Positions 1 to 64,000 of a DNA stretch of 64,000 nucleotides are shown here, piece after piece. The stretch's first letter is position 1. Each line of letters starts with the position of its first letter. The DNA comes from Paucihalobacter ruber (GTDB lineage Bacteria; Bacteroidota; Bacteroidia; Flavobacteriales; Flavobacteriaceae). The stretch covers positions 62,001 to 126,000 of the forward strand of contig NZ_VHIQ01000001.1 in assembly GCF_006494535.1 (NCBI RefSeq), in the 5' to 3' direction. The notes beneath the pieces were generated by a model, which saw nothing but the letters and a program-made list of their open reading frames with translations, did not search any database and was not told where the DNA came from. Position numbers and translations under genes: made by a program.

Positions 1-1
1 T

Positions 2-976
2 AAGAATGACCGTTACTCCAAGCTCTTTGAACCCATAACAAACATATTCGAACTACCCAATTACTACGAGTGGGATCCAACACCTTTAATCGCCGTGTTC
101 TACCCTATCATGTTTGCCTACTGCCTTGGCGATGCCGGATACGGACTCGTTTTCTTTGTAGCAGCACTGGTAGGTTGGTTTGGCTTTTTAAAACATGCCA
201 GACGCATGGCCTTGCTCGGTATGGTACTCGGTCTTATGACCACGGTGATGGGTTTGGTGAAGTCGGGCAGTATTTTTGGTATTCCAACCAATTCAGAGCA
301 GTGGGAACTATTTCAAATGCTGGGTAAATACGTGCTGATACCCGATGATCGCGATTTTATGTTCAATGCCTTTAATGTGGCTTTAATGATTGGTGTGGTA
401 CAAATCTTTCTGGGGATCTTCGTTTCAATTTATAACAAACTGCGCTACGATCATTATACCAAGGCCATTTCGCAAATTGGGAAACTGTTGATTGTAACAG
501 GACTTATCTGGATATTTTTGGCCGATATGCAGGAGATTGCAGCATTGCAACATTTTGGAATGTTGCGCAATATATTATTGATAGGGGGTATACTCCTGGT
601 GCTCTTTTTCCACGATATGTCGCAATCACTGCCCGCCAGAGCCGCCAGCGGTTTATTGCCACTCTTTTTTATTTTTACCGGTGTGCTGGGCGATGTGCTG
701 TCTTACGTGCGCTTGTTTGCCTTAGGCGTGGCCTCATCTGTATTGGGTTTGGTGGTGAACCAAATAGGCATGCAAATCATGGAGAACAGTTGGTGGGGCC
801 TAATAATAGGCGTCGTTTTTCTCTTATTTGGGCATACCCTTAATTTTTGCATAGCCGTGCTGGGATCTTTTGTACATCCGCTAAGATTAACCTTTGTGGA
901 ATTTTATAACAACGCCCAATTTAAGGGCGGCGGAAAAGCCTACCAACCATTTAAAAAACAACCTGTAGAACCTTAA
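2..976 (+). CDS. ntpI: V-type ATP synthase subunit I, C-terminal part (5' end outside window)
   Basis: This is the membrane stator subunit (a-subunit equivalent) of a V/A-type rotary ATPase; it forms the ion half-channels beside the K ring. The frame is open from the first bases, so about 324 C-terminal residues are visible and the 5' part lies upstream of the window. An internal GTG at 95 is not the real start. Seen: a run of about seven hydrophobic helices, the family-typical GDAGYG motif in the first helix, and the segment GDVLSYVRLFALG, which contains the Arg that faces the ring. The gene for subunit K follows after 10 bases, as expected for a V-ATPase operon. Family membership is firm; which ion it moves is argued under the K subunit. 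Confidence 0.93.
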   Translation, partial: KNDRYSKLFEPITNIFELPNYYEWDPTPLIAVFYPIMFAYCLGDAGYGLVFFVAALVGWFGFLKHARRMALLGMVLGLMTTVMGLVKSGSIFGIPTNSEQWELFQMLGKYVLIPDDRDFMFNAFNVALMIGVVQIFLGIFVSIYNKLRYDHYTKAISQIGKLLIVTGLIWIFLADMQEIAALQHFGMLRNILLIGGILLVLFFHDMSQSLPARAASGLLPLFFIFTGVLGDVLSYVRLFALGVASSVLGLVVNQIGMQIMENSWWGLIIGVVFLLFGHTLNFCIAVLGSFVHPLRLTFVEFYNNAQFKGGGKAYQPFKKQPVEP

Positions 977-986
977 TAACACATAT

Positions 987-1439
987 ATGGAAACATTACC
1001 TTTAACACTCGCATTTATTGGCATTGGACTCTTAGTAGGACTCTCAGGATGCGGCAGCGCCATGGGAACCGCCATTGGTGCACAAGCCACGGTAGGCGCT
1101 TTAAAAAAGCGACCGGAATCCTTTGGTTCGTTTATTGTACTTAGTGCACTTCCCGGTACACAAGGACTTTATGGCTTTGCCGGATTCTTTATTTTACAAG
1201 ATTTAATCAGTCCCGAAATGACCTTGTTACAAGGCGCGGGAATTCTTGGTGGCGGTCTGGCACTGGGTATTGCCGGATTGATATCTGGCATGTATCAGGG
1301 CAAAGTTTGTGCCAGCAGTATTGATAGCATTGGTTCAGGAAACGATGTATTTGGACGTGCCTTAATATTGGCCGTGTTCCCGGAGCTTTATGCCATTATC
1401 GCGTTTGCATCGCTGTTTTTGATTCGGGGGATATTGTAA
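987..1439 (+). CDS. ntpK: V-type ATP synthase subunit K (proteolipid ring)
   Basis: This 150-residue, four-helix proteolipid consists of two fused hairpins and forms the rotating membrane ring. The first hairpin carries LPGTQG (55-60) and the second FPELYAI, with the ion-binding Glu at 133. In Enterococcus hirae NtpK the Na+ ligands are Leu61, Thr64, Gln65, Gln110 and Glu139. With a constant offset of -6, this protein has Leu55, Thr58, Gln59, Gln104 and Glu133, so the complete set is present. This supports, by inference, a Na+-translocating enzyme. It is the last gene of the operon; the next gene starts 84 bases on and is functionally unrelated. No clear terminator hairpin was seen after the stop. 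Confidence 0.95.
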   Translation: METLPLTLAFIGIGLLVGLSGCGSAMGTAIGAQATVGALKKRPESFGSFIVLSALPGTQGLYGFAGFFILQDLISPEMTLLQGAGILGGGLALGIAGLISGMYQGKVCASSIDSIGSGNDVFGRALILAVFPELYAIIAFASLFLIRGIL

Positions 1440-1522
1440 AGTGCAACCTGACTCATACTTGGTATGACATAAGTAACAATTCTAATAGGCACCTCCAATT
1501 AAAAACGTTATATTTTATAAAA

Positions 1523-2464
1523 ATGAAATACAACAAATACACCAAAAACTCCATATTAGTTTCAGAAATCGGACTTGGCGCCTGGCAGCTAGGTCAAAAC
1601 TCCGGCTGGAAAAGCATGTCTGAAAGTGAAGCCATACAACTTGTTGAAAAGGCTTTTGACTTCGGTATTAATTTTTTTGATACCGCACCTAATTATGGTC
1701 ACGGTTCGGGCGAAGAACGCTTGGGCAAAGCCCTTAAAGGTAAAGACAGAAGCCAAATTGTGATCAATACAAAATTTGGGCATACCCATACAGGTACTTT
1801 AAATTTTAGTTCAGATTACATTAGAGAGTCGCTTGAAGGCAGTCTAAAAAGACTGCAGGTAGATTATGTTGACTCACTTATTATTCACAACCCACCTTCA
1901 GAATATTTAGACGGCCATAAAAACGACCATTATGAAGTACTGGAAAGATTAATTGAAGAAGGTAAAATTAAAGCCTACGGCGCATCCATAGATACCTACG
2001 ACGATATGAAACTGCTCATGGACACGACCAATGCAGAAGTTATTGAGGCTTTCTTCAATATCTTACACCAGGATGCGGCACGGGCGTTTGACATGGCCAA
2101 AGCCAAAGAAGTAGGTATCATTGTAAAAATTCCACTCGATTCCGGTTGGTTATCGGGTAAATACAATGCACAGACTACCTTTAACGACATTAGAAGTCGC
2201 TGGTCTAAAGAAGCTATTCAAACCAGAGCAACACTGGTTGAAAAGGTAAAGCATCTGGTTGGTGCCGATAAAAACTTAGCGCAAACAGCCATTGCCTTTT
2301 GTTTGGCCTATGATGCCGTTTCTACGGTAATTCCGGGTAATGTTAACATCGAACAACTAACGAGTAATGTTCGTAGTGCCAACATTTCCATTTCAAAAGA
2401 CCTTAAAGAAAAGCTCGAGAATTTATATCAAACCGAAATCAAAGCCCTCAATCTGCCTTGGTAA
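1523..2464 (+). CDS. aldo/keto reductase
   Basis: This is a 313-residue NAD(P)H-dependent oxidoreductase of the aldo/keto reductase (TIM-barrel) superfamily, cytosolic, with no signal peptide. The catalytic tetrad is visible: Asp53 and Tyr58 in FDTAPNYG, Lys84 in NTKFGH, and His122 in IIHNP. The C-terminal part VIPGNVNIEQL fits the cofactor phosphate-binding region. The length is normal for the family. It stands alone, preceded by a short AT-rich spacer, and is not part of the V-ATPase operon in an obvious way. The substrate cannot be told from sequence; aldo/keto reductases of this group act on aldehydes or sugar-derived ketones. Confidence 0.9.
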   Translation: MKYNKYTKNSILVSEIGLGAWQLGQNSGWKSMSESEAIQLVEKAFDFGINFFDTAPNYGHGSGEERLGKALKGKDRSQIVINTKFGHTHTGTLNFSSDYIRESLEGSLKRLQVDYVDSLIIHNPPSEYLDGHKNDHYEVLERLIEEGKIKAYGASIDTYDDMKLLMDTTNAEVIEAFFNILHQDAARAFDMAKAKEVGIIVKIPLDSGWLSGKYNAQTTFNDIRSRWSKEAIQTRATLVEKVKHLVGADKNLAQTAIAFCLAYDAVSTVIPGNVNIEQLTSNVRSANISISKDLKEKLENLYQTEIKALNLPW

Positions 2465-2825
2465 AGACGACCATAAAACAGTACAATCAAGATGCCATGG
2501 TATAATCAATTCGCCAAATAAAAAAAATTATGACTACAAGAGCGTCTGTCTTATAAAAAACAAATGACCGAATTAGAACTGATTATTGACCTTCATAAAA
2601 ATTCAGACAGACAAGGACCGGGAAGCGAAAAAGACAGCTATTTTTCGAGTACCGAATTGTTAAGATTACCCCCAGATTTCGTTATATTTGAAAGACCATT
2701 TATCTAATCATTTTCTAAAAAGTAAATGACCGACTTATTCTTAAGACCCATGAACAACCAACCTTATAAAGTGTCAGAATTATAACTTATTACAGCAGCA
2801 AAAAGTCAAATAAAAAAATAAAAAA
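2465..2825. other. intergenic stretch with gene remnant
   Basis: AT-rich spacer of 361 bases between the aldo/keto reductase and the TMEM175-like gene. It holds one recognisable coding remnant (2564-2707, listed separately) and, at about 2724, a second short AAATGACCG start-like string resembling the one that opens the remnant. No promoter match or terminator could be placed with confidence. Confidence 0.5.
2564..2707 (+). pseudogene. N-terminal remnant of a class I SAM-dependent methyltransferase
   Basis: A 47-codon open frame begins MTELELIIDLHKNSDRQGPG, followed by SEKD. I recognise this as the usual N-terminus of a Bacteroidota class I SAM-dependent methyltransferase of more than 200 residues. 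After residue 24 the frame turns into unrelated residues and stops, so the methyltransferase core with its SAM-binding glycine loop is absent. The best reading is the 5' scar of a deleted gene. The family recall is from memory and is the weaker part of this call; the truncation itself is visible. Confidence 0.5.
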
Positions 2826-3518
2826 ATGCCGTTTAAAAGCTTGTATAGAGGAAAAACTGTATTTAGAATTGAAGCCTTGAGCGATGCAGTTTTTGCGATT
2901 TCAGTTACCTTGTTAATAATGAGCCTCGAGGTACCAAAAACCTACACAGAGCTGGAATTAATCATCAAACAGTTTTTACCCTTTCTGGCCACTGTGTCGA
3001 TGATTTTTTTTATTTGGTGGCTTCAAAATAACTTTTTCAGAAATTATGGTTTAGACAATGTTACGGTAAGGTTTCTCAACCTATGCCTATTAATTATCAT
3101 CCTTTTTTATGTCTTCCCATTAAAATTTTTATTTACCCTTATTGTTTCTTCTATCTTTAAGATCAACTATTTTGAATCGATTTCAAATAATTCACTTGTT
3201 GTTATTACCGAGTCCGACCTTCCAAATTTAATTATGTTTTTTAGTGTGGGTTATGCATTGGTTTGGCTCATCTTTTTTTTGCTATATCGCCACATATGGC
3301 TTAATAGAACAAAACTGAAGTTATCCCATTTAGAGTTCATTGCTTTACTATCGGACAAAAGAGATGCCCTTTTTCAATTGACAATTGGGTTAACCTCCAC
3401 ACTTTTTGCAATTCTAGGTTGGACCATTGGCAGTCAAATTACATTTCTTACCATTCCGGTTTGGTTGTTGGTTAATTACTTCATGACATCTAGGGCCAAA
3501 AATGCGCTTAGAGATTAA
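2826..3518 (+). CDS. TMEM175-like (DUF1211) integral membrane protein, putative K+ channel
   Basis: This 230-residue protein has about six transmembrane helices. The first helix opens with RIEALSDAVFAI (14-25), matching the family signature in which a conserved Arg and a Ser-Asp pair (here Arg14, Ser19, Asp20) pack at the pore. Bacterial TMEM175 proteins form tetrameric, weakly K+-selective channels with six helices per subunit. Length and topology fit the bacterial single-repeat form. The gene stands alone between two long non-coding stretches, with no operon partner, so its physiological role is not indicated by context. Confidence 0.85.
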   Translation: MPFKSLYRGKTVFRIEALSDAVFAISVTLLIMSLEVPKTYTELELIIKQFLPFLATVSMIFFIWWLQNNFFRNYGLDNVTVRFLNLCLLIIILFYVFPLKFLFTLIVSSIFKINYFESISNNSLVVITESDLPNLIMFFSVGYALVWLIFFLLYRHIWLNRTKLKLSHLEFIALLSDKRDALFQLTIGLTSTLFAILGWTIGSQITFLTIPVWLLVNYFMTSRAKNALRD

Positions 3519-4173
3519 TCAATTCCATTTTTTCATTATTCTTCCTTTTTGCTGAATAATAACTAAATTAGCTTTTGTTACAACGCTCTCAATGTCATTG
3601 TTCTACAACTATTACAATAGTTTTGAAGGATGATATAAAGAAAATCTAAAATTATAAAGACCCCGGGTAAATTCGCCACACTTTAACTGCTAGAAATAAG
3701 GTTTTAAAAAAATATTAGTAACAATTTTAAGAGCTAAGTAATCAACAACAGCTGTTTGTTTTGTAAGCAGTTATAAGTTTTTCCTATGCGGAATTCTTCA
3801 AAAACGGCAATCAAGACGTAAAGATCATTAGCATAACTAATTAAAATTTTAATTGTTCATATAGTTCACTGTTACTCATAACTCACAAAACATTGGTTCA
3901 GCACTGTTATTAACATCAATTTGCCGATGTGATCAACCAAAATTCTTGATAACATCTCTCTGCATCAGTTATGTTTGAAGCCTGTAGTGTTCATAAATAG
4001 TCGCCGCTGCACTGCTTTAAACTAACTATAACCATCAGCACCCTTTAGCTTCCATAAATTACAAAGTGAAATTTATGTAAAGCATTTACTAAAATGTGTA
4101 ACATAAAACCGCTGTAAGGTTTGTATTTTACAATGTTGCGAAAACAAATTCGCAATAATAAATCTAAAGCCAC
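3519..4173. other. long intergenic stretch, no gene seen
   Basis: 655 AT-rich bases with stops in all frames and no ORF, tRNA-like fold or repeat that I can recognise. The last 60 bases before the copper-storage gene contain a TAAGGTTTG string near 4115, a loose match to the Bacteroidota -7 element, which could serve that gene. Confidence 0.5.
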
Positions 4174-4500
4174 ATGAATAATTTAAAAAGACGTATCGAT
4201 GCCTGTTTGGCATGTGTGATAACATGTGAATTGTGCATTACAGATTGTATAAAAGACAACAATCAAGCATGCATTATTTTATGTCGGGATTGTGCCGATA
4301 TCTGCGCATTACATGCAAGATTTGATGCAAGAGCTTCGGTATACGCGCACGAATTACACGCCTTATGTGCTAAAATATGTACGGCATGTGCCGAAGAATG
4401 TGCTAAACATGCAGCGCATCACGAAAGCTGCAAAGCATGCGCAGACGCCTGTAACACCTGTGCAGAAGTTTGTAACGAACTAGCTTCAGTTAAAAAGTAA
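4174..4500 (+). CDS. Csp-like four-helix-bundle copper storage protein
   Basis: A 108-residue protein with 18 cysteines arranged in CxxC and CxxxC spacings along the helices (11, 14, 18, 21, 25, 33, 37, 40, 44, 65, 69, 72, 76, 86, 89, 93, 96, 100) plus several His. This is the pattern of copper storage proteins (Csp, formerly DUF326), which bind many Cu(I) ions inside a tetramer of four-helix bundles; the cytosolic Csp3 type also has 18 cysteines. No signal peptide is present, so a cytosolic Cu(I) store is inferred. It opens a small group of stress-type genes (4.2-6.9 kb). The family call is strong; copper specificity is by family knowledge. Confidence 0.9.
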   Translation: MNNLKRRIDACLACVITCELCITDCIKDNNQACIILCRDCADICALHARFDARASVYAHELHALCAKICTACAEECAKHAAHHESCKACADACNTCAEVCNELASVKK

Positions 4501-4591
4501 ATTAACCTGCATGGGAGGCATAGACATCTTCCCTTTTTTATCCTTAATGACTTTGATTAAGTAATACAAGTCTTAATATAAAACTATACTG

Positions 4592-4915
4592 ATGACACAT
4601 ACAAATTACGATACAGTTACCGAAGCTATGGCCGAACTTAAAAAACTGGGGTATACCATAGATTTTTCAATGCTTACCGATGCAGAGTGCATTATTTGCA
4701 ATCTTACCGGAACAGCACTTTCGCCCAATGATTTTGAAATAGATCATTTTTATAGATTTGAAGGCAACAGCGACCCCGGTGATCAAATGATTGTTTATGC
4801 CATTTCTTCAAAAAAATTGAATTTTAAAGGAATTCTAGTCAATGCTTACGGGCTGTATGCCGAAAATACTTCCTCGGCTATTGTGAAAAAATTAGATACC
4901 CATCCTAACCATTAA
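4592..4915 (+). CDS. small conserved protein (often labelled phosphoribosylpyrophosphate synthetase)
   Basis: A 107-residue soluble protein. The part VTEAMAELKKLGYTIDF (about 9-25) followed by an acidic segment and then FEIDHFYRFEG and VYAISSKK is typical of a small Bacteroidota family. I have seen this family carry the name phosphoribosylpyrophosphate synthetase in databases. It is far too short for a PRPP synthetase and has no PRPP-binding loop, so that name should not be trusted; the function is unknown. The stop at 4915 is three bases before the next start at 4919, so the two genes are probably co-transcribed. Confidence 0.75.
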   Translation: MTHTNYDTVTEAMAELKKLGYTIDFSMLTDAECIICNLTGTALSPNDFEIDHFYRFEGNSDPGDQMIVYAISSKKLNFKGILVNAYGLYAENTSSAIVKKLDTHPNH

Positions 4916-4918
4916 ACC

Positions 4919-5194
4919 ATGGATATTATTGATAACATTATACACTATTTTAAAAGTGAAAAGCAACAGAAAAAACATGCTTCCCCAAAAGGAACTTGCT
5001 CAATTTGCTGGGGATTTCAAGAATATGATGGAAAAATTAGAACCCTGTTAAAAGACAGGCAAATTAGCATCAATAATCATAAAGACAGTTATATGATCAT
5101 TCAAGACTTTATGAAACACAATTTAGAGGAAATCAAATTAAAGGAAGGCATCATAACAGAATGCCCAAAATGCAGCACTCATAAAGCCAAATAG
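4919..5194 (+). CDS. small zinc-ribbon-like hypothetical protein
   Basis: A 91-residue soluble protein of unknown function. Two CxxC pairs, Cys27-Cys30 in CSICWGFQEYDGK and a second pair in ECPKC near residue 82, could hold one zinc ion in a split ribbon; this is inference. Helical, Lys-rich sequence separates the pairs. The start codon lies three bases after the previous stop, suggesting one transcript. I recall similar proteins beside stress genes in other Bacteroidota but cannot name the family. Confidence 0.7.
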   Translation: MDIIDNIIHYFKSEKQQKKHASPKGTCSICWGFQEYDGKIRTLLKDRQISINNHKDSYMIIQDFMKHNLEEIKLKEGIITECPKCSTHKAK

Positions 5195-5712
5195 GCAATA
5201 ATTATAACTACAAAACAACAACCCCATCAAAGATGAAGGTAATAAAGGAAGTTATACGTGATTTCAGCAAATAGATGATATGTTAGAACCAACAGTAGCA
5301 ACCAACGATTATTTAGATAATCACTACATACACAAAAGCAATTGGTTAAGACCAGCCGTTCTTGGACCTAATGACGGCATTTTATCAACTGCAAGTATAA
5401 AGGCATAGCTTGCTGCAACGTCCTGCCATGTCTCTTCCCCACTCTGCAAATCGTCCAATATTCGCGGTAGAATTAAGCACCTAATTCAAGAAATTTATTT
5501 GAACCAGTTGCAATTAATCAATCAAACAGATGCTGACTTTGATAATCATCAATAACGCGGCGATTATAGAATAGATACCTCATTAAACCTGAAGTTCATG
5601 GTCAAAATCTCGTGATTTTTTATTAACTTTATAGCACAACCGCTACACCCTGCTTACAGAAATGACATAAAGCCTTCAACAGGCGTATTGACAATAATTA
5701 AATACTATTATT
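5195..5712. other. intergenic stretch with decayed VIT-transporter gene
   Basis: 518 bases without an intact gene. Its middle holds the N-terminal remnant of a VIT-family transporter (5280-5408, listed separately). The sequence after that remnant has no convincing match in any frame. The last 70 bases before 5713 are a plausible promoter region for the downstream gene, but no perfect TAnnTTTG was found there. Confidence 0.5.
5280..5408 (+). pseudogene. N-terminal remnant of a VIT1/CCC1-family Fe2+/Mn2+ transporter
   Basis: A 42-codon frame includes HYIHKSNWLRPAVLGPNDG (positions 15-33) followed by ILSTASI. This closely follows the opening of VIT1/CCC1-type iron/manganese transporters, where H-x-x-x-x-NWLRAAVLGANDGIxSTAS leads into the first transmembrane helix. 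The frame then meets TAG at 5406, exactly where helix 1 should continue, and no later segment in any frame resembles the rest of the protein (normally above 220 residues). It is therefore a truncated, non-functional remnant. The match is from memory of the family but quite specific. Confidence 0.72.
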
Positions 5713-6117
5713 ATGAAAAAAGTAACAGGAATATGGATTGATAAACGGACCGCAAAAATGTTGACTCTTGTTGAGGATACAGAAAATTTTCAAACCATCA
5801 ATTCATCCATCGAAGAATTTCGACCAAAAGGAGGCAGCGGTACAAGACTTAAAGGCGGGCCTCAGGATGTTGTTCAAGACAGCAGATACAATGAACGAGA
5901 AAAGCAACAAGAAAAAAGGTTCTTTAAAAGTATTACAGATGTTATAGACGATTCTGATAGCATCGTGATTTTTGGACCTGCAGAGATGGGTGAAAAACTT
6001 TATTCAGAGATATCAGAATCCAACCCAACCTTATATAAAAAAATAAGTGAGGTAGCACCTGCTGATAGTATGACGGATAACCAGGTAAAAGCCTGGATAA
6101 GAAATTACTTTAATTAG
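5713..6117 (+). CDS. conserved hypothetical protein, possibly eRF1/baeRF-like
   Basis: A 134-residue soluble protein. Seen: an N-terminal strand pattern MKKVTGIWIDKRTAKMLTL, the conserved middle GGSGTRLKGGPQDVVQDSRY (40-59), and VIFGPAEMGEKLYSEI. The GPAE segment at the start of a helix resembles bacterial relatives of the eRF1 C-terminal domain (baeRF) and host-attachment-type domains; this is a weak inference. Similar proteins are common in Bacteroidota near stress genes. Position between a decayed metal transporter and an SDR dehydrogenase is consistent with a stress islet, but no function is assigned. Confidence 0.7.
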   Translation: MKKVTGIWIDKRTAKMLTLVEDTENFQTINSSIEEFRPKGGSGTRLKGGPQDVVQDSRYNEREKQQEKRFFKSITDVIDDSDSIVIFGPAEMGEKLYSEISESNPTLYKKISEVAPADSMTDNQVKAWIRNYFN

Positions 6118-6169
6118 TAAAATGTATTTAGTAGGCTAATATTACAAAACAACTTCAAACTTAATATCC

Positions 6170-6925
6170 ATGGAACCAATATTTAAGGGAAAAGTCGCCA
6201 TAGTAACCGGGAGTAGTTACGGGATAGGAAAATCAACCGCCATTTGTTTCGCTAAGAAAGGAGCATCGGTAGTATTATCAGATTGGGCAGATGATATCGA
6301 TACATTAGATACCATCAAAGCATTAGGCGCCAAGGCTATCTTTGTAAAAGCTGATGTTTCGAATGAAGAAGATGTGAAAAGAATAGTTTCTGAAACTGTT
6401 AAACATTTTGGCCGACTGGATTATGCGTTCAACAATGCCGGTATTGAAGGAGAACAAGGCGTCATTCACGAATCTAGTAATGACAACTGGGAAAAAGTGA
6501 TTGGCATTAACTTAACCGGTGCTTATTATTGTATGAAATACCAAATTCCCGAAATGCTCAAAACAGGCGGAGGATCGATTGTTAACAACGCGTCCATAGC
6601 CGGCTTAGTGGGATTTAACGGTATTCCCGCCTATGTAGCGTCAAAACACGCACTGGTTGGATTAACAAAAAATGTGGCACTTGATTATGCTAAACAACAC
6701 ATAAGGGTCAATGCAGTTTGTCCGGGTGTCATTCAAACCCCGATGATCGATCGATTTACCGGTGGAAGTTTAGACGCTACAGCACAATTAATAGCGTCAA
6801 AGCCTATTGGCAGAGTTGGACTTCCGGAAGAGATAGCCAACACGGTGGCTTTTTTGTGCTCTGATGACGCTTCGTTTATAACAGGGCAAGCCTTGGCCGT
6901 TGACGGCGGTTGGGTAGCGCAGTAA
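6170..6925 (+). CDS. short-chain dehydrogenase/reductase (SDR)
   Basis: A 251-residue classical SDR, cytosolic. The NAD(P)-binding motif TGSSYGIG is at 13-20, NNAG at 88-91, and the catalytic Ser142, Tyr155 and Lys159 (YVASK) are all in place. The C-terminal end ITGQALAVDGGW is typical. An Asp (Asp38) near the end of the second strand favours NAD(H) over NADP(H), by family knowledge. It probably acts on an alcohol or sugar; the substrate is unknown. Length is normal, and the ATG at 6170 is well placed before the Rossmann motif. Confidence 0.92.
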   Translation: MEPIFKGKVAIVTGSSYGIGKSTAICFAKKGASVVLSDWADDIDTLDTIKALGAKAIFVKADVSNEEDVKRIVSETVKHFGRLDYAFNNAGIEGEQGVIHESSNDNWEKVIGINLTGAYYCMKYQIPEMLKTGGGSIVNNASIAGLVGFNGIPAYVASKHALVGLTKNVALDYAKQHIRVNAVCPGVIQTPMIDRFTGGSLDATAQLIASKPIGRVGLPEEIANTVAFLCSDDASFITGQALAVDGGWVAQ

Positions 6926-7437
6926 AAATTGATTGAGTTTCCAAATTCAAAACAAGGTGAAAGAACTGTTTAGATCTAAACTTTTGTGTTGTAGCAACCG
7001 TTGGCACAACAATGACGGTAAAGTCCTTCACACCTATACATCAAGAACCAATGATTAAAAAATAAACTCCAAAATCAGACAACTTATAAGAGCAAGGTAG
7101 TGGTTCACCAAAGCAAAGTTCTTATAGGTATGATACTGTGTTGTTCGAATCTTTTCAAACCCGGCACCATCAACTTATTTTTTTAGGCCTTAGATTATTA
7201 AATTTTTTAAGGGAATTGGTTATATTTGATATCAACATCTCTCCCATTAATTTAGTACAAATTGTAAAGCGTTTTAAAAGTATTGATAAGAAGCGTTTTA
7301 CGCAATCACAGCTACGCTGAAGTTAAGGAATAGAAACTATATAACCAACCAACAAGATTCACTCCAGATAGTCCCGATAGCTATCGGGATCGGGATTCAC
7401 GGGCAGTAAAAGTTACCCGTTTACACGGGCAATAAAT
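6926..7437. other. intergenic stretch with promoter-like repeat, palindromes and leader of the DUF6090 group
   Basis: 512 bases. A 14-base perfect palindrome (GTTTAGATCTAAAC, 6968-6981) lies early. A TATATTTG -7 element is at 7221-7228, inside sequence resembling the promoter-bearing repeats at 14.08, 23.65 and 28.45 kb (TTTTTTAAGGGAATTGGT precedes it, AACATCTC follows). An 18-base palindrome lies at 7372-7389, and a CCCGT/ACGGG hairpin at 7416-7429, eight bases before the start codon. A 60-codon ORF at 7138-7320 runs through the promoter-like sequence and was not accepted as a gene. Confidence 0.55.
7372..7389. repeat. perfect palindrome TCCCGATAGCTATCGGGA
   Basis: Nine-base arms, no loop, upstream of the first DUF6090 gene. 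A diverged relative (CCCGATGGCTATTGGGA) lies at 15740-15756 inside the palindrome cluster at 15.7 kb. This looks like a small dispersed element rather than a terminator, since no T-run follows. Confidence 0.75.
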
Positions 7438-8208
7438 ATGATAAAATTCTTCCGTCACATTCGTCAAAACTTATTTTTGGAAAACCTGCCTACCGGACAG
7501 GCAGGCAAAACAGGCAGGTACTTTAAATACGCCATAGGCGAAATTATTCTTGTTGTAATAGGAATTCTTATTGCATTAAGCATTAACAATTGGAATGAAA
7601 ATAGAAAAGACAGAAATTTAGAAAAAGAATTCTTAATTGCTTTTAAAGAAAGCCTAAATAGGGATTTAGAAAGGAATTTATCGAGTCAAAAAGTTAATCA
7701 AAACGCACTGCAATCAATGCAGGTTCTATTAGAGCATATGGAGCAAAATCTACCCTATAATGATACGCTAAAATATCATTTTGGGATATCAACTAATTTC
7801 CACTTTTGGGATTTGAGTGAAAGCGTATTCAAATCTTTAGAAGCAAAAGGTTTGGATTTAATATCTAATAACAATTTAAGGGATTCCTTAGCATTGGCTT
7901 ATGGTAATAATAATAAATCCATAAATTTTGCTGGTTTTAGATACCACGATTATATAGATCATGCCATACTTAATATTTTTAATAAGCATTTTGATATGGC
8001 TTGGGGCAATGCTGAAAATAGTCCTGCAGCAACTGTTATGACGCCACTTGACTTTGAAAATCTAAAATCGGACAAGGAGTTTAACTATTTTTTAAAGACT
8101 CTGCCCAATTTACATTATTATAAGCTCACCGTACCCTTGCAAAGTACAGAGCACTTATTAAATAGATTACTTTTTCTTATTGATAAAGAACTAGAAAAGC
8201 TTAACTGA
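7438..8208 (+). CDS. DUF6090 family membrane protein, with in-frame repeat insertion
   Basis: A 256-residue protein of unknown function. The N-terminus MIKFFRHIRQNL, then YAIGEIILVVIGILIALSINNW (one transmembrane helix, about 38-55), then a long helical, mostly soluble part facing away from the membrane, is the DUF6090 layout. Between residues 16 and 26 the segment NLPTGQAGKTG is encoded by a copy of the CCTGCC-type palindrome (7485-7505), which the second paralogue at 8214 lacks. First of three tandem paralogues (7438, 8214, 9060). It is followed after five bases by the next one, so these two are probably one transcript. Confidence 0.85.
   Translation: MIKFFRHIRQNLFLENLPTGQAGKTGRYFKYAIGEIILVVIGILIALSINNWNENRKDRNLEKEFLIAFKESLNRDLERNLSSQKVNQNALQSMQVLLEHMEQNLPYNDTLKYHFGISTNFHFWDLSESVFKSLEAKGLDLISNNNLRDSLALAYGNNNKSINFAGFRYHDYIDHAILNIFNKHFDMAWGNAENSPAATVMTPLDFENLKSDKEFNYFLKTLPNLHYYKLTVPLQSTEHLLNRLLFLIDKELEKLN
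7485..7505. repeat. CCTGCC-type palindromic repeat inside a coding sequence
   Basis: Seven-base arms CCTGCCT and AGGCAGG around ACCGGAC. It sits inside the first DUF6090 gene and is read in frame as LPTGQAG. It belongs to the same family as the copies at 9106-9126, 15694-15713, 15765-15807 and 16700-16722. Confidence 0.85.
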
Positions 8209-8213
8209 TATAT

Positions 8214-8966
8214 ATGTTAAAATTCTTCCGCAACCTCCGAAAAAAACTGATTGAACAGAATAAAGTCCGAAAATATCTGGCCTACGCAATCGGCGAAATC
8301 ATCCTAGTGGTGATTGGTATTTTGATTGCACTTCAGGTTAATAATGAGAACGACCAACGTAAAGCTAATAAACTTGAGATTAAAATTTTGAAAGAAATTC
8401 AAATCAACTTACAAAATGACATACTTGAGATTAGATCGGATATTGAACTAATGGAAGATCTTACCAAAGGAGTTACGAATATCAAAGATTTCATCAAATT
8501 GAATGATAAACCTACTGATTCGTTTAACAGAAATTGCGCATTGCTTCGCCTTACACCCCATTTTAATCCAATTACCAGTGGTTTTAAGTTACTTCAATCT
8601 CAAGGAATAGGATTAGTGAGCAATGATAGTCTTAGAAATGCTATTTCTTTCCAATACGATATGCTTTATCCCTATTATAAAACTTACGAGGAAGAACGAT
8701 CAAGATTCCATTCTATGCACAGTGAACCAATTCTTTTAAATTACTTTTCTATGTATTTTAATGAGCAAAATAGCATGTACCAACATGGTTTATTTTTTGA
8801 AACTAATACTGAAGACTATTTAAAATTGAAAGAAGATAAAAGTTTCTTAAAGATCATTACCGCAATTTCATTTGAAAACGAAATTATAAAAAGCCGAGCA
8901 AAAAAAGTTGAAAACAGTATTATTGAACTCATTGAAAATATTAGTATTGAATTAAAAAATAATTAA
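8214..8966 (+). CDS. DUF6090 family membrane protein, without repeat insertion
   Basis: A 250-residue paralogue of its neighbours. MLKFFRNLRKKLIEQNKVRKYLAYAIGEII runs directly into the single transmembrane helix LVVIGILIALQVNN; the spacer between the basic start and the helix lacks the repeat-encoded LPTGQAG peptide seen in the flanking copies, so it shows the ancestral form. The rest is a helical, charged domain with no recognisable catalytic motif. It starts five bases after the previous stop. Function unknown; tandem duplication and divergence of the soluble part suggest paralogues with different partners, which is inference. Confidence 0.85.
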   Translation: MLKFFRNLRKKLIEQNKVRKYLAYAIGEIILVVIGILIALQVNNENDQRKANKLEIKILKEIQINLQNDILEIRSDIELMEDLTKGVTNIKDFIKLNDKPTDSFNRNCALLRLTPHFNPITSGFKLLQSQGIGLVSNDSLRNAISFQYDMLYPYYKTYEEERSRFHSMHSEPILLNYFSMYFNEQNSMYQHGLFFETNTEDYLKLKEDKSFLKIITAISFENEIIKSRAKKVENSIIELIENISIELKNN

Positions 8967-9010
8967 AGTCTGCCTAGCGCAGGCATTCACAACACTACTA
9001 ACCAATAAGA

Positions 9011-9051
9011 TTCCCGCTTTCTCGGGAAATAGAGTTACCCGTCTGCACGGG
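9011..9051 (+). promoter_or_regulatory. leader hairpins before third DUF6090 gene (copy of leader at 7.4 kb)
   Basis: Two hairpins: TTCCCG/CGGGAA (9011-9028) and CCCGT-CTGC-ACGGG (9038-9051). The second is followed by CAATAAATATG, and the same arrangement (CCCGT-TTAC-ACGGG, then CAATAAATATG) precedes the first paralogue at 7416-7440. Hairpin-to-ATG spacing is eight bases in both. This is consistent with a duplicated leader, possibly acting on translation. Confidence 0.55.
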
Positions 9052-9059
9052 CAATAAAT

Positions 9060-9842
9060 ATGATAAAATTCTTCCGTCACATTCGTAAATCCCTTCTTAT
9101 GGAAAACCTACCTACCGGACAAGCAGGCAAAACAAGTAAGTACCTAAAATACGCCATAGGCGAAATCGTCCTAGTCGTTATTGGAATTTTAATTGCACTA
9201 CAAATTAATAATTGGAATGAGGAGCGAAAATTAAAAATAGAGATCAACAATTATCTCACCCAAAAACTTGAAAACTTAAAAGATGATCAAGAGCGACTTA
9301 TTGATATGCGCAACTATAGAATAAAGGCAGAAAAAACAAGTAAAGCGCTTCTGGATACCGGACTAAAAAACGCCAATGTATTCGACGTTATTAATGGAAC
9401 GGTCTTAATCTCTGTTGAGCGCAGATTTGTATCTACGATTGAGCGAAATGAGAGCTCAATTATTAAATATTACTCAAGTGCTAAAGAGGCAAAAATTAAT
9501 AAGTTGGAGCAAAAATACATCAATGAGTTAGAATTGATGACCTTTGAAGAAAACCGATTAAACAATTTTAGTGAAGCCATTGAAATAGATTTGTGGAGAA
9601 ATGGATACCTGGTAGAAAACCGCGATTTGATTACCACGATAACAGAGACCAAAGACGCTTCCAGTTTCACGGAAGACATTCCCGAATTCATTCTAAATGA
9701 TGCCAACGGATTAAAGTCGTTAGAAGGCATGTTTAGAAGAAGCGAACTGGCTGGCCCTAGTATTGTTCTAAAATTGAATCAGCTTATCGAAACCAATCAA
9801 GAATTAAGAAACGAAATTCAAAACTATTTAAACAATCAGTAA
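9060..9842 (+). CDS. DUF6090 family membrane protein, with diverged repeat insertion
   Basis: A 260-residue third paralogue. MIKFFRHIRKSLLMENLPTG then QAGKTSKY again carries the repeat-encoded LPTGQAG peptide (bases about 9106-9126), in a version with point changes (TACCTACC for TGCCTACC, AAGCAGG for CAGGCAGG). It is followed by the family helix YAIGEIVLVVIGILIALQINNW. The remainder is a coiled, charged region. The leader before it copies that of the first gene, so the first and third genes look like a duplication pair and the second is more distant. Function unknown. Confidence 0.85.
   Translation: MIKFFRHIRKSLLMENLPTGQAGKTSKYLKYAIGEIVLVVIGILIALQINNWNEERKLKIEINNYLTQKLENLKDDQERLIDMRNYRIKAEKTSKALLDTGLKNANVFDVINGTVLISVERRFVSTIERNESSIIKYYSSAKEAKINKLEQKYINELELMTFEENRLNNFSEAIEIDLWRNGYLVENRDLITTITETKDASSFTEDIPEFILNDANGLKSLEGMFRRSELAGPSIVLKLNQLIETNQELRNEIQNYLNNQ
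9106..9126. repeat. diverged CCTGCC-type palindrome inside a coding sequence
   Basis: Read in frame as LPTGQAG within the third DUF6090 gene, like the copy at 7485-7505 but with three base changes that weaken the palindrome while keeping the peptide unchanged. Confidence 0.75.
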
Positions 9843-9972
9843 TGATTTAAATGATGAAATCAATGTGTTGGATATTTAGAATATGGAAAGAAAATATTAA
9901 TACAAAAATTAATCGGAATGAATTGTTTTAGATCACTACATTCGGAGAAAACAAATAAAAAACAGATGTATC

Positions 9973-11670
9973 ATGTATCAACTTGGCAAGCTTAATTCAG
10001 AAAAGAAAGGTCATTATCATATTATTTTACAAAGTATATTTCGTCACTTTTCGCATGTTTGTATTGTTCTAATATTTATCTCGGTTTCACTGTCATGTGC
10101 TCAAAGCAAAGAAAAAAATGAAATCGACCAAAGACCAAATATTGTATTGATAGTTGCAGACGATTTGGGGTTTGGTGATATTGGGTGTTATGGTGGAGAA
10201 ATTGAAACTCCAAACATAGATGCCCTTGCCTCTAACGGTATTAGATTTAGTAGTTTTCATACAGCACCCATGTGCGCTCCTACACGTGCGATGTTACTTT
10301 CAGGAAACGATAACCATATTGCAGGAATGGGAGGTCAAGGGCTCGTGACCGAAGTTTTTGGTTATGAAGGGAAATTAACAGACCGTATAGTTACCATCCC
10401 GCAATTGCTAAGAGATGCAGGTTACCACACCTATATGGCCGGGAAATGGCATTTAGGAATAGAACCTAATGATAATCCTCATCGAAAAGGATTTGAACAC
10501 TCTTTTGTACTACTCGAGGGCGCCGGTAATCATTACACCAATCAAAGTGCCTTGAATAACGGAATTTCCAGCTACACTGAAGACGGTGAACCAACAAGGT
10601 GGAAAGACGGTAATTATTCAACCAATTATTATACCGATAAACTTATTGAATATATAGGCCGCTATAAAGCAGATGATCAACCATTTTTTGCTTTTGCAGC
10701 TTATACATCACCACACTGGCCTTTGCAAGTTGATGAAAAATATTGGAAAAAGTATAGTGGCCTCTATAACGATGGTTATGAAAAACTAAGGGAGAGAAGA
10801 TTAAATAGCCTAAAAAAAGCAGGCATTATTCCACAAAATGCAATTCTCCCTCAACTGCATGAGCAAATTAAACCATGGGATTCACTCTCTGAAGTAGAAA
10901 AGATGAAAGAAGCCAGAAAAATGGAGCTATATGCCGGCATGGTGGATAATTTAGATGATAATATTGGAAGACTCATTACATATCTCAAAGAAATTGGAGA
11001 ATTTGAAAACACATTGTTCGTTTTTATATCAGATAACGGTGCTGCTCATAGAGATTTTATTAATGCAGAAAACTATAGCTCATTGAGGGAATATTACAAT
11101 GATGATTATGAGAATATGGGAAAAGAAAACTCTTATATTTCATATGGGCCCCAATGGGCTGAAGCCGGATCAGCACCATTCAGATATTTCAAAGATTACG
11201 CAACCGAAGGCGGCATTAACACAACCATGATTATTAGTGGCGCTAAGGTTACCAGAAAAAATAACATTCACACCGGATTCTTGAGTTTGTTAGACTTGGC
11301 CCCTACTTTTTATGATATCTCCGGAGCAACCTATCCTGAAAAATATCAAGACAAAGAAATTTATCCGCTTAGGGGTAGATCGCTGTTACCATATATATCG
11401 GGTAAAACCGATGTTATTCATGCTCCAGACTATGTTTTTGCATTAGAACATTACGGAAATGCCATGCTCCGAAAAGGAAATTGGAAAATAACCAATTTCA
11501 AAAGGCCATTTGAGCTTGAGAATTTCGCTCTTTACAATCTTTCGAATGATATAGGTGAGCAAATTGATCTCAAGAACACTCAAAAAGAAAAGTATGAAGA
11601 GTTGTTGATGGAATGGGCTAAGTTTTCAGAGGAAGTGAAAATACAAATACCGGCTCCTTCTTCAAAATAA
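9973..11670 (+). CDS. sulfatase (arylsulfatase type), predicted lipoprotein
   Basis: A 565-residue exported sulfatase. The N-terminus is long and ends in a hydrophobic stretch with lipobox-like SLSC (Cys42), suggesting anchoring in the cell envelope. The metal-binding Asp pair is at 63-64 (VADDLG). The formylglycine site reads C-A-P-T-R with Cys101, Pro103 and Arg105, so Cys-type maturation by a formylglycine-generating enzyme (not in this window) is expected; the Ser of the consensus is Thr, a common variant. GKWHLG, SPHWP and SDNGA are further family motifs. Marine Bacteroidota use such enzymes on sulfated polysaccharides. No SusCD pair or glycoside hydrolase lies next to it, so the substrate is open. 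Confidence 0.93.
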   Translation: MYQLGKLNSEKKGHYHIILQSIFRHFSHVCIVLIFISVSLSCAQSKEKNEIDQRPNIVLIVADDLGFGDIGCYGGEIETPNIDALASNGIRFSSFHTAPMCAPTRAMLLSGNDNHIAGMGGQGLVTEVFGYEGKLTDRIVTIPQLLRDAGYHTYMAGKWHLGIEPNDNPHRKGFEHSFVLLEGAGNHYTNQSALNNGISSYTEDGEPTRWKDGNYSTNYYTDKLIEYIGRYKADDQPFFAFAAYTSPHWPLQVDEKYWKKYSGLYNDGYEKLRERRLNSLKKAGIIPQNAILPQLHEQIKPWDSLSEVEKMKEARKMELYAGMVDNLDDNIGRLITYLKEIGEFENTLFVFISDNGAAHRDFINAENYSSLREYYNDDYENMGKENSYISYGPQWAEAGSAPFRYFKDYATEGGINTTMIISGAKVTRKNNIHTGFLSLLDLAPTFYDISGATYPEKYQDKEIYPLRGRSLLPYISGKTDVIHAPDYVFALEHYGNAMLRKGNWKITNFKRPFELENFALYNLSNDIGEQIDLKNTQKEKYEELLMEWAKFSEEVKIQIPAPSSK

Positions 11671-11887
11671 CAGATGATTTTGTCCAGCTCTGAGAAGTCT
11701 CCCAACTGCGCAATACAATTAAACCCCACTGGTCATTACAGAGTATACTTAAATAATTTAACCTGTATTTAGTTCCAGCATATACAAAAAGTATTAAGAA
11801 AATTGAAGGCAATTAGTTTGAAATAATGCAACTTACCGAGAAAATTTAAAAAATTAGATTTAAGTATTTCTTAACACATTGTAGTAT

Positions 11888-11895
11888 TACCTTTG
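11888..11895 (+). promoter_or_regulatory. putative -7 element TACCTTTG
   Basis: Matches the Bacteroidota TAnnTTTG -7 consensus, 19 bases before the ATG at 11915. No clear -33 TTG at the right spacing. Confidence 0.5.
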
Positions 11896-11914
11896 ATTTA
11901 TAATTGGTAAAAAA

Positions 11915-12262
11915 ATGCTTGTCTTTAAGTGTTTTATAAGTGGTTTGTTATTATGGCTGTCTACAGGCCATTATCAAGAATTTAATACGACTCTTTCAAA
12001 TCATGAGACGCAGTTAGATACTGTTATCTCACCAATACACAAAAAGTATCAAGCCTTAATTGTTGAAGTTGATTTCAATTTACATCAGGCAAATTGGCCA
12101 TTTAAAACATTAAAAACACCGGTTGCTCCTTTAAAAAACAGGGCACTGCCGTATAATGCCGGCATCTTCAACCATCGGCTGTTATACTTCAATATTAGTA
12201 ACACTATTCCATTACAATTAACAACGAGTAAACTCATATTTCCTTTTCATTGTTTTACATAA
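11915..12262 (+). CDS. small hypothetical protein
   Basis: 115 residues of unrecognised family. The first 18 residues (MLVFKCFISGLLLWLSTG) are hydrophobic and could be a signal or anchor; the rest has no repeats or motifs I can identify. A good -7 promoter match precedes it and the base composition is like its neighbours, so it may be real. It could equally be a chance ORF in a long non-coding stretch. It has no operon partner. Confidence 0.45.
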   Translation: MLVFKCFISGLLLWLSTGHYQEFNTTLSNHETQLDTVISPIHKKYQALIVEVDFNLHQANWPFKTLKTPVAPLKNRALPYNAGIFNHRLLYFNISNTIPLQLTTSKLIFPFHCFT

Positions 12263-12358
12263 AAAATTAATTGATTTTATTGTTTAAATCTTTTCCCTCT
12301 AGCTAGGGGCTAAGGTTTACTATCACTATTTCAATCTATTAATTAAAAAAATATCACA

Positions 12359-12865
12359 ATGAAAATTTCAATGATGGTGATAATAATAGTCACTACACTC
12401 TTTTGTTTATTGCCCTATGTTTGGTTTATAATGTCAGGACAAACATCCATCAAAAAAAAGGAAAAACAATTTATAAAAATTATAAAAGATCTCAATCTTT
12501 CTTTTGAGATTAAAGAACAATGGAACAATAATTTTATTGGATTCTGCCAACCAAAAAACGTTCTCATATTTATAAAATTAAATAATCAGGAACACAAGCT
12601 ATTTAATATTGAACTCAAACAAATAAAAAGTTGTCAAATCCTTGCAACAGCTCAAACCCTTGTAAAGGACAATAAAAGTGTTTCTAAACTTCGGGGCTTG
12701 GATTTAGAATTGATAATGCAGGCAAACCAAGCACCATTAATTCTCAATTTTTATGATTCGAACGAAGAATTTACAGAAGATTTGGAATTAAAGCGTGCTC
12801 AAAAGTGGGAATCCTTGATTAACCAAAACACATTAAAACCAATAGTGCCTCCTAAAGCGGCCTAA
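12359..12865 (+). CDS. hypothetical membrane-anchored protein
   Basis: 168 residues with one N-terminal transmembrane segment (about 4-26) followed by a soluble domain of alternating strands (VLIFIKLNNQEHKLFNIEL) and a charged C-terminus. I recall similar proteins in Flavobacteriaceae but no function. It lies 92 bases before the cation antiporter on the same strand, so co-transcription is possible but not shown. Confidence 0.7.
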   Translation: MKISMMVIIIVTTLFCLLPYVWFIMSGQTSIKKKEKQFIKIIKDLNLSFEIKEQWNNNFIGFCQPKNVLIFIKLNNQEHKLFNIELKQIKSCQILATAQTLVKDNKSVSKLRGLDLELIMQANQAPLILNFYDSNEEFTEDLELKRAQKWESLINQNTLKPIVPPKAA

Positions 12866-12957
12866 AGTAACATTATTAACAGACCCGGTCTTTTGACACA
12901 AAATAATTACCTAACTTGGCTAATGCCATATCTTTTTAAAACATATATTAAGAAATT

Positions 12958-13914
12958 ATGATAACCTATATTCTTTTTGTTATTGGTTTTGTTGTACTTA
13001 TTAAAGGCGCCGATCTGCTTGTAGATGGTGCCGCTTCTATTGCTAAAAAGTTAAAAATCTCCAGTATTGTTATAGGGTTAACAATAGTTGCTTTTGGTAC
13101 TTCTGCACCGGAACTCATTGTTAATATTTTTGCCAGTGCCAGTGGCAATACTGAAATTGCCATTGGTAATATTTTGGGAAGTAATATTGCCAATATCTTA
13201 TTGATTTTAGGAATATCCTCCATTATTTATCCGCTTGTTACAAAAGAAAACACCGTGTGGAAAGAGATTCCGCTATGTTTGTTGGGGGCAATCATTTTAG
13301 GCGTTATGGCCAACGATATGCTCATTGACAAAACCTTGTTTTCCGGTTTAACAAGAATAGATGGTATTGTTTTAATTGCATTTTTTATCATATTTCTATA
13401 CTACACCTTTGGAATCAGCAAAATAAGTGCTGATACCGAGGAGACTGAAATAAAAGAGTTTGGTTATTTAAAATCCTCTGTATTTATAATCCTAGGATTG
13501 GTTGGGTTGTCTTTGGGTGGCAAATGGATTGTTGACGGTGCCGTAAAGATTGCCGAATTATTTGATATTAGCCAAAGCCTTATTGGACTTACGGTAGTTG
13601 CCATAGGTACCTCATTACCCGAATTGGCTACCTCGGCCATTGCTGCATACAAAAAACAAACAGACATTGCCATTGGCAACGTGGTGGGCTCGAACATCTT
13701 TAATATATTTTGGATTTTAGGTCTGAGTTCGATTATTCGTCCGTTGCCATTTCAGGTTGACTCCAATTGGGACATCGTAATGACAATCTTATCAAGTTTA
13801 CTGCTATTTGCTATCATGTTTATAGGAAAAAAACATACAGTAGAAAGATGGCAAGGGGTTGTCATGATTTTAATGTACGTAGGATATATGGTGTTTTTAG
13901 TAAGTAGTAAATAA
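12958..13914 (+). CDS. calcium/sodium antiporter, CaCA family (YrbG-like)
   Basis: A 318-residue inner-membrane exchanger with about ten helices in two inverted repeats. The alpha-1 motif AFGTSAPEL (45-53) and the alpha-2 motif AIGTSLPEL (215-223) supply the ion-binding Ser/Thr and Glu residues; each is followed by an IAIGNxxGSN segment (68-76 and 238-246). This is the CaCA superfamily, which exchanges Ca2+ against Na+ or H+. Length is normal. With a probable Na+ V-ATPase in the same window, a Na+-driven mode is plausible but not provable from sequence. Confidence 0.93.
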   Translation: MITYILFVIGFVVLIKGADLLVDGAASIAKKLKISSIVIGLTIVAFGTSAPELIVNIFASASGNTEIAIGNILGSNIANILLILGISSIIYPLVTKENTVWKEIPLCLLGAIILGVMANDMLIDKTLFSGLTRIDGIVLIAFFIIFLYYTFGISKISADTEETEIKEFGYLKSSVFIILGLVGLSLGGKWIVDGAVKIAELFDISQSLIGLTVVAIGTSLPELATSAIAAYKKQTDIAIGNVVGSNIFNIFWILGLSSIIRPLPFQVDSNWDIVMTILSSLLLFAIMFIGKKHTVERWQGVVMILMYVGYMVFLVSSK

Positions 13915-13940
13915 AACATGTGTTTTGAAACTTTTCCTTT

Positions 13941-14161
13941 GTTTTGCAAAGCCTTCAAAATTAGTAGCACATTGAAACCTTCACCTTCAAACACTTTATA
14001 GATCTAACAACAATAACAAATTATTAACCATCAACTTTCTCTTTTTAAACAATTGAATGTTAGCTTATTTAAAGTTTTATTATATTTGAGAAGCTGTAAC
14101 TCATAACATCTCATTTACCCGGATAACAGCATTAAAGATAATGATATAACACGTTGCCAAC
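13941..14161 (+). repeat. intergenic repeat, copy 1 (with promoter element)
   Basis: About 220 bases that align with 23509-23725: shared blocks include CCTTCACCTTCAA (13978-), TAGATCTAAC, AACAATTGAATGT, a TATATTTG -7 element (14081-14088) and ATAACATCTC. Identity is roughly two thirds by eye. It ends in ACGTTGCCAAC, resembling the end of a cassette-type repeat. Confidence 0.6.
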
Positions 14162-14460
14162 AAGTTTGACGCAACTCCTGAAAGTGAATTAAAACAAGAA
14201 AATTTCGGCTGGTTTAGAACAAATAGGAATTAGAAAAACTGACTATCTACGCGGACTAAAAAGCGGAACTAAAAAATGTGTCGGACATTAATGCTCGCCC
14301 GAGTTTCGGGATTCCAGCGAAATTTAAGTAAGTCATCATCTTTTGGCTGAATAGCAGAACGGCAAAATAGAACGTGACGAGCAACACGCAGAAGAGAGAA
14401 TAGGATTTTAATAAGATACATTAGAATAATAGAAGAATATAAAGGAATAGATAAAAACCA
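14162..14460. other. apparent decayed cassette between two repeats
   Basis: About 300 bases lying between the ACGTTGCCAAC end of one repeat (to 14161) and the GTTGGCAACACC start of the next (14461). No frame is open on the plus strand, and the minus-strand ORF (14269-14493) runs into the repeat, so it is not credible. This may be a gene cassette whose ORF has been lost. Confidence 0.4.
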
Positions 14461-14596
14461 GTTGGCAACACCGGCTATAAAAAATAGCTGCAAAGTGCTT
14501 AATTCAAAGTTTTTGTGTATTTTTAAAATCAGTAATTAAACGGAAAGGCTTGCGAGTATTTACACGCTACTTTTCATAGCCAAACACGTTGTGTGC
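14461..14596 (+). repeat. attC-like inverted repeat element
   Basis: Starts GTTGGCAACACCGGCTAT and ends ATAGCCAAACACGTTGTGTG plus C, with GGCTAT/ATAGCC and CAAC/GTTG pairing to form a long imperfect hairpin of about 136 bases. I recall near-identical sequences dispersed in Flavobacterium genomes. The next start codon (14617) follows 20 bases after its end, the spacing expected for an integron-type cassette. Confidence 0.65.
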
Positions 14597-14616
14597 GATT
14601 ATAAACCGATACGAGA

Positions 14617-15669
14617 ATGACAATTAGAACGACTGTTTTATTGACAATTTTATTCATTAGCAGTTTGACAAATGCTCAAACTCAAACTTGCGACTGCGGA
14701 AAAGACTTCGAATTTTTAGCGACAAGTTACATCAAGGACTATTCAGGTATTCAGGACTTTTCAAAACAATATCCTGACTACTTGCAAACTATTGACAAAT
14801 TAGCTAAACAAGCAAAATCTATAAAGGACATTAAAGGTTGTGATAAAATAATTGGCAAACTCATCGCTTATATTAATAACGGACACGTAGTTTACGGACA
14901 AACCAAAGAAAATCCTTTGTATGGAAAAGGAAAATCAAAACCTTCGCAAGGTTCATTAGACCCCACATTAAATTTCCTCGACAATAAAACAGTTTTGATC
15001 CAAATAAAAACTTGCGACCTATCATACAAAAGCCTTCTTGATAGTCTTGTATCCAGTAATAAAGCCAAACTCGACAAGACGGAACATTTTATTTTGGACT
15101 TGCGTGGCAATGAAGGCGGCGGTGACGCAACTTTTGAAACAATTATTCCTTACTTATATACTAATCCAATTCTAGTTCATACAGCACAACTTTGGACATC
15201 TGAAAATATCGTTAAAATGTTTGACGAATTTTTAAATAATCCCGAAATTCCTAAAGAAAGCAAATTACATATTCAAAAGATTGTAACGAACGCAAAAGAA
15301 AATCCCAATACCTTCGTGTCTCTATCTGAGAACAAAGTTGATACCTTGATTATTAATTCAGTATCAGAATTTCCAAAAAAAGTAAGCATCATTATTGACC
15401 GTGACTGCAAAAGTTCAACAGAACAATTTCTATTGCTTGCAAAACAAAGTAAAAAGACAACAATTTACGGACATACTAATAGTGGTGGAGCATTGGACTA
15501 CTCAAACTTAAACTTCATTTTGACACCATCTGGTTATTGGTATGCTTCTGTTCCTACCACAAGGACAACAAGACTTCCCGACAACCCTGTTGACCCCAAC
15601 GGAATTAAACCAGATGTATTAGTTGACAAGAAAATAAAAGACATAATTCAATGGTTAAGACAAAAATAA
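14617..15669 (+). CDS. S41 family peptidase, exported
   Basis: A 350-residue protein with a signal peptide (about 1-20, ending TNAQ) and a tail-specific-protease (S41) domain. FILDLRGNEGGG (the conserved DLRxNxGG) and DRDCKSSTEQF with Ser266 three residues before Glu269 fit the catalytic region; Lys lies downstream in QSKKTTIYG. No PDZ domain is obvious, so it resembles the simple S41 type found widely in Bacteroidota rather than CtpA. It follows an attC-like element by 20 bases and is followed by another, so it looks like a single-gene cassette. Confidence 0.85.
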   Translation: MTIRTTVLLTILFISSLTNAQTQTCDCGKDFEFLATSYIKDYSGIQDFSKQYPDYLQTIDKLAKQAKSIKDIKGCDKIIGKLIAYINNGHVVYGQTKENPLYGKGKSKPSQGSLDPTLNFLDNKTVLIQIKTCDLSYKSLLDSLVSSNKAKLDKTEHFILDLRGNEGGGDATFETIIPYLYTNPILVHTAQLWTSENIVKMFDEFLNNPEIPKESKLHIQKIVTNAKENPNTFVSLSENKVDTLIINSVSEFPKKVSIIIDRDCKSSTEQFLLLAKQSKKTTIYGHTNSGGALDYSNLNFILTPSGYWYASVPTTRTTRLPDNPVDPNGIKPDVLVDKKIKDIIQWLRQK

Positions 15670-15693
15670 CGGCACATAACAGCACCTACCCAA

Positions 15694-15713
15694 CCTGTCT
15701 GCCGACAGGCAGG
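15694..15713. repeat. CCTGTC/GACAGG palindrome of the CCTGCC family
   Basis: CCTGTCTGCCGACAGGCAGG, with six-base arms around TGCC; a small dispersed palindrome inside the attC-like element. Confidence 0.7.
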
Positions 15714-15764
15714 AAGTGGGGGTTCAGAGATTAAATCATCCCGATGGCTATTGGGATTGTGCTT

Positions 15765-15807
15765 CCCTGCCTTGCCGCCAGCCTGCCGGCAGACAGGGCA
15801 GGCAGGT
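15765..15807. repeat. composite CCTGCC-family palindrome
   Basis: About 43 bases containing two overlapping units: an outer CCCTGCC/GGCAGG pairing and an inner GCCTGCCGGCAG core. It looks like one palindrome inserted into, or recombined with, another copy of the same family. Confidence 0.7.
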
Positions 15808-15885
15808 ATCAAAGTTTGTGCTTGGTTGATATGCCTGAGGCGGACTTCGAAATCACCACCTTCGGGTAGCTGTAAAACGTTGTGC

Positions 15886-16084
15886 TTTATTTTAACCAAC
15901 CGCTAACCAATTAGATTCCCTCTCAATAGATATCAAAATTTGCAGTAAAAAGCAGCTACCGGCTGTATGTTAAAGGCTAGTGGCCAACAGCATTACATTG
16001 CTATGAATTAAATACCAATCCAAAAAATACAGATAGGTAGTTAAAAAACAATACCTTTATAATTCATTTTTCATAAATCTAGTT
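15886..16084. other. spacer before lemA
   Basis: About 200 bases after the attC-like element. The last 60 bases contain ACCTTTATAATTC near 16050, which could be a weak promoter for lemA. No ORF or further repeat was recognised. Confidence 0.4.
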
Positions 16085-16633
16085 ATGAGCGTTATTATTA
16101 TTGCTTTAGTCATCCTCACCATTGTTTACTTTATTTATATCTACAACACCCTTATCAAGCTCCGTACTATGGTCAATGAGGCCTGGAGCGGTATTGATGT
16201 GCAGCTACAAAAACGTCACGATTTAATTCCCAATATTGTACAAGTGGTGCAAGGTTATGCTACTCACGAAAAAAACCTATTTGAAAGCATTACAAAACTG
16301 CGTAACCAAGGTATTAAGGCAGATAATGTAAAAGAGCAAGAGGCTGCCGAGGTAGGCCTTTCTAAAGCCTTGGGAAATTTGTTTGCAGTAGTAGAGAATT
16401 ATCCCGAATTAAAAGCCAACCAAAATTTCCTCGAGTTACAGAAGGAACTTTCGGTTGTTGAAAACGATTTACAGCGTGCCAGAAGATATTACAATGGCAG
16501 TGTACGAAATTACAATATCCTTATTGAACAATTCCCATCGATGTTGGTAGCCAAAGCAGCCAATCATACCACTAAAGACTTTTTTGATATTAAAAATGAA
16601 ACTGAGCGTGTGGTTCCAAATGTTAACTTTTAA
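16085..16633 (+). CDS. lemA: LemA family protein (first copy)
   Basis: A 182-residue protein with one N-terminal transmembrane helix (about 3-22) and a long helical bundle. The LemA signature is clear: NEAWSGIDVQLQKRHDLIPN (36-55) and the closing NYNILIEQFPS. LemA proteins are envelope proteins of unknown biochemical role, typically next to membrane peptidases or TPM/DUF2207 proteins. Here the DUF2207 gene follows after 120 bases, in which a CCTGCC palindrome is embedded. A second LemA gene lies at 21917 on the other strand next to an M48 peptidase. Confidence 0.93.
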   Translation: MSVIIIALVILTIVYFIYIYNTLIKLRTMVNEAWSGIDVQLQKRHDLIPNIVQVVQGYATHEKNLFESITKLRNQGIKADNVKEQEAAEVGLSKALGNLFAVVENYPELKANQNFLELQKELSVVENDLQRARRYYNGSVRNYNILIEQFPSMLVAKAANHTTKDFFDIKNETERVVPNVNF

Positions 16634-16699
16634 AATCTTAGAGATGAAACATCCATAATCAACCTAAAACACACATATAAATCATGATTTGGATGTTCC

Positions 16700-16722
16700 A
16701 CCTGCCTGCCGGCAAGGCAGGT
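16700..16722. repeat. CCTGCC-family palindrome between lemA and DUF2207 gene
   Basis: Eight-base arms ACCTGCCT and AGGCAGGT around GCCGGCA. It could act as an mRNA stem in the lemA-DUF2207 transcript, but it belongs to a dispersed family, so its position may be incidental. Confidence 0.8.
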
Positions 16723-16753
16723 TTGACCATTTAAAAACAATAAATATAAACAC

Positions 16754-18442
16754 ATGAAAAAAGTACTATCTCTTTTGGTGATCGTTTTTTGCCTAAGTAA
16801 AAGTTTAGCTCAAGAGCGAATTCTTTCTTATCACACCCAAATTACCGTTGAAGCATCCGGCGATTTGCTGGTGCAAGAGGATATTACTGTTATTGCTGAA
16901 GGAAATGACATCAAAGGCGGGATATACCGAACTTTTCCCACAAAGTACAAAGACAAATTAGGCACGCGGTTTAATGTGGAATTTCAAGTGATTGAAGTGC
17001 TTAAAAATGGTAACCCGGAACCCTTTTTCACTGAAACAAAAGGTAACGGCGTTATTGTTTATATTGGCGATAAAAATAGATTATTGTCGGCTGGTGAATA
17101 TGCCTACACCTTAGTGTATAAAACTAACAAGCAAATAGGATTTTTTAAGAATTACGACGAATTGTATTTTAACGCCATAGGCGGCGATTGGATGTTTCCT
17201 ATTGAGGAAGCCAGTGTTTCTGTTGAATTACCTAACGGTGCAACCATATTGCAAATGGACGCTTTCTCAGGTGTTGCAGGTACAAAGAGCTGCGATTGCG
17301 ATATGGTCTCAAATAACAATCGTTTAACAATTACAACCAACCGTGTATTAATGCCTCAAGAGCAACTCACCTTTGCAGTAGCCTGGCCTAAAGGCTTAAT
17401 AAAAGAACCTGGTACCATTGAAAAATGGTGGTCTTTTTTTAAAAGCAATTTCCACGTTTTGTTTGTGCTACTAGGATTGTTTTTTGTGACGTCAATTTAT
17501 TACAAGGCTTGGAAAAAAGTAGGTGTTGATCCGCCAAAAGGCACTATCATTCCTTTATTTGATCCGCCCGCAGGCTTTAGTCCCGGAGATATTGCAGTAC
17601 TTCATGTATTGAATATGGCGCAGCGAATGGTAACGGCTTCTATTGTAAGCTTGGCGATAAAACAGCATATCAAAATCAGCTACATTAAAAAGAAATACAG
17701 TCTTGAAAGAGTTTCAACAGATACCGGTGCATTAACCGAAGAAGAAATAGCCATAGCCAATGCCTTATTTTCTAAAGAAGCTACGATTACTCTCGACAAT
17801 AAGAACCACGCCACCTTTACCAAGGCAAGAACCGATGCTTACAATGCCATCAAGAAGAAATTGAAACCTACGTATTTTAGCTTCAATTACAACCATCTCA
17901 CCAAAGGTATCATTGCATCAGTCATTATGGTGGTATTTGCGTTTATATTATCGCCTTCGCCGGTAATTCCTATTTTGTTTGCGGTTGTTTTAATTATTGT
18001 CCTGGCCATTTTCACCTATCTCATCAAAGCGCCTACTATTAAGGGAAGAGCTGTAATGGATGAGATTGAAGGTTTTAAAATGTACATCAATGTGGCAGAG
18101 CAAAAGCAACTAGACGCACTACATGCTCCCGAAATTACACCCGAACGATTTGAAGCCTTATTACCTTATGCCATAGCGCTGGGCGTTGAAAACCAATGGG
18201 GAAAGAAATTTGAGAATGCACTTAGCAAATCCTTACAAGAAACTAAAAGTTACAGTCCATCGTGGTACACCGGCGCGGCAGCCGGCATGGCATTCTCTCC
18301 TGCGCGATTTAGTAGTGATATGGGGAAAAGTTTTTCCACTGCCATTTCCTCAGCATCTACACCTCCCGGAAGTTCATCGGGTAGCGGTGGTGGTGGTTCC
18401 TCCGGTGGCGGCGGCGGTGGCGGTGGCGGCGGTGGCTGGTAG
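16754..18442 (+). CDS. DUF2207 domain membrane protein with Gly-rich tail
   Basis: A 562-residue protein: signal peptide (about 1-19, ending SLAQ), an extracytoplasmic beta-rich DUF2207 domain (about 25-215) with GGIYRTFPTKY, a transmembrane helix near 235-250, a cytoplasmic region, two further helices near 390-425, and a C-terminal tail almost purely Gly/Ser ending in GGW. This layout is standard for DUF2207 proteins. Such tails in LemA-associated proteins often follow the last membrane segment. It is probably co-expressed with lemA just upstream. Role unknown; an envelope complex with LemA is inferred from context. Confidence 0.9.
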   Translation: MKKVLSLLVIVFCLSKSLAQERILSYHTQITVEASGDLLVQEDITVIAEGNDIKGGIYRTFPTKYKDKLGTRFNVEFQVIEVLKNGNPEPFFTETKGNGVIVYIGDKNRLLSAGEYAYTLVYKTNKQIGFFKNYDELYFNAIGGDWMFPIEEASVSVELPNGATILQMDAFSGVAGTKSCDCDMVSNNNRLTITTNRVLMPQEQLTFAVAWPKGLIKEPGTIEKWWSFFKSNFHVLFVLLGLFFVTSIYYKAWKKVGVDPPKGTIIPLFDPPAGFSPGDIAVLHVLNMAQRMVTASIVSLAIKQHIKISYIKKKYSLERVSTDTGALTEEEIAIANALFSKEATITLDNKNHATFTKARTDAYNAIKKKLKPTYFSFNYNHLTKGIIASVIMVVFAFILSPSPVIPILFAVVLIIVLAIFTYLIKAPTIKGRAVMDEIEGFKMYINVAEQKQLDALHAPEITPERFEALLPYAIALGVENQWGKKFENALSKSLQETKSYSPSWYTGAAAGMAFSPARFSSDMGKSFSTAISSASTPPGSSSGSGGGGSSGGGGGGGGGGGW

Positions 18443-18571
18443 TTAACTTAACAGGTCCTAAAGTTATCGACGTTTTAAAAGCCTCTGTGCCATTTTATTA
18501 GGCAATGAATTAAGTAAAATATTTAAGATTTTTAATGATACGCCATTAGGCTTATCCTGAAACACAATAAA

Positions 18572-20854
18572 TCAATCCTTGTCCTTGCTTTTAAATATTG
18601 AAAAGAATCCTTTTCTTTTTTTCTTGTCTTTATAGTTATTAGGTTTATTAGGGTTGGTAAATAATCTTTTTAAAAAATTGTCTCTTACGGTTTCTTCACA
18701 CTGGGTTTGTGCTATGAGATGTGATGGTACTGTTTCAAATTTTGCACGGGTAATTTTATTGTATTTTGAATCTGAATTGAGACTGCTATAAAATGTGGCA
18801 AACATGGGCAAAGCGGCATTGGCTCCTTGTCCTAAGCCGGTATTTCTAAATGGAATATTCAAATCATTTCCCACCCAAACCACTGTAGTGAGTTTAGGAG
18901 TAACGGCAACAAACCAGGCGTCTCGGTTGTCTTGGGTAGTTCCGGTTTTTCCTGCAATATCGTTGTTCAACTTATAAGTAGATCTTATTCTCGAAGCAGT
19001 GCCTTTGTTGACCGTTGCCTGCATCATGTCTATCATTAAATGTCGGGTATCGTTAGAAAATGATAATTCTTTGGTAATATCGGGTGAGAACTTGGCAATT
19101 ACTTTACCGTCTTTAGTTTCAATCCTGGTAATAAAAAATGGTGCGCTCACATAGCCGTTATTGGTATATGGGGTGAATGCTTTAGCCAATTCTATTACCG
19201 AAAGCTCTGCCGTTCCCAAAGCCAAAGAGGAAACTTCGGGTAGCGTTGCGCTGATGCCCATTTTTTCGGCTTGTTCAATAACCTTTTCAATACCGGTTTC
19301 CATGAGCACTTTTACTGCAATAGTATTAACAGAATTACTAAGCGCATATTTCATGGAATAATTTAAATAGGGGTCGTCATTTTCAGGTTTTGAAGCATTT
19401 TCAGGCGTATAATCTCCTGGATAGGTTACTGCTTCCATTGAAAAGTGAGAACAGGCATCAAAACCGTTTTCAAGTGCAGCTGTATAAACAATGGGTTTAA
19501 AGGTTGATCCAACCTGACGCCTGCTTTGCGATACATGATCAAATTGGTTGGCACCGTAATCAATACCTCCAATCCATGTTTTAATGGCACCTGTTTGAGG
19601 GTCTAACGACAGCATACCGGTGTTGAGCAGTTTCATATAGTGGACAAGGCTGTCAATTGAACTTGCCTTTACTGTTTGAATAGAATCCCAGTCAAACAGT
19701 TTCATATCTCTTTTAAAACGTAATGAATCATATATAGCTTCTTCCTTAAAACCCTTATCAAGCATTTGTATGTAAATTGGCAATTTTTTTATTTCATTTT
19801 TAACTAAAGTTGTGTTTACAAGCCATGGCGCCTGATTACCCCAAGAGTCTTCAAAGGCTTGCTGCAACTTGCTGATATGAGCTTTCATTGCTGTTTCGGC
19901 ATAGGACTGCATTTGATAATCGATGGTGGTATAAATCTTTAAACCATCATTATAAAGGTTATAAGGTTTTCCTTTCTCGTTTTTTAAAGTGTCTAGAATT
20001 TTAGTAAGTTCTCTGCGTAATTCTTCCCTAAAATGAGTGGCTAGTCCACGATCGTGATCATAATATTGAAGGTTTAACTGAAGTGGCGTTTGATTGGCGT
20101 CTTCAGCAATATCAGGATCGAGGTATTTGTACCGCATCATTTGGTTAATAACAACATTTCTTCTGCCTAAGCTGCGCTCCGGATGCAACCTGGGATTGAA
20201 ATAATTTGAAGCCTTTAGTGTGCCCACCAAGGTTGCTGCTTGTTCAATACTCAAATTTGAGGTACTAGAATTGAAAAACTTATGAGAAGCACTCTCAATG
20301 CCATAAGTGTTGTCGCTGAACGGAACGGTGTTTAGGTATAAGGTGAGAATATCTTCTTTTGAATAAATCTTTTCTATACGACGCGCAATGATTGCCTCTC
20401 TAAATTTAGTAACCACCATGCCTGTTTTACCAAGATCTCTTCTTCCATAAAGGTTTTTAGCCAACTGTTGTGAAATGGTACTTCCGCCACCGGAAGCAGC
20501 ATCCTGAAGTAAAATAGTTTTAAAAAACACCCGCATCAAACTTTGACCATCTATACCGTTGTGGTCGTAAAATCGAGAATCTTCGGTAGCGATAAGAGCA
20601 TGAATGAGATGGTCCGGAAAGTCCTCATAGGCAACAGACTGCCTGTCGAAACGATAATATTTTCCAAGCAGTTCACCATCGGCTGAGATAACTTCTGTGG
20701 CTTCGCTTTGTCTAATTTCTGAAAGTTCTTGTTTTGTGGGTATTGGTCCCCAAAGCCCCATTAATACACTTAAGTAGAAAAGAAAGAGCAAAGTAGCTGA
20801 CGCTGCAAATAGATACAGCAAGCGTTTTACCAATTTGCTTTTAAAAAATTTCAA
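18572..20854 (-). CDS. class A penicillin-binding protein (PBP1A-like)
   Basis: A 760-residue bifunctional peptidoglycan synthase. One N-terminal membrane anchor (about 12-32), then a GT51 glycosyltransferase domain with the catalytic Glu91 in ATEDSRFYDHNGID and GGSTISQQLAKN (123-134), then a transpeptidase domain with the SxxK nucleophile Ser450/Lys453 (STFK), an SNSVN motif and KTGTT with Lys636. It polymerises and crosslinks peptidoglycan in the periplasm. It ends in a basic, Lys-rich tail. It stands alone on the minus strand, convergent with the DUF2207 gene, with no clear terminator in the 129-base gap. Confidence 0.95.
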   Translation of the reverse strand: MKFFKSKLVKRLLYLFAASATLLFLFYLSVLMGLWGPIPTKQELSEIRQSEATEVISADGELLGKYYRFDRQSVAYEDFPDHLIHALIATEDSRFYDHNGIDGQSLMRVFFKTILLQDAASGGGSTISQQLAKNLYGRRDLGKTGMVVTKFREAIIARRIEKIYSKEDILTLYLNTVPFSDNTYGIESASHKFFNSSTSNLSIEQAATLVGTLKASNYFNPRLHPERSLGRRNVVINQMMRYKYLDPDIAEDANQTPLQLNLQYYDHDRGLATHFREELRRELTKILDTLKNEKGKPYNLYNDGLKIYTTIDYQMQSYAETAMKAHISKLQQAFEDSWGNQAPWLVNTTLVKNEIKKLPIYIQMLDKGFKEEAIYDSLRFKRDMKLFDWDSIQTVKASSIDSLVHYMKLLNTGMLSLDPQTGAIKTWIGGIDYGANQFDHVSQSRRQVGSTFKPIVYTAALENGFDACSHFSMEAVTYPGDYTPENASKPENDDPYLNYSMKYALSNSVNTIAVKVLMETGIEKVIEQAEKMGISATLPEVSSLALGTAELSVIELAKAFTPYTNNGYVSAPFFITRIETKDGKVIAKFSPDITKELSFSNDTRHLMIDMMQATVNKGTASRIRSTYKLNNDIAGKTGTTQDNRDAWFVAVTPKLTTVVWVGNDLNIPFRNTGLGQGANAALPMFATFYSSLNSDSKYNKITRAKFETVPSHLIAQTQCEETVRDNFLKRLFTNPNKPNNYKDKKKRKGFFSIFKSKDKD

Positions 20855-20968
20855 CAGTTCTTATGTTTCTTTAAAATAAACGACTTTTAATTAGGGCTAT
20901 TGTTTTTAAAGACTAATTAAATTGAAAGTAATGGTTTTTAAATTGCGCAACCTTTTTGTAAAGGCCTC

Positions 20969-21913
20969 TTAAAACTGTTCTAAAAACTGAATGCGCTTTT
21001 TAATAGGTGGATGCGTAGTGAACAGTCCGCCAATATTGCCAAATAAATTGGCAGACGTATCTTTTGGTGTGTTTTCGATGAAGAGTTGTTGTACCTCTTC
21101 GCTTTTGGTTTCTACGTGGTGGTTAGGTGCTATCTTTTTTAAAGCAGAAGCCAAGGCCCATGGTTTACGGGTCATTTCTGCGGCACCACTATCGGCCATG
21201 TATTCTCTTTTTCGGCTTAATGCAAACTTAAATAACAGGGAAAATAAATAGGCAACGGCAGAAATTACTAAAATCAAAATCATTAGTTTACCCGAGTCAC
21301 GATTGTTACGTCCACCCATACCACCGTACAAAAAACTCCTAAAAGCGATTTGCACCACAAAGGCAAAAATGCCCACAAAGATGATACTTACCACCAGCAA
21401 ACGCACATCTTTATTGCGAATGTGCATCAACTCATGGGCAATAACGCCTTCAAGCTCATCGTCATCAAGGGTTTCAATAATGCCGCGGGTAAGGGTTACG
21501 GTATAATCTTTTTCTTTAAGTCCGCTGGCATAGGCATTGAGTGCCATGCTATCAATAATTTGCACTTTGGGCATTTTCATGCCCACACTCATACAAAGGT
21601 TTTCAACCAAATTGTAAACCCTCATGTTCGATTTTCGCTCTAATGTTTTAGCGCCAGTGGCGAGGGCTATCATTTTCCCATGAGCAAAATAGGCAATTAG
21701 AAACCAAACCAAAACAACAGCTGTTACAAAAGGAACGGCACCCAAAAAGATATCTATTGCTTTATCCGGATTTGGATTACTATATTCGTCATAACTCAGA
21801 AAATAAACTACGGCAAATACCGCCGCTAAAATTAATAACGGAAAGGCAATAAGAAGCAGAATAGATTTCTGATTGTTTCTGCGGATTTGTTTCTGAATTC
21901 CAACGAATTTCAC
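20969..21913 (-). CDS. M48 family metallopeptidase (HtpX-like)
   Basis: A 314-residue membrane metalloprotease with two N-terminal helices (about 18-40 and 57-77) and two helices after the active site (about 172-190 and 208-228). The zinc site is complete: HELMH with His160, Glu161 and His164, and a third ligand Glu236 in SRKREYMADS. M48 proteases of this kind degrade or process misfolded membrane proteins. It begins three bases after the stop of the LemA gene at 21917, so the two form an operon; this pairing is widespread in bacteria. Confidence 0.93.
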   Translation of the reverse strand: MKFVGIQKQIRRNNQKSILLLIAFPLLILAAVFAVVYFLSYDEYSNPNPDKAIDIFLGAVPFVTAVVLVWFLIAYFAHGKMIALATGAKTLERKSNMRVYNLVENLCMSVGMKMPKVQIIDSMALNAYASGLKEKDYTVTLTRGIIETLDDDELEGVIAHELMHIRNKDVRLLVVSIIFVGIFAFVVQIAFRSFLYGGMGGRNNRDSGKLMILILVISAVAYLFSLLFKFALSRKREYMADSGAAEMTRKPWALASALKKIAPNHHVETKSEEVQQLFIENTPKDTSANLFGNIGGLFTTHPPIKKRIQFLEQF

Positions 21914-21916
21914 CTA

Positions 21917-22477
21917 TTAAAATTTAATTTCAGGAGCTCTGTCTAATTCAACTCTTTGGGCTTGACCTAAATCGAACATCGGTTCTGTTTTAAAACCAAA
22001 CATACCGGCAAAAATAGTATTTGGAAATTTTTGAACGGCAATATTCAATTCTTTGGTAGCCGCATTAAAGAATCTGCGTACAGCTGCTAATTTATTTTCA
22101 ATGTCAGAAATTTCATTTTGTAACTGTATAAAATTCTGACTCGCTTTTAAGTCCGGATAAGCTTCCACCTGAATGTTTAAACCTTTCAGTGCCGTACCAA
22201 GTTCTTGTTCAGCCGCAATTTTTTCATTAATACCGGTAGCGTTCATGGCACGAGTTCTGGCGTTGGTAACAGATTCGAGCGTTCCTCTTTCATGTTCCAT
22301 GTAACCTTTAACAGCACCGAGTAATTGCGGTATAAGATCGTGGCGTTGTTTTAACTGCACATCAATATCTGCAAAAGCATTTTCGCGGTGGTTTTTTAAG
22401 CTTACTAAAGAGTTGTAAATGGCAACAATCCAAATTACCACCACGGCGATAATTCCAATAATAATTAAAAGTGTCAT
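21917..22477 (-). CDS. lemA: LemA family protein (second copy)
   Basis: A 186-residue LemA protein with an N-terminal helix (about 2-24), the signature NAFADIDVQLKQRHDLIPQ (38-56) and the closing FPNTIFAGMFGF. It is the first gene of a LemA-M48 operon. It shares the family core with the copy at 16085 (DVQLxKRHDLIP) but is otherwise well diverged, so the two are old paralogues rather than a recent duplication. A TACCTTTG -7 element lies about 40 bases upstream on the minus strand. Confidence 0.93.
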   Translation of the reverse strand: MTLLIIIGIIAVVVIWIVAIYNSLVSLKNHRENAFADIDVQLKQRHDLIPQLLGAVKGYMEHERGTLESVTNARTRAMNATGINEKIAAEQELGTALKGLNIQVEAYPDLKASQNFIQLQNEISDIENKLAAVRRFFNAATKELNIAVQKFPNTIFAGMFGFKTEPMFDLGQAQRVELDRAPEIKF

Positions 22478-22515
22478 ATAAGTGTATTTTATAATTGATT
22501 ATAATCGGTTAATTC

Positions 22516-22523
22516 CAAAGGTA
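22516..22523 (-). promoter_or_regulatory. putative -7 element TACCTTTG for lemA-M48 operon
   Basis: Perfect TAnnTTTG match on the minus strand, 38 bases before the lemA start at 22477. No good -33 TTG. Confidence 0.55.
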
Positions 22524-22865
22524 CTATATAGACGCCGAAAAAACAGAAATGTTTCAATATAATTTAACATTAGGTTTCAACTTTAAAATGCACACCCCAT
22601 TTCATAAAAATAATCTAAACAAATCTTTATTGTATAGGTGTTTAACTAGCGTAAAGTCTTTAGTCTTGGCATTAAAATTATAACTTAATCCCATACGTTT
22701 GATAAAACTGCAAACCGCATACAGCCTTCGACTGTTATCCAACAACAACTTCAGGATTTTTAACTATCTAACTACAATATTTTTTAAAGGATTTGTTACA
22801 TTTGATAAAATTAGTTAATCACAATATCTTTTTTATAATAAGATTAGAAATGACGATATAAAATA
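22524..22865. other. divergent intergenic region
   Basis: About 340 bases between the divergent lemA and the gene at 22866. It contains a TACATTTG -7 element for the plus-strand gene (22797-22804) preceded by TTTTTTAAAGGATTTGT, similar to the other promoter repeats of this accessory region. Otherwise AT-rich with no ORF. Confidence 0.5.
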
Positions 22866-23498
22866 TTGAAAACATTAAAAAAAATACTTCTCCTTTTAAT
22901 GATAACTATTTTTATTTATACCTGTTCATCGTCAAAAGATAAAAAAATAAGATATTTTGATGAAAATAATGTAGAAATAAGCAAATCTAAGTTCAATCGC
23001 ATACGTTCAACAAATAGATTATTAGATTTACCGGGAGATTCTATCAACCAAAAAAAACTGACTAAAAGAGAAAACCGCGGAAGAATTGATGACCGGGCAA
23101 GTTTGGAATTATTGCTTGAAAATGCAACCAATCGAGAAATTGACTCAGTAAAACCCATTGTTGTTATTTATTATCCCGGAAAAGACCCTTGTAATAGCAG
23201 CGGAACTTCAGATAGTACGTGGGTTAGAAATTGGCACGGACAATTAGAAAAAGGCTTAATGCAAGTCGCCAACGTAAAACCCATTTATATTTATAAAGAT
23301 AACGACGGACTTGAAATGTACAATGGCTTAATAAATTGGTATAAGGATCCGGAAAGAACCATTGAAAAATTATTTTTTAAACATCACTATCCGTGTAACA
23401 GTCTTGTGGTAATTGCTGCAAATGGCAATTATGTTAGCTACTTTGGAGAATTTGGAATGGAATACGTTTGGAAAGCCACCCAAATGATGAATAAATAA
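22866..23498 (+). CDS. unrecognised exported protein, predicted lipoprotein (paralogue of 25039-25682)
   Basis: A 210-residue protein starting with TTG (the only start before the signal sequence; the ATG at 22850 is followed by an early stop). The lipobox is IYTCSSS with Cys20. The mature part shares several blocks with the gene at 25039: RYFDENN, LPGDSIN, PIVVIYYPGKDPCNSSG, DPERTIEKLFFKHHYPC and YVSYFGEFG. The last two blocks look like the end of a thioredoxin-like fold (strand, then xxGNYVxYFGE), but there is no CxxC. Function unknown. The conserved Cys in GKDPC and HYPC could pair. It has its own promoter at 22797-22804. Confidence 0.8.
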   Translation: MKTLKKILLLLMITIFIYTCSSSKDKKIRYFDENNVEISKSKFNRIRSTNRLLDLPGDSINQKKLTKRENRGRIDDRASLELLLENATNREIDSVKPIVVIYYPGKDPCNSSGTSDSTWVRNWHGQLEKGLMQVANVKPIYIYKDNDGLEMYNGLINWYKDPERTIEKLFFKHHYPCNSLVVIAANGNYVSYFGEFGMEYVWKATQMMNK

Positions 23499-23508
23499 TA
23501 ACTGCACT

Positions 23509-23725
23509 TTGCGAAATCTTTTGACTTTACAGTACATTTGAGCCTTCACCTTCAACCACCTCATAGATCTAACTACAACCACTAACCATTAATCATAAAC
23601 TTTTTCGTTTTGAGCAATTGATTGTAGGGTTATATTAAGTTTTGGCTATTTTTGATCGACAGTAACTGATAACATCTCTTAGTTCGGCACAACGGTATTA
23701 AAGATGCAGATACCAGGAGTTGGCG
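23509..23725 (+). repeat. intergenic repeat, copy 2 (with promoter element)
   Basis: Diverged copy of 13941-14161, sharing CCTTCACCTTCAA, CATAGATCTAAC, a TATTTTTG -7 element (23647-23654) and GATAACATCTCTTAG. It ends GCACAACGGTAT-N-ATACCAGGAGTTGGCG, a short inverted repeat (GGTAT/ATACC). Confidence 0.6.
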
Positions 23726-23763
23726 ATAATTTTAGACCAAAATCAATAAAATAGGCATTAAAA

Positions 23764-24933
23764 ATGTACCTAATAGACAAACCATATGTTTCCGATTTTT
23801 TAATCGACACCATAAAAGAAAATAACTATCAGATAATTGCGACAGAATGCGCAAAAGAATTGGTGACCGATGCTTCATTAAATTGGATAAGCGAAGAAGA
23901 AGCCATTGCAACCTTAAAAAACAACCCTTCTCAACGCATATATTCCAATTCAGAAAATGCCCTTGGTTGGATAAAAGAAAACATTGCGGAAAGTGAATTG
24001 TCTAAACAAATCAATATTCTCAAAAACAAGGCAGAATTTAGGGAGCAGATTAAAGCCGTATTTCCGGATTTTAAGTTTCAAAAAATAAAGTTAGAAAACA
24101 TTCAAGAGGTGGTTACGGAAGACTTATCATTTCCATTTGTTATAAAACCGTCCATTGGTTTTTTAAGTATTGGTGTCTATATCGTAAATGATGAAACCGA
24201 ATGGATTAAGGCAAAAAGGGAAATAACATCGCAAAATTTTAAAAGTATTTTTCCGAAAAATGTACTTGATACTTCATACTTTATTCTTGAAGACTTTATT
24301 GAAGGTGAAGAATACGCCATAGATTATTATCACAATGAAAAGGGCGAGGTGGTTTTATTAAATATATTACACCACGTTTTTTCATCTGGAACAGACACAA
24401 GTGACAGAGTTTACTCAACTTCTAAATCAATAATCAATCAACATAAAGCTGGATTAGAACAGTTCTTAAGCATTATAGGCAATCAACTCAATTTGACAAA
24501 TTTTCCGGCTCATGCAGAGGTAAGAATAGATAACAACGGAACAATCGTTCCCATTGAAATCAACCCTCTTCGTTTTGGTGGTTGGTGTACTACGGGCGAT
24601 TTATCGGGAATTGCTTTCGGGCCAAATTCCTATAAATACTATTTTGAAAATGCTTGCCCCAATTGGGATACTATATTTAAAGGTAAAGAAAATAAAATAT
24701 TTAGCATTATCGTTTTAGATAACAATTCAGGGATTAATCCTACCGATATTGCTGAATTTGATTATAAGAAACTTGCTAATGATTTAGAAAACCCATTTTT
24801 AATAAGACAACTAGATATTAATAAATATCCTCTTTTTGGGTTTGTTTTTACAGAAACTAATTCCAAAAATAAAGAGGAGCTATACAATATTCTCAATTCA
24901 GATTTGAGAAAATATATCATTATTAAAGAATAA
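23764..24933 (+). CDS. ATP-grasp domain protein
   Basis: A 389-residue cytosolic protein with an ATP-grasp fold: FPFVIKPSIGFLSIGVYIV (the small-lobe Lys and Gly-rich loop, about 127-145), FILEDFIEGEEYAIDYYH (about 176-193) and AEVRIDNNGTIVPIEINPLRFGG with the metal-binding Glu/Asn. ATP-grasp enzymes ligate a carboxylate to an amine through an acyl phosphate. Substrates are not predictable here, and no partner enzyme is adjacent. It lies between the two copies of the unrecognised exported family, each unit having its own promoter, so it looks like a separate cassette. Confidence 0.88.
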   Translation: MYLIDKPYVSDFLIDTIKENNYQIIATECAKELVTDASLNWISEEEAIATLKNNPSQRIYSNSENALGWIKENIAESELSKQINILKNKAEFREQIKAVFPDFKFQKIKLENIQEVVTEDLSFPFVIKPSIGFLSIGVYIVNDETEWIKAKREITSQNFKSIFPKNVLDTSYFILEDFIEGEEYAIDYYHNEKGEVVLLNILHHVFSSGTDTSDRVYSTSKSIINQHKAGLEQFLSIIGNQLNLTNFPAHAEVRIDNNGTIVPIEINPLRFGGWCTTGDLSGIAFGPNSYKYYFENACPNWDTIFKGKENKIFSIIVLDNNSGINPTDIAEFDYKKLANDLENPFLIRQLDINKYPLFGFVFTETNSKNKEELYNILNSDLRKYIIIKE

Positions 24934-25038
24934 AAACTACCACCAACAAAGATGCATTAACATATACAGGTGAAGTAAATTGATAACTTTATGCTTTGGA
25001 ATCTCGCATAACTCTTATACGTGGTATTATTAACACCT

Positions 25039-25682
25039 ATGAAAAAAACACTTCGAATATTAATTCTAACTACTACTATTTCAAGTTTTTCGTTTTCACA
25101 AAACAAGAAAATTGATAATGACAACTTCAAGTACTTTGACGAACATTATAACCCAATTTCAAAAACTGAATTTGACAATAAACAATGGAAGAACAAATTA
25201 TTAAATATTCAAGGAGACTCTATTAACCATAAAATTCTTTCGGCAAGAGAACATCAAGGAACATTACAAAATAGAAGATATTTAGATTCACTTTTAACCA
25301 TATCAACCAATAGAAAAATTGATTCAACAAAACCTTTGGTTATTGTTTATTACCCCGGTAAAGATCCATGTAACTCAAGCGGTTCTGCCACCAGAAGGTC
25401 AAAAAAAAGTTGGTACAACCAGATGGAAAAGGGTATTCATAAAATAAGTGAATCTAATATAATTTACGTTTATAAAACTGAAGAAGGATTGTATGGTAAA
25501 AACGATGGTTTTAAAGAGTGGATAAAAGACCCTGAACACACAATTGAAAAATTATTCTTTAAACGACACTACCCTTGTAGTAGTTTTGTAGTAATTTCTG
25601 AAAATAATGATTTTTAAGTTATTTTGGTGAATTCTCTAAAGCTTACATTTGGAAGGCTGTCGAAATAATAACAAATGAATAA
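25039..25682 (+). pseudogene. frameshifted paralogue of the exported protein at 22866
   Basis: The frame from ATG 25039 (signal peptide to about SFSFSQ; a GTG at 25021 is less likely) stops at 25617 after ENNDF. One base more in the T5 run at 25611-25615 would restore a frame reading NDFLSYFGEFSKAYIWKAVE to a stop at 25680-25682. This aligns without gaps with NYVSYFGEFGMEYVWKATQ at the end of the paralogue. So the gene is broken by a single-base homopolymer difference, either a true mutation or phase switch, or a sequencing error. The rest is conserved (YYPGKDPCNSSG, HYPCSSFVVI). Unlike its paralogue it lacks a lipobox Cys. Confidence 0.75.
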
Positions 25683-25818
25683 CAGACGTATTTCAGAAGG
25701 CCTTATATAGCTTATTGCATATAACTTACTTAGGTTAAAGTTAGTGATTAATTGCTAACTTTACAGCTTATCTGAAAATCCTCGGATATTTAACCGCAAC
25801 AAGCCGTACAAACAACAC

Positions 25819-25825
25819 GTTAGGC
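25819..25825 (+). repeat. GTTAGGC core, possible cassette boundary
   Basis: AACAACACGTTAGGCGTA matches the GTTRRRY core seen at integron attC ends and lies 12 bases before the ATG at 25838. No clear partner arm (GCCTAAC) was found upstream, so the call is weak. Confidence 0.4.
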
Positions 25826-25837
25826 GTATAGAGAACA

Positions 25838-26911
25838 ATGATGAAAAGAATATTCCTAACTATAATTATTCATACCTTCCTTTTGCAATCCTGCAGCGAA
25901 CAGACTAAAAAAATTGATTTACAAAATAAAACTTCAGAAAGTGAAATTGAAAAAATTAATACTGTAACATCAAATACTTTTAATATTTCGCCCTTCACAA
26001 ATGGAAACGACCAAATAAACCAAGTTGTACGAGTCGTATTTCAAGATAGCAAAGGACATATTTGGTTTGGCACAGAAAACGGTGCATTTAAACTTAAAGA
26101 TAATTTATTAACTCACATCGAAAGTATTAGAAGCGAATTAGGAAAGGATGTAACCATCAAAGATATTACCGAGGATAAAGATGGTACAATATGGTTAGGG
26201 CATACGGATGGAATTACCAGTGTTGCTGGAGAAAAAGTGACAAATTATTACGAATCCGATGGTTTAATCAATAATGATGTTTGGTGTATTACAGCGGATA
26301 CTGAAGGAAACATTTGGATAGGAACAATAGCAGGTGTCTGCGTATTTGACAAGAAAAACTTTGTAAATTTCGAGTTGCCGGAGGGCATAAGGGACACAAC
26401 TGTTGGCGTATCAAGTACCAAGATGGTACATAACATATTAGAAGATACCAAAGGAAATTTATGGATAACCTCAAATGCAGGACTTTTTTCCTATTCAAAT
26501 AATAAATTAACCCATGTTTCAAAAGAATTGGGCATCAATACAAATTTTGTAAATATGCTATTTGAAGATAGAACGGGAGGTTTATGGATTTCATCAAAAG
26601 GAGGATTATACTATTTAAAAGATCATGTAGCAAAGAATATTATAAATAAAAACATTGAAATAGGAAAAGGCATAGGAAGTATTGCAGAAGATAAAGATGG
26701 AACAATTTGGTTTGTAGTCAATCAACATTTTTTATACACCTATAATGGCAAAGATCTCACAGAATTTCAAAAATCAGAGGAAAATAAAGGGCCTGTAGTG
26801 TTTCAAATCTACAAAGACCAAGACCAGAGGTTATGGTTTGTTGGTTTTGGTGGTGCCTATCGATTAGAAAATGGGAAATTCCTCAATATAACAAAGAATG
26901 GACCTTGGTAA
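25838..26911 (+). CDS. two-component-regulator propeller lipoprotein
   Basis: A 357-residue exported protein with lipobox LLQSC (Cys19) and a beta-propeller built from Reg_prop-type repeats, each ending in a WxGxxxGxxx-like strand: IWFGTENGAF, IWLGHTDGI, IWIGTIAGVC, LWITSNAGLF, LWISSKGGLYYL, IWFVVNQHFL, LWFVGFGGAYRL, i.e. about seven blades. Such propellers usually form the sensor part of hybrid two-component systems (HTCS) in Bacteroidota, but here no membrane helix, histidine kinase or regulator follows; the protein ends after the last blade. It is thus a stand-alone surface propeller, perhaps a ligand-binding protein. Confidence 0.85.
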   Translation: MMKRIFLTIIIHTFLLQSCSEQTKKIDLQNKTSESEIEKINTVTSNTFNISPFTNGNDQINQVVRVVFQDSKGHIWFGTENGAFKLKDNLLTHIESIRSELGKDVTIKDITEDKDGTIWLGHTDGITSVAGEKVTNYYESDGLINNDVWCITADTEGNIWIGTIAGVCVFDKKNFVNFELPEGIRDTTVGVSSTKMVHNILEDTKGNLWITSNAGLFSYSNNKLTHVSKELGINTNFVNMLFEDRTGGLWISSKGGLYYLKDHVAKNIINKNIEIGKGIGSIAEDKDGTIWFVVNQHFLYTYNGKDLTEFQKSEENKGPVVFQIYKDQDQRLWFVGFGGAYRLENGKFLNITKNGPW

Positions 26912-26932
26912 AACATACAAACGCACAATAGC

Positions 26933-27065
26933 ACCCGCAAGACATTGGTGGTTCAGTGTTACTCAACCAAATTTATAAATCATCAAGATCTGCTTCTCTG
27001 CATTCACATTGGCACTGTAAATAGACGCCTTTGGGTAACTGCAAAACTTTGTTCAGCGTTAGACT
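26933..27065 (+). repeat. attC-like element
   Basis: Left arm GCACAATAGCACCCGCAAG, interior GGTGGTTCAGTG, right arm TTTGGGTAACTGCAAAACTT then TGTTCAGCGTTAGAC. Left arm, GGTTCAG and right arm all resemble the element at 15672-15885 (GCACATAACAGCACC; GGGTTCAG; TTCGGGTAGCTGTAAAACGT), so the two are members of one family. Confidence 0.6.
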
Positions 27066-27164
27066 ATTTAATTTAAAACCAAGAATTAAGAATTGAGATA
27101 TCTCAAAAAAAACATTACATTTAATTTTTTAAAACAATGCCCTTATGAAGATAAATCAACACTC

Positions 27165-28280
27165 ATGAAAAAGCTAGTTGCAGTAACAGCATTTCTTTTA
27201 GGAACGTTTAATATCGTTGCTCAAATAACAAATGTTGAGATAAAGTTTGATTTACCAATAGTACTAAATGAATCATCAGGAGCTATATTTTTTAATAATC
27301 GGCTTATTACCCATAATGATGGGGGTAATGAAAACAAACTGTATGAATTAGATACCATTTCCGGATTAGTTACTAGAATCGTTACCATTATCAATGCTAC
27401 AAATGTAGATTGGGAAGACTTGGCGCAAGATCAAACATCCATCTACATTGGCGACATAGGCAATAACAGCGGAGCTAGAACCGATTTAAAAATTTATAAA
27501 ATAAATAAAAGTGATTATCTACTTTCCACCGATGTATCAGCAGAAATTATTAACCTTAGCTATGCCGATCAAGTAGATTTTACCCCTAACCCTAATCAAA
27601 CAGAATGGGATGCAGAAGCACTTATGTCTTTTGATAACAATAACTTATTATTGTTTACTAAAAATTGGGTTAATGGTACAACAAAAGCCTACCCCATCCC
27701 AAAAAATAGCGGCACCTATGCTGTAAACGCCTTAACGACAACTTTAACCAACGCCGGGTTAATTACAGGGGCAACCTATAATCCATTAACAGAAAAAATA
27801 TATTTAATAGGTTATAATTTAACCTTACAACCTTTTGTTTGGGTTTGCGAAAACTTTACAAACACTGATGTTTTTTCAGGTATTAATACGCAAACGTTTC
27901 TTACCGGACTGGGTTTTGAGCAAGCCGAAGCCATCACCCATATTAACGCTAACAGGTACTTTATAACATCCGAATCATTTAATATATCGCCCTTCTCAGA
28001 TACTGCCAAATTGATTTCATTTACAACAAACGACAATGTTTTATCTGTTGTAGTACAAGCCACAAGGGGCATTAATTTATATCCAAATCCTGTCAAAAAT
28101 ATATTGTTTATTGAGGGACAAGAACTTAATTTAATTGAAATTTATGATACCAAATCTGCACTTGTGTATCGAGGTTTTGACCAGACAGTAAATGTTTCGG
28201 CACTTAATAAAGGGCTATATTTGATTAAGATTAATTTTAAAGATGGTACAAACACTATCAAGAAGATAATTAAGGAATAA
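27165..28280 (+). CDS. secreted protein with T9SS type A sorting domain
   Basis: A 371-residue exported protein. The ATG at 27165 gives a proper signal peptide (MKKLVAVTAFLLGTFNIVAQ); the longer frame from 27093 would bury it. The middle has strand-rich repeats (NRLITHNDGG, YIGDIGNNSG, WDAEALMSF) like a propeller-type domain. The last 70 residues, from NLYPNPVKNILFIEG to IKKIIKE, form a typical type IX secretion C-terminal sorting domain, so the protein is probably secreted or bound to the cell surface. It follows an attC-like element. Function unknown. Confidence 0.85.
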   Translation: MKKLVAVTAFLLGTFNIVAQITNVEIKFDLPIVLNESSGAIFFNNRLITHNDGGNENKLYELDTISGLVTRIVTIINATNVDWEDLAQDQTSIYIGDIGNNSGARTDLKIYKINKSDYLLSTDVSAEIINLSYADQVDFTPNPNQTEWDAEALMSFDNNNLLLFTKNWVNGTTKAYPIPKNSGTYAVNALTTTLTNAGLITGATYNPLTEKIYLIGYNLTLQPFVWVCENFTNTDVFSGINTQTFLTGLGFEQAEAITHINANRYFITSESFNISPFSDTAKLISFTTNDNVLSVVVQATRGINLYPNPVKNILFIEGQELNLIEIYDTKSALVYRGFDQTVNVSALNKGLYLIKINFKDGTNTIKKIIKE

Positions 28281-28450
28281 TTCCTGTCTTGTACCACTTT
28301 TGATAAACCCAAACAGTGGCCTCAATCAAAAACAGACCTTAACAAATTTGCCAAAAAACTCCCAAAACCTCAGCCCTATTTTTGAAGAAGTACAAAGCTG
28401 AAAATTCATTTTTTAAGCAATTGATTGTTAAGTTATTTAAAGGTTTTAGT

Positions 28451-28458
28451 TATATTTG
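28451..28458 (+). promoter_or_regulatory. putative -7 element TATATTTG within third promoter-type repeat
   Basis: The surrounding AAGCAATTGATTGTTAAGTT and TTTAAAGGTTTTAGTTATAT resemble the repeats at 14.06 and 23.62 kb. It probably drives the gene at 28555. Confidence 0.55.
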
Positions 28459-28554
28459 AGACAATTAACTATCAATATCACCATTGGTAGGATACGGTTA
28501 TAAAAGTTGGTGATGTTTGAATTTGGTGGCAATTTGAGAAAACGAGAAAACAAA

Positions 28555-29328
28555 ATGAACCTAAAACAATTAGCAATTGTACTTTTAACAATTGCTCTGA
28601 TAAGTTGTAATTCGACACAAAAAGAAAAAAACTCAGATAAAACAGAAACCTATCCTGATATTAAAATTGTCGGCGCCATGAAAAATGTAATGTGGAAGGG
28701 CGAGTTAGGCAGTAGCATTGATCTCGACAGCATTTCAAACAAAAACGGACTTTATGGACTTGGACCGGTGAGCTATTTAACAGGTGAATTGCTAATTAAC
28801 AACGGAATAAGCTACGTCTCAAAAGTAACTTCAGACTCGACCATGACCGTTAAAAAAACATACGATACTTCTGCTCCCTTCTTTGTTTATGGAAATGTAA
28901 CGAAATGGCATGAGATTGAATTGCCTTCAAACGTGAAATCAATTCGAGATTTAGAGAAGTTCATTGGCGACAAAACAACAGAATTCAAAAGACCTTTTGC
29001 TTTTAAATTAATCGGTCAGGTTTCAAATGCTATTATTCATATTCAAAATTTGCCTAAAGGAACAAAAGTATCATCGCCAGATAAAGCACATCAAGGACAA
29101 ATAAATTACAATATTTCAAATGAAGATGCCGAAATAATTGGATTTTTCTCGACTCAACACAAAGGTATTTTTACACATCACGACTCATTTTTACATATGC
29201 ACTTAATAACAAAAGACGAAAGTAAAATGGGTCATTTAGACGAATTGGAAATTGAAAAAATGAAATTATATCTCCCACTGAACGAAATCTCCACATTTCG
29301 TAGCAAAACTAAATCTCAAAGCCCATAA
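28555..29328 (+). CDS. acetolactate decarboxylase-like lipoprotein
   Basis: 257 residues from ATG 28555, which gives a lipoprotein signal (TIALISC, Cys18); a longer frame to 28507 lacks a signal start. The mature part follows alpha-acetolactate decarboxylase: YGLGPVSYLTGELLINNG early, and the zinc ligands His214-x-His216 in LHMHL plus His227 in MGHLDE. The 11-residue spacing between the second and third His equals that of characterised enzymes. Those enzymes are cytosolic or secreted and turn acetolactate into acetoin; a lipoprotein version in the envelope is unusual. No acetolactate synthase lies nearby, so the true substrate may differ. Confidence 0.82.
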   Translation: MNLKQLAIVLLTIALISCNSTQKEKNSDKTETYPDIKIVGAMKNVMWKGELGSSIDLDSISNKNGLYGLGPVSYLTGELLINNGISYVSKVTSDSTMTVKKTYDTSAPFFVYGNVTKWHEIELPSNVKSIRDLEKFIGDKTTEFKRPFAFKLIGQVSNAIIHIQNLPKGTKVSSPDKAHQGQINYNISNEDAEIIGFFSTQHKGIFTHHDSFLHMHLITKDESKMGHLDELEIEKMKLYLPLNEISTFRSKTKSQSP

Positions 29329-29481
29329 AACTCCTCAAACGGTTAACCTTATTCAGAGCGCTACAGTCTATAAATCCCAAAAATTACAAGAAACTAAAAG
29401 CCCTTCTGTTAAACCCTAACACCACACCGCTATCTTTAACCATTTTTACGTAACTTTCTCGCATATTAAATCCAACACATC

Positions 29482-31203
29482 ATGCTAAAACACCTATGGC
29501 TGCTGCCGGTCCTGCTCTTATTGGGCTGCAACAGCAATACCAAACCCACTGAGGCTGCGAACCTTATTTTTAAAAACGGCAACATCTATACCGCCAACGA
29601 TGCCCAGCCCACCGCGAAAGTGGTGGCCGTTACCAACGGGCGCATTAGCTATGTGGGCGATGACGAAAGCGCCATCCCTACCAATGCCGCTACCCAAACC
29701 ATTAACCTCAACGGCCAAACCCTTACACCGGGCCTCATTGAAGGTCATGGGCATATTTTAGGTATTGGCTATAACGAGATGAATATAGATTTGCTTAACG
29801 TGAGCAATTACGATGAGCTACTGGAATTGGTGGCTGCAGCCGTCAAAAAAGCCGAACCCGGACAGTGGATTGTGGGTCGCGGCTGGCACCAAAGCAAATG
29901 GGTGCCGCAACCCGAGATACTGGTAAAGGGCTTTCAAACCCATGAACGCCTTAGTGCCATCACACCCAACAACCCCGTATTGCTACGCCATGCCAGTGGA
30001 CACGCTTCTTTTGCCAATGCCAAAGCCATGGAAATTGCCGGCGTTAAGCCCGAAACTGTCGCTAGCCTCTCTGCAACGCTTAAAGAAGGCGAAGGCGGCG
30101 AAATTATTGTTGATGATCAAGGTGTTCCCACCGGTATTTTAGTGGAACGCGCTACCGGCTTAATTGCCCGATACATTCCCGCCAACGACCGCGCTCAGGA
30201 TAAGCAGGCGCTGGTAATGGCACAAGAGGCCTGTTTGCGTTTGGGGATTACCGGTTTTCACGATGCCGGACAAAACCGTCAGGTAATTGATTTATTGCAG
30301 GAACTTCGCGACGAAAATGAGTTATCGGTGCGTATGTACGTAATGCTTACAGGCTTTGACGAAGACCTTCTCAACGAGTGGTACCAAAAAGGGCCAATGA
30401 TTGACAGTACCGAGCATTTGCTTGACATTCGCTCTATCAAACTCAACTGCGATGGTGCCCTGGGCTCACGCGGTGCATGGCTCTTGGAACCCTACAGCGA
30501 CCGCCCCGACCATTACGGTCATGAAACCCTGCCCATGTCTTTTGTAGAGAGCACCTCTAAAAAAGCACTGCAACACGGGTTTCAGGTCTGCGCACATGCC
30601 ATTGGCGACCGCGCCAACCGCGAAATCTTAGACCGCTACGAAATTGCTTTTAACACATACCCCGATAAAACCCAAGACCACCGCTTTAGAATAGAACACG
30701 CCCAGCACCTCAATCCATCAGATATTGGCAGATTTGCCGAGCTAGGGGTGATTCCTGCCATGCAGGCCATTCACATGGCGTCAGACCGACCTTGGGCTAT
30801 TGACCGTTTGGGAGAACAGCGCATTTTAGAAGGCGCTTACGTATGGCAAAAACTGCTGCAAACCGGCGTTAAAATTGTTAATGGTACCGATGCACCGGTA
30901 GAGCCCTTAGACCCACTGCCCAGTTTTTACGCCTCGGTATCGAGACGTACCTTAGCCGGTACTCCCGAAGGTGGTTATGAACCCGACCAAAAAATGACCC
31001 GTGAGCAGGCTTTAAAGTCGTACACCATTTGGGCCGCCTACGGCGCTTTTATGGAAAACGACAAAGGTAGCATTGAAGTAGGCAAACTGGCCGACTTTAC
31101 CGTATTCGACAAAGACGTTATGACCATACCCGAAGACGATATTTTAAACACCACCGTGCGCATGACCGTGATTGGTGGTGAGATTAAATATCAAGCAGAA
31201 TAA
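29482..31203 (+). CDS. amidohydrolase family lipoprotein (YtcJ-like)
   Basis: A 573-residue exported metal-dependent hydrolase. Lipobox LLLGC (Cys16). Amidohydrolase_3 features: LTPGLIEGHGHILGIG with His89 and His91, VCAHAIGDRAN, RIEHAQHL, and NGTDAPVEPLDP with the metal-binding Asp near the C-terminus. Members hydrolyse amide or ester bonds of small molecules. GC content is visibly higher than in the accessory region before it, more like the M28 gene that follows 22 bases downstream, with which it probably forms an operon of exported hydrolases. Confidence 0.9.
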   Translation: MLKHLWLLPVLLLLGCNSNTKPTEAANLIFKNGNIYTANDAQPTAKVVAVTNGRISYVGDDESAIPTNAATQTINLNGQTLTPGLIEGHGHILGIGYNEMNIDLLNVSNYDELLELVAAAVKKAEPGQWIVGRGWHQSKWVPQPEILVKGFQTHERLSAITPNNPVLLRHASGHASFANAKAMEIAGVKPETVASLSATLKEGEGGEIIVDDQGVPTGILVERATGLIARYIPANDRAQDKQALVMAQEACLRLGITGFHDAGQNRQVIDLLQELRDENELSVRMYVMLTGFDEDLLNEWYQKGPMIDSTEHLLDIRSIKLNCDGALGSRGAWLLEPYSDRPDHYGHETLPMSFVESTSKKALQHGFQVCAHAIGDRANREILDRYEIAFNTYPDKTQDHRFRIEHAQHLNPSDIGRFAELGVIPAMQAIHMASDRPWAIDRLGEQRILEGAYVWQKLLQTGVKIVNGTDAPVEPLDPLPSFYASVSRRTLAGTPEGGYEPDQKMTREQALKSYTIWAAYGAFMENDKGSIEVGKLADFTVFDKDVMTIPEDDILNTTVRMTVIGGEIKYQAE

Positions 31204-31225
31204 GAATTAAACAGTATCACAACCT

Positions 31226-32716
31226 ATGAGAGTATTTCAATTAGTTACACTGCTATTTTTAACAAGCATTGGCCTGATGGCACAATCTGAGGCAGACAAA
31301 GTACAGGCTACGGTAGATAAAGCGAGTATTGAAGGCCATATCTATTTTCTGGCAGACGATTTGCTAAAAGGTCGTGAAGCCGGCACTGCTGAAAATAAAA
31401 TAGCCGCTTCATATCTGGCCAACACGCTGCGCAGTTACGGCGTACAACCCAACCCCAAAACAGACAACTACTATCAGGAAGTTCGATTAAAAAAGACCTC
31501 ACCACCCAAAAATGTGAGCATCAGCCTTAACAACCAATCCTTACCCGATTATGCGATACTCAGCGCTGCCGAGTTATCGGTAAACAACAATGCTGTTTAT
31601 TTGGGTTACGGTCTGGAAGCTGATTACAGCAATAAGGATGTAACCGGTAAATTGCTTATTCTAAAAAGTGGAAGTGCCGAGACCAACGACTCTCGTGCGG
31701 CCTTTAGATTGAGACGTCAAAAACAGCAATTGGCACGAGAACACGGTGCCATTGGTATTGTGGAACTACTAAATGCCGAAGCACAAATGTGGAGTATTAT
31801 TGAACACAACTTTAACACCAGCCGTTTGGCTCTTGAAAACAACAATGATACCAACAGCGAGACCAATAATAATACCTTTGCTTATGTTTGGGTATTAGAC
31901 ACCGATAGCAAGCTGGCAGCCTCCCTTACACCGGGTACCAGCGTACCGGCCAAAGTAAACATGAGTGCCCCTGTTGAAGAAAGCCTGATTGATTACAATG
32001 TGATTGGTGTGGTTGAAGGCACCGACCCCCAGCTAAAAAACGAATACATCATCTATTCTGCCCATTATGATCACGTGGGTATAGGCGACCCCGACGACAC
32101 CGGCGATACCATTTACAACGGTGCCCGCGATAATGCTGTTGGTACGGTGACTGTGTTGAGCATGGCCGAGAATCTGGCCAAATACCCTACCAAGCGCTCT
32201 GCCCTGTTTATTTTGTTTACAGGAGAAGAAAAAGGACTACTAGGTAGTGAGTTTTATGTTGAGAATCCGGTATTACCACTGGAACAAATGGTATTTTGTT
32301 TTAACAGCGACAATGCGGGCTATAACGATACGTCTTTAGCCACCATAGTAGGTCTTAACCGCACTACCGCCACCCAACACATCACCACAGCCGCGGAAAC
32401 ATTTGGCCTAACCGCCACGGACGATCCCGCACCTGAGCAAGGTTTGTTTGACCGCAGCGACAACGTGCACTTTGCCGCAAAAGGCATTCCGGCGCCCACC
32501 TTTTCGTTAGGATTTACAGCCTTTAACGGCGATGTGACTAAGTACTACCACCGTCCCGGTGACGAAGCCGATACCTTAGACTATGATTATCTCTACAAGT
32601 TTTTTCAAGCCTATGTGTTATCCGGCAGAAATATTGGCAATGCAGCCGAAACACCGTTTTGGGTTGAAGGTGATAAGTACGAAGCGGTGGGAAAAACCTT
32701 ATATGGGTTGGATTAA
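31226..32716 (+). CDS. M28 family peptidase, exported
   Basis: A 496-residue aminopeptidase-type protein with a signal peptide (to about LMAQ, residue 20). An inserted PA-like region (about 110-240) precedes the Zn2 domain: SAHYDHVG (His), GARDNAVGT (Asp), FTGEEKGLLGS (Glu pair), NSDNAGYND (Asp). The order and spacing fit M28 enzymes with two zinc ions. It probably removes N-terminal residues from peptides outside the cytoplasm. Co-directional and close to the amidohydrolase gene. Confidence 0.92.
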   Translation: MRVFQLVTLLFLTSIGLMAQSEADKVQATVDKASIEGHIYFLADDLLKGREAGTAENKIAASYLANTLRSYGVQPNPKTDNYYQEVRLKKTSPPKNVSISLNNQSLPDYAILSAAELSVNNNAVYLGYGLEADYSNKDVTGKLLILKSGSAETNDSRAAFRLRRQKQQLAREHGAIGIVELLNAEAQMWSIIEHNFNTSRLALENNNDTNSETNNNTFAYVWVLDTDSKLAASLTPGTSVPAKVNMSAPVEESLIDYNVIGVVEGTDPQLKNEYIIYSAHYDHVGIGDPDDTGDTIYNGARDNAVGTVTVLSMAENLAKYPTKRSALFILFTGEEKGLLGSEFYVENPVLPLEQMVFCFNSDNAGYNDTSLATIVGLNRTTATQHITTAAETFGLTATDDPAPEQGLFDRSDNVHFAAKGIPAPTFSLGFTAFNGDVTKYYHRPGDEADTLDYDYLYKFFQAYVLSGRNIGNAAETPFWVEGDKYEAVGKTLYGLD

Positions 32717-32954
32717 TGGCTAACTATACACGAATACTGTTTTTGATTACGCTGTGAATAACTCTTATGACTGAGATTTGTGAGCCACGAATGCACGAAT
32801 AATCATTTTAGTTGCTCTGTGAAGTTTTTAACTTCATATAGAGAATGACTTAAATGTTAAATTCGTTGGCTTCGAAGTCTCCCGTCTTCGGAGCGTGACC
32901 TCGGACTGCGAATATTTTTTTATATTAGTCATCTCGATACAACACGATGAACTA
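32717..32954. other. intergenic stretch
   Basis: 238 bases, mostly non-coding. Contains GCCACGAATGCACGAATAAT (about 32783), a sequence type I recall as scattered in Bacteroidota intergenic DNA, and a CTCC/GGAG hairpin near 32880-32894. The ORF extension upstream of 32955 runs through this and has no signal-like start. Confidence 0.4.
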
Positions 32955-33758
32955 GTGAGAAATCTCTTAATTGTTATTTTCATAGGGCTTTTTCAAGCAG
33001 GCATCGCTCAAAGTATCAATAGCCATAAAACCTTTACCAAAGATTCGGTGTATATAGACCTGATCAATCCGTTTTACGCTCCTGTAGAGTTAACCATAGA
33101 GGCCTTAGAATCGATGGCGCCTTATATCAAAATTAAAAAGTATGCAGTATTGCAGCACGGGGATACCATTAAAAATGCGCTGGCCATACTAAGAAAACAT
33201 GTAAAAGACACGGCCCGGGTTGATGTTACCCTTTATGTGAGTTTTAAGGCCGGCTTTGGTGATCCCAACGACCAACCCGACGATTCGCTGTATTTGTTAC
33301 CATATCCAAAAGGCAAACGCTATAAAATTGTGCAGGGCTTTGGCGGGAAGTTTTCTCATAACCTAAAATCGTCTTTCCACGCCATAGATTTTGGATCACC
33401 CATTGGCGACACCATTACTGCCGCCCGGGGCGGAAGAGTGTTTTTGGTAAAAGAAGACTCTAAAGAACATTGTCGTACCCGCGCTTGCATGAGCAAGGCC
33501 AACAAAATTTTAATTCTGCACAGCGATGGTACCATTGCCAATTATGTACATCTTAATTTTAACGGTGCATTGGTGGATGTTGGAGACCTTGTAACAGCAG
33601 GTCAACCCATTGGCATTTCGGGTATGACCGGTTTTACTACTATACCGCATTTGCATTTTGTGGTACATAAAGCCCGTGGCGAAACCGTACCCGTTTACTT
33701 TAAAGGTATTGGAAAAACACCGTTAAAACAAGGTAAATTCTACCAACGCGCGCAATAA
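32955..33758 (+). CDS. M23 family peptidase (LytM/peptidoglycan endopeptidase-like), exported
   Basis: 267 residues from GTG 32955, chosen because it opens a normal signal peptide (VRNLLIVIFIGLFQAGIAQS). The C-terminal half is an M23 domain: HAIDFGSPIGDTITAARGG supplies His and Asp, and IPHLHFVVH the HxH zinc ligands. It probably cleaves peptidoglycan cross-bridges. Its last 41 codons lie inside the 243-bp repeat and recur, slightly diverged, at 39038-39162, on the far side of the glyoxylate module. The changes between copies are mostly silent or conservative, as between orthologues. Confidence 0.9.
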   Translation: MRNLLIVIFIGLFQAGIAQSINSHKTFTKDSVYIDLINPFYAPVELTIEALESMAPYIKIKKYAVLQHGDTIKNALAILRKHVKDTARVDVTLYVSFKAGFGDPNDQPDDSLYLLPYPKGKRYKIVQGFGGKFSHNLKSSFHAIDFGSPIGDTITAARGGRVFLVKEDSKEHCRTRACMSKANKILILHSDGTIANYVHLNFNGALVDVGDLVTAGQPIGISGMTGFTTIPHLHFVVHKARGETVPVYFKGIGKTPLKQGKFYQRAQ

Positions 33759-33876
33759 TTTTTAGTTAGAGCGCTTCACCGTTACACTGGTTCTTAAGGG
33801 TGAATTGAGCCAGTTTTTTTGGATGTTGTCGCTTTCGTTTTGTTTAGATAAATTGATTGGCAAATCGTTGATCATA
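33634..33876 (+). repeat. 243-bp direct repeat, left copy
   Basis: Aligns without gaps to 39038-39280 at roughly 90% identity. It contains the last 125 bases of the intact M23 gene, the short convergent gap, and the last 115 bases (minus strand, stop at 33762-33764) of the CarboxypepD-reg gene whose intact version is at 39166. Together with the right copy it brackets the aceB-aceA-regulator module. Confidence 0.92.
33762..33876 (-). pseudogene. 3' fragment of the CarboxypepD-reg gene
   Basis: 37 codons plus stop, equal to the C-terminus of the protein at 39166-40755 with a few substitutions (Thr to Ser before the last residue, for example). It is cut off at the repeat boundary. Confidence 0.8.
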
Positions 33877-33927
33877 GACACAAATTTAATCCTGAAATAA
33901 TAACTAAAAATTATACTGTTCAAATTA

Positions 33928-33955
33928 AAGGCACACTATAAATATAGCGTGCCTT
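33928..33955. terminator. probable bidirectional terminator after aceA
   Basis: AAGGCACACTATA-AA-TATAGCGTGCCTT hairpin, 13 bp with one mismatch, in the convergent gap between the repeat and the aceA stop. T-rich sequence follows on both strands. Confidence 0.65.
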
Positions 33956-34020
33956 ATTTTGCAAATCCTAAAATCGTTAAGTACTTACTAAACTAGTTTT
34001 TTTATAAATTGTTTTTTAGC

Positions 34021-35652
34021 TTATGCCACAACACTTAGTGTTTTGTGCTCTTTGGTTGGTTTAGAACCAACTTCAAATTGATTGGCTGTATTTTTCTCAC
34101 CGCCTGCCTTTAGTGCTTTTTCACCTGCAAAGAACGTTTTATGATCATCTCCTAAGTCAGAACCTGCCATTCTTTGGTGTTTGACACAAGACACTTTTTT
34201 TCTAATTTCTTGCCGTTGTACACCTTGTACATAGGCCAACATCCCTTCTGGTCCGTAATAACCTTCGGTTAAATCATTCATATGCAATGCTGTTGTATGA
34301 TAGGTAGGTAGGGTAATTAGGTGATGAAAAATTCCTGCTTCTTTAGCTCCGTCTCTTTGGAACATTCTAATTTTTTGATCTGCACGAAAGCTCAATTCTG
34401 AATTATCGTACTTTACATCCATTAAATTATTCCTATCGTAAGCCGTCATGTTTTCACCTTCAGCAAGCATTTCATCAAAGACTTGATTGCGGAAGTTTAA
34501 TGTCCAGTTAAAAGAAGGCGAATTGTTATACACCAATTTAGCATCAGGCACAACTGATCTAATTCTGTTAACCATATGTGCAATTTGTTTCACATTAGGG
34601 GTTGGTGTTTCTATCCATAATAAATCAGCCCCATTTTGCAAGCTGGTGATACAATCGAGCACCACTCTATCGATGTTTGAACCGTCTTTAAATTTATATA
34701 AGCCATTGGCAAGTCGAGTTGGACGCACCAGTTTCCCATTTCTTTTAAGTAAAACATCATCTTCTTTTGCCTCTTCTATCGCAACATCTTCAGCTTCAAC
34801 AAATGCTAAATATTGAGATGCCAAATCACCCGGTTCTTGACTCACAGGTAGTTTTTGAGTTAACCCGGCACCTTCAGAATCTGTGCGTGCCACGATAATT
34901 CCATCTTCAATCCCTAGCTCTATAAAAGCATATCTCACTGCATTTAGCTTTGCAATAAAATCTTCATGAGGCACTGTAACTTTTCCATCTTGATGTCCGC
35001 ATTGCTTGGCATCGGAGACCTGATTTTCAATTTGAATAGCACAAGCACCTGCCTGAATCATTTTCTTTGCTAATAAATAGGTCGCCTCTTCGTTACCAAA
35101 TCCGGCATCGATATCTGCAATAATTGGAACGATGTGCGTTTCAAAATTATCTATTTCATTTTGAACATCTTCTCCTTTTTCAAGTCTTCTAAACAAATCA
35201 TTCAGCTCAATGGCATCTGCCTGACGCAAGAAATCATAAATTTCTTCAATAAGCCCCGAAACTGCTGTTTTCTCGTGCATAGATTGGTCTGGTAGTGGTC
35301 CAAATTCAGAACGCAATGCGGCAACCATCCAACCGGATAAATACAGGTAACGTTTGCTGGTTGTTTTGTGGTGTTTTTTAATCGCAATCATATTTTGTTG
35401 CGCCACAAACCCATGCCAGCAGCCTAGAGACTGTGTGTAATTTAAAGGGTCTGCATCATAGTCTGCCATATCTTGTCTCATAATGGCAGCTGTGTATTTT
35501 GCAATATCCAATCCGGTTTTAAACTGATTTTGAACCACCATTCTTGCGGCACTTTCCGGGTTGATGGCATTCCATGTGCTGCCATATTTTGCTTTAAGGT
35601 CTCTCACTGTTTGCAACGCTGAATAATAGTTGCTTTGTGCTAAATTTTTCAT
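34021..35652 (-). CDS. aceA: isocitrate lyase
   Basis: A 543-residue enzyme of the glyoxylate shunt: isocitrate to glyoxylate and succinate. The signature loop KQCGHQDGK has the catalytic Cys218, and KKCGH of the classical enzyme reads KQCGH here. VPIIADIDAGFGNEEATY carries the Mg2+-binding Asp. ARTDSEGAGL follows. Length fits the longer isocitrate lyase subtype. It lies 85 bases downstream of aceB on the same strand with a strong hairpin between them, so they are probably co-transcribed. Both are needed for growth on acetate or fatty acids. Part of the module inserted between the two 243-bp repeats. Confidence 0.96.
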   Translation of the reverse strand: MKNLAQSNYYSALQTVRDLKAKYGSTWNAINPESAARMVVQNQFKTGLDIAKYTAAIMRQDMADYDADPLNYTQSLGCWHGFVAQQNMIAIKKHHKTTSKRYLYLSGWMVAALRSEFGPLPDQSMHEKTAVSGLIEEIYDFLRQADAIELNDLFRRLEKGEDVQNEIDNFETHIVPIIADIDAGFGNEEATYLLAKKMIQAGACAIQIENQVSDAKQCGHQDGKVTVPHEDFIAKLNAVRYAFIELGIEDGIIVARTDSEGAGLTQKLPVSQEPGDLASQYLAFVEAEDVAIEEAKEDDVLLKRNGKLVRPTRLANGLYKFKDGSNIDRVVLDCITSLQNGADLLWIETPTPNVKQIAHMVNRIRSVVPDAKLVYNNSPSFNWTLNFRNQVFDEMLAEGENMTAYDRNNLMDVKYDNSELSFRADQKIRMFQRDGAKEAGIFHHLITLPTYHTTALHMNDLTEGYYGPEGMLAYVQGVQRQEIRKKVSCVKHQRMAGSDLGDDHKTFFAGEKALKAGGEKNTANQFEVGSKPTKEHKTLSVVA

Positions 35653-35699
35653 AATTTTACGATTGATTATTAATGTTTATTCCAAATTTTGATAATTAA

Positions 35700-35730
35700 G
35701 TCTCGCACACTATTGCCGTAGTTGCGAGAC
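35700..35730 (-). promoter_or_regulatory. stem-loop between aceB and aceA
   Basis: GTCTCGCA and TGCGAGAC pair, extended by ACTA/TAGT after a one-base bulge, loop TTGCCG. On the coding (minus) strand there is no T-run after it, so it is more likely an mRNA stabilising or processing stem in the aceBA transcript than a terminator. Confidence 0.6.
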
Positions 35731-35737
35731 ATTTTTT

Positions 35738-37336
35738 TTATATAAGTTGATATGCTGAAAGGGTTAAGAACTCTTCAAATTCTTTCTGTGTAACCAAGCG
35801 TTTAAAAAGCGTAATAGCATCGCAAAACTTGGTGTTTCTAATTTCTCCTTCACCGACTTCGGTAATTATTTTTTCAACTTCATCATCAAACATTTCATCA
35901 AATAAATCCTTATTAAAAACTCGACCGTCTTCTAAACAGGCTTCGTTTTTTAACCATTGCCAAACTTGTGTTCGAGAGATTTCTGCTGTCGCAGCATCTT
36001 CCATTAAATTATAAAGTGCAACAGCTCCAAATCCTCTTAACCAAGCTTCTAGATATAAAATACCAACGTTAATATTTTTTCTTATTCCACCTTCGGTAAT
36101 AGTTCCTTCAGGAATCTCTAACAAGTCTGCTTCTGTTACAACCACATCTTCTCGTTTATTGAAAATTTGATTTGGAGTTGGCATATATTTGTCGAATTCC
36201 TTCATAGCAACTTCCACCAATGCAGGATGCGCAACCCAAGTACCGTCATGACCATTTTTGGCTTCTCGCTCTTTATCTACTCTTACCTTCTCAAGTGCCA
36301 CCTTATTGGCTCGCGGATTATTTTTGATTGGAATTTGTGCGGCCATACCACCGATGGCATGAATTCCTCTTTTATGACATCGCTGAATAACCAAGTTAGA
36401 ATACGCCGCCATAAAAGGTGTGGTCATGGTTACCTGATCTCTATTGGGAACTACAAAACCCGGATGATTTCTTAACTTTTTGATGTATGAAAAGATATAA
36501 TCCCAACGTCCACAATTTAAACCAACAATATGATCTTTGAGCTCATAGATATATTCATCTAACTGAAAGCTTGCTGTTATGGTTTCTATTAATAAAGTAG
36601 CTTTAAAGGTGCCGTTGGGAATGTTTAAATAGTCTTGAGCAAACTCAAATACGTCATTCCACCAACGCGCTTCTAAATAGTGTTCCAATTTTGGCAAATA
36701 GAAATAAGGTGCAGATCCGTTTTCCATTAAAGTTGTACTATTATGAAAAACATAGAGTCCAAAATCGAATAAGCTACCCGACATTTCCTCTCCGTTTAAC
36801 AATAAATGACGCTCATTTAAATGCAGCCCTCTTGGTCTTACTAAGAGCACCGCAGTTTCCTTATTCAACTTATAGTGTTTGCCTCGCGCCTCATCAATCA
36901 ACGTTATGGTTTTATGGTTGGCATCGAGAAGATTTTTTTGCCCTTCTAGCGTGTTTTTCCAACTTGGAGCATTACTGTCTTCAAAATCTGCCATAAATGT
37001 TTTGGCACCGGAATTTAAGGCGTTGATAACCATTTTACGATCTACAGGACCTGTAATCTCTACACGACGATCTAATAAATCCTCAGGAATAGGTGCTGCC
37101 AACCAATCAGATTCTCTAATTGCTTTGGTTTCTTTGGGAAAAGAAGGAAACTCGCCCTTATCGAAAAGGAGTTGTTGTACTTCTCTTTGCTCTAACAAGT
37201 TCAAACGTGAGGAATTGAAATTTTCATGCAGCGCTGCAAGAAACTCTAAAGCCTCAGCAGTTAAAAGTTCCGGATAGAAATTGGTCACCTCTGGCGCAAA
37301 TTTCAATTTTTGTTGTGTTGATACTAAAATGTCCAT
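35738..37336 (-). CDS. aceB: malate synthase A
   Basis: 532 residues from ATG 37336 (MDILVSTQQKLKFAPE); a longer frame to 37387 runs into the operator region. Condenses glyoxylate with acetyl-CoA to malate. Seen: FMADFEDSNAPSW, VLLVRPRGLHLNERH, LLIETITASFQLDEYIYEL, LNCGRWDYIFSY (metal and substrate pocket) and NVGILYLEAWLRGFGAVALYNLMEDAATAEISR near the C-terminus with the catalytic Asp. Malate synthase A type. First gene of an aceBA operon, divergent from the RamB-like regulator; about 120 bases with a palindrome separate them. Confidence 0.96.
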   Translation of the reverse strand: MDILVSTQQKLKFAPEVTNFYPELLTAEALEFLAALHENFNSSRLNLLEQREVQQLLFDKGEFPSFPKETKAIRESDWLAAPIPEDLLDRRVEITGPVDRKMVINALNSGAKTFMADFEDSNAPSWKNTLEGQKNLLDANHKTITLIDEARGKHYKLNKETAVLLVRPRGLHLNERHLLLNGEEMSGSLFDFGLYVFHNSTTLMENGSAPYFYLPKLEHYLEARWWNDVFEFAQDYLNIPNGTFKATLLIETITASFQLDEYIYELKDHIVGLNCGRWDYIFSYIKKLRNHPGFVVPNRDQVTMTTPFMAAYSNLVIQRCHKRGIHAIGGMAAQIPIKNNPRANKVALEKVRVDKEREAKNGHDGTWVAHPALVEVAMKEFDKYMPTPNQIFNKREDVVVTEADLLEIPEGTITEGGIRKNINVGILYLEAWLRGFGAVALYNLMEDAATAEISRTQVWQWLKNEACLEDGRVFNKDLFDEMFDDEVEKIITEVGEGEIRNTKFCDAITLFKRLVTQKEFEEFLTLSAYQLI

Positions 37337-37386
37337 GCTTTTATATTTTGATGTGACAATGTTACAATCTATTTTTGAAAAAAACA

Positions 37387-37400
37387 AGCGAACGTTCGCT
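37387..37400. promoter_or_regulatory. perfect palindrome AGCGAACGTTCGCT, putative operator
   Basis: Lies between the divergent aceB and regulator start codons (51 and 56 bases away). Related half sites follow: ATTCGCT at 37411-37417 and AGTTCGCAAA at 37427-37436, the latter reminiscent of the RamB box (AACTTTGCAAA). Inferred binding region of the adjacent regulator. Confidence 0.65.
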
Positions 37401-37442
37401 ATTTTTTTATATTCGCTATTTAATTAAGTTCGCAAATAATGT

Positions 37443-37450
37443 TATATTTG
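37443..37450 (+). promoter_or_regulatory. -7 element TATATTTG for the regulator gene, leaderless start expected
   Basis: Ends only five bases before the ATG at 37456, so the transcript should begin at or next to the start codon. It directly follows the AGTTCGCAAA half site. Confidence 0.65.
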
Positions 37451-37455
37451 TGCTT

Positions 37456-38934
37456 ATGGAACAAGATTATATTAAATTAATATTTGGTTTAAAACTGAAG
37501 CAAATCCGCACAGATAAAGAACTTTCGTTGTTTGGACTTTCAAAACTATCCGGACTTTCAAAATCGTATTTAAACGAAATTGAAAAAGGAAAAAAATATC
37601 CTAAACCAGATAAAATTGCCTTATTATCGGAATGTTTAGAAGTGCCGTATGACGAAATGGTCTCCTTAAAACTCGATAAAAATCTAGCTCCAATTGGGGA
37701 GATTTTACAATCGAAGCTCTTAAAAGAAATTCCTTTAGAGTTATTCGGCATTCAAGAAAGCACCTTAATAGATATCATTTCTAATGCGCCTGCAAAAGTC
37801 ACGGCCTTTATAAGTACCATTATAGAAATTGCAAAGAACTATAATTTTAGCAAGGAAAGTTTTTATTTGGCCTCAGTAAGATCGTTTCAAGAAGCCAACA
37901 ATAATTATTTTGAAAATTTAGAGCAAGCGGTTTTAGCGTTTGCTAAAACTTATCACGTTGATTTAACCCAACCACTAAATTCGTCAGAGTTAGAAGATAT
38001 CTTGGTTGAAGAATACGGTTACAGTATTAATAACACCGAGTTGGCATCACATACAGAGTTGGATAATTTACGTTCCATTTTTGTACCTAAAACCAAAACA
38101 CTATTACTTACCAAGCATATTGATGATGCTCAAAAAACATTTATTTATGCTAAAGAAATTGCCTATAATTATCTCAAAATAACTGAGCGTCTTTACACGT
38201 TTTCATGGATTAAATTTGAAAATTTCGATCAAGTTCTAAATAATTTTTACGCCTCTTATTTTGCGGGTGCCTTAATTATTCCCAGAGCACAATTGGTTTC
38301 AGATTTGAAAATCTTATTCTCCAAAAAATCTTTCAACATTTTAGATTTTGAATCTATTATTGGTAATTACAATGCATCACCAGAATCTGTTTATCAGCGA
38401 TTAACCAATATTTTACCTAACGATTTTAATCTTAAAAGTTTGTTTTTTTTAAGATTTTCTCATCAGAAAGGCAGCGATGACTTTCAGCTAAATAAAGAAT
38501 TACATTTATCTAAACAGCAGTCGCCACACGCCAACGAAATTAATGAGCATTACTGCAGACGCTGGTTATCTTTAAAGGTTTTGAAAGAGATAAGCACGAA
38601 TAATCATCCTCATGTTTTAGATGCACAAATTTCAAACTATCCTGATGAGGACAAAAGCTATTTTGTATTATCCTCTGCAACTGCAGACCCTTTTAAGTCG
38701 GATGCTTACAGAAGTGTAAGTGTAGGTATAAAAATTAATACGCAGTTCTATAGGAAAGTGGCTTTTGCCGATAACAAATCCTTAAAAAGAATACAAGTTG
38801 GTGTTACATGTGAGCGCTGTTCTATTAGCGATTGCGATGTAAGGCAAGCACAACCTATTATTATCAAATCGAAACAGAAGGATAAAAAAATTGAGGATGT
38901 TGTTAATCTAATTCAACACAAATACAGCAATTAA
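37456..38934 (+). CDS. RamB/ScfR-type XRE-family regulator of acetate metabolism
   Basis: 492 residues from ATG 37456 (MEQDYIKLIFGLKLKQIR); the longer frame from 37375 crosses the operator. An N-terminal XRE helix-turn-helix (LSLFGLSKLSGLSKSYLNEIE, with the recognition helix near 24-38) is followed by a large domain that resembles the IrrE-like plus short-chain-fatty-acyl-CoA-binding parts of RamB/ScfR proteins, ending with a Cys-rich CERCSISDCDVRQ. RamB controls aceA and aceB in Corynebacterium in response to carbon source. Divergent placement beside aceBA supports the same role here: local control of the glyoxylate shunt, and probably autoregulation. Confidence 0.88.
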   Translation: MEQDYIKLIFGLKLKQIRTDKELSLFGLSKLSGLSKSYLNEIEKGKKYPKPDKIALLSECLEVPYDEMVSLKLDKNLAPIGEILQSKLLKEIPLELFGIQESTLIDIISNAPAKVTAFISTIIEIAKNYNFSKESFYLASVRSFQEANNNYFENLEQAVLAFAKTYHVDLTQPLNSSELEDILVEEYGYSINNTELASHTELDNLRSIFVPKTKTLLLTKHIDDAQKTFIYAKEIAYNYLKITERLYTFSWIKFENFDQVLNNFYASYFAGALIIPRAQLVSDLKILFSKKSFNILDFESIIGNYNASPESVYQRLTNILPNDFNLKSLFFLRFSHQKGSDDFQLNKELHLSKQQSPHANEINEHYCRRWLSLKVLKEISTNNHPHVLDAQISNYPDEDKSYFVLSSATADPFKSDAYRSVSVGIKINTQFYRKVAFADNKSLKRIQVGVTCERCSISDCDVRQAQPIIIKSKQKDKKIEDVVNLIQHKYSN

Positions 38935-38965
38935 AACATTCTGCTTTTAAACTAAAGTTATGTTT

Positions 38966-38990
38966 TTCTATGTTATGCATTAACATAGAA
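38966..38990. terminator. hairpin after regulator gene
   Basis: TTCTATGTTA and TAACATAGAA, ten-base arms with a TGCAT loop, 31 bases after the regulator stop. No T-run follows on the plus strand, so it is a transcript-end candidate only. Confidence 0.45.
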
Positions 38991-39037
38991 TAGAAACAAC
39001 AAGAAAGAAATGTTTTAATATATTTATTTATAAGATG

Positions 39038-39162
39038 TTACCACCACACCGCATTTACATTTTGTGGTACATAAAGCCCGTGGCGATACCGTACCGGTTT
39101 ACTTTAAAGGTATTGGTCAAAAGGCGTTAAAACAAGGTAAATTCTACCAACGCGCGCAATAA
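39038..39162 (+). pseudogene. 3' fragment of the M23 peptidase gene
   Basis: 41 codons including the HLHF zinc motif, corresponding to the end of the M23 gene at 32955-33758 with mostly silent or conservative changes (Glu to Asp, KTP to QKA). No upstream part is present. Confidence 0.85.
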
Positions 39163-39280
39163 TTTTTAGTTAGTGCGCTTCACCGTTACACTGGTTCTTA
39201 AGGGTGAATTGAGCCAATATTTTTGGATGTTGTCGCTTTCGTTTTGTTTAGATAAATTGATTGGCAAATCGTTGATCATA
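39038..39280 (+). repeat. 243-bp direct repeat, right copy
   Basis: Equal in length to 33634-33876. Contains a truncated M23 tail (to TAA at 39160-39162) and the true 3' end of the CarboxypepD-reg gene. Distance between copies is 5404 bases. Confidence 0.92.
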
Positions 39281-40755
39281 AAATATTGATTGTCTGGCAA
39301 AGGCTTACCTGGAAAAACCTCTTGGGCAAAGAATTCACGAAACTGATAGCCTGTTAGCAATTTGGGCTCGTAAATCTCTTGACCATCTAAATCTCTTATT
39401 CTTTTCAATTCTACAATCAGGTTCTCAACATCAAAACTACGACGTTCTACATCATCCCTGAAAAAAGGTCGCACCCATAACTCAATCGATGTATTGGTAC
39501 GCGGCTTGATCTCTTCAACGTATAGCTTGACATTGCCGTACTTCATATTAAAATTACTGCGCTTAAGTGCTATTAAATCGATGGGTTTTGTAAAATCAAT
39601 TCTGAATTTGTACTCATCGGGATAAAAACCAATTTCTTCTTCTTTTAATATATTAGGATCGGTCATCACAAACCGGTTGTTAAAGGTGATGTAATTGAGA
39701 TACATTTGGCTGTCTTGCCTTCTGTATTCAATAGCTAGATTAAACAATGCGTTGTTTCTATCGGTATCAAACATTTCGTAATTAAAACGATGAATGGAAA
39801 AATCTTTAAGAGAAATAAGCAGATAGCCAAATACTTTATGATTAAGTCCCTGAACTTGAGGATAGGCCTGAAATTTAATGCGTACCAAAGGCTCATCGTC
39901 CAAATAAGTAATACCGTCTCTTCGTAAATTATGATTGTTGATAAAATGAGATTTAAACGCATACACAAACGAAAATGTAAACACGGCGTAATTGCGAATG
40001 GGATTGTGAACATTTAAAATGGTAAGTTCGTTACCACCATTGGCTCTGATAGAGGCATTTTGTATAAACTTTACCTCTCTGTCGTAGGGAACGATAAATG
40101 CGGAATCCCGCTTAAATTGAGAATTAGATTTGTAGGAGTATATTGACGACTTAAAACTATTGAAAGCTTCGGTAATGTTTAAAATACCCTCATCGTACAT
40201 TTCAATAATCCCTTCGTTAAGATTGTAATACTGCTCATTAAAAATTTGATAGTCTCTGTAATACCCTAATACCGAAGACTGTTGACTGCTTAAATTAACC
40301 GGTATGTTTTTAATGGCCCGATATACAATTTCATTGGCTGTGAGCGCTCTTGACGATTTTACCAAATTTGATGCAGCTTCTGCTTTACGTCGTTTTGCTT
40401 CGTCTCTAACAATCACCACTTCATTGAGTGATTCTGTAGTGGGTTGTAAATAAAAACTGTTTATCTGTTCACGTAATAATGCAGACACCTCAATTTCAAT
40501 GGAGTTATATCCAATACTGGTAATGATTAAAACAGTTTCCATCGATTGAAATCCCAGAGGCAGCCTGAATTCGCCTTCAGCATCTGCAATTAATCCTTGT
40601 CTAGAATCTTTAATTCTTACTGTTGCAAAAGAAATGGGTTCTTGACTAGCTGCATCTTTCAAAGCCACCTGAAGATAATCTTTGGTCTGGGCTATTAATG
40701 AAGTTAATAATGTATTGGATACTAAAAATATAACAATACATAATCCTCTCATCAT
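39166..40755 (-). CDS. exported CarboxypepD-regulatory-like domain protein
   Basis: A 529-residue protein with a signal peptide (to about LIAQ, residue 23), an N-terminal carboxypeptidase-regulatory-like Ig domain (about 27-105: ISFATVRIKDSRQGLIADAEGEFRL, typical of the beta-sandwich found before TonB receptors), then a large strand-rich domain without recognised motifs (NEVVIVRDEAKRRK, YYRDYQIF). Similar proteins are common in Bacteroidota and probably work in the envelope; function unknown. First eight bases after its start follow the DinB-like gene's stop on the same strand, so it is the last gene of that run. Its 3' end forms the right repeat. Confidence 0.85.
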   Translation of the reverse strand: MMRGLCIVIFLVSNTLLTSLIAQTKDYLQVALKDAASQEPISFATVRIKDSRQGLIADAEGEFRLPLGFQSMETVLIITSIGYNSIEIEVSALLREQINSFYLQPTTESLNEVVIVRDEAKRRKAEAASNLVKSSRALTANEIVYRAIKNIPVNLSSQQSSVLGYYRDYQIFNEQYYNLNEGIIEMYDEGILNITEAFNSFKSSIYSYKSNSQFKRDSAFIVPYDREVKFIQNASIRANGGNELTILNVHNPIRNYAVFTFSFVYAFKSHFINNHNLRRDGITYLDDEPLVRIKFQAYPQVQGLNHKVFGYLLISLKDFSIHRFNYEMFDTDRNNALFNLAIEYRRQDSQMYLNYITFNNRFVMTDPNILKEEEIGFYPDEYKFRIDFTKPIDLIALKRSNFNMKYGNVKLYVEEIKPRTNTSIELWVRPFFRDDVERRSFDVENLIVELKRIRDLDGQEIYEPKLLTGYQFREFFAQEVFPGKPLPDNQYFMINDLPINLSKQNESDNIQKYWLNSPLRTSVTVKRTN

Positions 40756-40763
40756 TGAAGTAT

Positions 40764-41339
40764 TTAATTTTTTACCGTTCCAGTAAAAAAACTAATATCG
40801 CTGCGTATGGGATTACCTGTCGTGCGCCTGAATGACGCAATTTGCCCACAATGCCAGATAGCATCAGAAATTGGTCCGTTAATCAAGAACCAAAACGGCA
40901 TTTCCCGATTGATAAATTTGATGGGATATTTGGACAAATCGGGAGAGGTTCTTAAAATATCTGCGGTTGTTTTAAGATGCTGAAGGGTTTGTTGGCGAAG
41001 CATTACATAATCTAATTCTTCTATATTACTTGGTGGTACACTTATCTCTTGTAACGCTGTATTTCGAATCAGTATGGTCAAATCAAATATATGCTGAATG
41101 GTTTCTATGGTGGTACGACTGCCGTCTGAAGGCTTGTAATTTAAATCAGCTTCTGTTAGACCTTCGGTGGCCCAGTAAAACCTGAAGCCCAATCCGTCAA
41201 TCATTCTGGCGGCTATAGCACCTTCTGAGTAAACCTCGGGGTGGTTGGGTATATTGCGGTATGGCATATCGCTGTGTAGTGTTTGTGCGTTTAATTGAAT
41301 AACTAGACTCAATAATGCGAGGGTAAGTAGTGATTTCAT
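40764..41339 (-). CDS. DinB-like protein with signal peptide
   Basis: A 191-residue protein: signal peptide (to about NAQT, residue 20) followed by a four-helix DinB/YfiT-like fold. Candidate metal ligands are His83 (IQHIFDL) and His163 (IWHCGQIASFRR); the usual first His of the HxxxH pair is Asp159 here. DinB-family proteins are mostly cytosolic metal-binding thiol transferases; an exported version in a run of secreted hydrolases is unusual. The next gene starts eight bases downstream, so they are probably co-transcribed. Confidence 0.78.
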   Translation of the reverse strand: MKSLLTLALLSLVIQLNAQTLHSDMPYRNIPNHPEVYSEGAIAARMIDGLGFRFYWATEGLTEADLNYKPSDGSRTTIETIQHIFDLTILIRNTALQEISVPPSNIEELDYVMLRQQTLQHLKTTADILRTSPDLSKYPIKFINREMPFWFLINGPISDAIWHCGQIASFRRTTGNPIRSDISFFTGTVKN

Positions 41340-41423
41340 TTAATAAAAATATATAACATCAAACAACTCAATTCAACAAGATGTTGATAACGTAATACTT
41401 GTCTAAAAACAACGCATCAAAAA

Positions 41424-42842
41424 TCAGTCCATAACAGGTTTCAGGCGTTCCTCTTTAACAATCCCGTACTTATCAAACAAATACACCAAGGCGGTCATGG
41501 TGGCGGCACCTAGCTCCAGTTCGCGTTTGTTAACGTGCTCGAAGGTATCAATGGCCGCATGGTGGTGATCAAAATAGCGTTGCGAGTCGGGACGTAAGCC
41601 GGCCAGTACATTGGTATCGGACTTTAACGGCCCCACATCGGCACCGCTGCCACCCTTCTCGAAATAATGAATAAGATAGGGTTTAAATAAAGATTGCCAG
41701 CTTAGTATTTGCGCGTAGTTGTTATCGCCTGCCTGAAAAGAAAACCCGCGTGGGGTAAAGCCGCCCGCATCGCTTTCCAGTGCAAAGATGTGGTTTTCGC
41801 CATTGCGTTTGGCTTCTTCGGCGTATTTGGTAGCACCGCGAAGGCCGTTTTCCTCATTCATAAACAATACCACACGAAGCGAGCGCTTGGGCTTGATGCC
41901 TGAAAGTTTCATCAATCGCAACACTTCCATAGACTGTACCACACCGGCACCGTCGTCGTGAGCGCCATCGCCCAAATCCCATGAATCGAGATGGCCGCCT
42001 ACCAGGATGAATTCGTTTGGAAACTCAGAACCGGTAATTTCACCAATCACATTGTAAGACTGCACATCGGGTAATTGCTGGCAACTTTGCTTAAAATAGA
42101 ACTGTAAGTTAGGGTTATCAGCCAATAAAGCGCTTAATTTTTCAGCGTCGTTGGTACTAATCGCCGCCGAAGGAATGCGTTGCTCCACAGGCATATCGCC
42201 ATAACTCATGGAACCCGTATGCGGATAATCGTCTAAACGCAAGTTCACCGAGCGCACAATAACACCGGCAGCTTTGTATTTAGCCGCTTCCATGGCACCG
42301 GCATAACGCTGATCTACACAACCGCCGTAAGAATCGAAAGTTTGGATTAAATCGGGCTGCATGGGTCGGTTAAAAAATACTATTTTACCCTGAATGGCTT
42401 CGGTACCCAATGCCGCCAGTTCTTCGAAGGTTTTGACTTCAACAACGGCTGCTTTTAAGCCATTACCCGGTGTTGCCACCGAGCCGCCCAAGGCGCAAAT
42501 ATTCACCGCCATTTGCTCACCCGGGACCGATTCAATATAAGCGTATTCCTGAAGGCCTCGAACCCATTTTGGAACCATGACCGGTTGTAGCCAAACCTTG
42601 TCTAAGCCCATTTCTTCCAATTCAGATTTGGTGTATTGCACCGCTAGTTCAGCGTTTTCACTACCCGATAATCTGCCGCCAATTTTATTAGACAAATGGT
42701 CTAACCATTGGTAACTTTGGCCATTAGTTAAAGCAGTTTTGTAAATGGTTTCTAATACTTTCTCATCGGTTTGGGCTTGTAACTCAAAACCTAAATAAAA
42801 AAGAAAAAACATTGAAGCTATTGGTTTAATTAAAGTGTTCAT
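41424..42842 (-). CDS. M28 family peptidase, carboxypeptidase Q-like, exported
   Basis: A 472-residue exported metallopeptidase with a signal peptide (to about LQAQ). A PA-like insertion (about 110-230) precedes the catalytic domain with all zinc-site segments: GGHLDSWDLG (His, Asp), GAHDDGAGV (Asp), FMNEENGLRG (Glu), ALESDAGGFTP (Asp), and YFDHHHAAIDTFEH near the C-terminus (His). This matches glutamate-carboxypeptidase-like M28 enzymes (PGCP type), which act as dipeptidases. It begins three bases after the PPK2 stop. Confidence 0.92.
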   Translation of the reverse strand: MNTLIKPIASMFFLFYLGFELQAQTDEKVLETIYKTALTNGQSYQWLDHLSNKIGGRLSGSENAELAVQYTKSELEEMGLDKVWLQPVMVPKWVRGLQEYAYIESVPGEQMAVNICALGGSVATPGNGLKAAVVEVKTFEELAALGTEAIQGKIVFFNRPMQPDLIQTFDSYGGCVDQRYAGAMEAAKYKAAGVIVRSVNLRLDDYPHTGSMSYGDMPVEQRIPSAAISTNDAEKLSALLADNPNLQFYFKQSCQQLPDVQSYNVIGEITGSEFPNEFILVGGHLDSWDLGDGAHDDGAGVVQSMEVLRLMKLSGIKPKRSLRVVLFMNEENGLRGATKYAEEAKRNGENHIFALESDAGGFTPRGFSFQAGDNNYAQILSWQSLFKPYLIHYFEKGGSGADVGPLKSDTNVLAGLRPDSQRYFDHHHAAIDTFEHVNKRELELGAATMTALVYLFDKYGIVKEERLKPVMD

Positions 42843-42845
42843 AGG

Positions 42846-43724
42846 CTATTCTTTACTAAGTTGTGCTTTATAATGTTTAAGGTTGTTTTTATCCTCATCG
42901 CTGAGTTCTGGGTTTTGAACGTCGGTATACTTGCGAAGTTCATCCAGCATGATTTTGGTTACCATGTATCTGGCTGTATGTTTTTCGTCGGCAGGAATCA
43001 CATACCAGGGTGCATGTGGTTTAGAAGTTCGGTTAATGGTGTCTTCAAAAACCACCTGATAATCGTCCCACAGTTCGCGTTCTTTTAAATCATCTGAAGA
43101 AAACTTCCAGTTTTTACTGGGTTTTTCGAGTCGTCTTAACAGGCGTTGTCGTTGTTCTTCTTTTGATAAATTCAAAAAGAATTTAAAAATAATCGTGCCA
43201 TTTTGAGCGATAGTCTTTTCAAAATTGTTGATTTGATCAAACCTGTTGTTCCAAAATTCTTCGGTAATGTCTGAAACGCTCTCAATTCCCGGGATATTTT
43301 CATTTAAAATATAGTGTGGTTTTACGCGAGTAATGAGCACATTCTCATAGTGAGTGCGATTAAATACCCCAAACTTGCCCCTTGCGGGTAAGGCCACATA
43401 ATGCCGCCATAAAAAATCGTGTTTTAATTCCAAGGCCGAAGGTGCTTTAAAACTGTGTACCACTACACCACGCGCGTTAAAATCTTTGAACACTTCTCTA
43501 ATAAGACTGTCCTTACCCGAAGTATCAATGCCCTGCAAACAAAACAACACCGAGTACTTGCCGTGGGCGTACATGACGTCTTGCCATTCACCCAAAATAC
43601 GCCGCACTTTACGCAACTGTTTTTCGGTTTGTTTTTTGCTCATTTCCAAATCTACCATGGTAGGTAATTCGGAAAGCTTGATGGCATTTTCTACTTTAAA
43701 TTGGCTTGGATTAAATGTTTTCAT
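42846..43724 (-). CDS. polyphosphate kinase 2 family protein
   Basis: 292 residues from ATG 43724 (MKTFNPSQFKVENAIKL), which leaves seven bases after the upstream gene; a longer frame to 43781 would overlap it. Walker A GIDTSGKDSL, the lid ARGKFGVFNRTHYENVLITR and Walker B-like region are intact. PPK2 enzymes transfer phosphate between polyphosphate and nucleotides; this single-domain size fits the class that phosphorylates NDP or NMP. Cytosolic. In a tight run with the sigma-54 activator upstream and the M28 gene downstream. Confidence 0.92.
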   Translation of the reverse strand: MKTFNPSQFKVENAIKLSELPTMVDLEMSKKQTEKQLRKVRRILGEWQDVMYAHGKYSVLFCLQGIDTSGKDSLIREVFKDFNARGVVVHSFKAPSALELKHDFLWRHYVALPARGKFGVFNRTHYENVLITRVKPHYILNENIPGIESVSDITEEFWNNRFDQINNFEKTIAQNGTIIFKFFLNLSKEEQRQRLLRRLEKPSKNWKFSSDDLKERELWDDYQVVFEDTINRTSKPHAPWYVIPADEKHTARYMVTKIMLDELRKYTDVQNPELSDEDKNNLKHYKAQLSKE

Positions 43725-43731
43725 GTATGCT

Positions 43732-44895
43732 TTATTTACTGGCGAACAATTGAACGTCGTTTTCAGAAATAGTCTCACCACCTAAAATAATAAGGCGTTC
43801 AACCACGTTGCGCAATTCGCGAATGTTACCGGTCCAGTCGTATTTTTGAAGCAATGCAAGAGCTTCGGGTGTAAACAACTTTTTAGCGTTGCCTTGTTCT
43901 TGAGCAATTTTCTCCGCAAAGAAATCTACCAACAGCGGAATGTCTTCGCTGCGTTCATTCAATGCAGGCACTTCAATTAATATAACAGCCAGACGGTGGT
44001 ATAAATCTTCTCTAAATTTACCTTTGGTTATTTCTTCCTTTAAATTTTTATTGGTGGCCGCGATTACTCTTACATCAACCTTGATGTCTTTATCGCTACC
44101 CACACGAGTTATTTTACTTTCTTGTAAAGCTCTTAACACCTTGGCCTGGGCAGATAGGCTCATATCGCCTATTTCGTCAAGAAAAATGGTGCCTTTATTA
44201 GCCGACTCGAACTTACCTTCACGGTCTTTAACAGCGCTGGTAAATGCCCCTTTAACATGACCAAATAGTTCACTTTCAATTAACTCACTCGGTATAGCAG
44301 CGCAATTAACTTCAATCATCGGGCCTGAGGAACGCTCGCTTTTTTGATGCAACCAGTGTGCCACTAACTCTTTTCCAGTGCCATTAGGACCCGTAATTAA
44401 AACACGCGCATCGGTGGGCGCAACTTTATCAATCATAATTTTTATCCGCTCAATGGCTGCACTTTCGCCAATCATTTCGTAGTTTTTGGAAACCTTCTTT
44501 TTGAGAATGGTATTTTCTTGTACCAGATTTTTGGTGTTTAAAGCAATTCTAACGGTGTTGAGTAATCGGTTTAAATCGGGTGGTTTTGAAATGTAGTCAA
44601 AAGCACCAAGGCGCATGGTTTGCACGGCCGTTTCTAAATCGCCGTGACCCGAGATCATCACAAAAACAGATTCCGGTTTAATTTTTTTGGTAGCTTCAAG
44701 CACTTCAACGCCGTCCATTTTAGGGAGTTTGATATCGCATAATACCAGATCAAAATCGGTTGATTTAATTTGCTCCATGGCATCAAGACCGTCTTCTGCT
44801 TCAAATATTTCGTATTGATTATTTTCTTCTTTTAAAATTTTAACTAATACCCGACGAATGGCAGATTCGTCTTCAATTATAAGGATTTTAGACAT
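43732..44895 (-). CDS. sigma-54-type response regulator lacking a DNA-binding domain
   Basis: A 387-residue NtrC-family protein: receiver domain with phospho-acceptor Asp54 (LCDIKLP), then an AAA+ sigma-54 interaction domain (about 140-370) with Walker A GPNGTGKE (169-176), the loop read as GAFTSA (216-221; the consensus is GAFTGA), and Walker B GTIFLDEIGDM. It ends after WTGNIRELRNVVERLIILGG with only about 15 further residues, so the C-terminal Fis-type helix-turn-helix is missing. I recall such short versions as normal in flavobacteria. No partner histidine kinase is adjacent. Confidence 0.9.
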   Translation of the reverse strand: MSKILIIEDESAIRRVLVKILKEENNQYEIFEAEDGLDAMEQIKSTDFDLVLCDIKLPKMDGVEVLEATKKIKPESVFVMISGHGDLETAVQTMRLGAFDYISKPPDLNRLLNTVRIALNTKNLVQENTILKKKVSKNYEMIGESAAIERIKIMIDKVAPTDARVLITGPNGTGKELVAHWLHQKSERSSGPMIEVNCAAIPSELIESELFGHVKGAFTSAVKDREGKFESANKGTIFLDEIGDMSLSAQAKVLRALQESKITRVGSDKDIKVDVRVIAATNKNLKEEITKGKFREDLYHRLAVILIEVPALNERSEDIPLLVDFFAEKIAQEQGNAKKLFTPEALALLQKYDWTGNIRELRNVVERLIILGGETISENDVQLFASK

Positions 44896-44927
44896 AGTTT
44901 TTAATTTTTATCAGGGCTTTAAATAAT

Positions 44928-45755
44928 TTAATTTGTTTGTTTTAAATACACATCTCGCTGAGGGAACGGGATGGTAACCTTATGTTCAATGAACAGTTGG
45001 TTAATTCGGTAACGTATGTCGCTTTTTGGAAGAGCCGCCGTAAAACTATCGTTTACGGTAAAAATTAGTCTGAAATCTAACGAACTTTCTCCAAAATCCA
45101 TGAATAAAACAGCAGGTTCAGGATCTTTTAAAACCCTTGGATGTTCATGGGCTGCTTGTAATAATAATTTGGTTACCAGGTTAACATCACTGCCGTAAGC
45201 CACCCCAACCTCAACAAATTCTCTAGTAAGTGCACCATTTTCAGTCCAATTAAAAAGAATCGAGGTGAGATATTTATGGTTAGGAATAACCAAAACCTTA
45301 TTGCTAATAGTAACAGCACGAGTGGTTCTTAGTTTGATGTCTACCACACGACCTACTTTGCCGTCTATTTCAATGATATCGCCCACATGTACCGACTGAT
45401 CCACCAAAATAAATATCCCCGAAATGATGTCTTGAAAAAACGTTTGAAGTGCTAGACCAATGCCTACCAGAAGCGCTGCTGAAGCCGTCAACACGGCCGT
45501 AAGTTGCGCTCCCATGTTTTGAAGCGATACTAAAACAACTACCAGATAAATGAAAAACTTGGTAAATGAAAAAACCGAATTAAACTTTAGCTTGTCTTCA
45601 TCCGGTAGTTTACGCGTAACAATTTTTTTAACAAACTTTAAAATAAATGCGGTTATGATAAAAATAACCAGGATAACTAAGATGCCTTGAATTGATATAC
45701 TGAAGTTTTCCCCTAACTGAATGGATTTATTTAAAAAGTTTTTTATTTCGTCCAT
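44928..45755 (-). CDS. small-conductance mechanosensitive channel, MscS family
   Basis: A 275-residue channel with three N-terminal helices (about 20-40, 65-85, 90-118), the pore helix TASAALLVGIGLALQTFFQDIISG, then the beta domain (DQSVHVGDIIEIDGKVGRVVDIKLRTT) and the C-terminal alpha-beta part. It opens on membrane tension to release solutes under osmotic down-shock. Lies one base from the ABC permease gene in the same direction and 32 bases upstream of the sigma-54 activator gene. Confidence 0.94.
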   Translation of the reverse strand: MDEIKNFLNKSIQLGENFSISIQGILVILVIFIITAFILKFVKKIVTRKLPDEDKLKFNSVFSFTKFFIYLVVVLVSLQNMGAQLTAVLTASAALLVGIGLALQTFFQDIISGIFILVDQSVHVGDIIEIDGKVGRVVDIKLRTTRAVTISNKVLVIPNHKYLTSILFNWTENGALTREFVEVGVAYGSDVNLVTKLLLQAAHEHPRVLKDPEPAVLFMDFGESSLDFRLIFTVNDSFTAALPKSDIRYRINQLFIEHKVTIPFPQRDVYLKQTN

Positions 45756-45756
45756 T

Positions 45757-47070
45757 TTAATATTTTAACCATTTAAACAGTTCTTTATAACTGGGTTTTT
45801 TGCCATACATAAGAATACCTACTCTGTATATTTTAGCGGCAAACCATACGGTAAAGATAAAGGTTCCTATTAAGAGTAGCAACGATAACAGCTGTTGCCA
45901 AATGGGTACACCAAACGGAATTCGCATGAGCATTACTACAGGTGAAGTGAAGGGTACAAATGAAAAGACTGTTGAAACGGTACCATGCGGATCTTCAATC
46001 ACCGTAAAAACACCCACATAAACAGCCAGAATTAAAGGCATTAAAACCGGCATCATAAATTGCTGGGTGTCGGTTTCGTTGTCAACTGCCGCACCAATAG
46101 CGGCATAAAGCGAGCTGTAGAGCAAATAGCCACCGATAAAGAAAAACAAAAAGGCCACTACCAGGTTGGCTATAGGTAAATTTTGAATGGCTATCAACAC
46201 ATTCTGAGCCATATTTTCGGCCTGTGGTGATTGCATAGCGTCTTGCGCCATGGCCATCTGGTCAGATTGCATTTGGGTAATATTAACACCAAATATAGCA
46301 CTAACAATCGTTAATATGATACCACCCAATACCACCCAAATAACAAATTGTGTGATGCCTGCCAGTGAGGTGCCTATAATTTTTCCCATCATCAGTTGAA
46401 TGGGCTTCACCGAAGAAATAATCACTTCTATAATACGACTGGTTTTTTCTTCTATCACACTACGCATGATCATGTTGCCGTAAATAATGATAAACATAAA
46501 CAACAAATAACCGGCAGCACCACCAAAGGCCAACTTTAATAGGTTGTCTATTTTAGAAGACTTCTGTCCGGTAAAACTCTCCTGATTAATTTCAACCGAG
46601 ATACTGGAGGACTTTATTTTTTCGATATCTACCCCTTGCGCTATTAACTGCTTGTCGGTTAGCAATTTTTCTATTTTATTTTCCAATGCACTGATCACCG
46701 TTAAGGAAGGTGATTCTTCAGAATAAAATTTGACTCCTTTTGAAATATCACTTGGGTTATCGGCCTTCGGAATGTGCAATAGTCCGTAATTTTTATTAGC
46801 CTTCACCAACTCTAATGCCGTATCTAAGGAACTATTTTCAATGATCTGATAGGTTGTAGTTTTGGTATTTTCAAATGCCTCGACCAACATACCAGTTTCA
46901 TCTAAAACACTAATAGTACGCTCTTTATTGCTGTTTAGCTGCGCCAAATATGCCACAACCGAAAAAAGTGCCACTACAATTAACGGACTCAAAATGGTCA
47001 TAACAATAAACGACTTGTTTTTAACCTTGGTTAAATATTCCCGCTTGATAATAAGTGATAAATGATTCAT
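45757..47070 (-). CDS. ABC transporter permease, NatB-like
   Basis: A 437-residue ABC-2 type permease with an N-terminal helix, a long extracytoplasmic loop (about 40-175) and six C-terminal helices including the MRSVIEEKTSRIIEVIISSVKP segment that couples to the ATPase. This is the NatB (Na+ extrusion) family layout. Its start is two bases after the ATPase stop, so they form one transporter. Ion specificity is not certain from sequence; NatAB-type exporters can also handle other substrates. Confidence 0.9.
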   Translation of the reverse strand: MNHLSLIIKREYLTKVKNKSFIVMTILSPLIVVALFSVVAYLAQLNSNKERTISVLDETGMLVEAFENTKTTTYQIIENSSLDTALELVKANKNYGLLHIPKADNPSDISKGVKFYSEESPSLTVISALENKIEKLLTDKQLIAQGVDIEKIKSSSISVEINQESFTGQKSSKIDNLLKLAFGGAAGYLLFMFIIIYGNMIMRSVIEEKTSRIIEVIISSVKPIQLMMGKIIGTSLAGITQFVIWVVLGGIILTIVSAIFGVNITQMQSDQMAMAQDAMQSPQAENMAQNVLIAIQNLPIANLVVAFLFFFIGGYLLYSSLYAAIGAAVDNETDTQQFMMPVLMPLILAVYVGVFTVIEDPHGTVSTVFSFVPFTSPVVMLMRIPFGVPIWQQLLSLLLLIGTFIFTVWFAAKIYRVGILMYGKKPSYKELFKWLKY

Positions 47071-47072
47071 TA

Positions 47073-47999
47073 TTAATGATTTTTTACCGTTTGAATAAAT
47101 ATGTCATTGGCCGATGGTACTACCTCAACAAAGTGATGTACTTCGGCCTGTTGCGTTAAATAACTCAACAATTCGTTGGGTGAGGTTTGTTCTTTTATCT
47201 TGATATTGAGTTTAACATCGTCGTTTAAATTTTTAAAGGTTGCCGGTAATACCTCAAAGTGCATTTCTAGCTTTTTAATAAGCGCATCAGAATCGGTAGT
47301 TTGAAGTCCAACCTCGTAAGTATTGGTTTTAAACTGCTTTTTAATATCGATAAGCTTACCATCCAATATCTTGTTAGACTGGTGAATAAGCGCAATGTGG
47401 TCGCACAACTCTTCAACCGATTCCATCCGGTGGGTTGAAAAAATGACGGTAGCGCCTTCATCGCGCAATCTTAAAATTTCGTCTTTAATTAAATTGGCAT
47501 TTATGGGATCAAAACCGGAAAAAGGCTCATCAAAAATCAATAACTTGGGTTGGTGCAAGACCGTTACCACAAACTGTATTTTTTGCGCCTGACCTTTACT
47601 GAGTTCTTCAATTTTTTTATTCCACCACTCCGAAATATCAAACCTATCAAACCAATACTTGAGTCGTTCTTTAGCCTCAGCTTTAGACAAACCCTTGAGT
47701 TGCGCCAAATACATGACCTGCTCGCCCACCTTCATCGATTTGTAAAGTCCTCGTTCCTCCGGTAAATATCCTATATCTTTAATGTGTATCGGGTTAAGCG
47801 GCGCACCATCCAAAAAGACCGCGCCACTGTCGGGCATGGTAATTTGGTTAATAATGCGTATGAAGGTTGTTTTACCGGCTCCATTAGGACCTAGTAATCC
47901 AAATATACTTCCCTTAGGGACCGACAATGACACATTGTTAAGCGCTGTAAATTTTCCAAAGTTTTTAGAAACATTTTCAGCTACCAGTAGTTCATTCAT
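47073..47999 (-). CDS. ABC transporter ATP-binding protein, NatA-like
   Basis: A 308-residue nucleotide-binding subunit: Walker A LLGPNGAGKTT (34-44), a Q-loop region, signature LSKGQAQ (unlike the usual LSGGQ, but common in this family), Walker B LLIFDEPFSG, D-loop FDP and the switch His in STHRM. The C-terminal 80 residues are the family's extension. Partners the NatB-like permease two bases downstream. First gene of the run natA-natB-mscS; the run continues into the sigma-54 activator. Confidence 0.93.
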   Translation of the reverse strand: MNELLVAENVSKNFGKFTALNNVSLSVPKGSIFGLLGPNGAGKTTFIRIINQITMPDSGAVFLDGAPLNPIHIKDIGYLPEERGLYKSMKVGEQVMYLAQLKGLSKAEAKERLKYWFDRFDISEWWNKKIEELSKGQAQKIQFVVTVLHQPKLLIFDEPFSGFDPINANLIKDEILRLRDEGATVIFSTHRMESVEELCDHIALIHQSNKILDGKLIDIKKQFKTNTYEVGLQTTDSDALIKKLEMHFEVLPATFKNLNDDVKLNIKIKEQTSPNELLSYLTQQAEVHHFVEVVPSANDIFIQTVKNH

Positions 48000-48189
48000 A
48001 AAAATTGATTAACAGAGGTTTTTAATTTTTGTAAATATATTAATACTCGCGCATTTAACCCGATGATAAGTACCTTTTTTAATGATGTTTTTTTGAGAAA
48101 TTAAGATTGTTTAAAATTATAATCCGATAAAAATTTCCAGCATGTAAAAGTTAAACAAAATCTAATTTAGGCTGAAATAAATCTTATTA

Positions 48190-48228
48190 AAAAAACAAAA
48201 CCCACCCTTAATTTGACTTAAGGATGGG
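48190..48228 (-). terminator. terminator of grpE-dnaJ
   Basis: CCCATCCTTAA and TTAAGGGTGGG on the minus strand (stem 48228 to 48201, one mismatch, six-base loop), followed by TTTTGTTTTTTT. Confidence 0.85.
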
Positions 48229-48257
48229 AAAAAATTGCTATGAAAAAGAAAAATTAC

Positions 48258-48275
48258 CACTAAACTAGTTTAGTG
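48258..48275. promoter_or_regulatory. perfect 18-bp palindrome CACTAAACTAGTTTAGTG
   Basis: Lies 40 bases downstream of the dnaJ stop and upstream of the terminator hairpin. A part of it (ACTAAACTAGTTT) recurs downstream of aceA at 33987-33999. No T-run; could be a protein-binding site or an RNA stem in the dnaJ 3' UTR. Confidence 0.6.
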
Positions 48276-48314
48276 ACTCTGCAAATATAATACTTTTTGT
48301 TTAATCTTTAGAAA

Positions 48315-49442
48315 TTAAGAAAACATATCTTTAACTTTTTCAAAAAAGGATTTATCGTTATGGTCTGGTTTTGGCTCAAAGTGCTCATCTGTACGCATTT
48401 CCTCAAAGAAATCCCGTTGCTTTTTGCTGAGTGTTTTTGGTGTCCAGACGTTGACATGCACCAATAAATCACCCTTACCATAGCTATTAATGCTGCTAAT
48501 TCCTTTACCTCTAAGTCTTAATATTTTACCCGATTGCACGCCCGGTTCAATTTTTATACGCACCTTGCCGGTAACCGTATCAATGTCTTTAGTAGCACCT
48601 AAAATGGCATCGGGCAGACTCACATATAGGTCGTAATGAAGATTATCGCCTTCGCGCTTTAGGGTTGGGTGCGATTCTTCCTGAATAACCACCAATAAAT
48701 CGCCCGGAATACCGTTGCTACCCGGTGCATCGTTACCCTTTCCTGTAACTTTTAATTGCATACCGTCAACCACACCAGCGGGTATTTTAACCGATACTGT
48801 TTCTTCTTTAAAAATTAAACCATCCGCATCGGAACCGGCAGATTTACTATCTATAATTTGACCCGAGCCACCACAAGTAGTACAAGGCGAAGCCGTTTGC
48901 ATACGGCCTAAAATGGTATTGGTAATGCGTGTAATCTGACCCGAGCCGTTGCAAGTTGGACAAGTTTTATAAGTCGTACCCGGTGCAGTGACCTTGCGTT
49001 TAACCTTTAATTTCTTTTCAACACCATTGGCTATTTCATCTAAGTTAAGCTTTACTCGAATCCTTAAATTACTGCCCTTGGTACGTCTTTGTCCGCCACC
49101 GCTAAATCCGCCACCAAAACCTGAAAAACCGCCACCGCCAAAAGCGCCTCCAAATATATCGCCAAACTGACTGAAGATGTCATCCATATTCATGCCGCCA
49201 CCGCCAAAGCCGCCGGCACCGTCAAAAGCCGCATGCCCATACTGATCATATCTGGCTTTTTTATCGGGATTACTCAAAATTTCGTAGGCCTCGGCCGCTT
49301 TTTTAAACATGGCTTCGGCTTCTTTATCGTCCGGATTTTTATCGGGATGATACTTTAAAGCCATTTTGCGGTAGGCCTTTTTAATTTCGGCCGCATCAGC
49401 ACTTTTGTCTATCCCTAATATTTTATAATAATCTTCTTTCAT
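48315..49442 (-). CDS. dnaJ: chaperone DnaJ, two-zinc-motif form
   Basis: A 375-residue Hsp40 co-chaperone of DnaK. J domain with HPDKNP (about 32-37), a Gly/Phe-rich linker (about 72-125) and a zinc-binding region with only two CxxCxGxG motifs, CPTCNGSG and CTTCGGSG, instead of the four in E. coli DnaJ; then the substrate-binding domains. Judging by spacing, the two motifs left correspond to the middle pair (second zinc site). I recall this shortened form from other flavobacteria. Lies 28 bases downstream of grpE in one operon. Confidence 0.94.
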
Positions 49443-49470
49443 GTAAATCTTATTTTGTTGTAACGGTTAA

Positions 49471-50004
49471 TTACTGCCCAATCACGACCTTTGGGAAACG
49501 AATCACTTTATCTCCCAGTTTATAACCTTTTTCTAATATATCAACAATTTTACCTTTTAATTCTTCGGAAGGTGCCGGTATCTGCGTGATGGCTTCGTGG
49601 ATATCGGCGTTAAAATCGTCACCCGGTTTTAACTCCATTTGCTCTAAACCTTTGTTTTTTAGTGTATTGTTAAGTTTGTTTTTTATAAGTTCCACACCTA
49701 TCAACAACTCCTTTTCCTCAGTTTTGGATATTTCGGCATATGCACGGTCAAAATCATCCAACACCGGAAGTAATGAAACTATCACTTCCTGACCGGCAGT
49801 TTTAAAAAGGTCTATACGCTCTTTAGTAGTGCGCTTTTTATAATTTTCGAACTCAGCGAACAATCTGAGAAATTTGTCTTTTTCTTTAGCTAAATCTTCC
49901 TTTAGCTGCGCTTCAACATCAATGGTTTCATTTGGCATATCGTTATTTTGCTGTTGATCTGAGATCTTTTCTGTTTCTTCTTTTTTCTTTTTTGTTTTGG
50001 CCAT
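49471..50004 (-). CDS. grpE: nucleotide exchange factor GrpE
   Basis: A 177-residue GrpE: acidic, low-complexity N-terminus (Lys/Glu-rich, about 1-40), long coiled-coil (EDLAKEKDKFLRLFAEFENYKKR), the four-helix part, and the C-terminal beta domain with VGDKVIRF-like LGDKVIRFPKVVIG. Releases ADP from DnaK. First gene of grpE-dnaJ, preceded by a good promoter on the minus strand. Confidence 0.95.
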   Translation of the reverse strand: MAKTKKKKEETEKISDQQQNNDMPNETIDVEAQLKEDLAKEKDKFLRLFAEFENYKKRTTKERIDLFKTAGQEVIVSLLPVLDDFDRAYAEISKTEEKELLIGVELIKNKLNNTLKNKGLEQMELKPGDDFNADIHEAITQIPAPSEELKGKIVDILEKGYKLGDKVIRFPKVVIGQ

Positions 50005-50038
50005 TTTTATATTGTTTAAAACCTGAAATTGTAGGTTT

Positions 50039-50071
50039 CAAAAGTACTGCCAATATTATTAAAATGTCAAA
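50039..50071 (-). promoter_or_regulatory. promoter of grpE-dnaJ
   Basis: On the minus strand TTGAC (50071-50067) and TACTTTTG (50046-50039), 22 bases apart, fit the -33/-7 arrangement of Bacteroidota promoters. The ATG is 34 bases further on. Confidence 0.65.
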
Positions 50072-50118
50072 ATGTCATTAGTATTTTTTTGAGTGCTTTT
50101 ATTTAGTATCTTTTCGGC

Positions 50119-50361
50119 ATGATTAAGTTGTATTTTATAGGTTTAGGAATTCTTGTAACAGCCATTATTGCCAATGCCATTGTTGTGAAAATTGGCATTA
50201 AATCGTGGTACTACTTTATCAATCTTTTAGCAGAACACCAAATGACTGCTTTTAGCAAAATTGGTATTTTAGATTATATCTGGTTATTTATTGGCTATCC
50301 TTTGGTTTTGGCTCTGGGATATTTGGCCGGTTCAAAATTATACCACCTCATTTTTAATTAG
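50119..50361 (+). CDS. small membrane protein of unknown function
   Basis: An 80-residue protein with two hydrophobic helices (about 4-24 and 52-76) and a short polar link. No motif recognised. It starts 14 bases before the nitroreductase gene ends its leader, i.e. its stop at 50361 is 14 bases before ATG 50376, so both are probably co-transcribed. Conserved small membrane proteins like this are frequent in flavobacteria. Confidence 0.65.
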   Translation: MIKLYFIGLGILVTAIIANAIVVKIGIKSWYYFINLLAEHQMTAFSKIGILDYIWLFIGYPLVLALGYLAGSKLYHLIFN

Positions 50362-50375
50362 TTATTAAACTTAAT

Positions 50376-51104
50376 ATGGAAAAAACAGTTTCTGAAGCCA
50401 TCGCTTACCGAAGGTCTACCAGAGTTTACAAAAGTGAAGCCATCGATAGCGAAAAAGTCAAACAGTGTATACAAAACGCCGCACTGGCTCCCAACAGCAG
50501 TAATTTACAACTATGGGAATTTTATCATATTACCAACCCTGACACGCTATCTAAAATTTCAGCAGCCTGTTTTAATCAAAATGCGGCCAAAACAGCCCGG
50601 CAAATGGTGGTGGTGGTTACCAGAAAAGACTTGTGGAAATCACGTGCCAAGGCCAATTTGCAATTTTTAGACAATAGTTTCGCTAAGGTTGAACTAACCG
50701 AAAAACTGGAACGACGCAAAAAGCAGGCAAAAGATTATTACGGCAAGGTGATACCAACCATTTATTTTGACATCTTCGGAATATTAGGCTTTTTAAAATA
50801 TATCATCTTTCAAATTGTTGGTATCTTCAGACCTATTTACAGGCAAACGCGACTTAGCGACATGCGTATTGTTGCCCATAAAAGCGCAGCATTGGCAGCC
50901 GAAAATTTTATGATTAGTATGGCCGCCATTGGTTACGATACCTGCCCGATGGAAGGCAGCGATACCTTGCGGATTAAAAAAATACTTGGCTTACCATACG
51001 GCGCCGAAATCAATATGGTAATTGGCTGCGGAATTAGAGACGAGGCAGGTATTTATGGGCCCAGATTTAGAGTACCATTCGAAGCTGTTTACAAACAAGT
51101 TTAA
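50376..51104 (+). CDS. nitroreductase family protein
   Basis: A 242-residue flavoprotein. YRRSTRVY (about 11-18) and APNSSNLQLWEFYHI (about 38-52) form the FMN-binding region, and the C-terminal PYGAEINMVIGCGI the rest. An inserted segment with two hydrophobic stretches (about 130-155, IYFDIFGILGFLKYIIFQIVG) is longer than in small nitroreductases and may form a membrane-touching or channel lid. Reduces nitro groups or quinones with NAD(P)H. Its end overlaps the convergent dsbD gene by four bases. Confidence 0.85.
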   Translation: MEKTVSEAIAYRRSTRVYKSEAIDSEKVKQCIQNAALAPNSSNLQLWEFYHITNPDTLSKISAACFNQNAAKTARQMVVVVTRKDLWKSRAKANLQFLDNSFAKVELTEKLERRKKQAKDYYGKVIPTIYFDIFGILGFLKYIIFQIVGIFRPIYRQTRLSDMRIVAHKSAALAAENFMISMAAIGYDTCPMEGSDTLRIKKILGLPYGAEINMVIGCGIRDEAGIYGPRFRVPFEAVYKQV

Positions 51105-53122
51105 TTGCCTTTAAAACTGGCAAGCCCAGATTTTAGCCATTCCAAGTAAGTTCCGGCATTTGGCGTGTAGGCAATGGTTTCGTTTAACAACTCCATTTCG
51201 GGATTTACTAGGACATAGTAAGGCTGAGAATTATTCTTAAAGTTAATGGTCTGTAAGGTCGCCCATTTATCGCCAATGGTTTTGATGTCTTTTATCTTTC
51301 CGTTAGGTTTTAAATAACTAAACTGTTCTCCTTCATCTAAATCACGCTTGTCGTCTATATATAAAGAAATGATGATATATTCTTCTTTCAACATTTTATA
51401 AACCTCGGGCGTACTCCATACCTGCTCTTCCATTTTTCGGCAATTAACGCATGCCCAACCCGTAAAATCAATCATAATAGGCTTATTGGCAGCTTTGGCC
51501 GCTGCAACACCTTCATCAACCGATTTATAGCATTCTAAACCTAGCGGACAATCACTTTCCTGCTGATAATAGCTGTAAAATAACGGCGGTGGAAATCCGC
51601 TTAACAACGATAAATTGGCAGCTTTGGAATTGGTTAAACCAGGAATTAAATAAATGGCAAATGCTACAGTTAACAAACCAACAGCGATTCTCGTTTTGCT
51701 TAGTTTTTGCAACGGACCGTCATGAGGAAATTTAATTTTTCCGAAGAGGTACAAGGCCAAACCGATGGCAATTAATAGCCATAAACCGATAAACAATTCT
51801 CTTTTAAGGAAACCAAGATTCAATACTAAATCGGCATTTGATAAGAATTTTAAAGCCAATGCCAGCTCAATAAAGCCTAAAACCACTTTAACGGTATTGA
51901 GCCATCCGCCCGATTTTGGCAAAGAATTTAACCATTTAGGGAACATGGCAAACAAGGTAAATGGCAAGGCCAAAGCCAGACCAAAACCGCTCATTCCCAA
52001 AGATAGTTGCATGGCACCGCCATCGGTGGTAAGGGAACTACCTAATAACGATCCTAAAATTGGTCCGGTACATGAAAACGAGACAATGGCTAGGGTTAAC
52101 GCCATAAAGAAAATACCAATGGCGCCACCAACTTTATTGGCTTTACTATCTAAGGCATTGCTCCACGATGCCGGTAAGGTTAACTCGTAGTAACCAAAAA
52201 ACGAAAAAGCAAACACCAAAAAGATAATGAAGAATATAATATTTAAGGTAGCATTGGTGGAAATATTATTTAAAATCTCAGGATCTACAGAGTCCAATAA
52301 ATGAAATGGCAAACTCAGCAATACATAAATGAGAAAGATAAAGAAACCATACAAAATTGAATTCACCAGTCCTTTTTTAGGATCGGAAGCGCTTTTGGTG
52401 AAGAATGACACGGTTAGCGGAATCATAGGAAATACGCAAGGTGTGAGCAGTGCAATTAATCCACCGATAAATCCGAATACAAAAATCATCCAATTACTTT
52501 GCTCCTCTGCATCCTGTGGCTGATATTGATCCCACCCTGATATTTTTAAATCCAAGGCTTCAGACATGGCTTTGCTTTTTTCGTCAATTTCGGCAACGGG
52601 TAATGCGGCTGCTTCAAAATCATCGGAAAGTGGAACAATCAAAACATCGTCTCCTGTAATACATTTTTCGTCATTACAAGTCATAAAAAACACTTCAACC
52701 GTGATGCTTTTTAAGTCGGGATTTGTTAATTGAATAGTTTGGACAAATTGGGCCGAGTTACTAAAATACTTCACATCAACCTGAAATACTTCATCAAAAT
52801 AAGGCGCTACATCAGGCTCTGAAGTCTCTCCGATGAGTTGGTAATCTATACCACTGTCTACAAAAGTAATATCGGTAGGTAACGGACCTTCTTCAATGTG
52901 CTGGGAATACAAATGCCACGTATCGTCTATGGTGGCATTTAAGATGATTTTAAACTCGGTATCGGATATCTTTTGGGCTTCGGCCTTAAATTTTACAGGC
53001 TCGAGGATGTTATCAAACTGTGGCTGACTTTGGTTTGAAAGCCAGTTATTATCCTTGTCATTTTGCGCAAACAGCGAAAACACCGATAACCAGGTGAAAA
53101 TTATAACGTACAATGGTTTCAT
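51101..53122 (-). CDS. dsbD: protein-disulfide reductase DsbD
   Basis: A 673-residue three-part thiol-redox protein. Signal peptide, N-terminal periplasmic domain (about 30-190), a transmembrane core of eight helices with the two key Cys (LLTPCVFP and FSCTGP), and a C-terminal thioredoxin domain with CVNC in GWACVNCRKMEEQ. It passes electrons from cytosolic thioredoxin to periplasmic partners. The N-terminal domain has an MTCNDEKC segment, as in other family members. A TATTTTTG -7 element lies 32 bases upstream of the start on the minus strand. Confidence 0.94.
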   Translation of the reverse strand: MKPLYVIIFTWLSVFSLFAQNDKDNNWLSNQSQPQFDNILEPVKFKAEAQKISDTEFKIILNATIDDTWHLYSQHIEEGPLPTDITFVDSGIDYQLIGETSEPDVAPYFDEVFQVDVKYFSNSAQFVQTIQLTNPDLKSITVEVFFMTCNDEKCITGDDVLIVPLSDDFEAAALPVAEIDEKSKAMSEALDLKISGWDQYQPQDAEEQSNWMIFVFGFIGGLIALLTPCVFPMIPLTVSFFTKSASDPKKGLVNSILYGFFIFLIYVLLSLPFHLLDSVDPEILNNISTNATLNIIFFIIFLVFAFSFFGYYELTLPASWSNALDSKANKVGGAIGIFFMALTLAIVSFSCTGPILGSLLGSSLTTDGGAMQLSLGMSGFGLALALPFTLFAMFPKWLNSLPKSGGWLNTVKVVLGFIELALALKFLSNADLVLNLGFLKRELFIGLWLLIAIGLALYLFGKIKFPHDGPLQKLSKTRIAVGLLTVAFAIYLIPGLTNSKAANLSLLSGFPPPLFYSYYQQESDCPLGLECYKSVDEGVAAAKAANKPIMIDFTGWACVNCRKMEEQVWSTPEVYKMLKEEYIIISLYIDDKRDLDEGEQFSYLKPNGKIKDIKTIGDKWATLQTINFKNNSQPYYVLVNPEMELLNETIAYTPNAGTYLEWLKSGLASFKGN

Positions 53123-53153
53123 TGATGACGATTTGAGTGGTTGAAAAGTGCAA

Positions 53154-53161
53154 CAAAAATA
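53154..53161 (-). promoter_or_regulatory. putative -7 element TATTTTTG of dsbD
   Basis: Minus-strand TAnnTTTG match 32 bases before the dsbD start at 53122. Confidence 0.45.
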
Positions 53162-53238
53162 ATATGACGCATTTAAATTTGCATTAAAGATTTGCTAAAA
53201 TAAGTAAATTCGAGAATAACCTTGAAAAATGAGGGTGA

Positions 53239-53640
53239 TTAGGATTTAGATTCTACACTAAAGCCTTCGTATTTCCATCGGGAGATGCCGCCTTGTAATT
53301 CGTAAATTTTTACAAATCCGGCGTTTTCTAATTTTTTGGCACATTCTGCGCTTCTGCGTCCGGTTTTACAATACAATAAAACGGGTCTGTTTTTGTCTAA
53401 TCTGCTCACTTCGTCATCGAATGTTGGCGAATTAAAATCGATATTCTGTGAGTTAGGAATGGCTTCAAGTGTATGCTCTGTAGAGGTTCTCACATCTACC
53501 ACCTGAACTGACTTATCATTTTGAAGTTCTAACATTTCTTCGGGCGACACCAGTTGAACCGCTCCTTTATCTTCTTTAATGCAGGAAGCCAGCGAGAACG
53601 TCAGAAATAAGATAGTGAGATGTTTTATTTTGAAATACAT
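53239..53640 (-). CDS. rhodanese-like lipoprotein
   Basis: A 133-residue single rhodanese domain with lipobox SLASC (Cys20) and active loop LLYCKTGRRSAECA (catalytic Cys). It may carry sulfane sulfur in the envelope. It starts six bases after the stop of a second rhodanese gene, so both form an operon; the two proteins share the CxxGRRSA loop. The usual six-residue loop CxTGRR fits sulfur-transfer rather than phosphatase activity. Confidence 0.9.
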   Translation of the reverse strand: MYFKIKHLTILFLTFSLASCIKEDKGAVQLVSPEEMLELQNDKSVQVVDVRTSTEHTLEAIPNSQNIDFNSPTFDDEVSRLDKNRPVLLYCKTGRRSAECAKKLENAGFVKIYELQGGISRWKYEGFSVESKS

Positions 53641-53646
53641 TTTAAA

Positions 53647-53964
53647 TTATTGTACTGAATCGATATCGCCTTGCCATTCCATAATACCACCCAACAAATT
53701 ATAAGTTTCCTTGAATCCTAGCTTTTGCATCACATCGCAAGCCTGTGCACTTCTTCTGCCCGATCGACAATACACAAAATATGTTTTATCCTTAGGCAGT
53801 TGTTCTAACTCATCAATAAAACCTTGACCTTTAAATATGTCTATATGAATGGCATTGGGAATCACACCTTCAGCAACTTCGTCTAAAGTTCTAACGTCTA
53901 AAACCACAGCATTATTACTTTGATTGAGTTGATTTGTCCACTCTTTTTGAGTTAAATCGGCCAT
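53647..53964 (-). CDS. rhodanese-like protein, cytosolic
   Basis: A 105-residue single rhodanese domain without signal peptide. VLDVRTLDEVAEG and active loop VYCRSGRRSAQACD with the catalytic Cys are intact. Pairs with the lipoprotein rhodanese six bases downstream, suggesting a cytosol-envelope pair for sulfur handling; this is inference from context. Confidence 0.92.
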   Translation of the reverse strand: MADLTQKEWTNQLNQSNNAVVLDVRTLDEVAEGVIPNAIHIDIFKGQGFIDELEQLPKDKTYFVYCRSGRRSAQACDVMQKLGFKETYNLLGGIMEWQGDIDSVQ

Positions 53965-54015
53965 ATTTTAATAAATTGTTGAACAAAATTAACACTTTTT
54001 AATAACTTTAGACGT

Positions 54016-54044
54016 AAAAAAACCCGAGTTGTTACATTCGGGTT
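54016..54044 (-). terminator. terminator of the thioredoxin gene
   Basis: AACCCGA/TCGGGTT hairpin (54044 to 54021 on the minus strand) followed by TTTTTT, between the thioredoxin stop (54067) and the rhodanese start (53964). Confidence 0.8.
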
Positions 54045-54066
54045 CATAAAAAATTGAAAGCTTTAC

Positions 54067-54678
54067 TTATACTTTAATTGTGCAACCTATGGCTCTGGTT
54101 TTGGTTTCCGACACTTCTTTTCCTTTAAGCAAGGCATCAATGGCATTTTCAACATATTTAACCTGTACTGCGGATGCATCTTGATAATTGTCGTCTATAG
54201 CACCAATATATTTTACCTGATTGCCTTTATTGGTTTTTTGCAATATGTATACGTGAGGTGTTTTGGTAGCACCGTACTGCGGATAAATTTTTTGACCGGC
54301 ATCCATTAAATAAGGAAAGGTAAAGCCTTTGGCCTTTGCTCTGGCTTTCATATCTTCCATGCTGTCTTTTGGCTGTACTTCGGGATTGTTGGGCATGATG
54401 GCAATTACCGGATAGCCAAGTGAAGCAAATTTTTTGTCTAGCTCAATAATTCTGTCTTCATAGGCAACGGCATACGGACAGGTATTACAAGTAAAAATAA
54501 CAATAAAGCCTTTGGCGTTTTTGTAATCGGACAAGGACACCATTTTTCCGTCAATATTTTCAAGAGAGAAATCGGTGGCAATGTCGCCAATATCATAACC
54601 TTCGTTATCGTTTAAATTAGCAAAAGACAGTGTTGCAAAAATGGCTACAACACCAAGTAATGTTTTAAATACTTTCAT
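54067..54678 (-). CDS. exported thioredoxin-family (AhpC/TSA-like) protein
   Basis: A 203-residue protein with a signal peptide (to about SFANL, residue 22) and a thioredoxin fold: FIVIFTCNTCPYAVAYEDRI with the CxxC pair and a cis-Pro in KTPHVYIL. This resembles the redoxin group that is often fused or linked to cytochrome maturation and peroxide defence. Twelve bases downstream of the TlpA-like gene on the same strand, so one transcript. Confidence 0.88.
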   Translation of the reverse strand: MKVFKTLLGVVAIFATLSFANLNDNEGYDIGDIATDFSLENIDGKMVSLSDYKNAKGFIVIFTCNTCPYAVAYEDRIIELDKKFASLGYPVIAIMPNNPEVQPKDSMEDMKARAKAKGFTFPYLMDAGQKIYPQYGATKTPHVYILQKTNKGNQVKYIGAIDDNYQDASAVQVKYVENAIDALLKGKEVSETKTRAIGCTIKV

Positions 54679-54690
54679 AATTTTAAAATT

Positions 54691-55233
54691 TTAGTTTATA
54701 AATTGTTTTAACAGCGTTTGTAATTCTTGCTTGGAAAACGACTTTTCAAAAAATTGTCGTTTGCCTTGCCTGTATATGAGTGTTGCAGGAATGGCACCAC
54801 TCCAACTTTCGTCTACTTGCGGAATCCAGCTATTCATATCCATATCGTTCAGCGCAATAACTTCAGATTGTAAATTCTTGTCAGCAATGAAGGGTTTTAA
54901 CTTGCTTTCAAACTGCCTCGGAAAATCAAGACTTACCAAGATAACTTCAACCTCTTTACCTTGATACTGTTTGGTAATCTCTTCAAAATAGGGCAACTCT
55001 TTAACACAAGGCGCACACCAGGTGGCCCAAAAATTAATGATGTAAGTTTTATCGTCGGTTTTATTTAAGTAAGGTTTTAACCCTTCAAAGTCAACGATTT
55101 TTAATTCCTCAGTTTGAGCGTTAACTGCAACCTGTGCCATGTTTTCCTTTTTATCGTTACAAGAAAAACCCGCCAATAATAAAATTCCTATGAACAGTGT
55201 ACGCTTAAATAAATCCTCAACTAAATCAAACAT
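54691..55233 (-). CDS. TlpA-like thioredoxin lipoprotein
   Basis: A 180-residue envelope thioredoxin with lipobox LLAGFSC (Cys25) and the active site WATWCAPCVKELPYF. TlpA/ResA-type proteins reduce disulfides outside the cytoplasm, taking electrons from DsbD or CcdA. With dsbD at 51.1 kb and a second thioredoxin directly downstream, it is well placed to be a DsbD client. Confidence 0.9.
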   Translation of the reverse strand: MFDLVEDLFKRTLFIGILLLAGFSCNDKKENMAQVAVNAQTEELKIVDFEGLKPYLNKTDDKTYIINFWATWCAPCVKELPYFEEITKQYQGKEVEVILVSLDFPRQFESKLKPFIADKNLQSEVIALNDMDMNSWIPQVDESWSGAIPATLIYRQGKRQFFEKSFSKQELQTLLKQFIN

Positions 55234-55337
55234 TACAATTATAATTTGTACCCATAAAATTAAAGCCTCCTTTGCACTTGTTTAAAAGTTTAACAAAAAA
55301 TTAGGTTGTTAAATCTTGTTTGAACAGATATTCATCA

Positions 55338-55356
55338 TACATTTGTATATACAAAT
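55338..55356 (+). promoter_or_regulatory. -7 element inside 16-bp palindrome, MarR operator candidate
   Basis: TACATTTG (55338-55345) overlaps the perfect palindrome ATTTGTATATACAAAT (55341-55356), just before the MarR start at 55364. A regulator binding here would block the promoter. Confidence 0.65.
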
Positions 55357-55363
55357 ATTGTAC

Positions 55364-55816
55364 ATGCAACAATTAGAAGATATATTGAAAACAAAACAGC
55401 CAATGCCGCTTTCGAGAAAAACGGTTTTGAATGTGTTTCATTTAAATTCTATTATAAAAGACAAATTATTATTGAGTTTAAAGCCGTACGATTTGTCAAT
55501 TGAACAATTTAACGTGTTGCGCATATTAAGAGGTCAGAAAGGTCAACCTGTGAATCTGCAGGATATACAAGACAGGATGATTAATAAAATGAGTAACACC
55601 ACCCGATTGGTTGATAAGCTTATTATAAAAGGTTATGTAGAGCGTTTTGTTTGTGAAAACAACCGACGAAAAGTTGAAATTTTTATTACCGAAACGGGTT
55701 TAAAGCTCTTAAAAAACTTAGATCCTGTTGTTGACGAAACTGAAAAAAGTATTACGGCTGCACTCAACGCCGAAGAACTAAAAATATTAAACACTTTAAT
55801 CAATAAATTAAAATAA
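55364..55816 (+). CDS. MarR family transcriptional regulator
   Basis: 150 residues from ATG 55364; a longer frame from 55316 runs through the promoter and palindrome. A winged helix-turn-helix: LSIEQFNVLRILRGQKGQP, LQDIQDRMINKMSNTTRLVDKL (recognition helix) and the wing CENNRRKVEIFITETG. Followed after 17 bases by the YceI gene, so it probably controls itself and yceI. The signal is unknown. Confidence 0.92.
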   Translation: MQQLEDILKTKQPMPLSRKTVLNVFHLNSIIKDKLLLSLKPYDLSIEQFNVLRILRGQKGQPVNLQDIQDRMINKMSNTTRLVDKLIIKGYVERFVCENNRRKVEIFITETGLKLLKNLDPVVDETEKSITAALNAEELKILNTLINKLK

Positions 55817-55833
55817 ACAGTAAATTAAAAATT

Positions 55834-56403
55834 ATGAACAAGAACATTCTTAAAAGCGCATTTGTTGCCGTATTGGCACTAACATTTTTCTCTTTCACCA
55901 ACCTATTGGTAAAAGAAGTAAACGTAAAAGACAGTAAAATTACCTGGAAAGGTTATAAAGTAACCGGTGATCACGAAGGCACCATTAACTTAGCATCAGG
56001 AACTCTAATGTTTGAGGGTGATAAATTAAATGGTGGTAAATTTACAGTAGACATGACTACAATTACAGTGACCGATTTAACAGATGATTCTAAAGGAAAA
56101 TTAGAAGGTCACCTAAAATCTGACGATTTCTTTGGGGTTGAAACTTTCCCAACTGCTTCATTCGTAATAACCGGTGTTAAAGGTAGTGCGGGTAAATATG
56201 TTGTAACAGGAGATTTAACCATCAAAAACAAAACAAATCCGTTAACTTTTGAAATGACCGTGGCCAACAATCAAGCCAATGCCACTTTAAAAATTGACAG
56301 ATCTAAGTTTGACGTAAGATATGGCTCACCAAGCTTCTTTAACGACCTTAAAGACAAAGCCATTTACGACGAATTTGATATGAACGTTACTTTAATGTTC
56401 TAA
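55834..56403 (+). CDS. YceI family protein
   Basis: A 189-residue exported lipocalin-like protein with a signal peptide (to about FTNL, residue 24). Core: SKITWKGYKVTGDHEGTI, LEGHLKSDDFFGVETFPTASF and KIDRSKFDVRYGS. YceI proteins bind isoprenoid or amide lipids in an eight-stranded barrel. Under probable MarR control and in the thiol-redox neighbourhood, a role in stress or quinone-type lipid carriage is plausible, as inference. Confidence 0.94.
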   Translation: MNKNILKSAFVAVLALTFFSFTNLLVKEVNVKDSKITWKGYKVTGDHEGTINLASGTLMFEGDKLNGGKFTVDMTTITVTDLTDDSKGKLEGHLKSDDFFGVETFPTASFVITGVKGSAGKYVVTGDLTIKNKTNPLTFEMTVANNQANATLKIDRSKFDVRYGSPSFFNDLKDKAIYDEFDMNVTLMF

Positions 56404-56432
56404 AATACCCAAATGATTAATAGCACCACAAA

Positions 56433-56464
56433 AGAAATCCTGCCAATCGGCAGGTTTCTTTTTT
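56433..56464 (+). terminator. terminator after yceI
   Basis: CCTGCC-AATC-GGCAGG stem (56439-56454), extended by AGAAA/TTTCT, followed by a run of T. 36 bases after the yceI stop. Confidence 0.9.
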
Positions 56465-56492
56465 TTTGATTTGTTTTAATTAAAATTCGTTT

Positions 56493-56500
56493 TATATTTG
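56493..56500 (+). promoter_or_regulatory. promoter of the trp operon, -7 TATATTTG
   Basis: Perfect TAnnTTTG match 17 bases before the leader-peptide ATG at 56518. Expected transcript start near 56507. Confidence 0.7.
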
Positions 56501-56517
56501 ACCTGCGAATAAAACAC

Positions 56518-56574
56518 ATGAAAACAACAATTAATAATACTTGGTGGTGGTACCCAACAAACTTCGGTTCGTGA
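56518..56574 (+). CDS. trpL: trp leader peptide
   Basis: An 18-codon frame reading MKTTINNTWWWYPTNFGS with three consecutive Trp codons (56542-56550), between the trp promoter and an intrinsic terminator (56607-56635) just before trpE. In attenuation, stalling at the Trp codons when tryptophan is scarce prevents terminator formation. All parts are visible in order: promoter, leader with Trp codons, terminator, trpE. A candidate antiterminator pairs ACAAACTT (56557-56564), just after the Trp codons, with AAGGCTTGT of the terminator arm; this pairing is weak and is inference. Too short for usual gene finders. Confidence 0.88.
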   Translation: MKTTINNTWWWYPTNFGS

Positions 56575-56606
56575 GGCGCATTGCATTGTATTATTCAAAA
56601 TAATAA

Positions 56607-56635
56607 GGCTTGTCAAATCACGACAAGCCTTTTTT
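56607..56635 (+). terminator. trp attenuator terminator
   Basis: GGCTTGTC-AAATCAC-GACAAGCC followed by TTTTTT (56630-56635 approx.), 32 bases after the leader stop and 77 bases before trpE. Confidence 0.9.
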
Positions 56636-56711
56636 AATTCCTGTTAAAAAGGAAAATATAATAACGTATGATGGCAGAAACGAAAGCTTTCAACAAATTT
56701 TGACAAAACAA

Positions 56712-58112
56712 ATGAATACATTCAGTTTACACACTCATTACAAACATATCTTAGCAGACACCATTACACCGGTAAGTATTTATCTCAAAATTAGAGATCA
56801 ATACCCCAACAGCATTTTACTGGAGAGCAGCGATTATCATACCAGCGACAATAGCTTTTCGTACATTTGCTTTAACCCCATTGCTTCCATAGAAGTTAAA
56901 CATGAGAAAATCTTTCAGTCCTTCCCCGACGGTAGTTTTGAAATTGGCGATACTACAAACGTAGATGTAGTAACTGAAATTCACAAATTCACACAACGTT
57001 TCAAAGTACATTCCGAAGCTACTTTTAAATTTATCAACAATGGTATTTTTGGTTTCACGGCTTACGATGCGGTTAAATATTTTGAAGATATTGATATTTC
57101 AAAAAAACCAAATCATCTCGACATACCAGATATCTATTACGCCGTTTACCAAAACATCATAGCCATTAATCATTTTAAAAACGAAGCTTATATCTTTGCG
57201 CATTGTTTTGATACAGAGCACAATTTAGAGGATATTTTGCAGCTCATTCAATCAAAAAATTATCCAAGTTACGAGTTCAGCACGCATGGTGAACCAAGCT
57301 CTAACCTCACTGATGATGCGTACATAGAACTGGTAAACAAAGCCAAAAAACACTGTAATCGCGGCGATGTCTTTCAACTGGTATTATCGCGTAAATTTTC
57401 TCAAGATTTTAAAGGCGACGAGTTCAATGTTTACCGCGCCTTGCGAAGTATCAATCCGTCGCCCTATCTGTTCTACTTTGACTACGGCAATTTTAAAATA
57501 TTTGGCAGCTCACCAGAGGCACAGCTAATTGTAAACGAAGGTCTTGCCGAAATTCACCCTATTGCCGGTACTTTTAAACGCACCGGTAATGACGAGCAAG
57601 ACGCCGAATTGGCTAAAAAACTCACCGCCGATAAAAAAGAAAACAGCGAGCACGTGATGTTGGTGGACCTGGCCCGAAACGATTTGAGCAGACACGGCAG
57701 CCAAGTAACTGTGAATACCTATCGCGAAGTGCAATATTTCTCACATGTGATTCACCTGGTAAGTAAAGTCACTGCTAAAAAACACACTGAAAGTTCTACC
57801 ATGCAAGTGGTAGCCGACACTTTTCCGGCAGGAACATTAAGCGGTGCTCCCAAACACATGGCTATGCAGCTTATTGAAAGATATGAAAACACCAGTAGGG
57901 AATTTTATGGCGGTGCCATTGGTTTTATGGATTTTAACGGCAATTACAACCACGCCATCATGATAAGAACTTTTTTAAGTAAAAACCATCAATTGCACTG
58001 GCAAGCCGGCGCCGGTTTGGTAGCCAAATCCAATCCAAACGACGAATTACAGGAAGTATTTAACAAATTGGGCGCCTTAACCAAAGCCATTGAACTAGCA
58101 AAAGATATTTAA
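56712..58112 (+). CDS. trpE: anthranilate synthase component I
   Basis: 466 residues from ATG 56712. A longer frame beginning with TTG at 56610 starts inside the attenuator terminator and cannot be right. Makes anthranilate from chorismate with TrpG. Seen: the N-terminal LLES motif (feedback site, LLESSDYHTSDNSFSYI) and the chorismate-binding part: GDVFQLVLSRKF, IAGTFKRTG, AKLTADKKENSEHVMLVDLARNDL, FPAGTLSGAPK and QAGAGLVAKSNP. First gene of trpEGDCFBA; trpG starts one base after its stop. Confidence 0.97.
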   Translation: MNTFSLHTHYKHILADTITPVSIYLKIRDQYPNSILLESSDYHTSDNSFSYICFNPIASIEVKHEKIFQSFPDGSFEIGDTTNVDVVTEIHKFTQRFKVHSEATFKFINNGIFGFTAYDAVKYFEDIDISKKPNHLDIPDIYYAVYQNIIAINHFKNEAYIFAHCFDTEHNLEDILQLIQSKNYPSYEFSTHGEPSSNLTDDAYIELVNKAKKHCNRGDVFQLVLSRKFSQDFKGDEFNVYRALRSINPSPYLFYFDYGNFKIFGSSPEAQLIVNEGLAEIHPIAGTFKRTGNDEQDAELAKKLTADKKENSEHVMLVDLARNDLSRHGSQVTVNTYREVQYFSHVIHLVSKVTAKKHTESSTMQVVADTFPAGTLSGAPKHMAMQLIERYENTSREFYGGAIGFMDFNGNYNHAIMIRTFLSKNHQLHWQAGAGLVAKSNPNDELQEVFNKLGALTKAIELAKDI

Positions 58113-58113
58113 T

Positions 58114-58683
58114 ATGAACGTATTAGTTATAGATAATTACGACAGCTTTACCTACAATTTGGTGCATTACCTGCAGGATTTAGGTTGCCACGTTACCGTT
58201 AAGCGTAACGATCAGCTTAATCTGGAAGATGTTAAACCTTTCGATAAAATATTGTTGTCACCCGGTCCGGGTATTCCTGATGAAGCAGGATTGCTAAAAC
58301 CCATTATTAAAACCTACGCCGCCACCAAAAGTATTTTGGGTGTTTGCCTCGGGCAGCAAGCCATTGGAGAAGTTTTTGGTGGCAGTTTAACCAATCTCGA
58401 CGAAGTGTTTCACGGCGTGGCCACAAAAGTGCACATCACTGTTGATGATGAGTCGCTTTTTAAAGACTTGGACAAAACCATTGAAGTGGGTCGTTACCAT
58501 TCTTGGGTAGTCGATGCTAACTTACCGGATGTACTGGAAGCTACTTCCTTTGATGACAACGGACAAGTAATGTCGTTACGCCATAAAACATTTGACATTA
58601 AAGGGGTACAATACCACCCGGAGTCGGTTTTAACACCACAGGGCAAACAAATATTAAAAAACTGGATAGAACATAAAGCATGA
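58114..58683 (+). CDS. trpG: anthranilate synthase component II (glutamine amidotransferase)
   Basis: A 189-residue class I glutamine amidotransferase that hands ammonia to TrpE. Cys78 in GVCLGQQ is the nucleophile; the His and Glu are in GVQYHPESVL. LLSPGPGIPDEAG forms the oxyanion loop. It may also serve para-aminobenzoate synthesis in bacteria with only one such subunit; no pabA is seen here. Overlaps trpD by four bases. Confidence 0.96.
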   Translation: MNVLVIDNYDSFTYNLVHYLQDLGCHVTVKRNDQLNLEDVKPFDKILLSPGPGIPDEAGLLKPIIKTYAATKSILGVCLGQQAIGEVFGGSLTNLDEVFHGVATKVHITVDDESLFKDLDKTIEVGRYHSWVVDANLPDVLEATSFDDNGQVMSLRHKTFDIKGVQYHPESVLTPQGKQILKNWIEHKA

Positions 58684-59675
58684 AAGCCATACTTAACAGA
58701 CTGATCAATCACGAAAGCATTTCGAGCGAAGAGGCCAAAGAAGTTTTGGTCAATATTTCAAAAGGAGCTTATAACCAGAGTCAGATTGCCTCTTTTCTCA
58801 CGGTTTATATGATGCGCAACATTACCCTTCAAGAACTTAGGGGGTTTAGAGAAGCACTGCTGGAACTTTGTATTCCGGTGGATTTATCAGATTACAACAC
58901 CATCGATTTGTGTGGTACAGGTGGCGATGGAAAAGATACGTTTAATATTTCAACACTCGCTTCGTTTGTAACGGCGGGCGCGGGAATTCACGTGGCTAAG
59001 CACGGTAATTACGGGGTGTCTTCGGCTTGTGGCTCTTCAAATGTCATGGAATATCTGGGAGTGAAATTTTCAAACAATCCCGATTTTTTAAAATTAAGCA
59101 TAGAAAAAGCCGGTATTTGTATTTTACATGCACCGCTATTTCATCCTGCCATGAAAAATGTGGCACCCATAAGACGTGAGTTAGGTGTGAAAACTTTTTT
59201 TAACATGTTGGGTCCAATGGTAAATCCGGCCTTTCCCAACAACCAAATGGTTGGTGTATTTAATTTAGAATTGCTAAGGCTTTATGCCTATTTATATCAA
59301 AACACCAACATTAACTATAGTATTGTACATGCGCTGGACGGCTATGACGAAATTTCGCTCACCGGAAACACCAAAATCGTCACCAATCGCCAGGAACAAA
59401 TGCTTTCACCCCAAGATCTAGGATTAGACAACCTTGACCAAAATAGCATTCACGGCGGCAATTCTATTGAAAGTGCCGCTAAGATATTTTTAAATGTTAT
59501 AAGCGGTCATGGCACCGAAGCACAACAAAATGTGGTTTGTGCCAATGCAGGTTTGGCCATTGCCACGGTTAAAGGCATGTCGCATCGGGACGGCTTCGAA
59601 CTGGCCAAAGAAAGTTTAATCTCAGGCAAAGCCAAAAAAAGTTTAGAAACACTTATTCAATTAAGCAAGAATTAA
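58680..59675 (+). CDS. trpD: anthranilate phosphoribosyltransferase
   Basis: A 331-residue enzyme that joins anthranilate and PRPP. LCGTGGDGKDTFNIST is the PRPP-binding loop and KHGNYGVSSACGSSNVMEYLG the anthranilate site; GPMVNPAFPNNQMVGVF follows. Starts by four-base overlap with trpG and ends directly before trpC, so translation is tightly coupled. Confidence 0.97.
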   Translation: MKAILNRLINHESISSEEAKEVLVNISKGAYNQSQIASFLTVYMMRNITLQELRGFREALLELCIPVDLSDYNTIDLCGTGGDGKDTFNISTLASFVTAGAGIHVAKHGNYGVSSACGSSNVMEYLGVKFSNNPDFLKLSIEKAGICILHAPLFHPAMKNVAPIRRELGVKTFFNMLGPMVNPAFPNNQMVGVFNLELLRLYAYLYQNTNINYSIVHALDGYDEISLTGNTKIVTNRQEQMLSPQDLGLDNLDQNSIHGGNSIESAAKIFLNVISGHGTEAQQNVVCANAGLAIATVKGMSHRDGFELAKESLISGKAKKSLETLIQLSKN

Positions 59676-60461
59676 ATGACCATTTTAGATAAAATCATCT
59701 TTGACAAACACAAGGAAGTGGCGCTTAAAAAGCAACTGATTCCGGTAAAACAATTGGAAGCCTCTGTATTGTTTAGCAGAAACACCTTGTCGGTTACTCA
59801 GCGTATTAAAGAAAGTGACACCGGTATTATTGCCGAATACAAAAGGCGTTCGCCATCAAAAGACACCATTAACAATGCCTTAAACGTTTACGATGTTGCG
59901 CAAGGCTATGAGCAAGCAGGCGTTTGTGCCATGAGCGTTTTAACCGACGGGAAATACTTTGGTGGTAGCCTTGACGATTTACTATTGGCACGCGCCAATT
60001 GCCAATTGCCGTTATTGAGAAAAGATTTTGTTATTGACCCTTATCAAATTTTAGAGGCCAAAGCCTACGGTGCCAACATTATATTACTGATTGCAGCTGT
60101 TTTATCGAAGGATGACATTACTAATCTTTCCAAATTTGCCAAAAGCCTAGATTTAGAGGTATTGCTGGAAGTTCATAATTTAGACGAACTACATAAATCC
60201 ATCATGCCAAGTCTTGATTTGATTGGTGTTAACAACCGAAATCTTAAAACTTTTGAAGTCAGTTTAAACACCAGCAAAGAATTAAGCACCGAAATACCCG
60301 ACGACTTTGTGAAAATTTCAGAAAGCGGCATTAGTAATATTGAAGCCATCAAGGAATTAAAAACTTACGGCTATCAGGGTTTTTTAATAGGAGAAAACTT
60401 TATGAAAACCAACGATGCCGGCGAAAGTGCTGCAACCTTTATCAAAAATCTCAAGTCATGA
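59676..60461 (+). CDS. trpC: indole-3-glycerol-phosphate synthase
   Basis: A 261-residue TIM barrel. IIAEYKRRSPSKDTI carries the catalytic Lys, followed by MSVLTDGKYFGGS, LLRKDFVIDPYQI, LEVLLEVHN, GVNNRNLKTFEV and SESGI. A stand-alone protein, not fused with TrpF as in E. coli. Starts immediately after the trpD stop; overlaps trpF by four bases. Confidence 0.97.
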   Translation: MTILDKIIFDKHKEVALKKQLIPVKQLEASVLFSRNTLSVTQRIKESDTGIIAEYKRRSPSKDTINNALNVYDVAQGYEQAGVCAMSVLTDGKYFGGSLDDLLLARANCQLPLLRKDFVIDPYQILEAKAYGANIILLIAAVLSKDDITNLSKFAKSLDLEVLLEVHNLDELHKSIMPSLDLIGVNNRNLKTFEVSLNTSKELSTEIPDDFVKISESGISNIEAIKELKTYGYQGFLIGENFMKTNDAGESAATFIKNLKS

Positions 60462-61096
60462 AGTTAAAAATCTGCGGCATGAAATATCCCGAAAATATGA
60501 TTGAGGTAGCATCTGTTGCACCAGATTATATGGGCTTTATTTTCTACGAAAAATCGTCGCGTTATTTCACAGGGACCATACCACAATTACCATCAAGCAT
60601 TAAAAAAGTGGGGGTTTTTGTAAAAGCTTCAGATACTGAGATTATTCAAAAAATAAACTATTATAGATTAGATGCCGTTCAATTGCACGGCGATGAAACG
60701 CCTATGTTTTGCAAAGCCCTACGGCATCAGCTTAAAAGAACATTCCCATTAAAAACTATCGAGATAATTAAAGTATTTTCAGTTGGTAACACCTTTAATT
60801 TTGATCAATTAATGCCATTTCAAGATCATTGCGATTACTTTTTATTTGACACCAAAGGAAAGCTACCCGGTGGAAACGGGGAAACTTTTAACTGGCAACT
60901 ATTAGAACATTACACTTTTACCAAACCTTACTTTTTAAGTGGCGGGATTGGATTAGAAAATATTGAAGCTTTAGAAAAATTTAAAAATAAGGCCATTTCA
61001 AAATATTGTTACGCCATTGATGTGAATAGTAAATTTGAAATCGAACCAGGACTAAAAGACAAAGAAAAATTACAACAATTAAAAAACACGCTATGA
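60458..61096 (+). CDS. trpF: phosphoribosylanthranilate isomerase
   Basis: A 212-residue TIM barrel. [15 protein letters not shown] has the catalytic Cys (ICGM), [11 protein letters not shown] and KVGVFV follow, DAVQLHGDE and [18 protein letters not shown] hold the catalytic Asp and the phosphate site, and [12 protein letters not shown] closes. Overlaps trpC before and trpB after by four bases each. Confidence 0.96.
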
Positions 61097-62274
61097 GTTA
61101 CAACGTTAATGAAAAAGGTTATTACGGCGAATTTGGCGGTGCCTACATCCCCGAAATGCTCTACCCCAACATTGAAGAGCTACGCCAAAATTATTTAAAA
61201 ATCACCGCTGAACCTTCGTTTCAAGAAGAATTTCACGCTTTGTTAAAAGATTACGTAGGCAGACCAACGCCTTTGTATTACGCCAAGCGGCTTAGCGAAA
61301 AATTCAACACGAAGATTTATTTAAAACGCGAAGATTTAAACCATACCGGTGCACACAAAGTAAACAACACTATTGGCCAAATACTATTGGCGCAACGTTT
61401 GGGTAAAACCCGTATTATTGCTGAAACCGGTGCCGGACAACACGGCGTTGCTACTGCCACCGTTTGTGCCTTGATGGGCATTGAATGCGTGGTGTATATG
61501 GGTGAAGTAGATATTGCGCGACAAGCACCCAACGTAGCCCGAATGAAAATGTTAGGCGCCAAAGTAGTACCGGCAACGTCGGGCAGTAAAACCTTAAAAG
61601 ACGCCACCAACGAAGCCATGCGCGACTGGATTAACAATCCTGTTGATACCCATTATATTGTTGGTTCGGTGGTTGGTCCACACCCGTATCCCGATATGGT
61701 AGCGCGGTTTCAGGCGGTAGTTTCAGAAGAAATTAAATGGCAGTTACGAGAAAAAGAAGGTCGTAGCAACCCAGACTATGTAATGGCTTGTGTTGGTGGT
61801 GGTAGCAATGCCGCAGGCGCTTTTTATCATTATTTAGATGAAAAAGACGTGAAGCTCATTGCTGTTGAAGCCGCGGGCAAAGGCGTTGATACCGGCGAAA
61901 GTGCCGCAACCTCGATCTTGGGCAAAGAAGGCATTATTCACGGAAGTAAAACCCTGTTGATGCAAACCCACGACGGCCAAATAACTGAACCATATTCTAT
62001 TTCGGCCGGTTTAGATTATCCCGGTGTTGGCCCTATGCATGCCCATTTATTTAAAACCGGCAGGGCCGAATTTATAGCTATAACCGATGACGATGCCATG
62101 ACCTCCGGATTGGAATTAAGTCAGTTGGAAGGCATCATTCCGGCGATAGAAACCTCGCATGCGCTGGCAGTGTTCAATTACAAAAAATTCAAACCAAACG
62201 ATGTTATAGTGATTAATCTTTCTGGCCGTGGCGACAAAGATTTAGATACCTATATTAAATATTTTAAGCTTTAA
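61093..62274 (+). CDS. trpB: tryptophan synthase beta chain
   Basis: A 393-residue PLP enzyme that condenses indole with serine. Lys89 in HTGAHKVNN binds [15 protein letters not shown] is the substrate-binding loop, and GGGSNAAG the phosphate cradle. Normal-length TrpB1 type, working with TrpA. Followed after 14 bases by trpA. Confidence 0.98.
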
Positions 62275-62288
62275 TTATTTAAGAAGTA

Positions 62289-63053
62289 ATGAACAGAATT
62301 ATACAAAAACTACAGGAACCTCAAAAACTGCTGTCTATTTACTTCACAGCAGGTTATCCGGAATTAAACGATACAGTCACCATTATTAAATCTCTGGAAG
62401 ACAACGGTGTTGATATGATTGAAATTGGCTTGCCTTTTAGCGATCCTTTGGCAGACGGACCGACCATTCAGGACAGTTCAACGGCAGCTTTGAAAAACGG
62501 CATGAGCAGTAACTTGTTGTTTGATCAGTTGACCAATATCAGAGAAATCGTGAAAATTCCACTAATCATTATGGGGTATTTTAATCCAATATTGCAATTT
62601 GGGGTAGAAGACTTTTGTAAAAAGTGTCAGGAAGTGGGCATAGACGGTTTAATTATCCCCGATTTGCCGGCCGATGTTTACAACGAACACTACCGTCATA
62701 TTTTCGAAAAATACGGCCTTATCAATATTTTCCTGATTACCCCGCAAACTTCGGAAGAGCGCGTTAAATTTATCGATGGTATATCGAACGGATTTATCTA
62801 CATGGTGAGTAGCGCTAGCGTTACCGGGAGCCAATCAGGCTTTGGTAACGAACAAGAAGCCTATTTTAAACGCATTCACAACATGCAACTTAAGAATCCG
62901 CAAATAGTTGGTTTCGGTATCAAAGACAAAGAAACCTTTACTCAAGCCACGCAATACGCAAAAGGCGCCATTATTGGCAGTGCATTTATTAAAAATCTTA
63001 CGTTTAATGGAGTGAACTCAATAGAACTTTTCACAAAACAATTTAAGGCTTAA
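62289..63053 (+). CDS. trpA: tryptophan synthase alpha chain
   Basis: A 254-residue TIM barrel that releases indole from indole-3-glycerol phosphate. Catalytic Glu45 and Asp56 in MIEIGLPFSDPLADGPTIQ correspond to Glu49 and Asp60 of the E. coli enzyme. GLIIPDLPADVYNEH and GFGIKDKETF follow. Last gene of trpEGDCFBA; no clear terminator hairpin seen right after its stop. Confidence 0.97.
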   Translation: MNRIIQKLQEPQKLLSIYFTAGYPELNDTVTIIKSLEDNGVDMIEIGLPFSDPLADGPTIQDSSTAALKNGMSSNLLFDQLTNIREIVKIPLIIMGYFNPILQFGVEDFCKKCQEVGIDGLIIPDLPADVYNEHYRHIFEKYGLINIFLITPQTSEERVKFIDGISNGFIYMVSSASVTGSQSGFGNEQEAYFKRIHNMQLKNPQIVGFGIKDKETFTQATQYAKGAIIGSAFIKNLTFNGVNSIELFTKQFKA

Positions 63054-63209
63054 AAAAAGGTATTTGAAAGACACTTTTCTCTGTAAAATATTTCAAACTA
63101 CTTAATTTCAAAGTGATAACCTTGCAATAATCATTTAATTATTTGAAATTAATGTGATATATGTAATCTTTATCAACTCTTGTGTAACATGAGACATGCA
63201 TTGCTGCCT

Positions 63210-63217
63210 TAACTTTG
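63210..63217 (+). promoter_or_regulatory. putative -7 element TAACTTTG
   Basis: Matches TAnnTTTG; would drive the leader RNA and the lipoprotein gene at 63428. Confidence 0.5.
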
Positions 63218-63337
63218 CAGTAGTTATTAATCGCATTTAGTTATTAATTACTGTTAATTAGTTATTAGGATTGCAATTTCTCAAATGTAGTAGGGGGCTA
63301 TATAACACTTAAAGTTTATAGGACATTTGTTGAATTA

Positions 63338-63371
63338 AAAAAGTATAGGGCTCTCAAACCCTATACTTTTT
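63338..63371 (+). terminator. bidirectional hairpin with T-run in leader
   Basis: AAAAAGTATAGGG pairs with CCCTATACTTTTT around CTCTCAAA; T-run within the second arm. Sits between the putative promoter at 63210 and the gene at 63428, so it either ends a small RNA or attenuates the gene. Confidence 0.75.
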
Positions 63372-63427
63372 ATTCTAATTAATTAAATTAATGAGACGAC
63401 AACATAAACAATTTAAAGACAAAAACA

Positions 63428-63856
63428 ATGAAACGCTCACTTTATTACACAACAAGTTTTTTAATGTTAACCTTATTTCTACTTAATTGTAAATCAAATG
63501 ATAAAAAAGTAGATGATACTAACAACATTACTGAAAGCACCACAGCTCAACTTAATGAAGAGCAACAAAAATTAAATGCCGAGTATAAAGCATTTAAAAC
63601 TTATGCTTTAGCTGAAATTGAAGAAAACGACGAAAATATTGAAAAATTACAAGCTAAAATTGACGAACCGGGCAAAACTCTGGACGAAGCCAGAAAAAGA
63701 CGTATTACTGATTTGAAAGAGCAAAATACCGAACTTAGAAATCGATTAAACAATTACAATTTAAATACCAGCGATTGGCAAAGTTTTAAAACAAATTTTA
63801 ATAAAGATTTAAAGAGTGTTGGAGATTCTTTTAGAGATTTATTTTCAGCAAACTGA
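63428..63856 (+). CDS. small coiled-coil lipoprotein
   Basis: A 142-residue lipoprotein (LLNCKSN, Cys21) with a mostly helical, Glu/Lys-rich mature part. Heptad-like segments (EEQQKLNAEYKAFKTYALAE and ENIEKLQAKIDE, DLKEQNTELRNRLNNYN) suggest a coiled coil. No catalytic motif. Probably an envelope structural or stress-linked lipoprotein; family not recognised. Followed by a clear terminator at 63891-63921. Confidence 0.8.
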   Translation: MKRSLYYTTSFLMLTLFLLNCKSNDKKVDDTNNITESTTAQLNEEQQKLNAEYKAFKTYALAEIEENDENIEKLQAKIDEPGKTLDEARKRRITDLKEQNTELRNRLNNYNLNTSDWQSFKTNFNKDLKSVGDSFRDLFSAN

Positions 63857-63890
63857 AAAACAAAAATCCATTAAATTAGAAAAGTTAAAA

Positions 63891-63921
63891 GCAATTTCAT
63901 TTAATGAAGTTGCTTTTTTTT
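63891..63921 (+). terminator. terminator after lipoprotein gene
   Basis: GCAATTTCAT-TTA-ATGAAGTTGC stem (one G-U pair) followed by eight T, 35 bases after the stop. Confidence 0.9.
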
Positions 63922-64000
63922 CTTGACGTTTAAATCACCTATATCAATTAAGTATTTGATAATTATCAACTTTAAATCAAATATTTTTCTCATCTTTACA

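Follow-up and report, generated by a model that had tools for sequence, protein, structure and literature searches.

The trpL leader of Escherichia coli combines two tandem Trp codons with RNA segments that form a protector, an antiterminator or a terminator, and its stop codon is placed such that a ribosome finishing the leader peptide masks segment 2. The trp operons of Firmicutes are controlled by T-box and TRAP-type systems. A further RNA motif, from Bacteroidetes, was described by Weinberg et al. in 2010 (PMC2864571) as probably cis-regulatory, and it has been noted ahead of the trp operon of Flavobacterium psychrophilum in a 2019 paper (PMC6414381). The window analysed here, a 64-kb stretch of the Paucihalobacter ruber genome, contains a match to the corresponding Rfam family (RF01692, Bacteroid-trp RNA) of 57.1 bits against a gathering score of 49, covering the full model (1-131), and nothing else in the Rfam scan of the window, T-box included, reached its gathering score. 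The element belongs to this catalogued family and its kind is therefore already known. It shares with Bacteroid-trp RNA both sequence and 1:2 hairpin, above the curated cut-off, as well as the arrangement of a Trp-codon leader before trp genes in Bacteroidota. The RF01692 model differs in ending at the 5' arm of the terminator, and so the terminator 3' arm is absent from it, as is the pairing of UCGUGA (56569-56574) with UCACGA (56618-56623). This pairing (the clamp), a putative part of the antiterminator of RF01692 elements that we recognised by comparing leader sequences, is what is new here. A literature search on the antiterminator or on leader-peptide attenuation in Bacteroidota found nothing further; the supplements of Weinberg et al. 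lay outside that search, and the clamp may be drawn there.

A preliminary description of this locus had listed a promoter, an 18-codon leader with three Trp codons, a terminator and trpE, and the window sequence together with a terminator search places all four as described, on the plus strand like the remaining features of the operon and its leader. The predicted promoter (56471-56500) is of the Bacteroidota type, with a -33 element TTG (56471-56473) separated by 19 nt from the -7 element TATATTTG (56493-56500), and transcription would start at about 56504-56506. TAnnTTTG occurs upstream of 151 of the 155 Flavobacteriaceae leaders, compared with 9/155 when shuffled, and is accompanied by a correctly spaced TTG in 125 of them. 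The leader peptide ORF MKTTINNTWWWYPTNFGS (56518-56574, 18 codons, stop UGA) has homologous leaders in about 220 genomes. Its three tandem Trp codons, the control codons (56542-56550), lie in TGGTGGTGG, every column of which reaches 97% identity or more across 157 aligned leaders. Between leader and trpE lies an intrinsic terminator, AAGGCTTGTC-AAATCAC-GACAAGCCTT (56605-56631), followed by a series of T's; the region contains four terminator-like sites where shuffles predict 0.2, and the fold of the whole window leader has a z-score of -3.3. The first gene, trpE (anthranilate synthase component I, 56712-58112), matches NCBIfam TIGR00564 (trpE_most, E 1e-124) with a score below the equivalog cut-off, and its name rests also on the operon context. 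It is followed by trpG, trpD, trpC, trpF, trpB and trpA (58114-63053; NCBIfam matches) in an intact and complete operon of the order trpE-G-D-C-F-B-A.

The warning that an upstream trpE start would clash with the regulatory element proved sound. The longer ORF proposed by an ORF finder, from TTG 56610, begins inside the terminator and was rejected as the gene start, since relatives align at ATG 56712, the position and N-terminus of which agree with theirs. As intergenic terminators are common, it might be argued that this one simply serves the upstream gene and that the small ORF occurs by chance. However, the upstream gene, whose product weakly resembles YceI (the match falls short of the family cut-off), owns a terminator at 56439-56454, the promoter lies in between, and the conservation of the attenuator unit across several families of the phylum already refutes this explanation, to which we attach a negligible likelihood.

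Within the family to which the window belongs, the RF01692 model matches 208 of 299 genomes; the corresponding figures are 35/121 and 66/125 for two other families of the same class (f11 and f12, respectively), which we infer to be Bacteroidales-like. A broad DNA pattern mostly retrieved unrelated phyla, plus named Flavobacteriaceae and one Saprospiraceae leader. Downstream of 208 of the 221 leaders, including all 155 from the window's own family, trpE is found on the same strand. Many leaders in f11 and f12 (e.g. L321-L349) have the trpE start some 1.2-1.35 kb past the terminator, and the operons of these families would then open with a different gene, probably trpB.

Loss of the Trp codons in relatives had been set beforehand as an observation that would count against attenuation. 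What we found in a first set of 131 loci was 126 ATG-started leaders, 124 of them with WWW and two with WW, and five loci in which the leader only appeared to be absent, as these have a GTG or TTG in place of the ATG and still encode WWW. The leaders of Flavobacteriaceae are 13-20 residues long and end in several reading frames, with a variable peptide past the Trp run, while the N-terminal half is conserved (NNTWWW in many members). Such N-terminal conservation might be accounted for by a TnaC-like arrest peptide responding to free tryptophan within the ribosome tunnel instead of to charged tRNA-Trp; nevertheless the three tandem Trp codons, the variability of length, frame and sequence after them, and the fact that the operon is biosynthetic and not degradative make this very unlikely. 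Regulation by a T-box, a TRAP-like protein or some other trans-acting factor, with the small ORF incidental, would have its precedent in the Firmicutes systems mentioned above, but no T-box was matched in the window, and the retention throughout of both the Trp codons and an ATG, GTG or TTG start argues against any trans-acting factor, so that we consider it extremely improbable.

In our view, with a probability of roughly 0.88, the element controls the trp operon by ribosome-mediated transcription attenuation, in which four RNA segments pair in alternative ways. This agrees with the classical attenuation put forward in the preliminary description, which is favoured by the Trp run in nearly all of about 220 leaders and by three predicted, mutually exclusive folds. 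Anatomy, conservation, covariation and the mutual exclusion of the folds were computed; leader translation, ribosome stalling and an effect of tryptophan on readthrough are what we infer, the interchange of ATG, GTG and TTG at one site being an indirect sign of translation. Only 4 of the 155 family leaders are preceded by a Shine-Dalgarno-like sequence, and in most of them the -7 box lies 10-29 nt from the start codon. The layout of Bacteroidota promoters is known, and by this measure the 5' untranslated stretch would be very short or absent. In 29 of the 155, TAnnTTTG lies 10-14 nt ahead of the start codon, and to judge from this spacing their mRNAs may lack a 5' untranslated region entirely or almost entirely. 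This might explain translation of the leader in the absence of Shine-Dalgarno pairing.

Segment 1 of the RNA (56544-56549) falls in the Trp-codon region and pairs with 56579-56584 to form the protector (1:2), as seen both in the fold and in the consensus hairpin of RF01692. Segment 2 consists of a core, the UCGUGA hexamer, which overlaps the leader stop codon and, on the basis of conservation and pairing, constitutes the outer strand of the antiterminator, and of an inner part (56578-56584) that in the folds has two possible partners, the Trp codons (1:2) and, in the antiterminator, the terminator 5' arm at 56608-56613. The antiterminator encloses an A+T-rich hairpin, TATTATT-CAA-AATAATA (56589-56605), which has an equivalent in the folds of relatives. 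Segment 3 is the terminator 5' arm AAGGCTTGTC (56605-56614) and segment 4 the 3' arm GACAAGCCTT (56622-56631), after which a T-run extends to about 56635. UCACGA, the partner of the hexamer, is made up of the last four bases of the terminator loop and the first two of the 3' arm. Pairing of the 3' arm holds in 99.8% of cells over the 221 leaders; in a single leader (L282) the automatic terminator search chose a wrong site, and this was read by eye and excluded from the statistics.

Unconstrained folding of 15 leaders from several families yields three mutually exclusive states, namely the protector, whose 1:2 hairpin holds the Trp codons, the 2:3 antiterminator, in which the outer clamp and the inner pairs to the 5' arm surround the A+T-rich hairpin, and the terminator. 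These folds and the masked folding described below predict that the protector would release segment 2 on stalling, the protector being weaker in the window than in relatives. A conventional arrangement is seen in some leaders of other families: the antiterminator of L161 (family f2) has the textbook form of 10 pairs to the 5' arm alone, and that of L162 (family f3) has 8 pairs to the 5' arm and a short outer part, with L163 (also f3) likewise conventional. The clamp is thus not universal in the phylum. In some leaders of f11 and f12 (L296, L302, L317, L331, L339 and L346) the reading frame extends about 30 nt beyond the conserved hexamer before the stop, and the ribosome would therefore finish inside the A+T-rich hairpin.

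Each base of UCGUGA is 96-99% conserved whatever the reading frame: TCGTGA contains the stop in 18-codon leaders, follows a TAA in 15-codon leaders and is located inside the last codons of 20-codon leaders. Its offset from the stop ranges from -8 to +11 in Flavobacteriaceae, whereas in almost every leader it begins 26-31 nt past the first Trp codon, wherever the stop lies. From the alignment, this constant distance is what would be expected if the hexamer must stay clear of the stalled ribosome. The terminator loop in turn ends in TCAC, followed by GAC, the exact complement of TCGTGA. At least six contiguous clamp pairs can be formed in 151 of 157 leaders, in comparison with about 7% of shuffled controls, and by column counts over these 157 leaders the six clamp positions show 96-99% standard pairs. 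The occurrence of TCGTGA N20-50 TCACGA just once in the organism's own genome was given no weight, since unrelated 12-base patterns likewise turn up just a few times.

Covariation of terminator and antiterminator was among the checks suggested in the preliminary description, and conserved or covarying pairing was indeed found in these two and in the protector. A seven-pair helix that includes the clamp is paired in 92.7% of cells over 221 leaders, and in 110 cells both partners are changed; 500 shuffles never attained its paired fraction, its double-change count or its covariation score, and slid registers gave 20-59% paired (58.5% at most) and 0-11 doubly changed cells. Related sequences inflate such cell counts, and individual independent changes therefore carry more weight than the totals. 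These comprise UCGUAA/UUACGA in f11 and f12, UCGCAA/UUGCGA in a single Flavobacteriaceae genome (L111), UCGUAG/CUGCGG in L337 and L341, and CCGGGG/CCCCGG in a Saprospiraceae genome (L252). The f11 and f12 strand is mostly UCGUAAG, facing CUUACGA, CUUGCGA or CUUGCGG in the loop, and a subset of f11 with loops ending in CCTGCGA has only about five clamp pairs. Exchange of segments 2 and 3 between clades gave a mixed outcome, segment 2 of f11 forming, on average, a better duplex with the Flavobacteriaceae segment 3 than with that of f11 itself; overall duplex strength masks the register between some clades in this test, which was replaced by the fixed-register test.

The main rival reading of the clamp is that the attenuator is classical and that UCGUGA pairs with the loop of a terminator already formed, in a pseudoknot or kissing contact that would strengthen or time termination instead of opposing it. 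Clean covariation lies mainly at the loop positions 56617-56620, where the bases would be free in the formed terminator, as this reading would have it, and the two 3'-arm pairs are constrained by the terminator too. On the other hand, the U and C at 56569-56570, although under no frame constraint, show 96-98% conservation and complement a G and an A in the 3' arm; the full helix is for this reason incompatible with a closed terminator. Moreover, inner pairs to the 5' arm accompany the clamp in most folds, and with a stalled ribosome masked folding gives the clamp and no terminator. We judge the pseudoknot unlikely.

To model the moving ribosome, the bases that it covers were forced to remain unpaired and the 3' arm was lengthened stepwise. 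When 5 nt of the 3' arm have been made, the mean terminator probability over 221 leaders is 0.11 for a ribosome stalled at the first Trp codon and 0.02 at the third, as against 0.94 for a ribosome at the stop codon and 0.73 with no ribosome. A ribosome on the Trp codons favours the clamp until approximately 6-7 nt of the 3' arm have emerged, and one at the stop favours the terminator from 4-5 nt onwards; for the window without a ribosome, termination becomes strong only once 5-6 nt are out. Scrambling of the window hexamer raises the terminator probability from 0-0.01 to 0.49-0.76 (5-6 nt), and most of the antiterminator advantage is lost. Once the RNA is full-length, no other fold is as stable as the terminator in any of the ribosome states, and antitermination must consequently be kinetic.

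A mechanism can be proposed along these lines. When charged tRNA-Trp is scarce, the ribosome would stall at the Trp codons (56542-56550) and leave segment 2 free, which begins 27 nt past the first of them. While the terminator is being synthesised, UCGUGA would pair with UCACGA (56618-56623) and the bases that follow would pair with the 5' arm. Once the clamp had formed, the terminator would come too late to close, and trpE would be transcribed. When tryptophan is ample, the ribosome would proceed to the stop codon and cover UCGUGA, allowing the terminator to close, and where no ribosome is present the 1:2 protector would sequester segment 2, such that termination wins again. We think it somewhat probable that Bacteroidota possess a clamp antiterminator of this type, in which a segment at the leader stop, whatever its reading frame, pairs with the terminator loop and 3' arm, the next bases hold the 5' arm, and the outcome is settled as the final few nucleotides of the terminator are made; together with near-leaderless, Shine-Dalgarno-free translation of the leader this would represent an undescribed variant of classical attenuation. 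The earlier conjecture that coupling between leader translation and hairpin choice may differ in Bacteroidota needs correcting, in that the four-segment logic is the classical one and the antiterminator alone is unusual.

In common with E. coli trpL, the element has a leader peptide, the protector, antiterminator and terminator states, and a stop codon that lets a terminating ribosome mask segment 2. It differs in having three Trp codons as opposed to two, in doing without a Shine-Dalgarno sequence, and in an antiterminator that runs through the terminator loop into the 3' arm, and no Rfam relation between the two was found. The pairing scheme fills a gap in a catalogued RNA family by proposing its antiterminator, in the form of a precise, testable base-pair model. 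Ribosome-mediated attenuation appears to be widespread in Bacteroidota, a phylum that makes little use of Shine-Dalgarno sequences and includes many gut and environmental species; this is indicated for trp by covariation and for his by leader anatomy.

In the same genome MNLNQLHHHHSHTGNQAR, a leader of 18 codons with a terminator after it, is located about 235 nt upstream of hisG (L350, G000:C18). It follows the logic of the His_leader family (RF00514), against which it scores 41.5 bits (cut-off 49); a scan of eight hisG loci assigned none to an Rfam family at cut-off, this being the one locus with a His_leader score of that size. Two sites in the genome that fit a His-run pattern were discarded as not being leaders, the pattern being too strict for the real HHHH leader, and no leader was found at ilvD of this genome. 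Judging from the sequences, there seems to be a Bacteroidota histidine attenuator family that is not catalogued: His-rich leaders with a terminator precede hisG in 28 of 31 loci of the family. The hisG leader of this genome differs from the trp element in amino acid, operon and locus, and also in its conventional antiterminator against the 5' arm; in most of the his loci a leader segment, TCAAGCG or TCAGGCG, complements the terminator 5' arm CGTTTGA or CGTCTGA.
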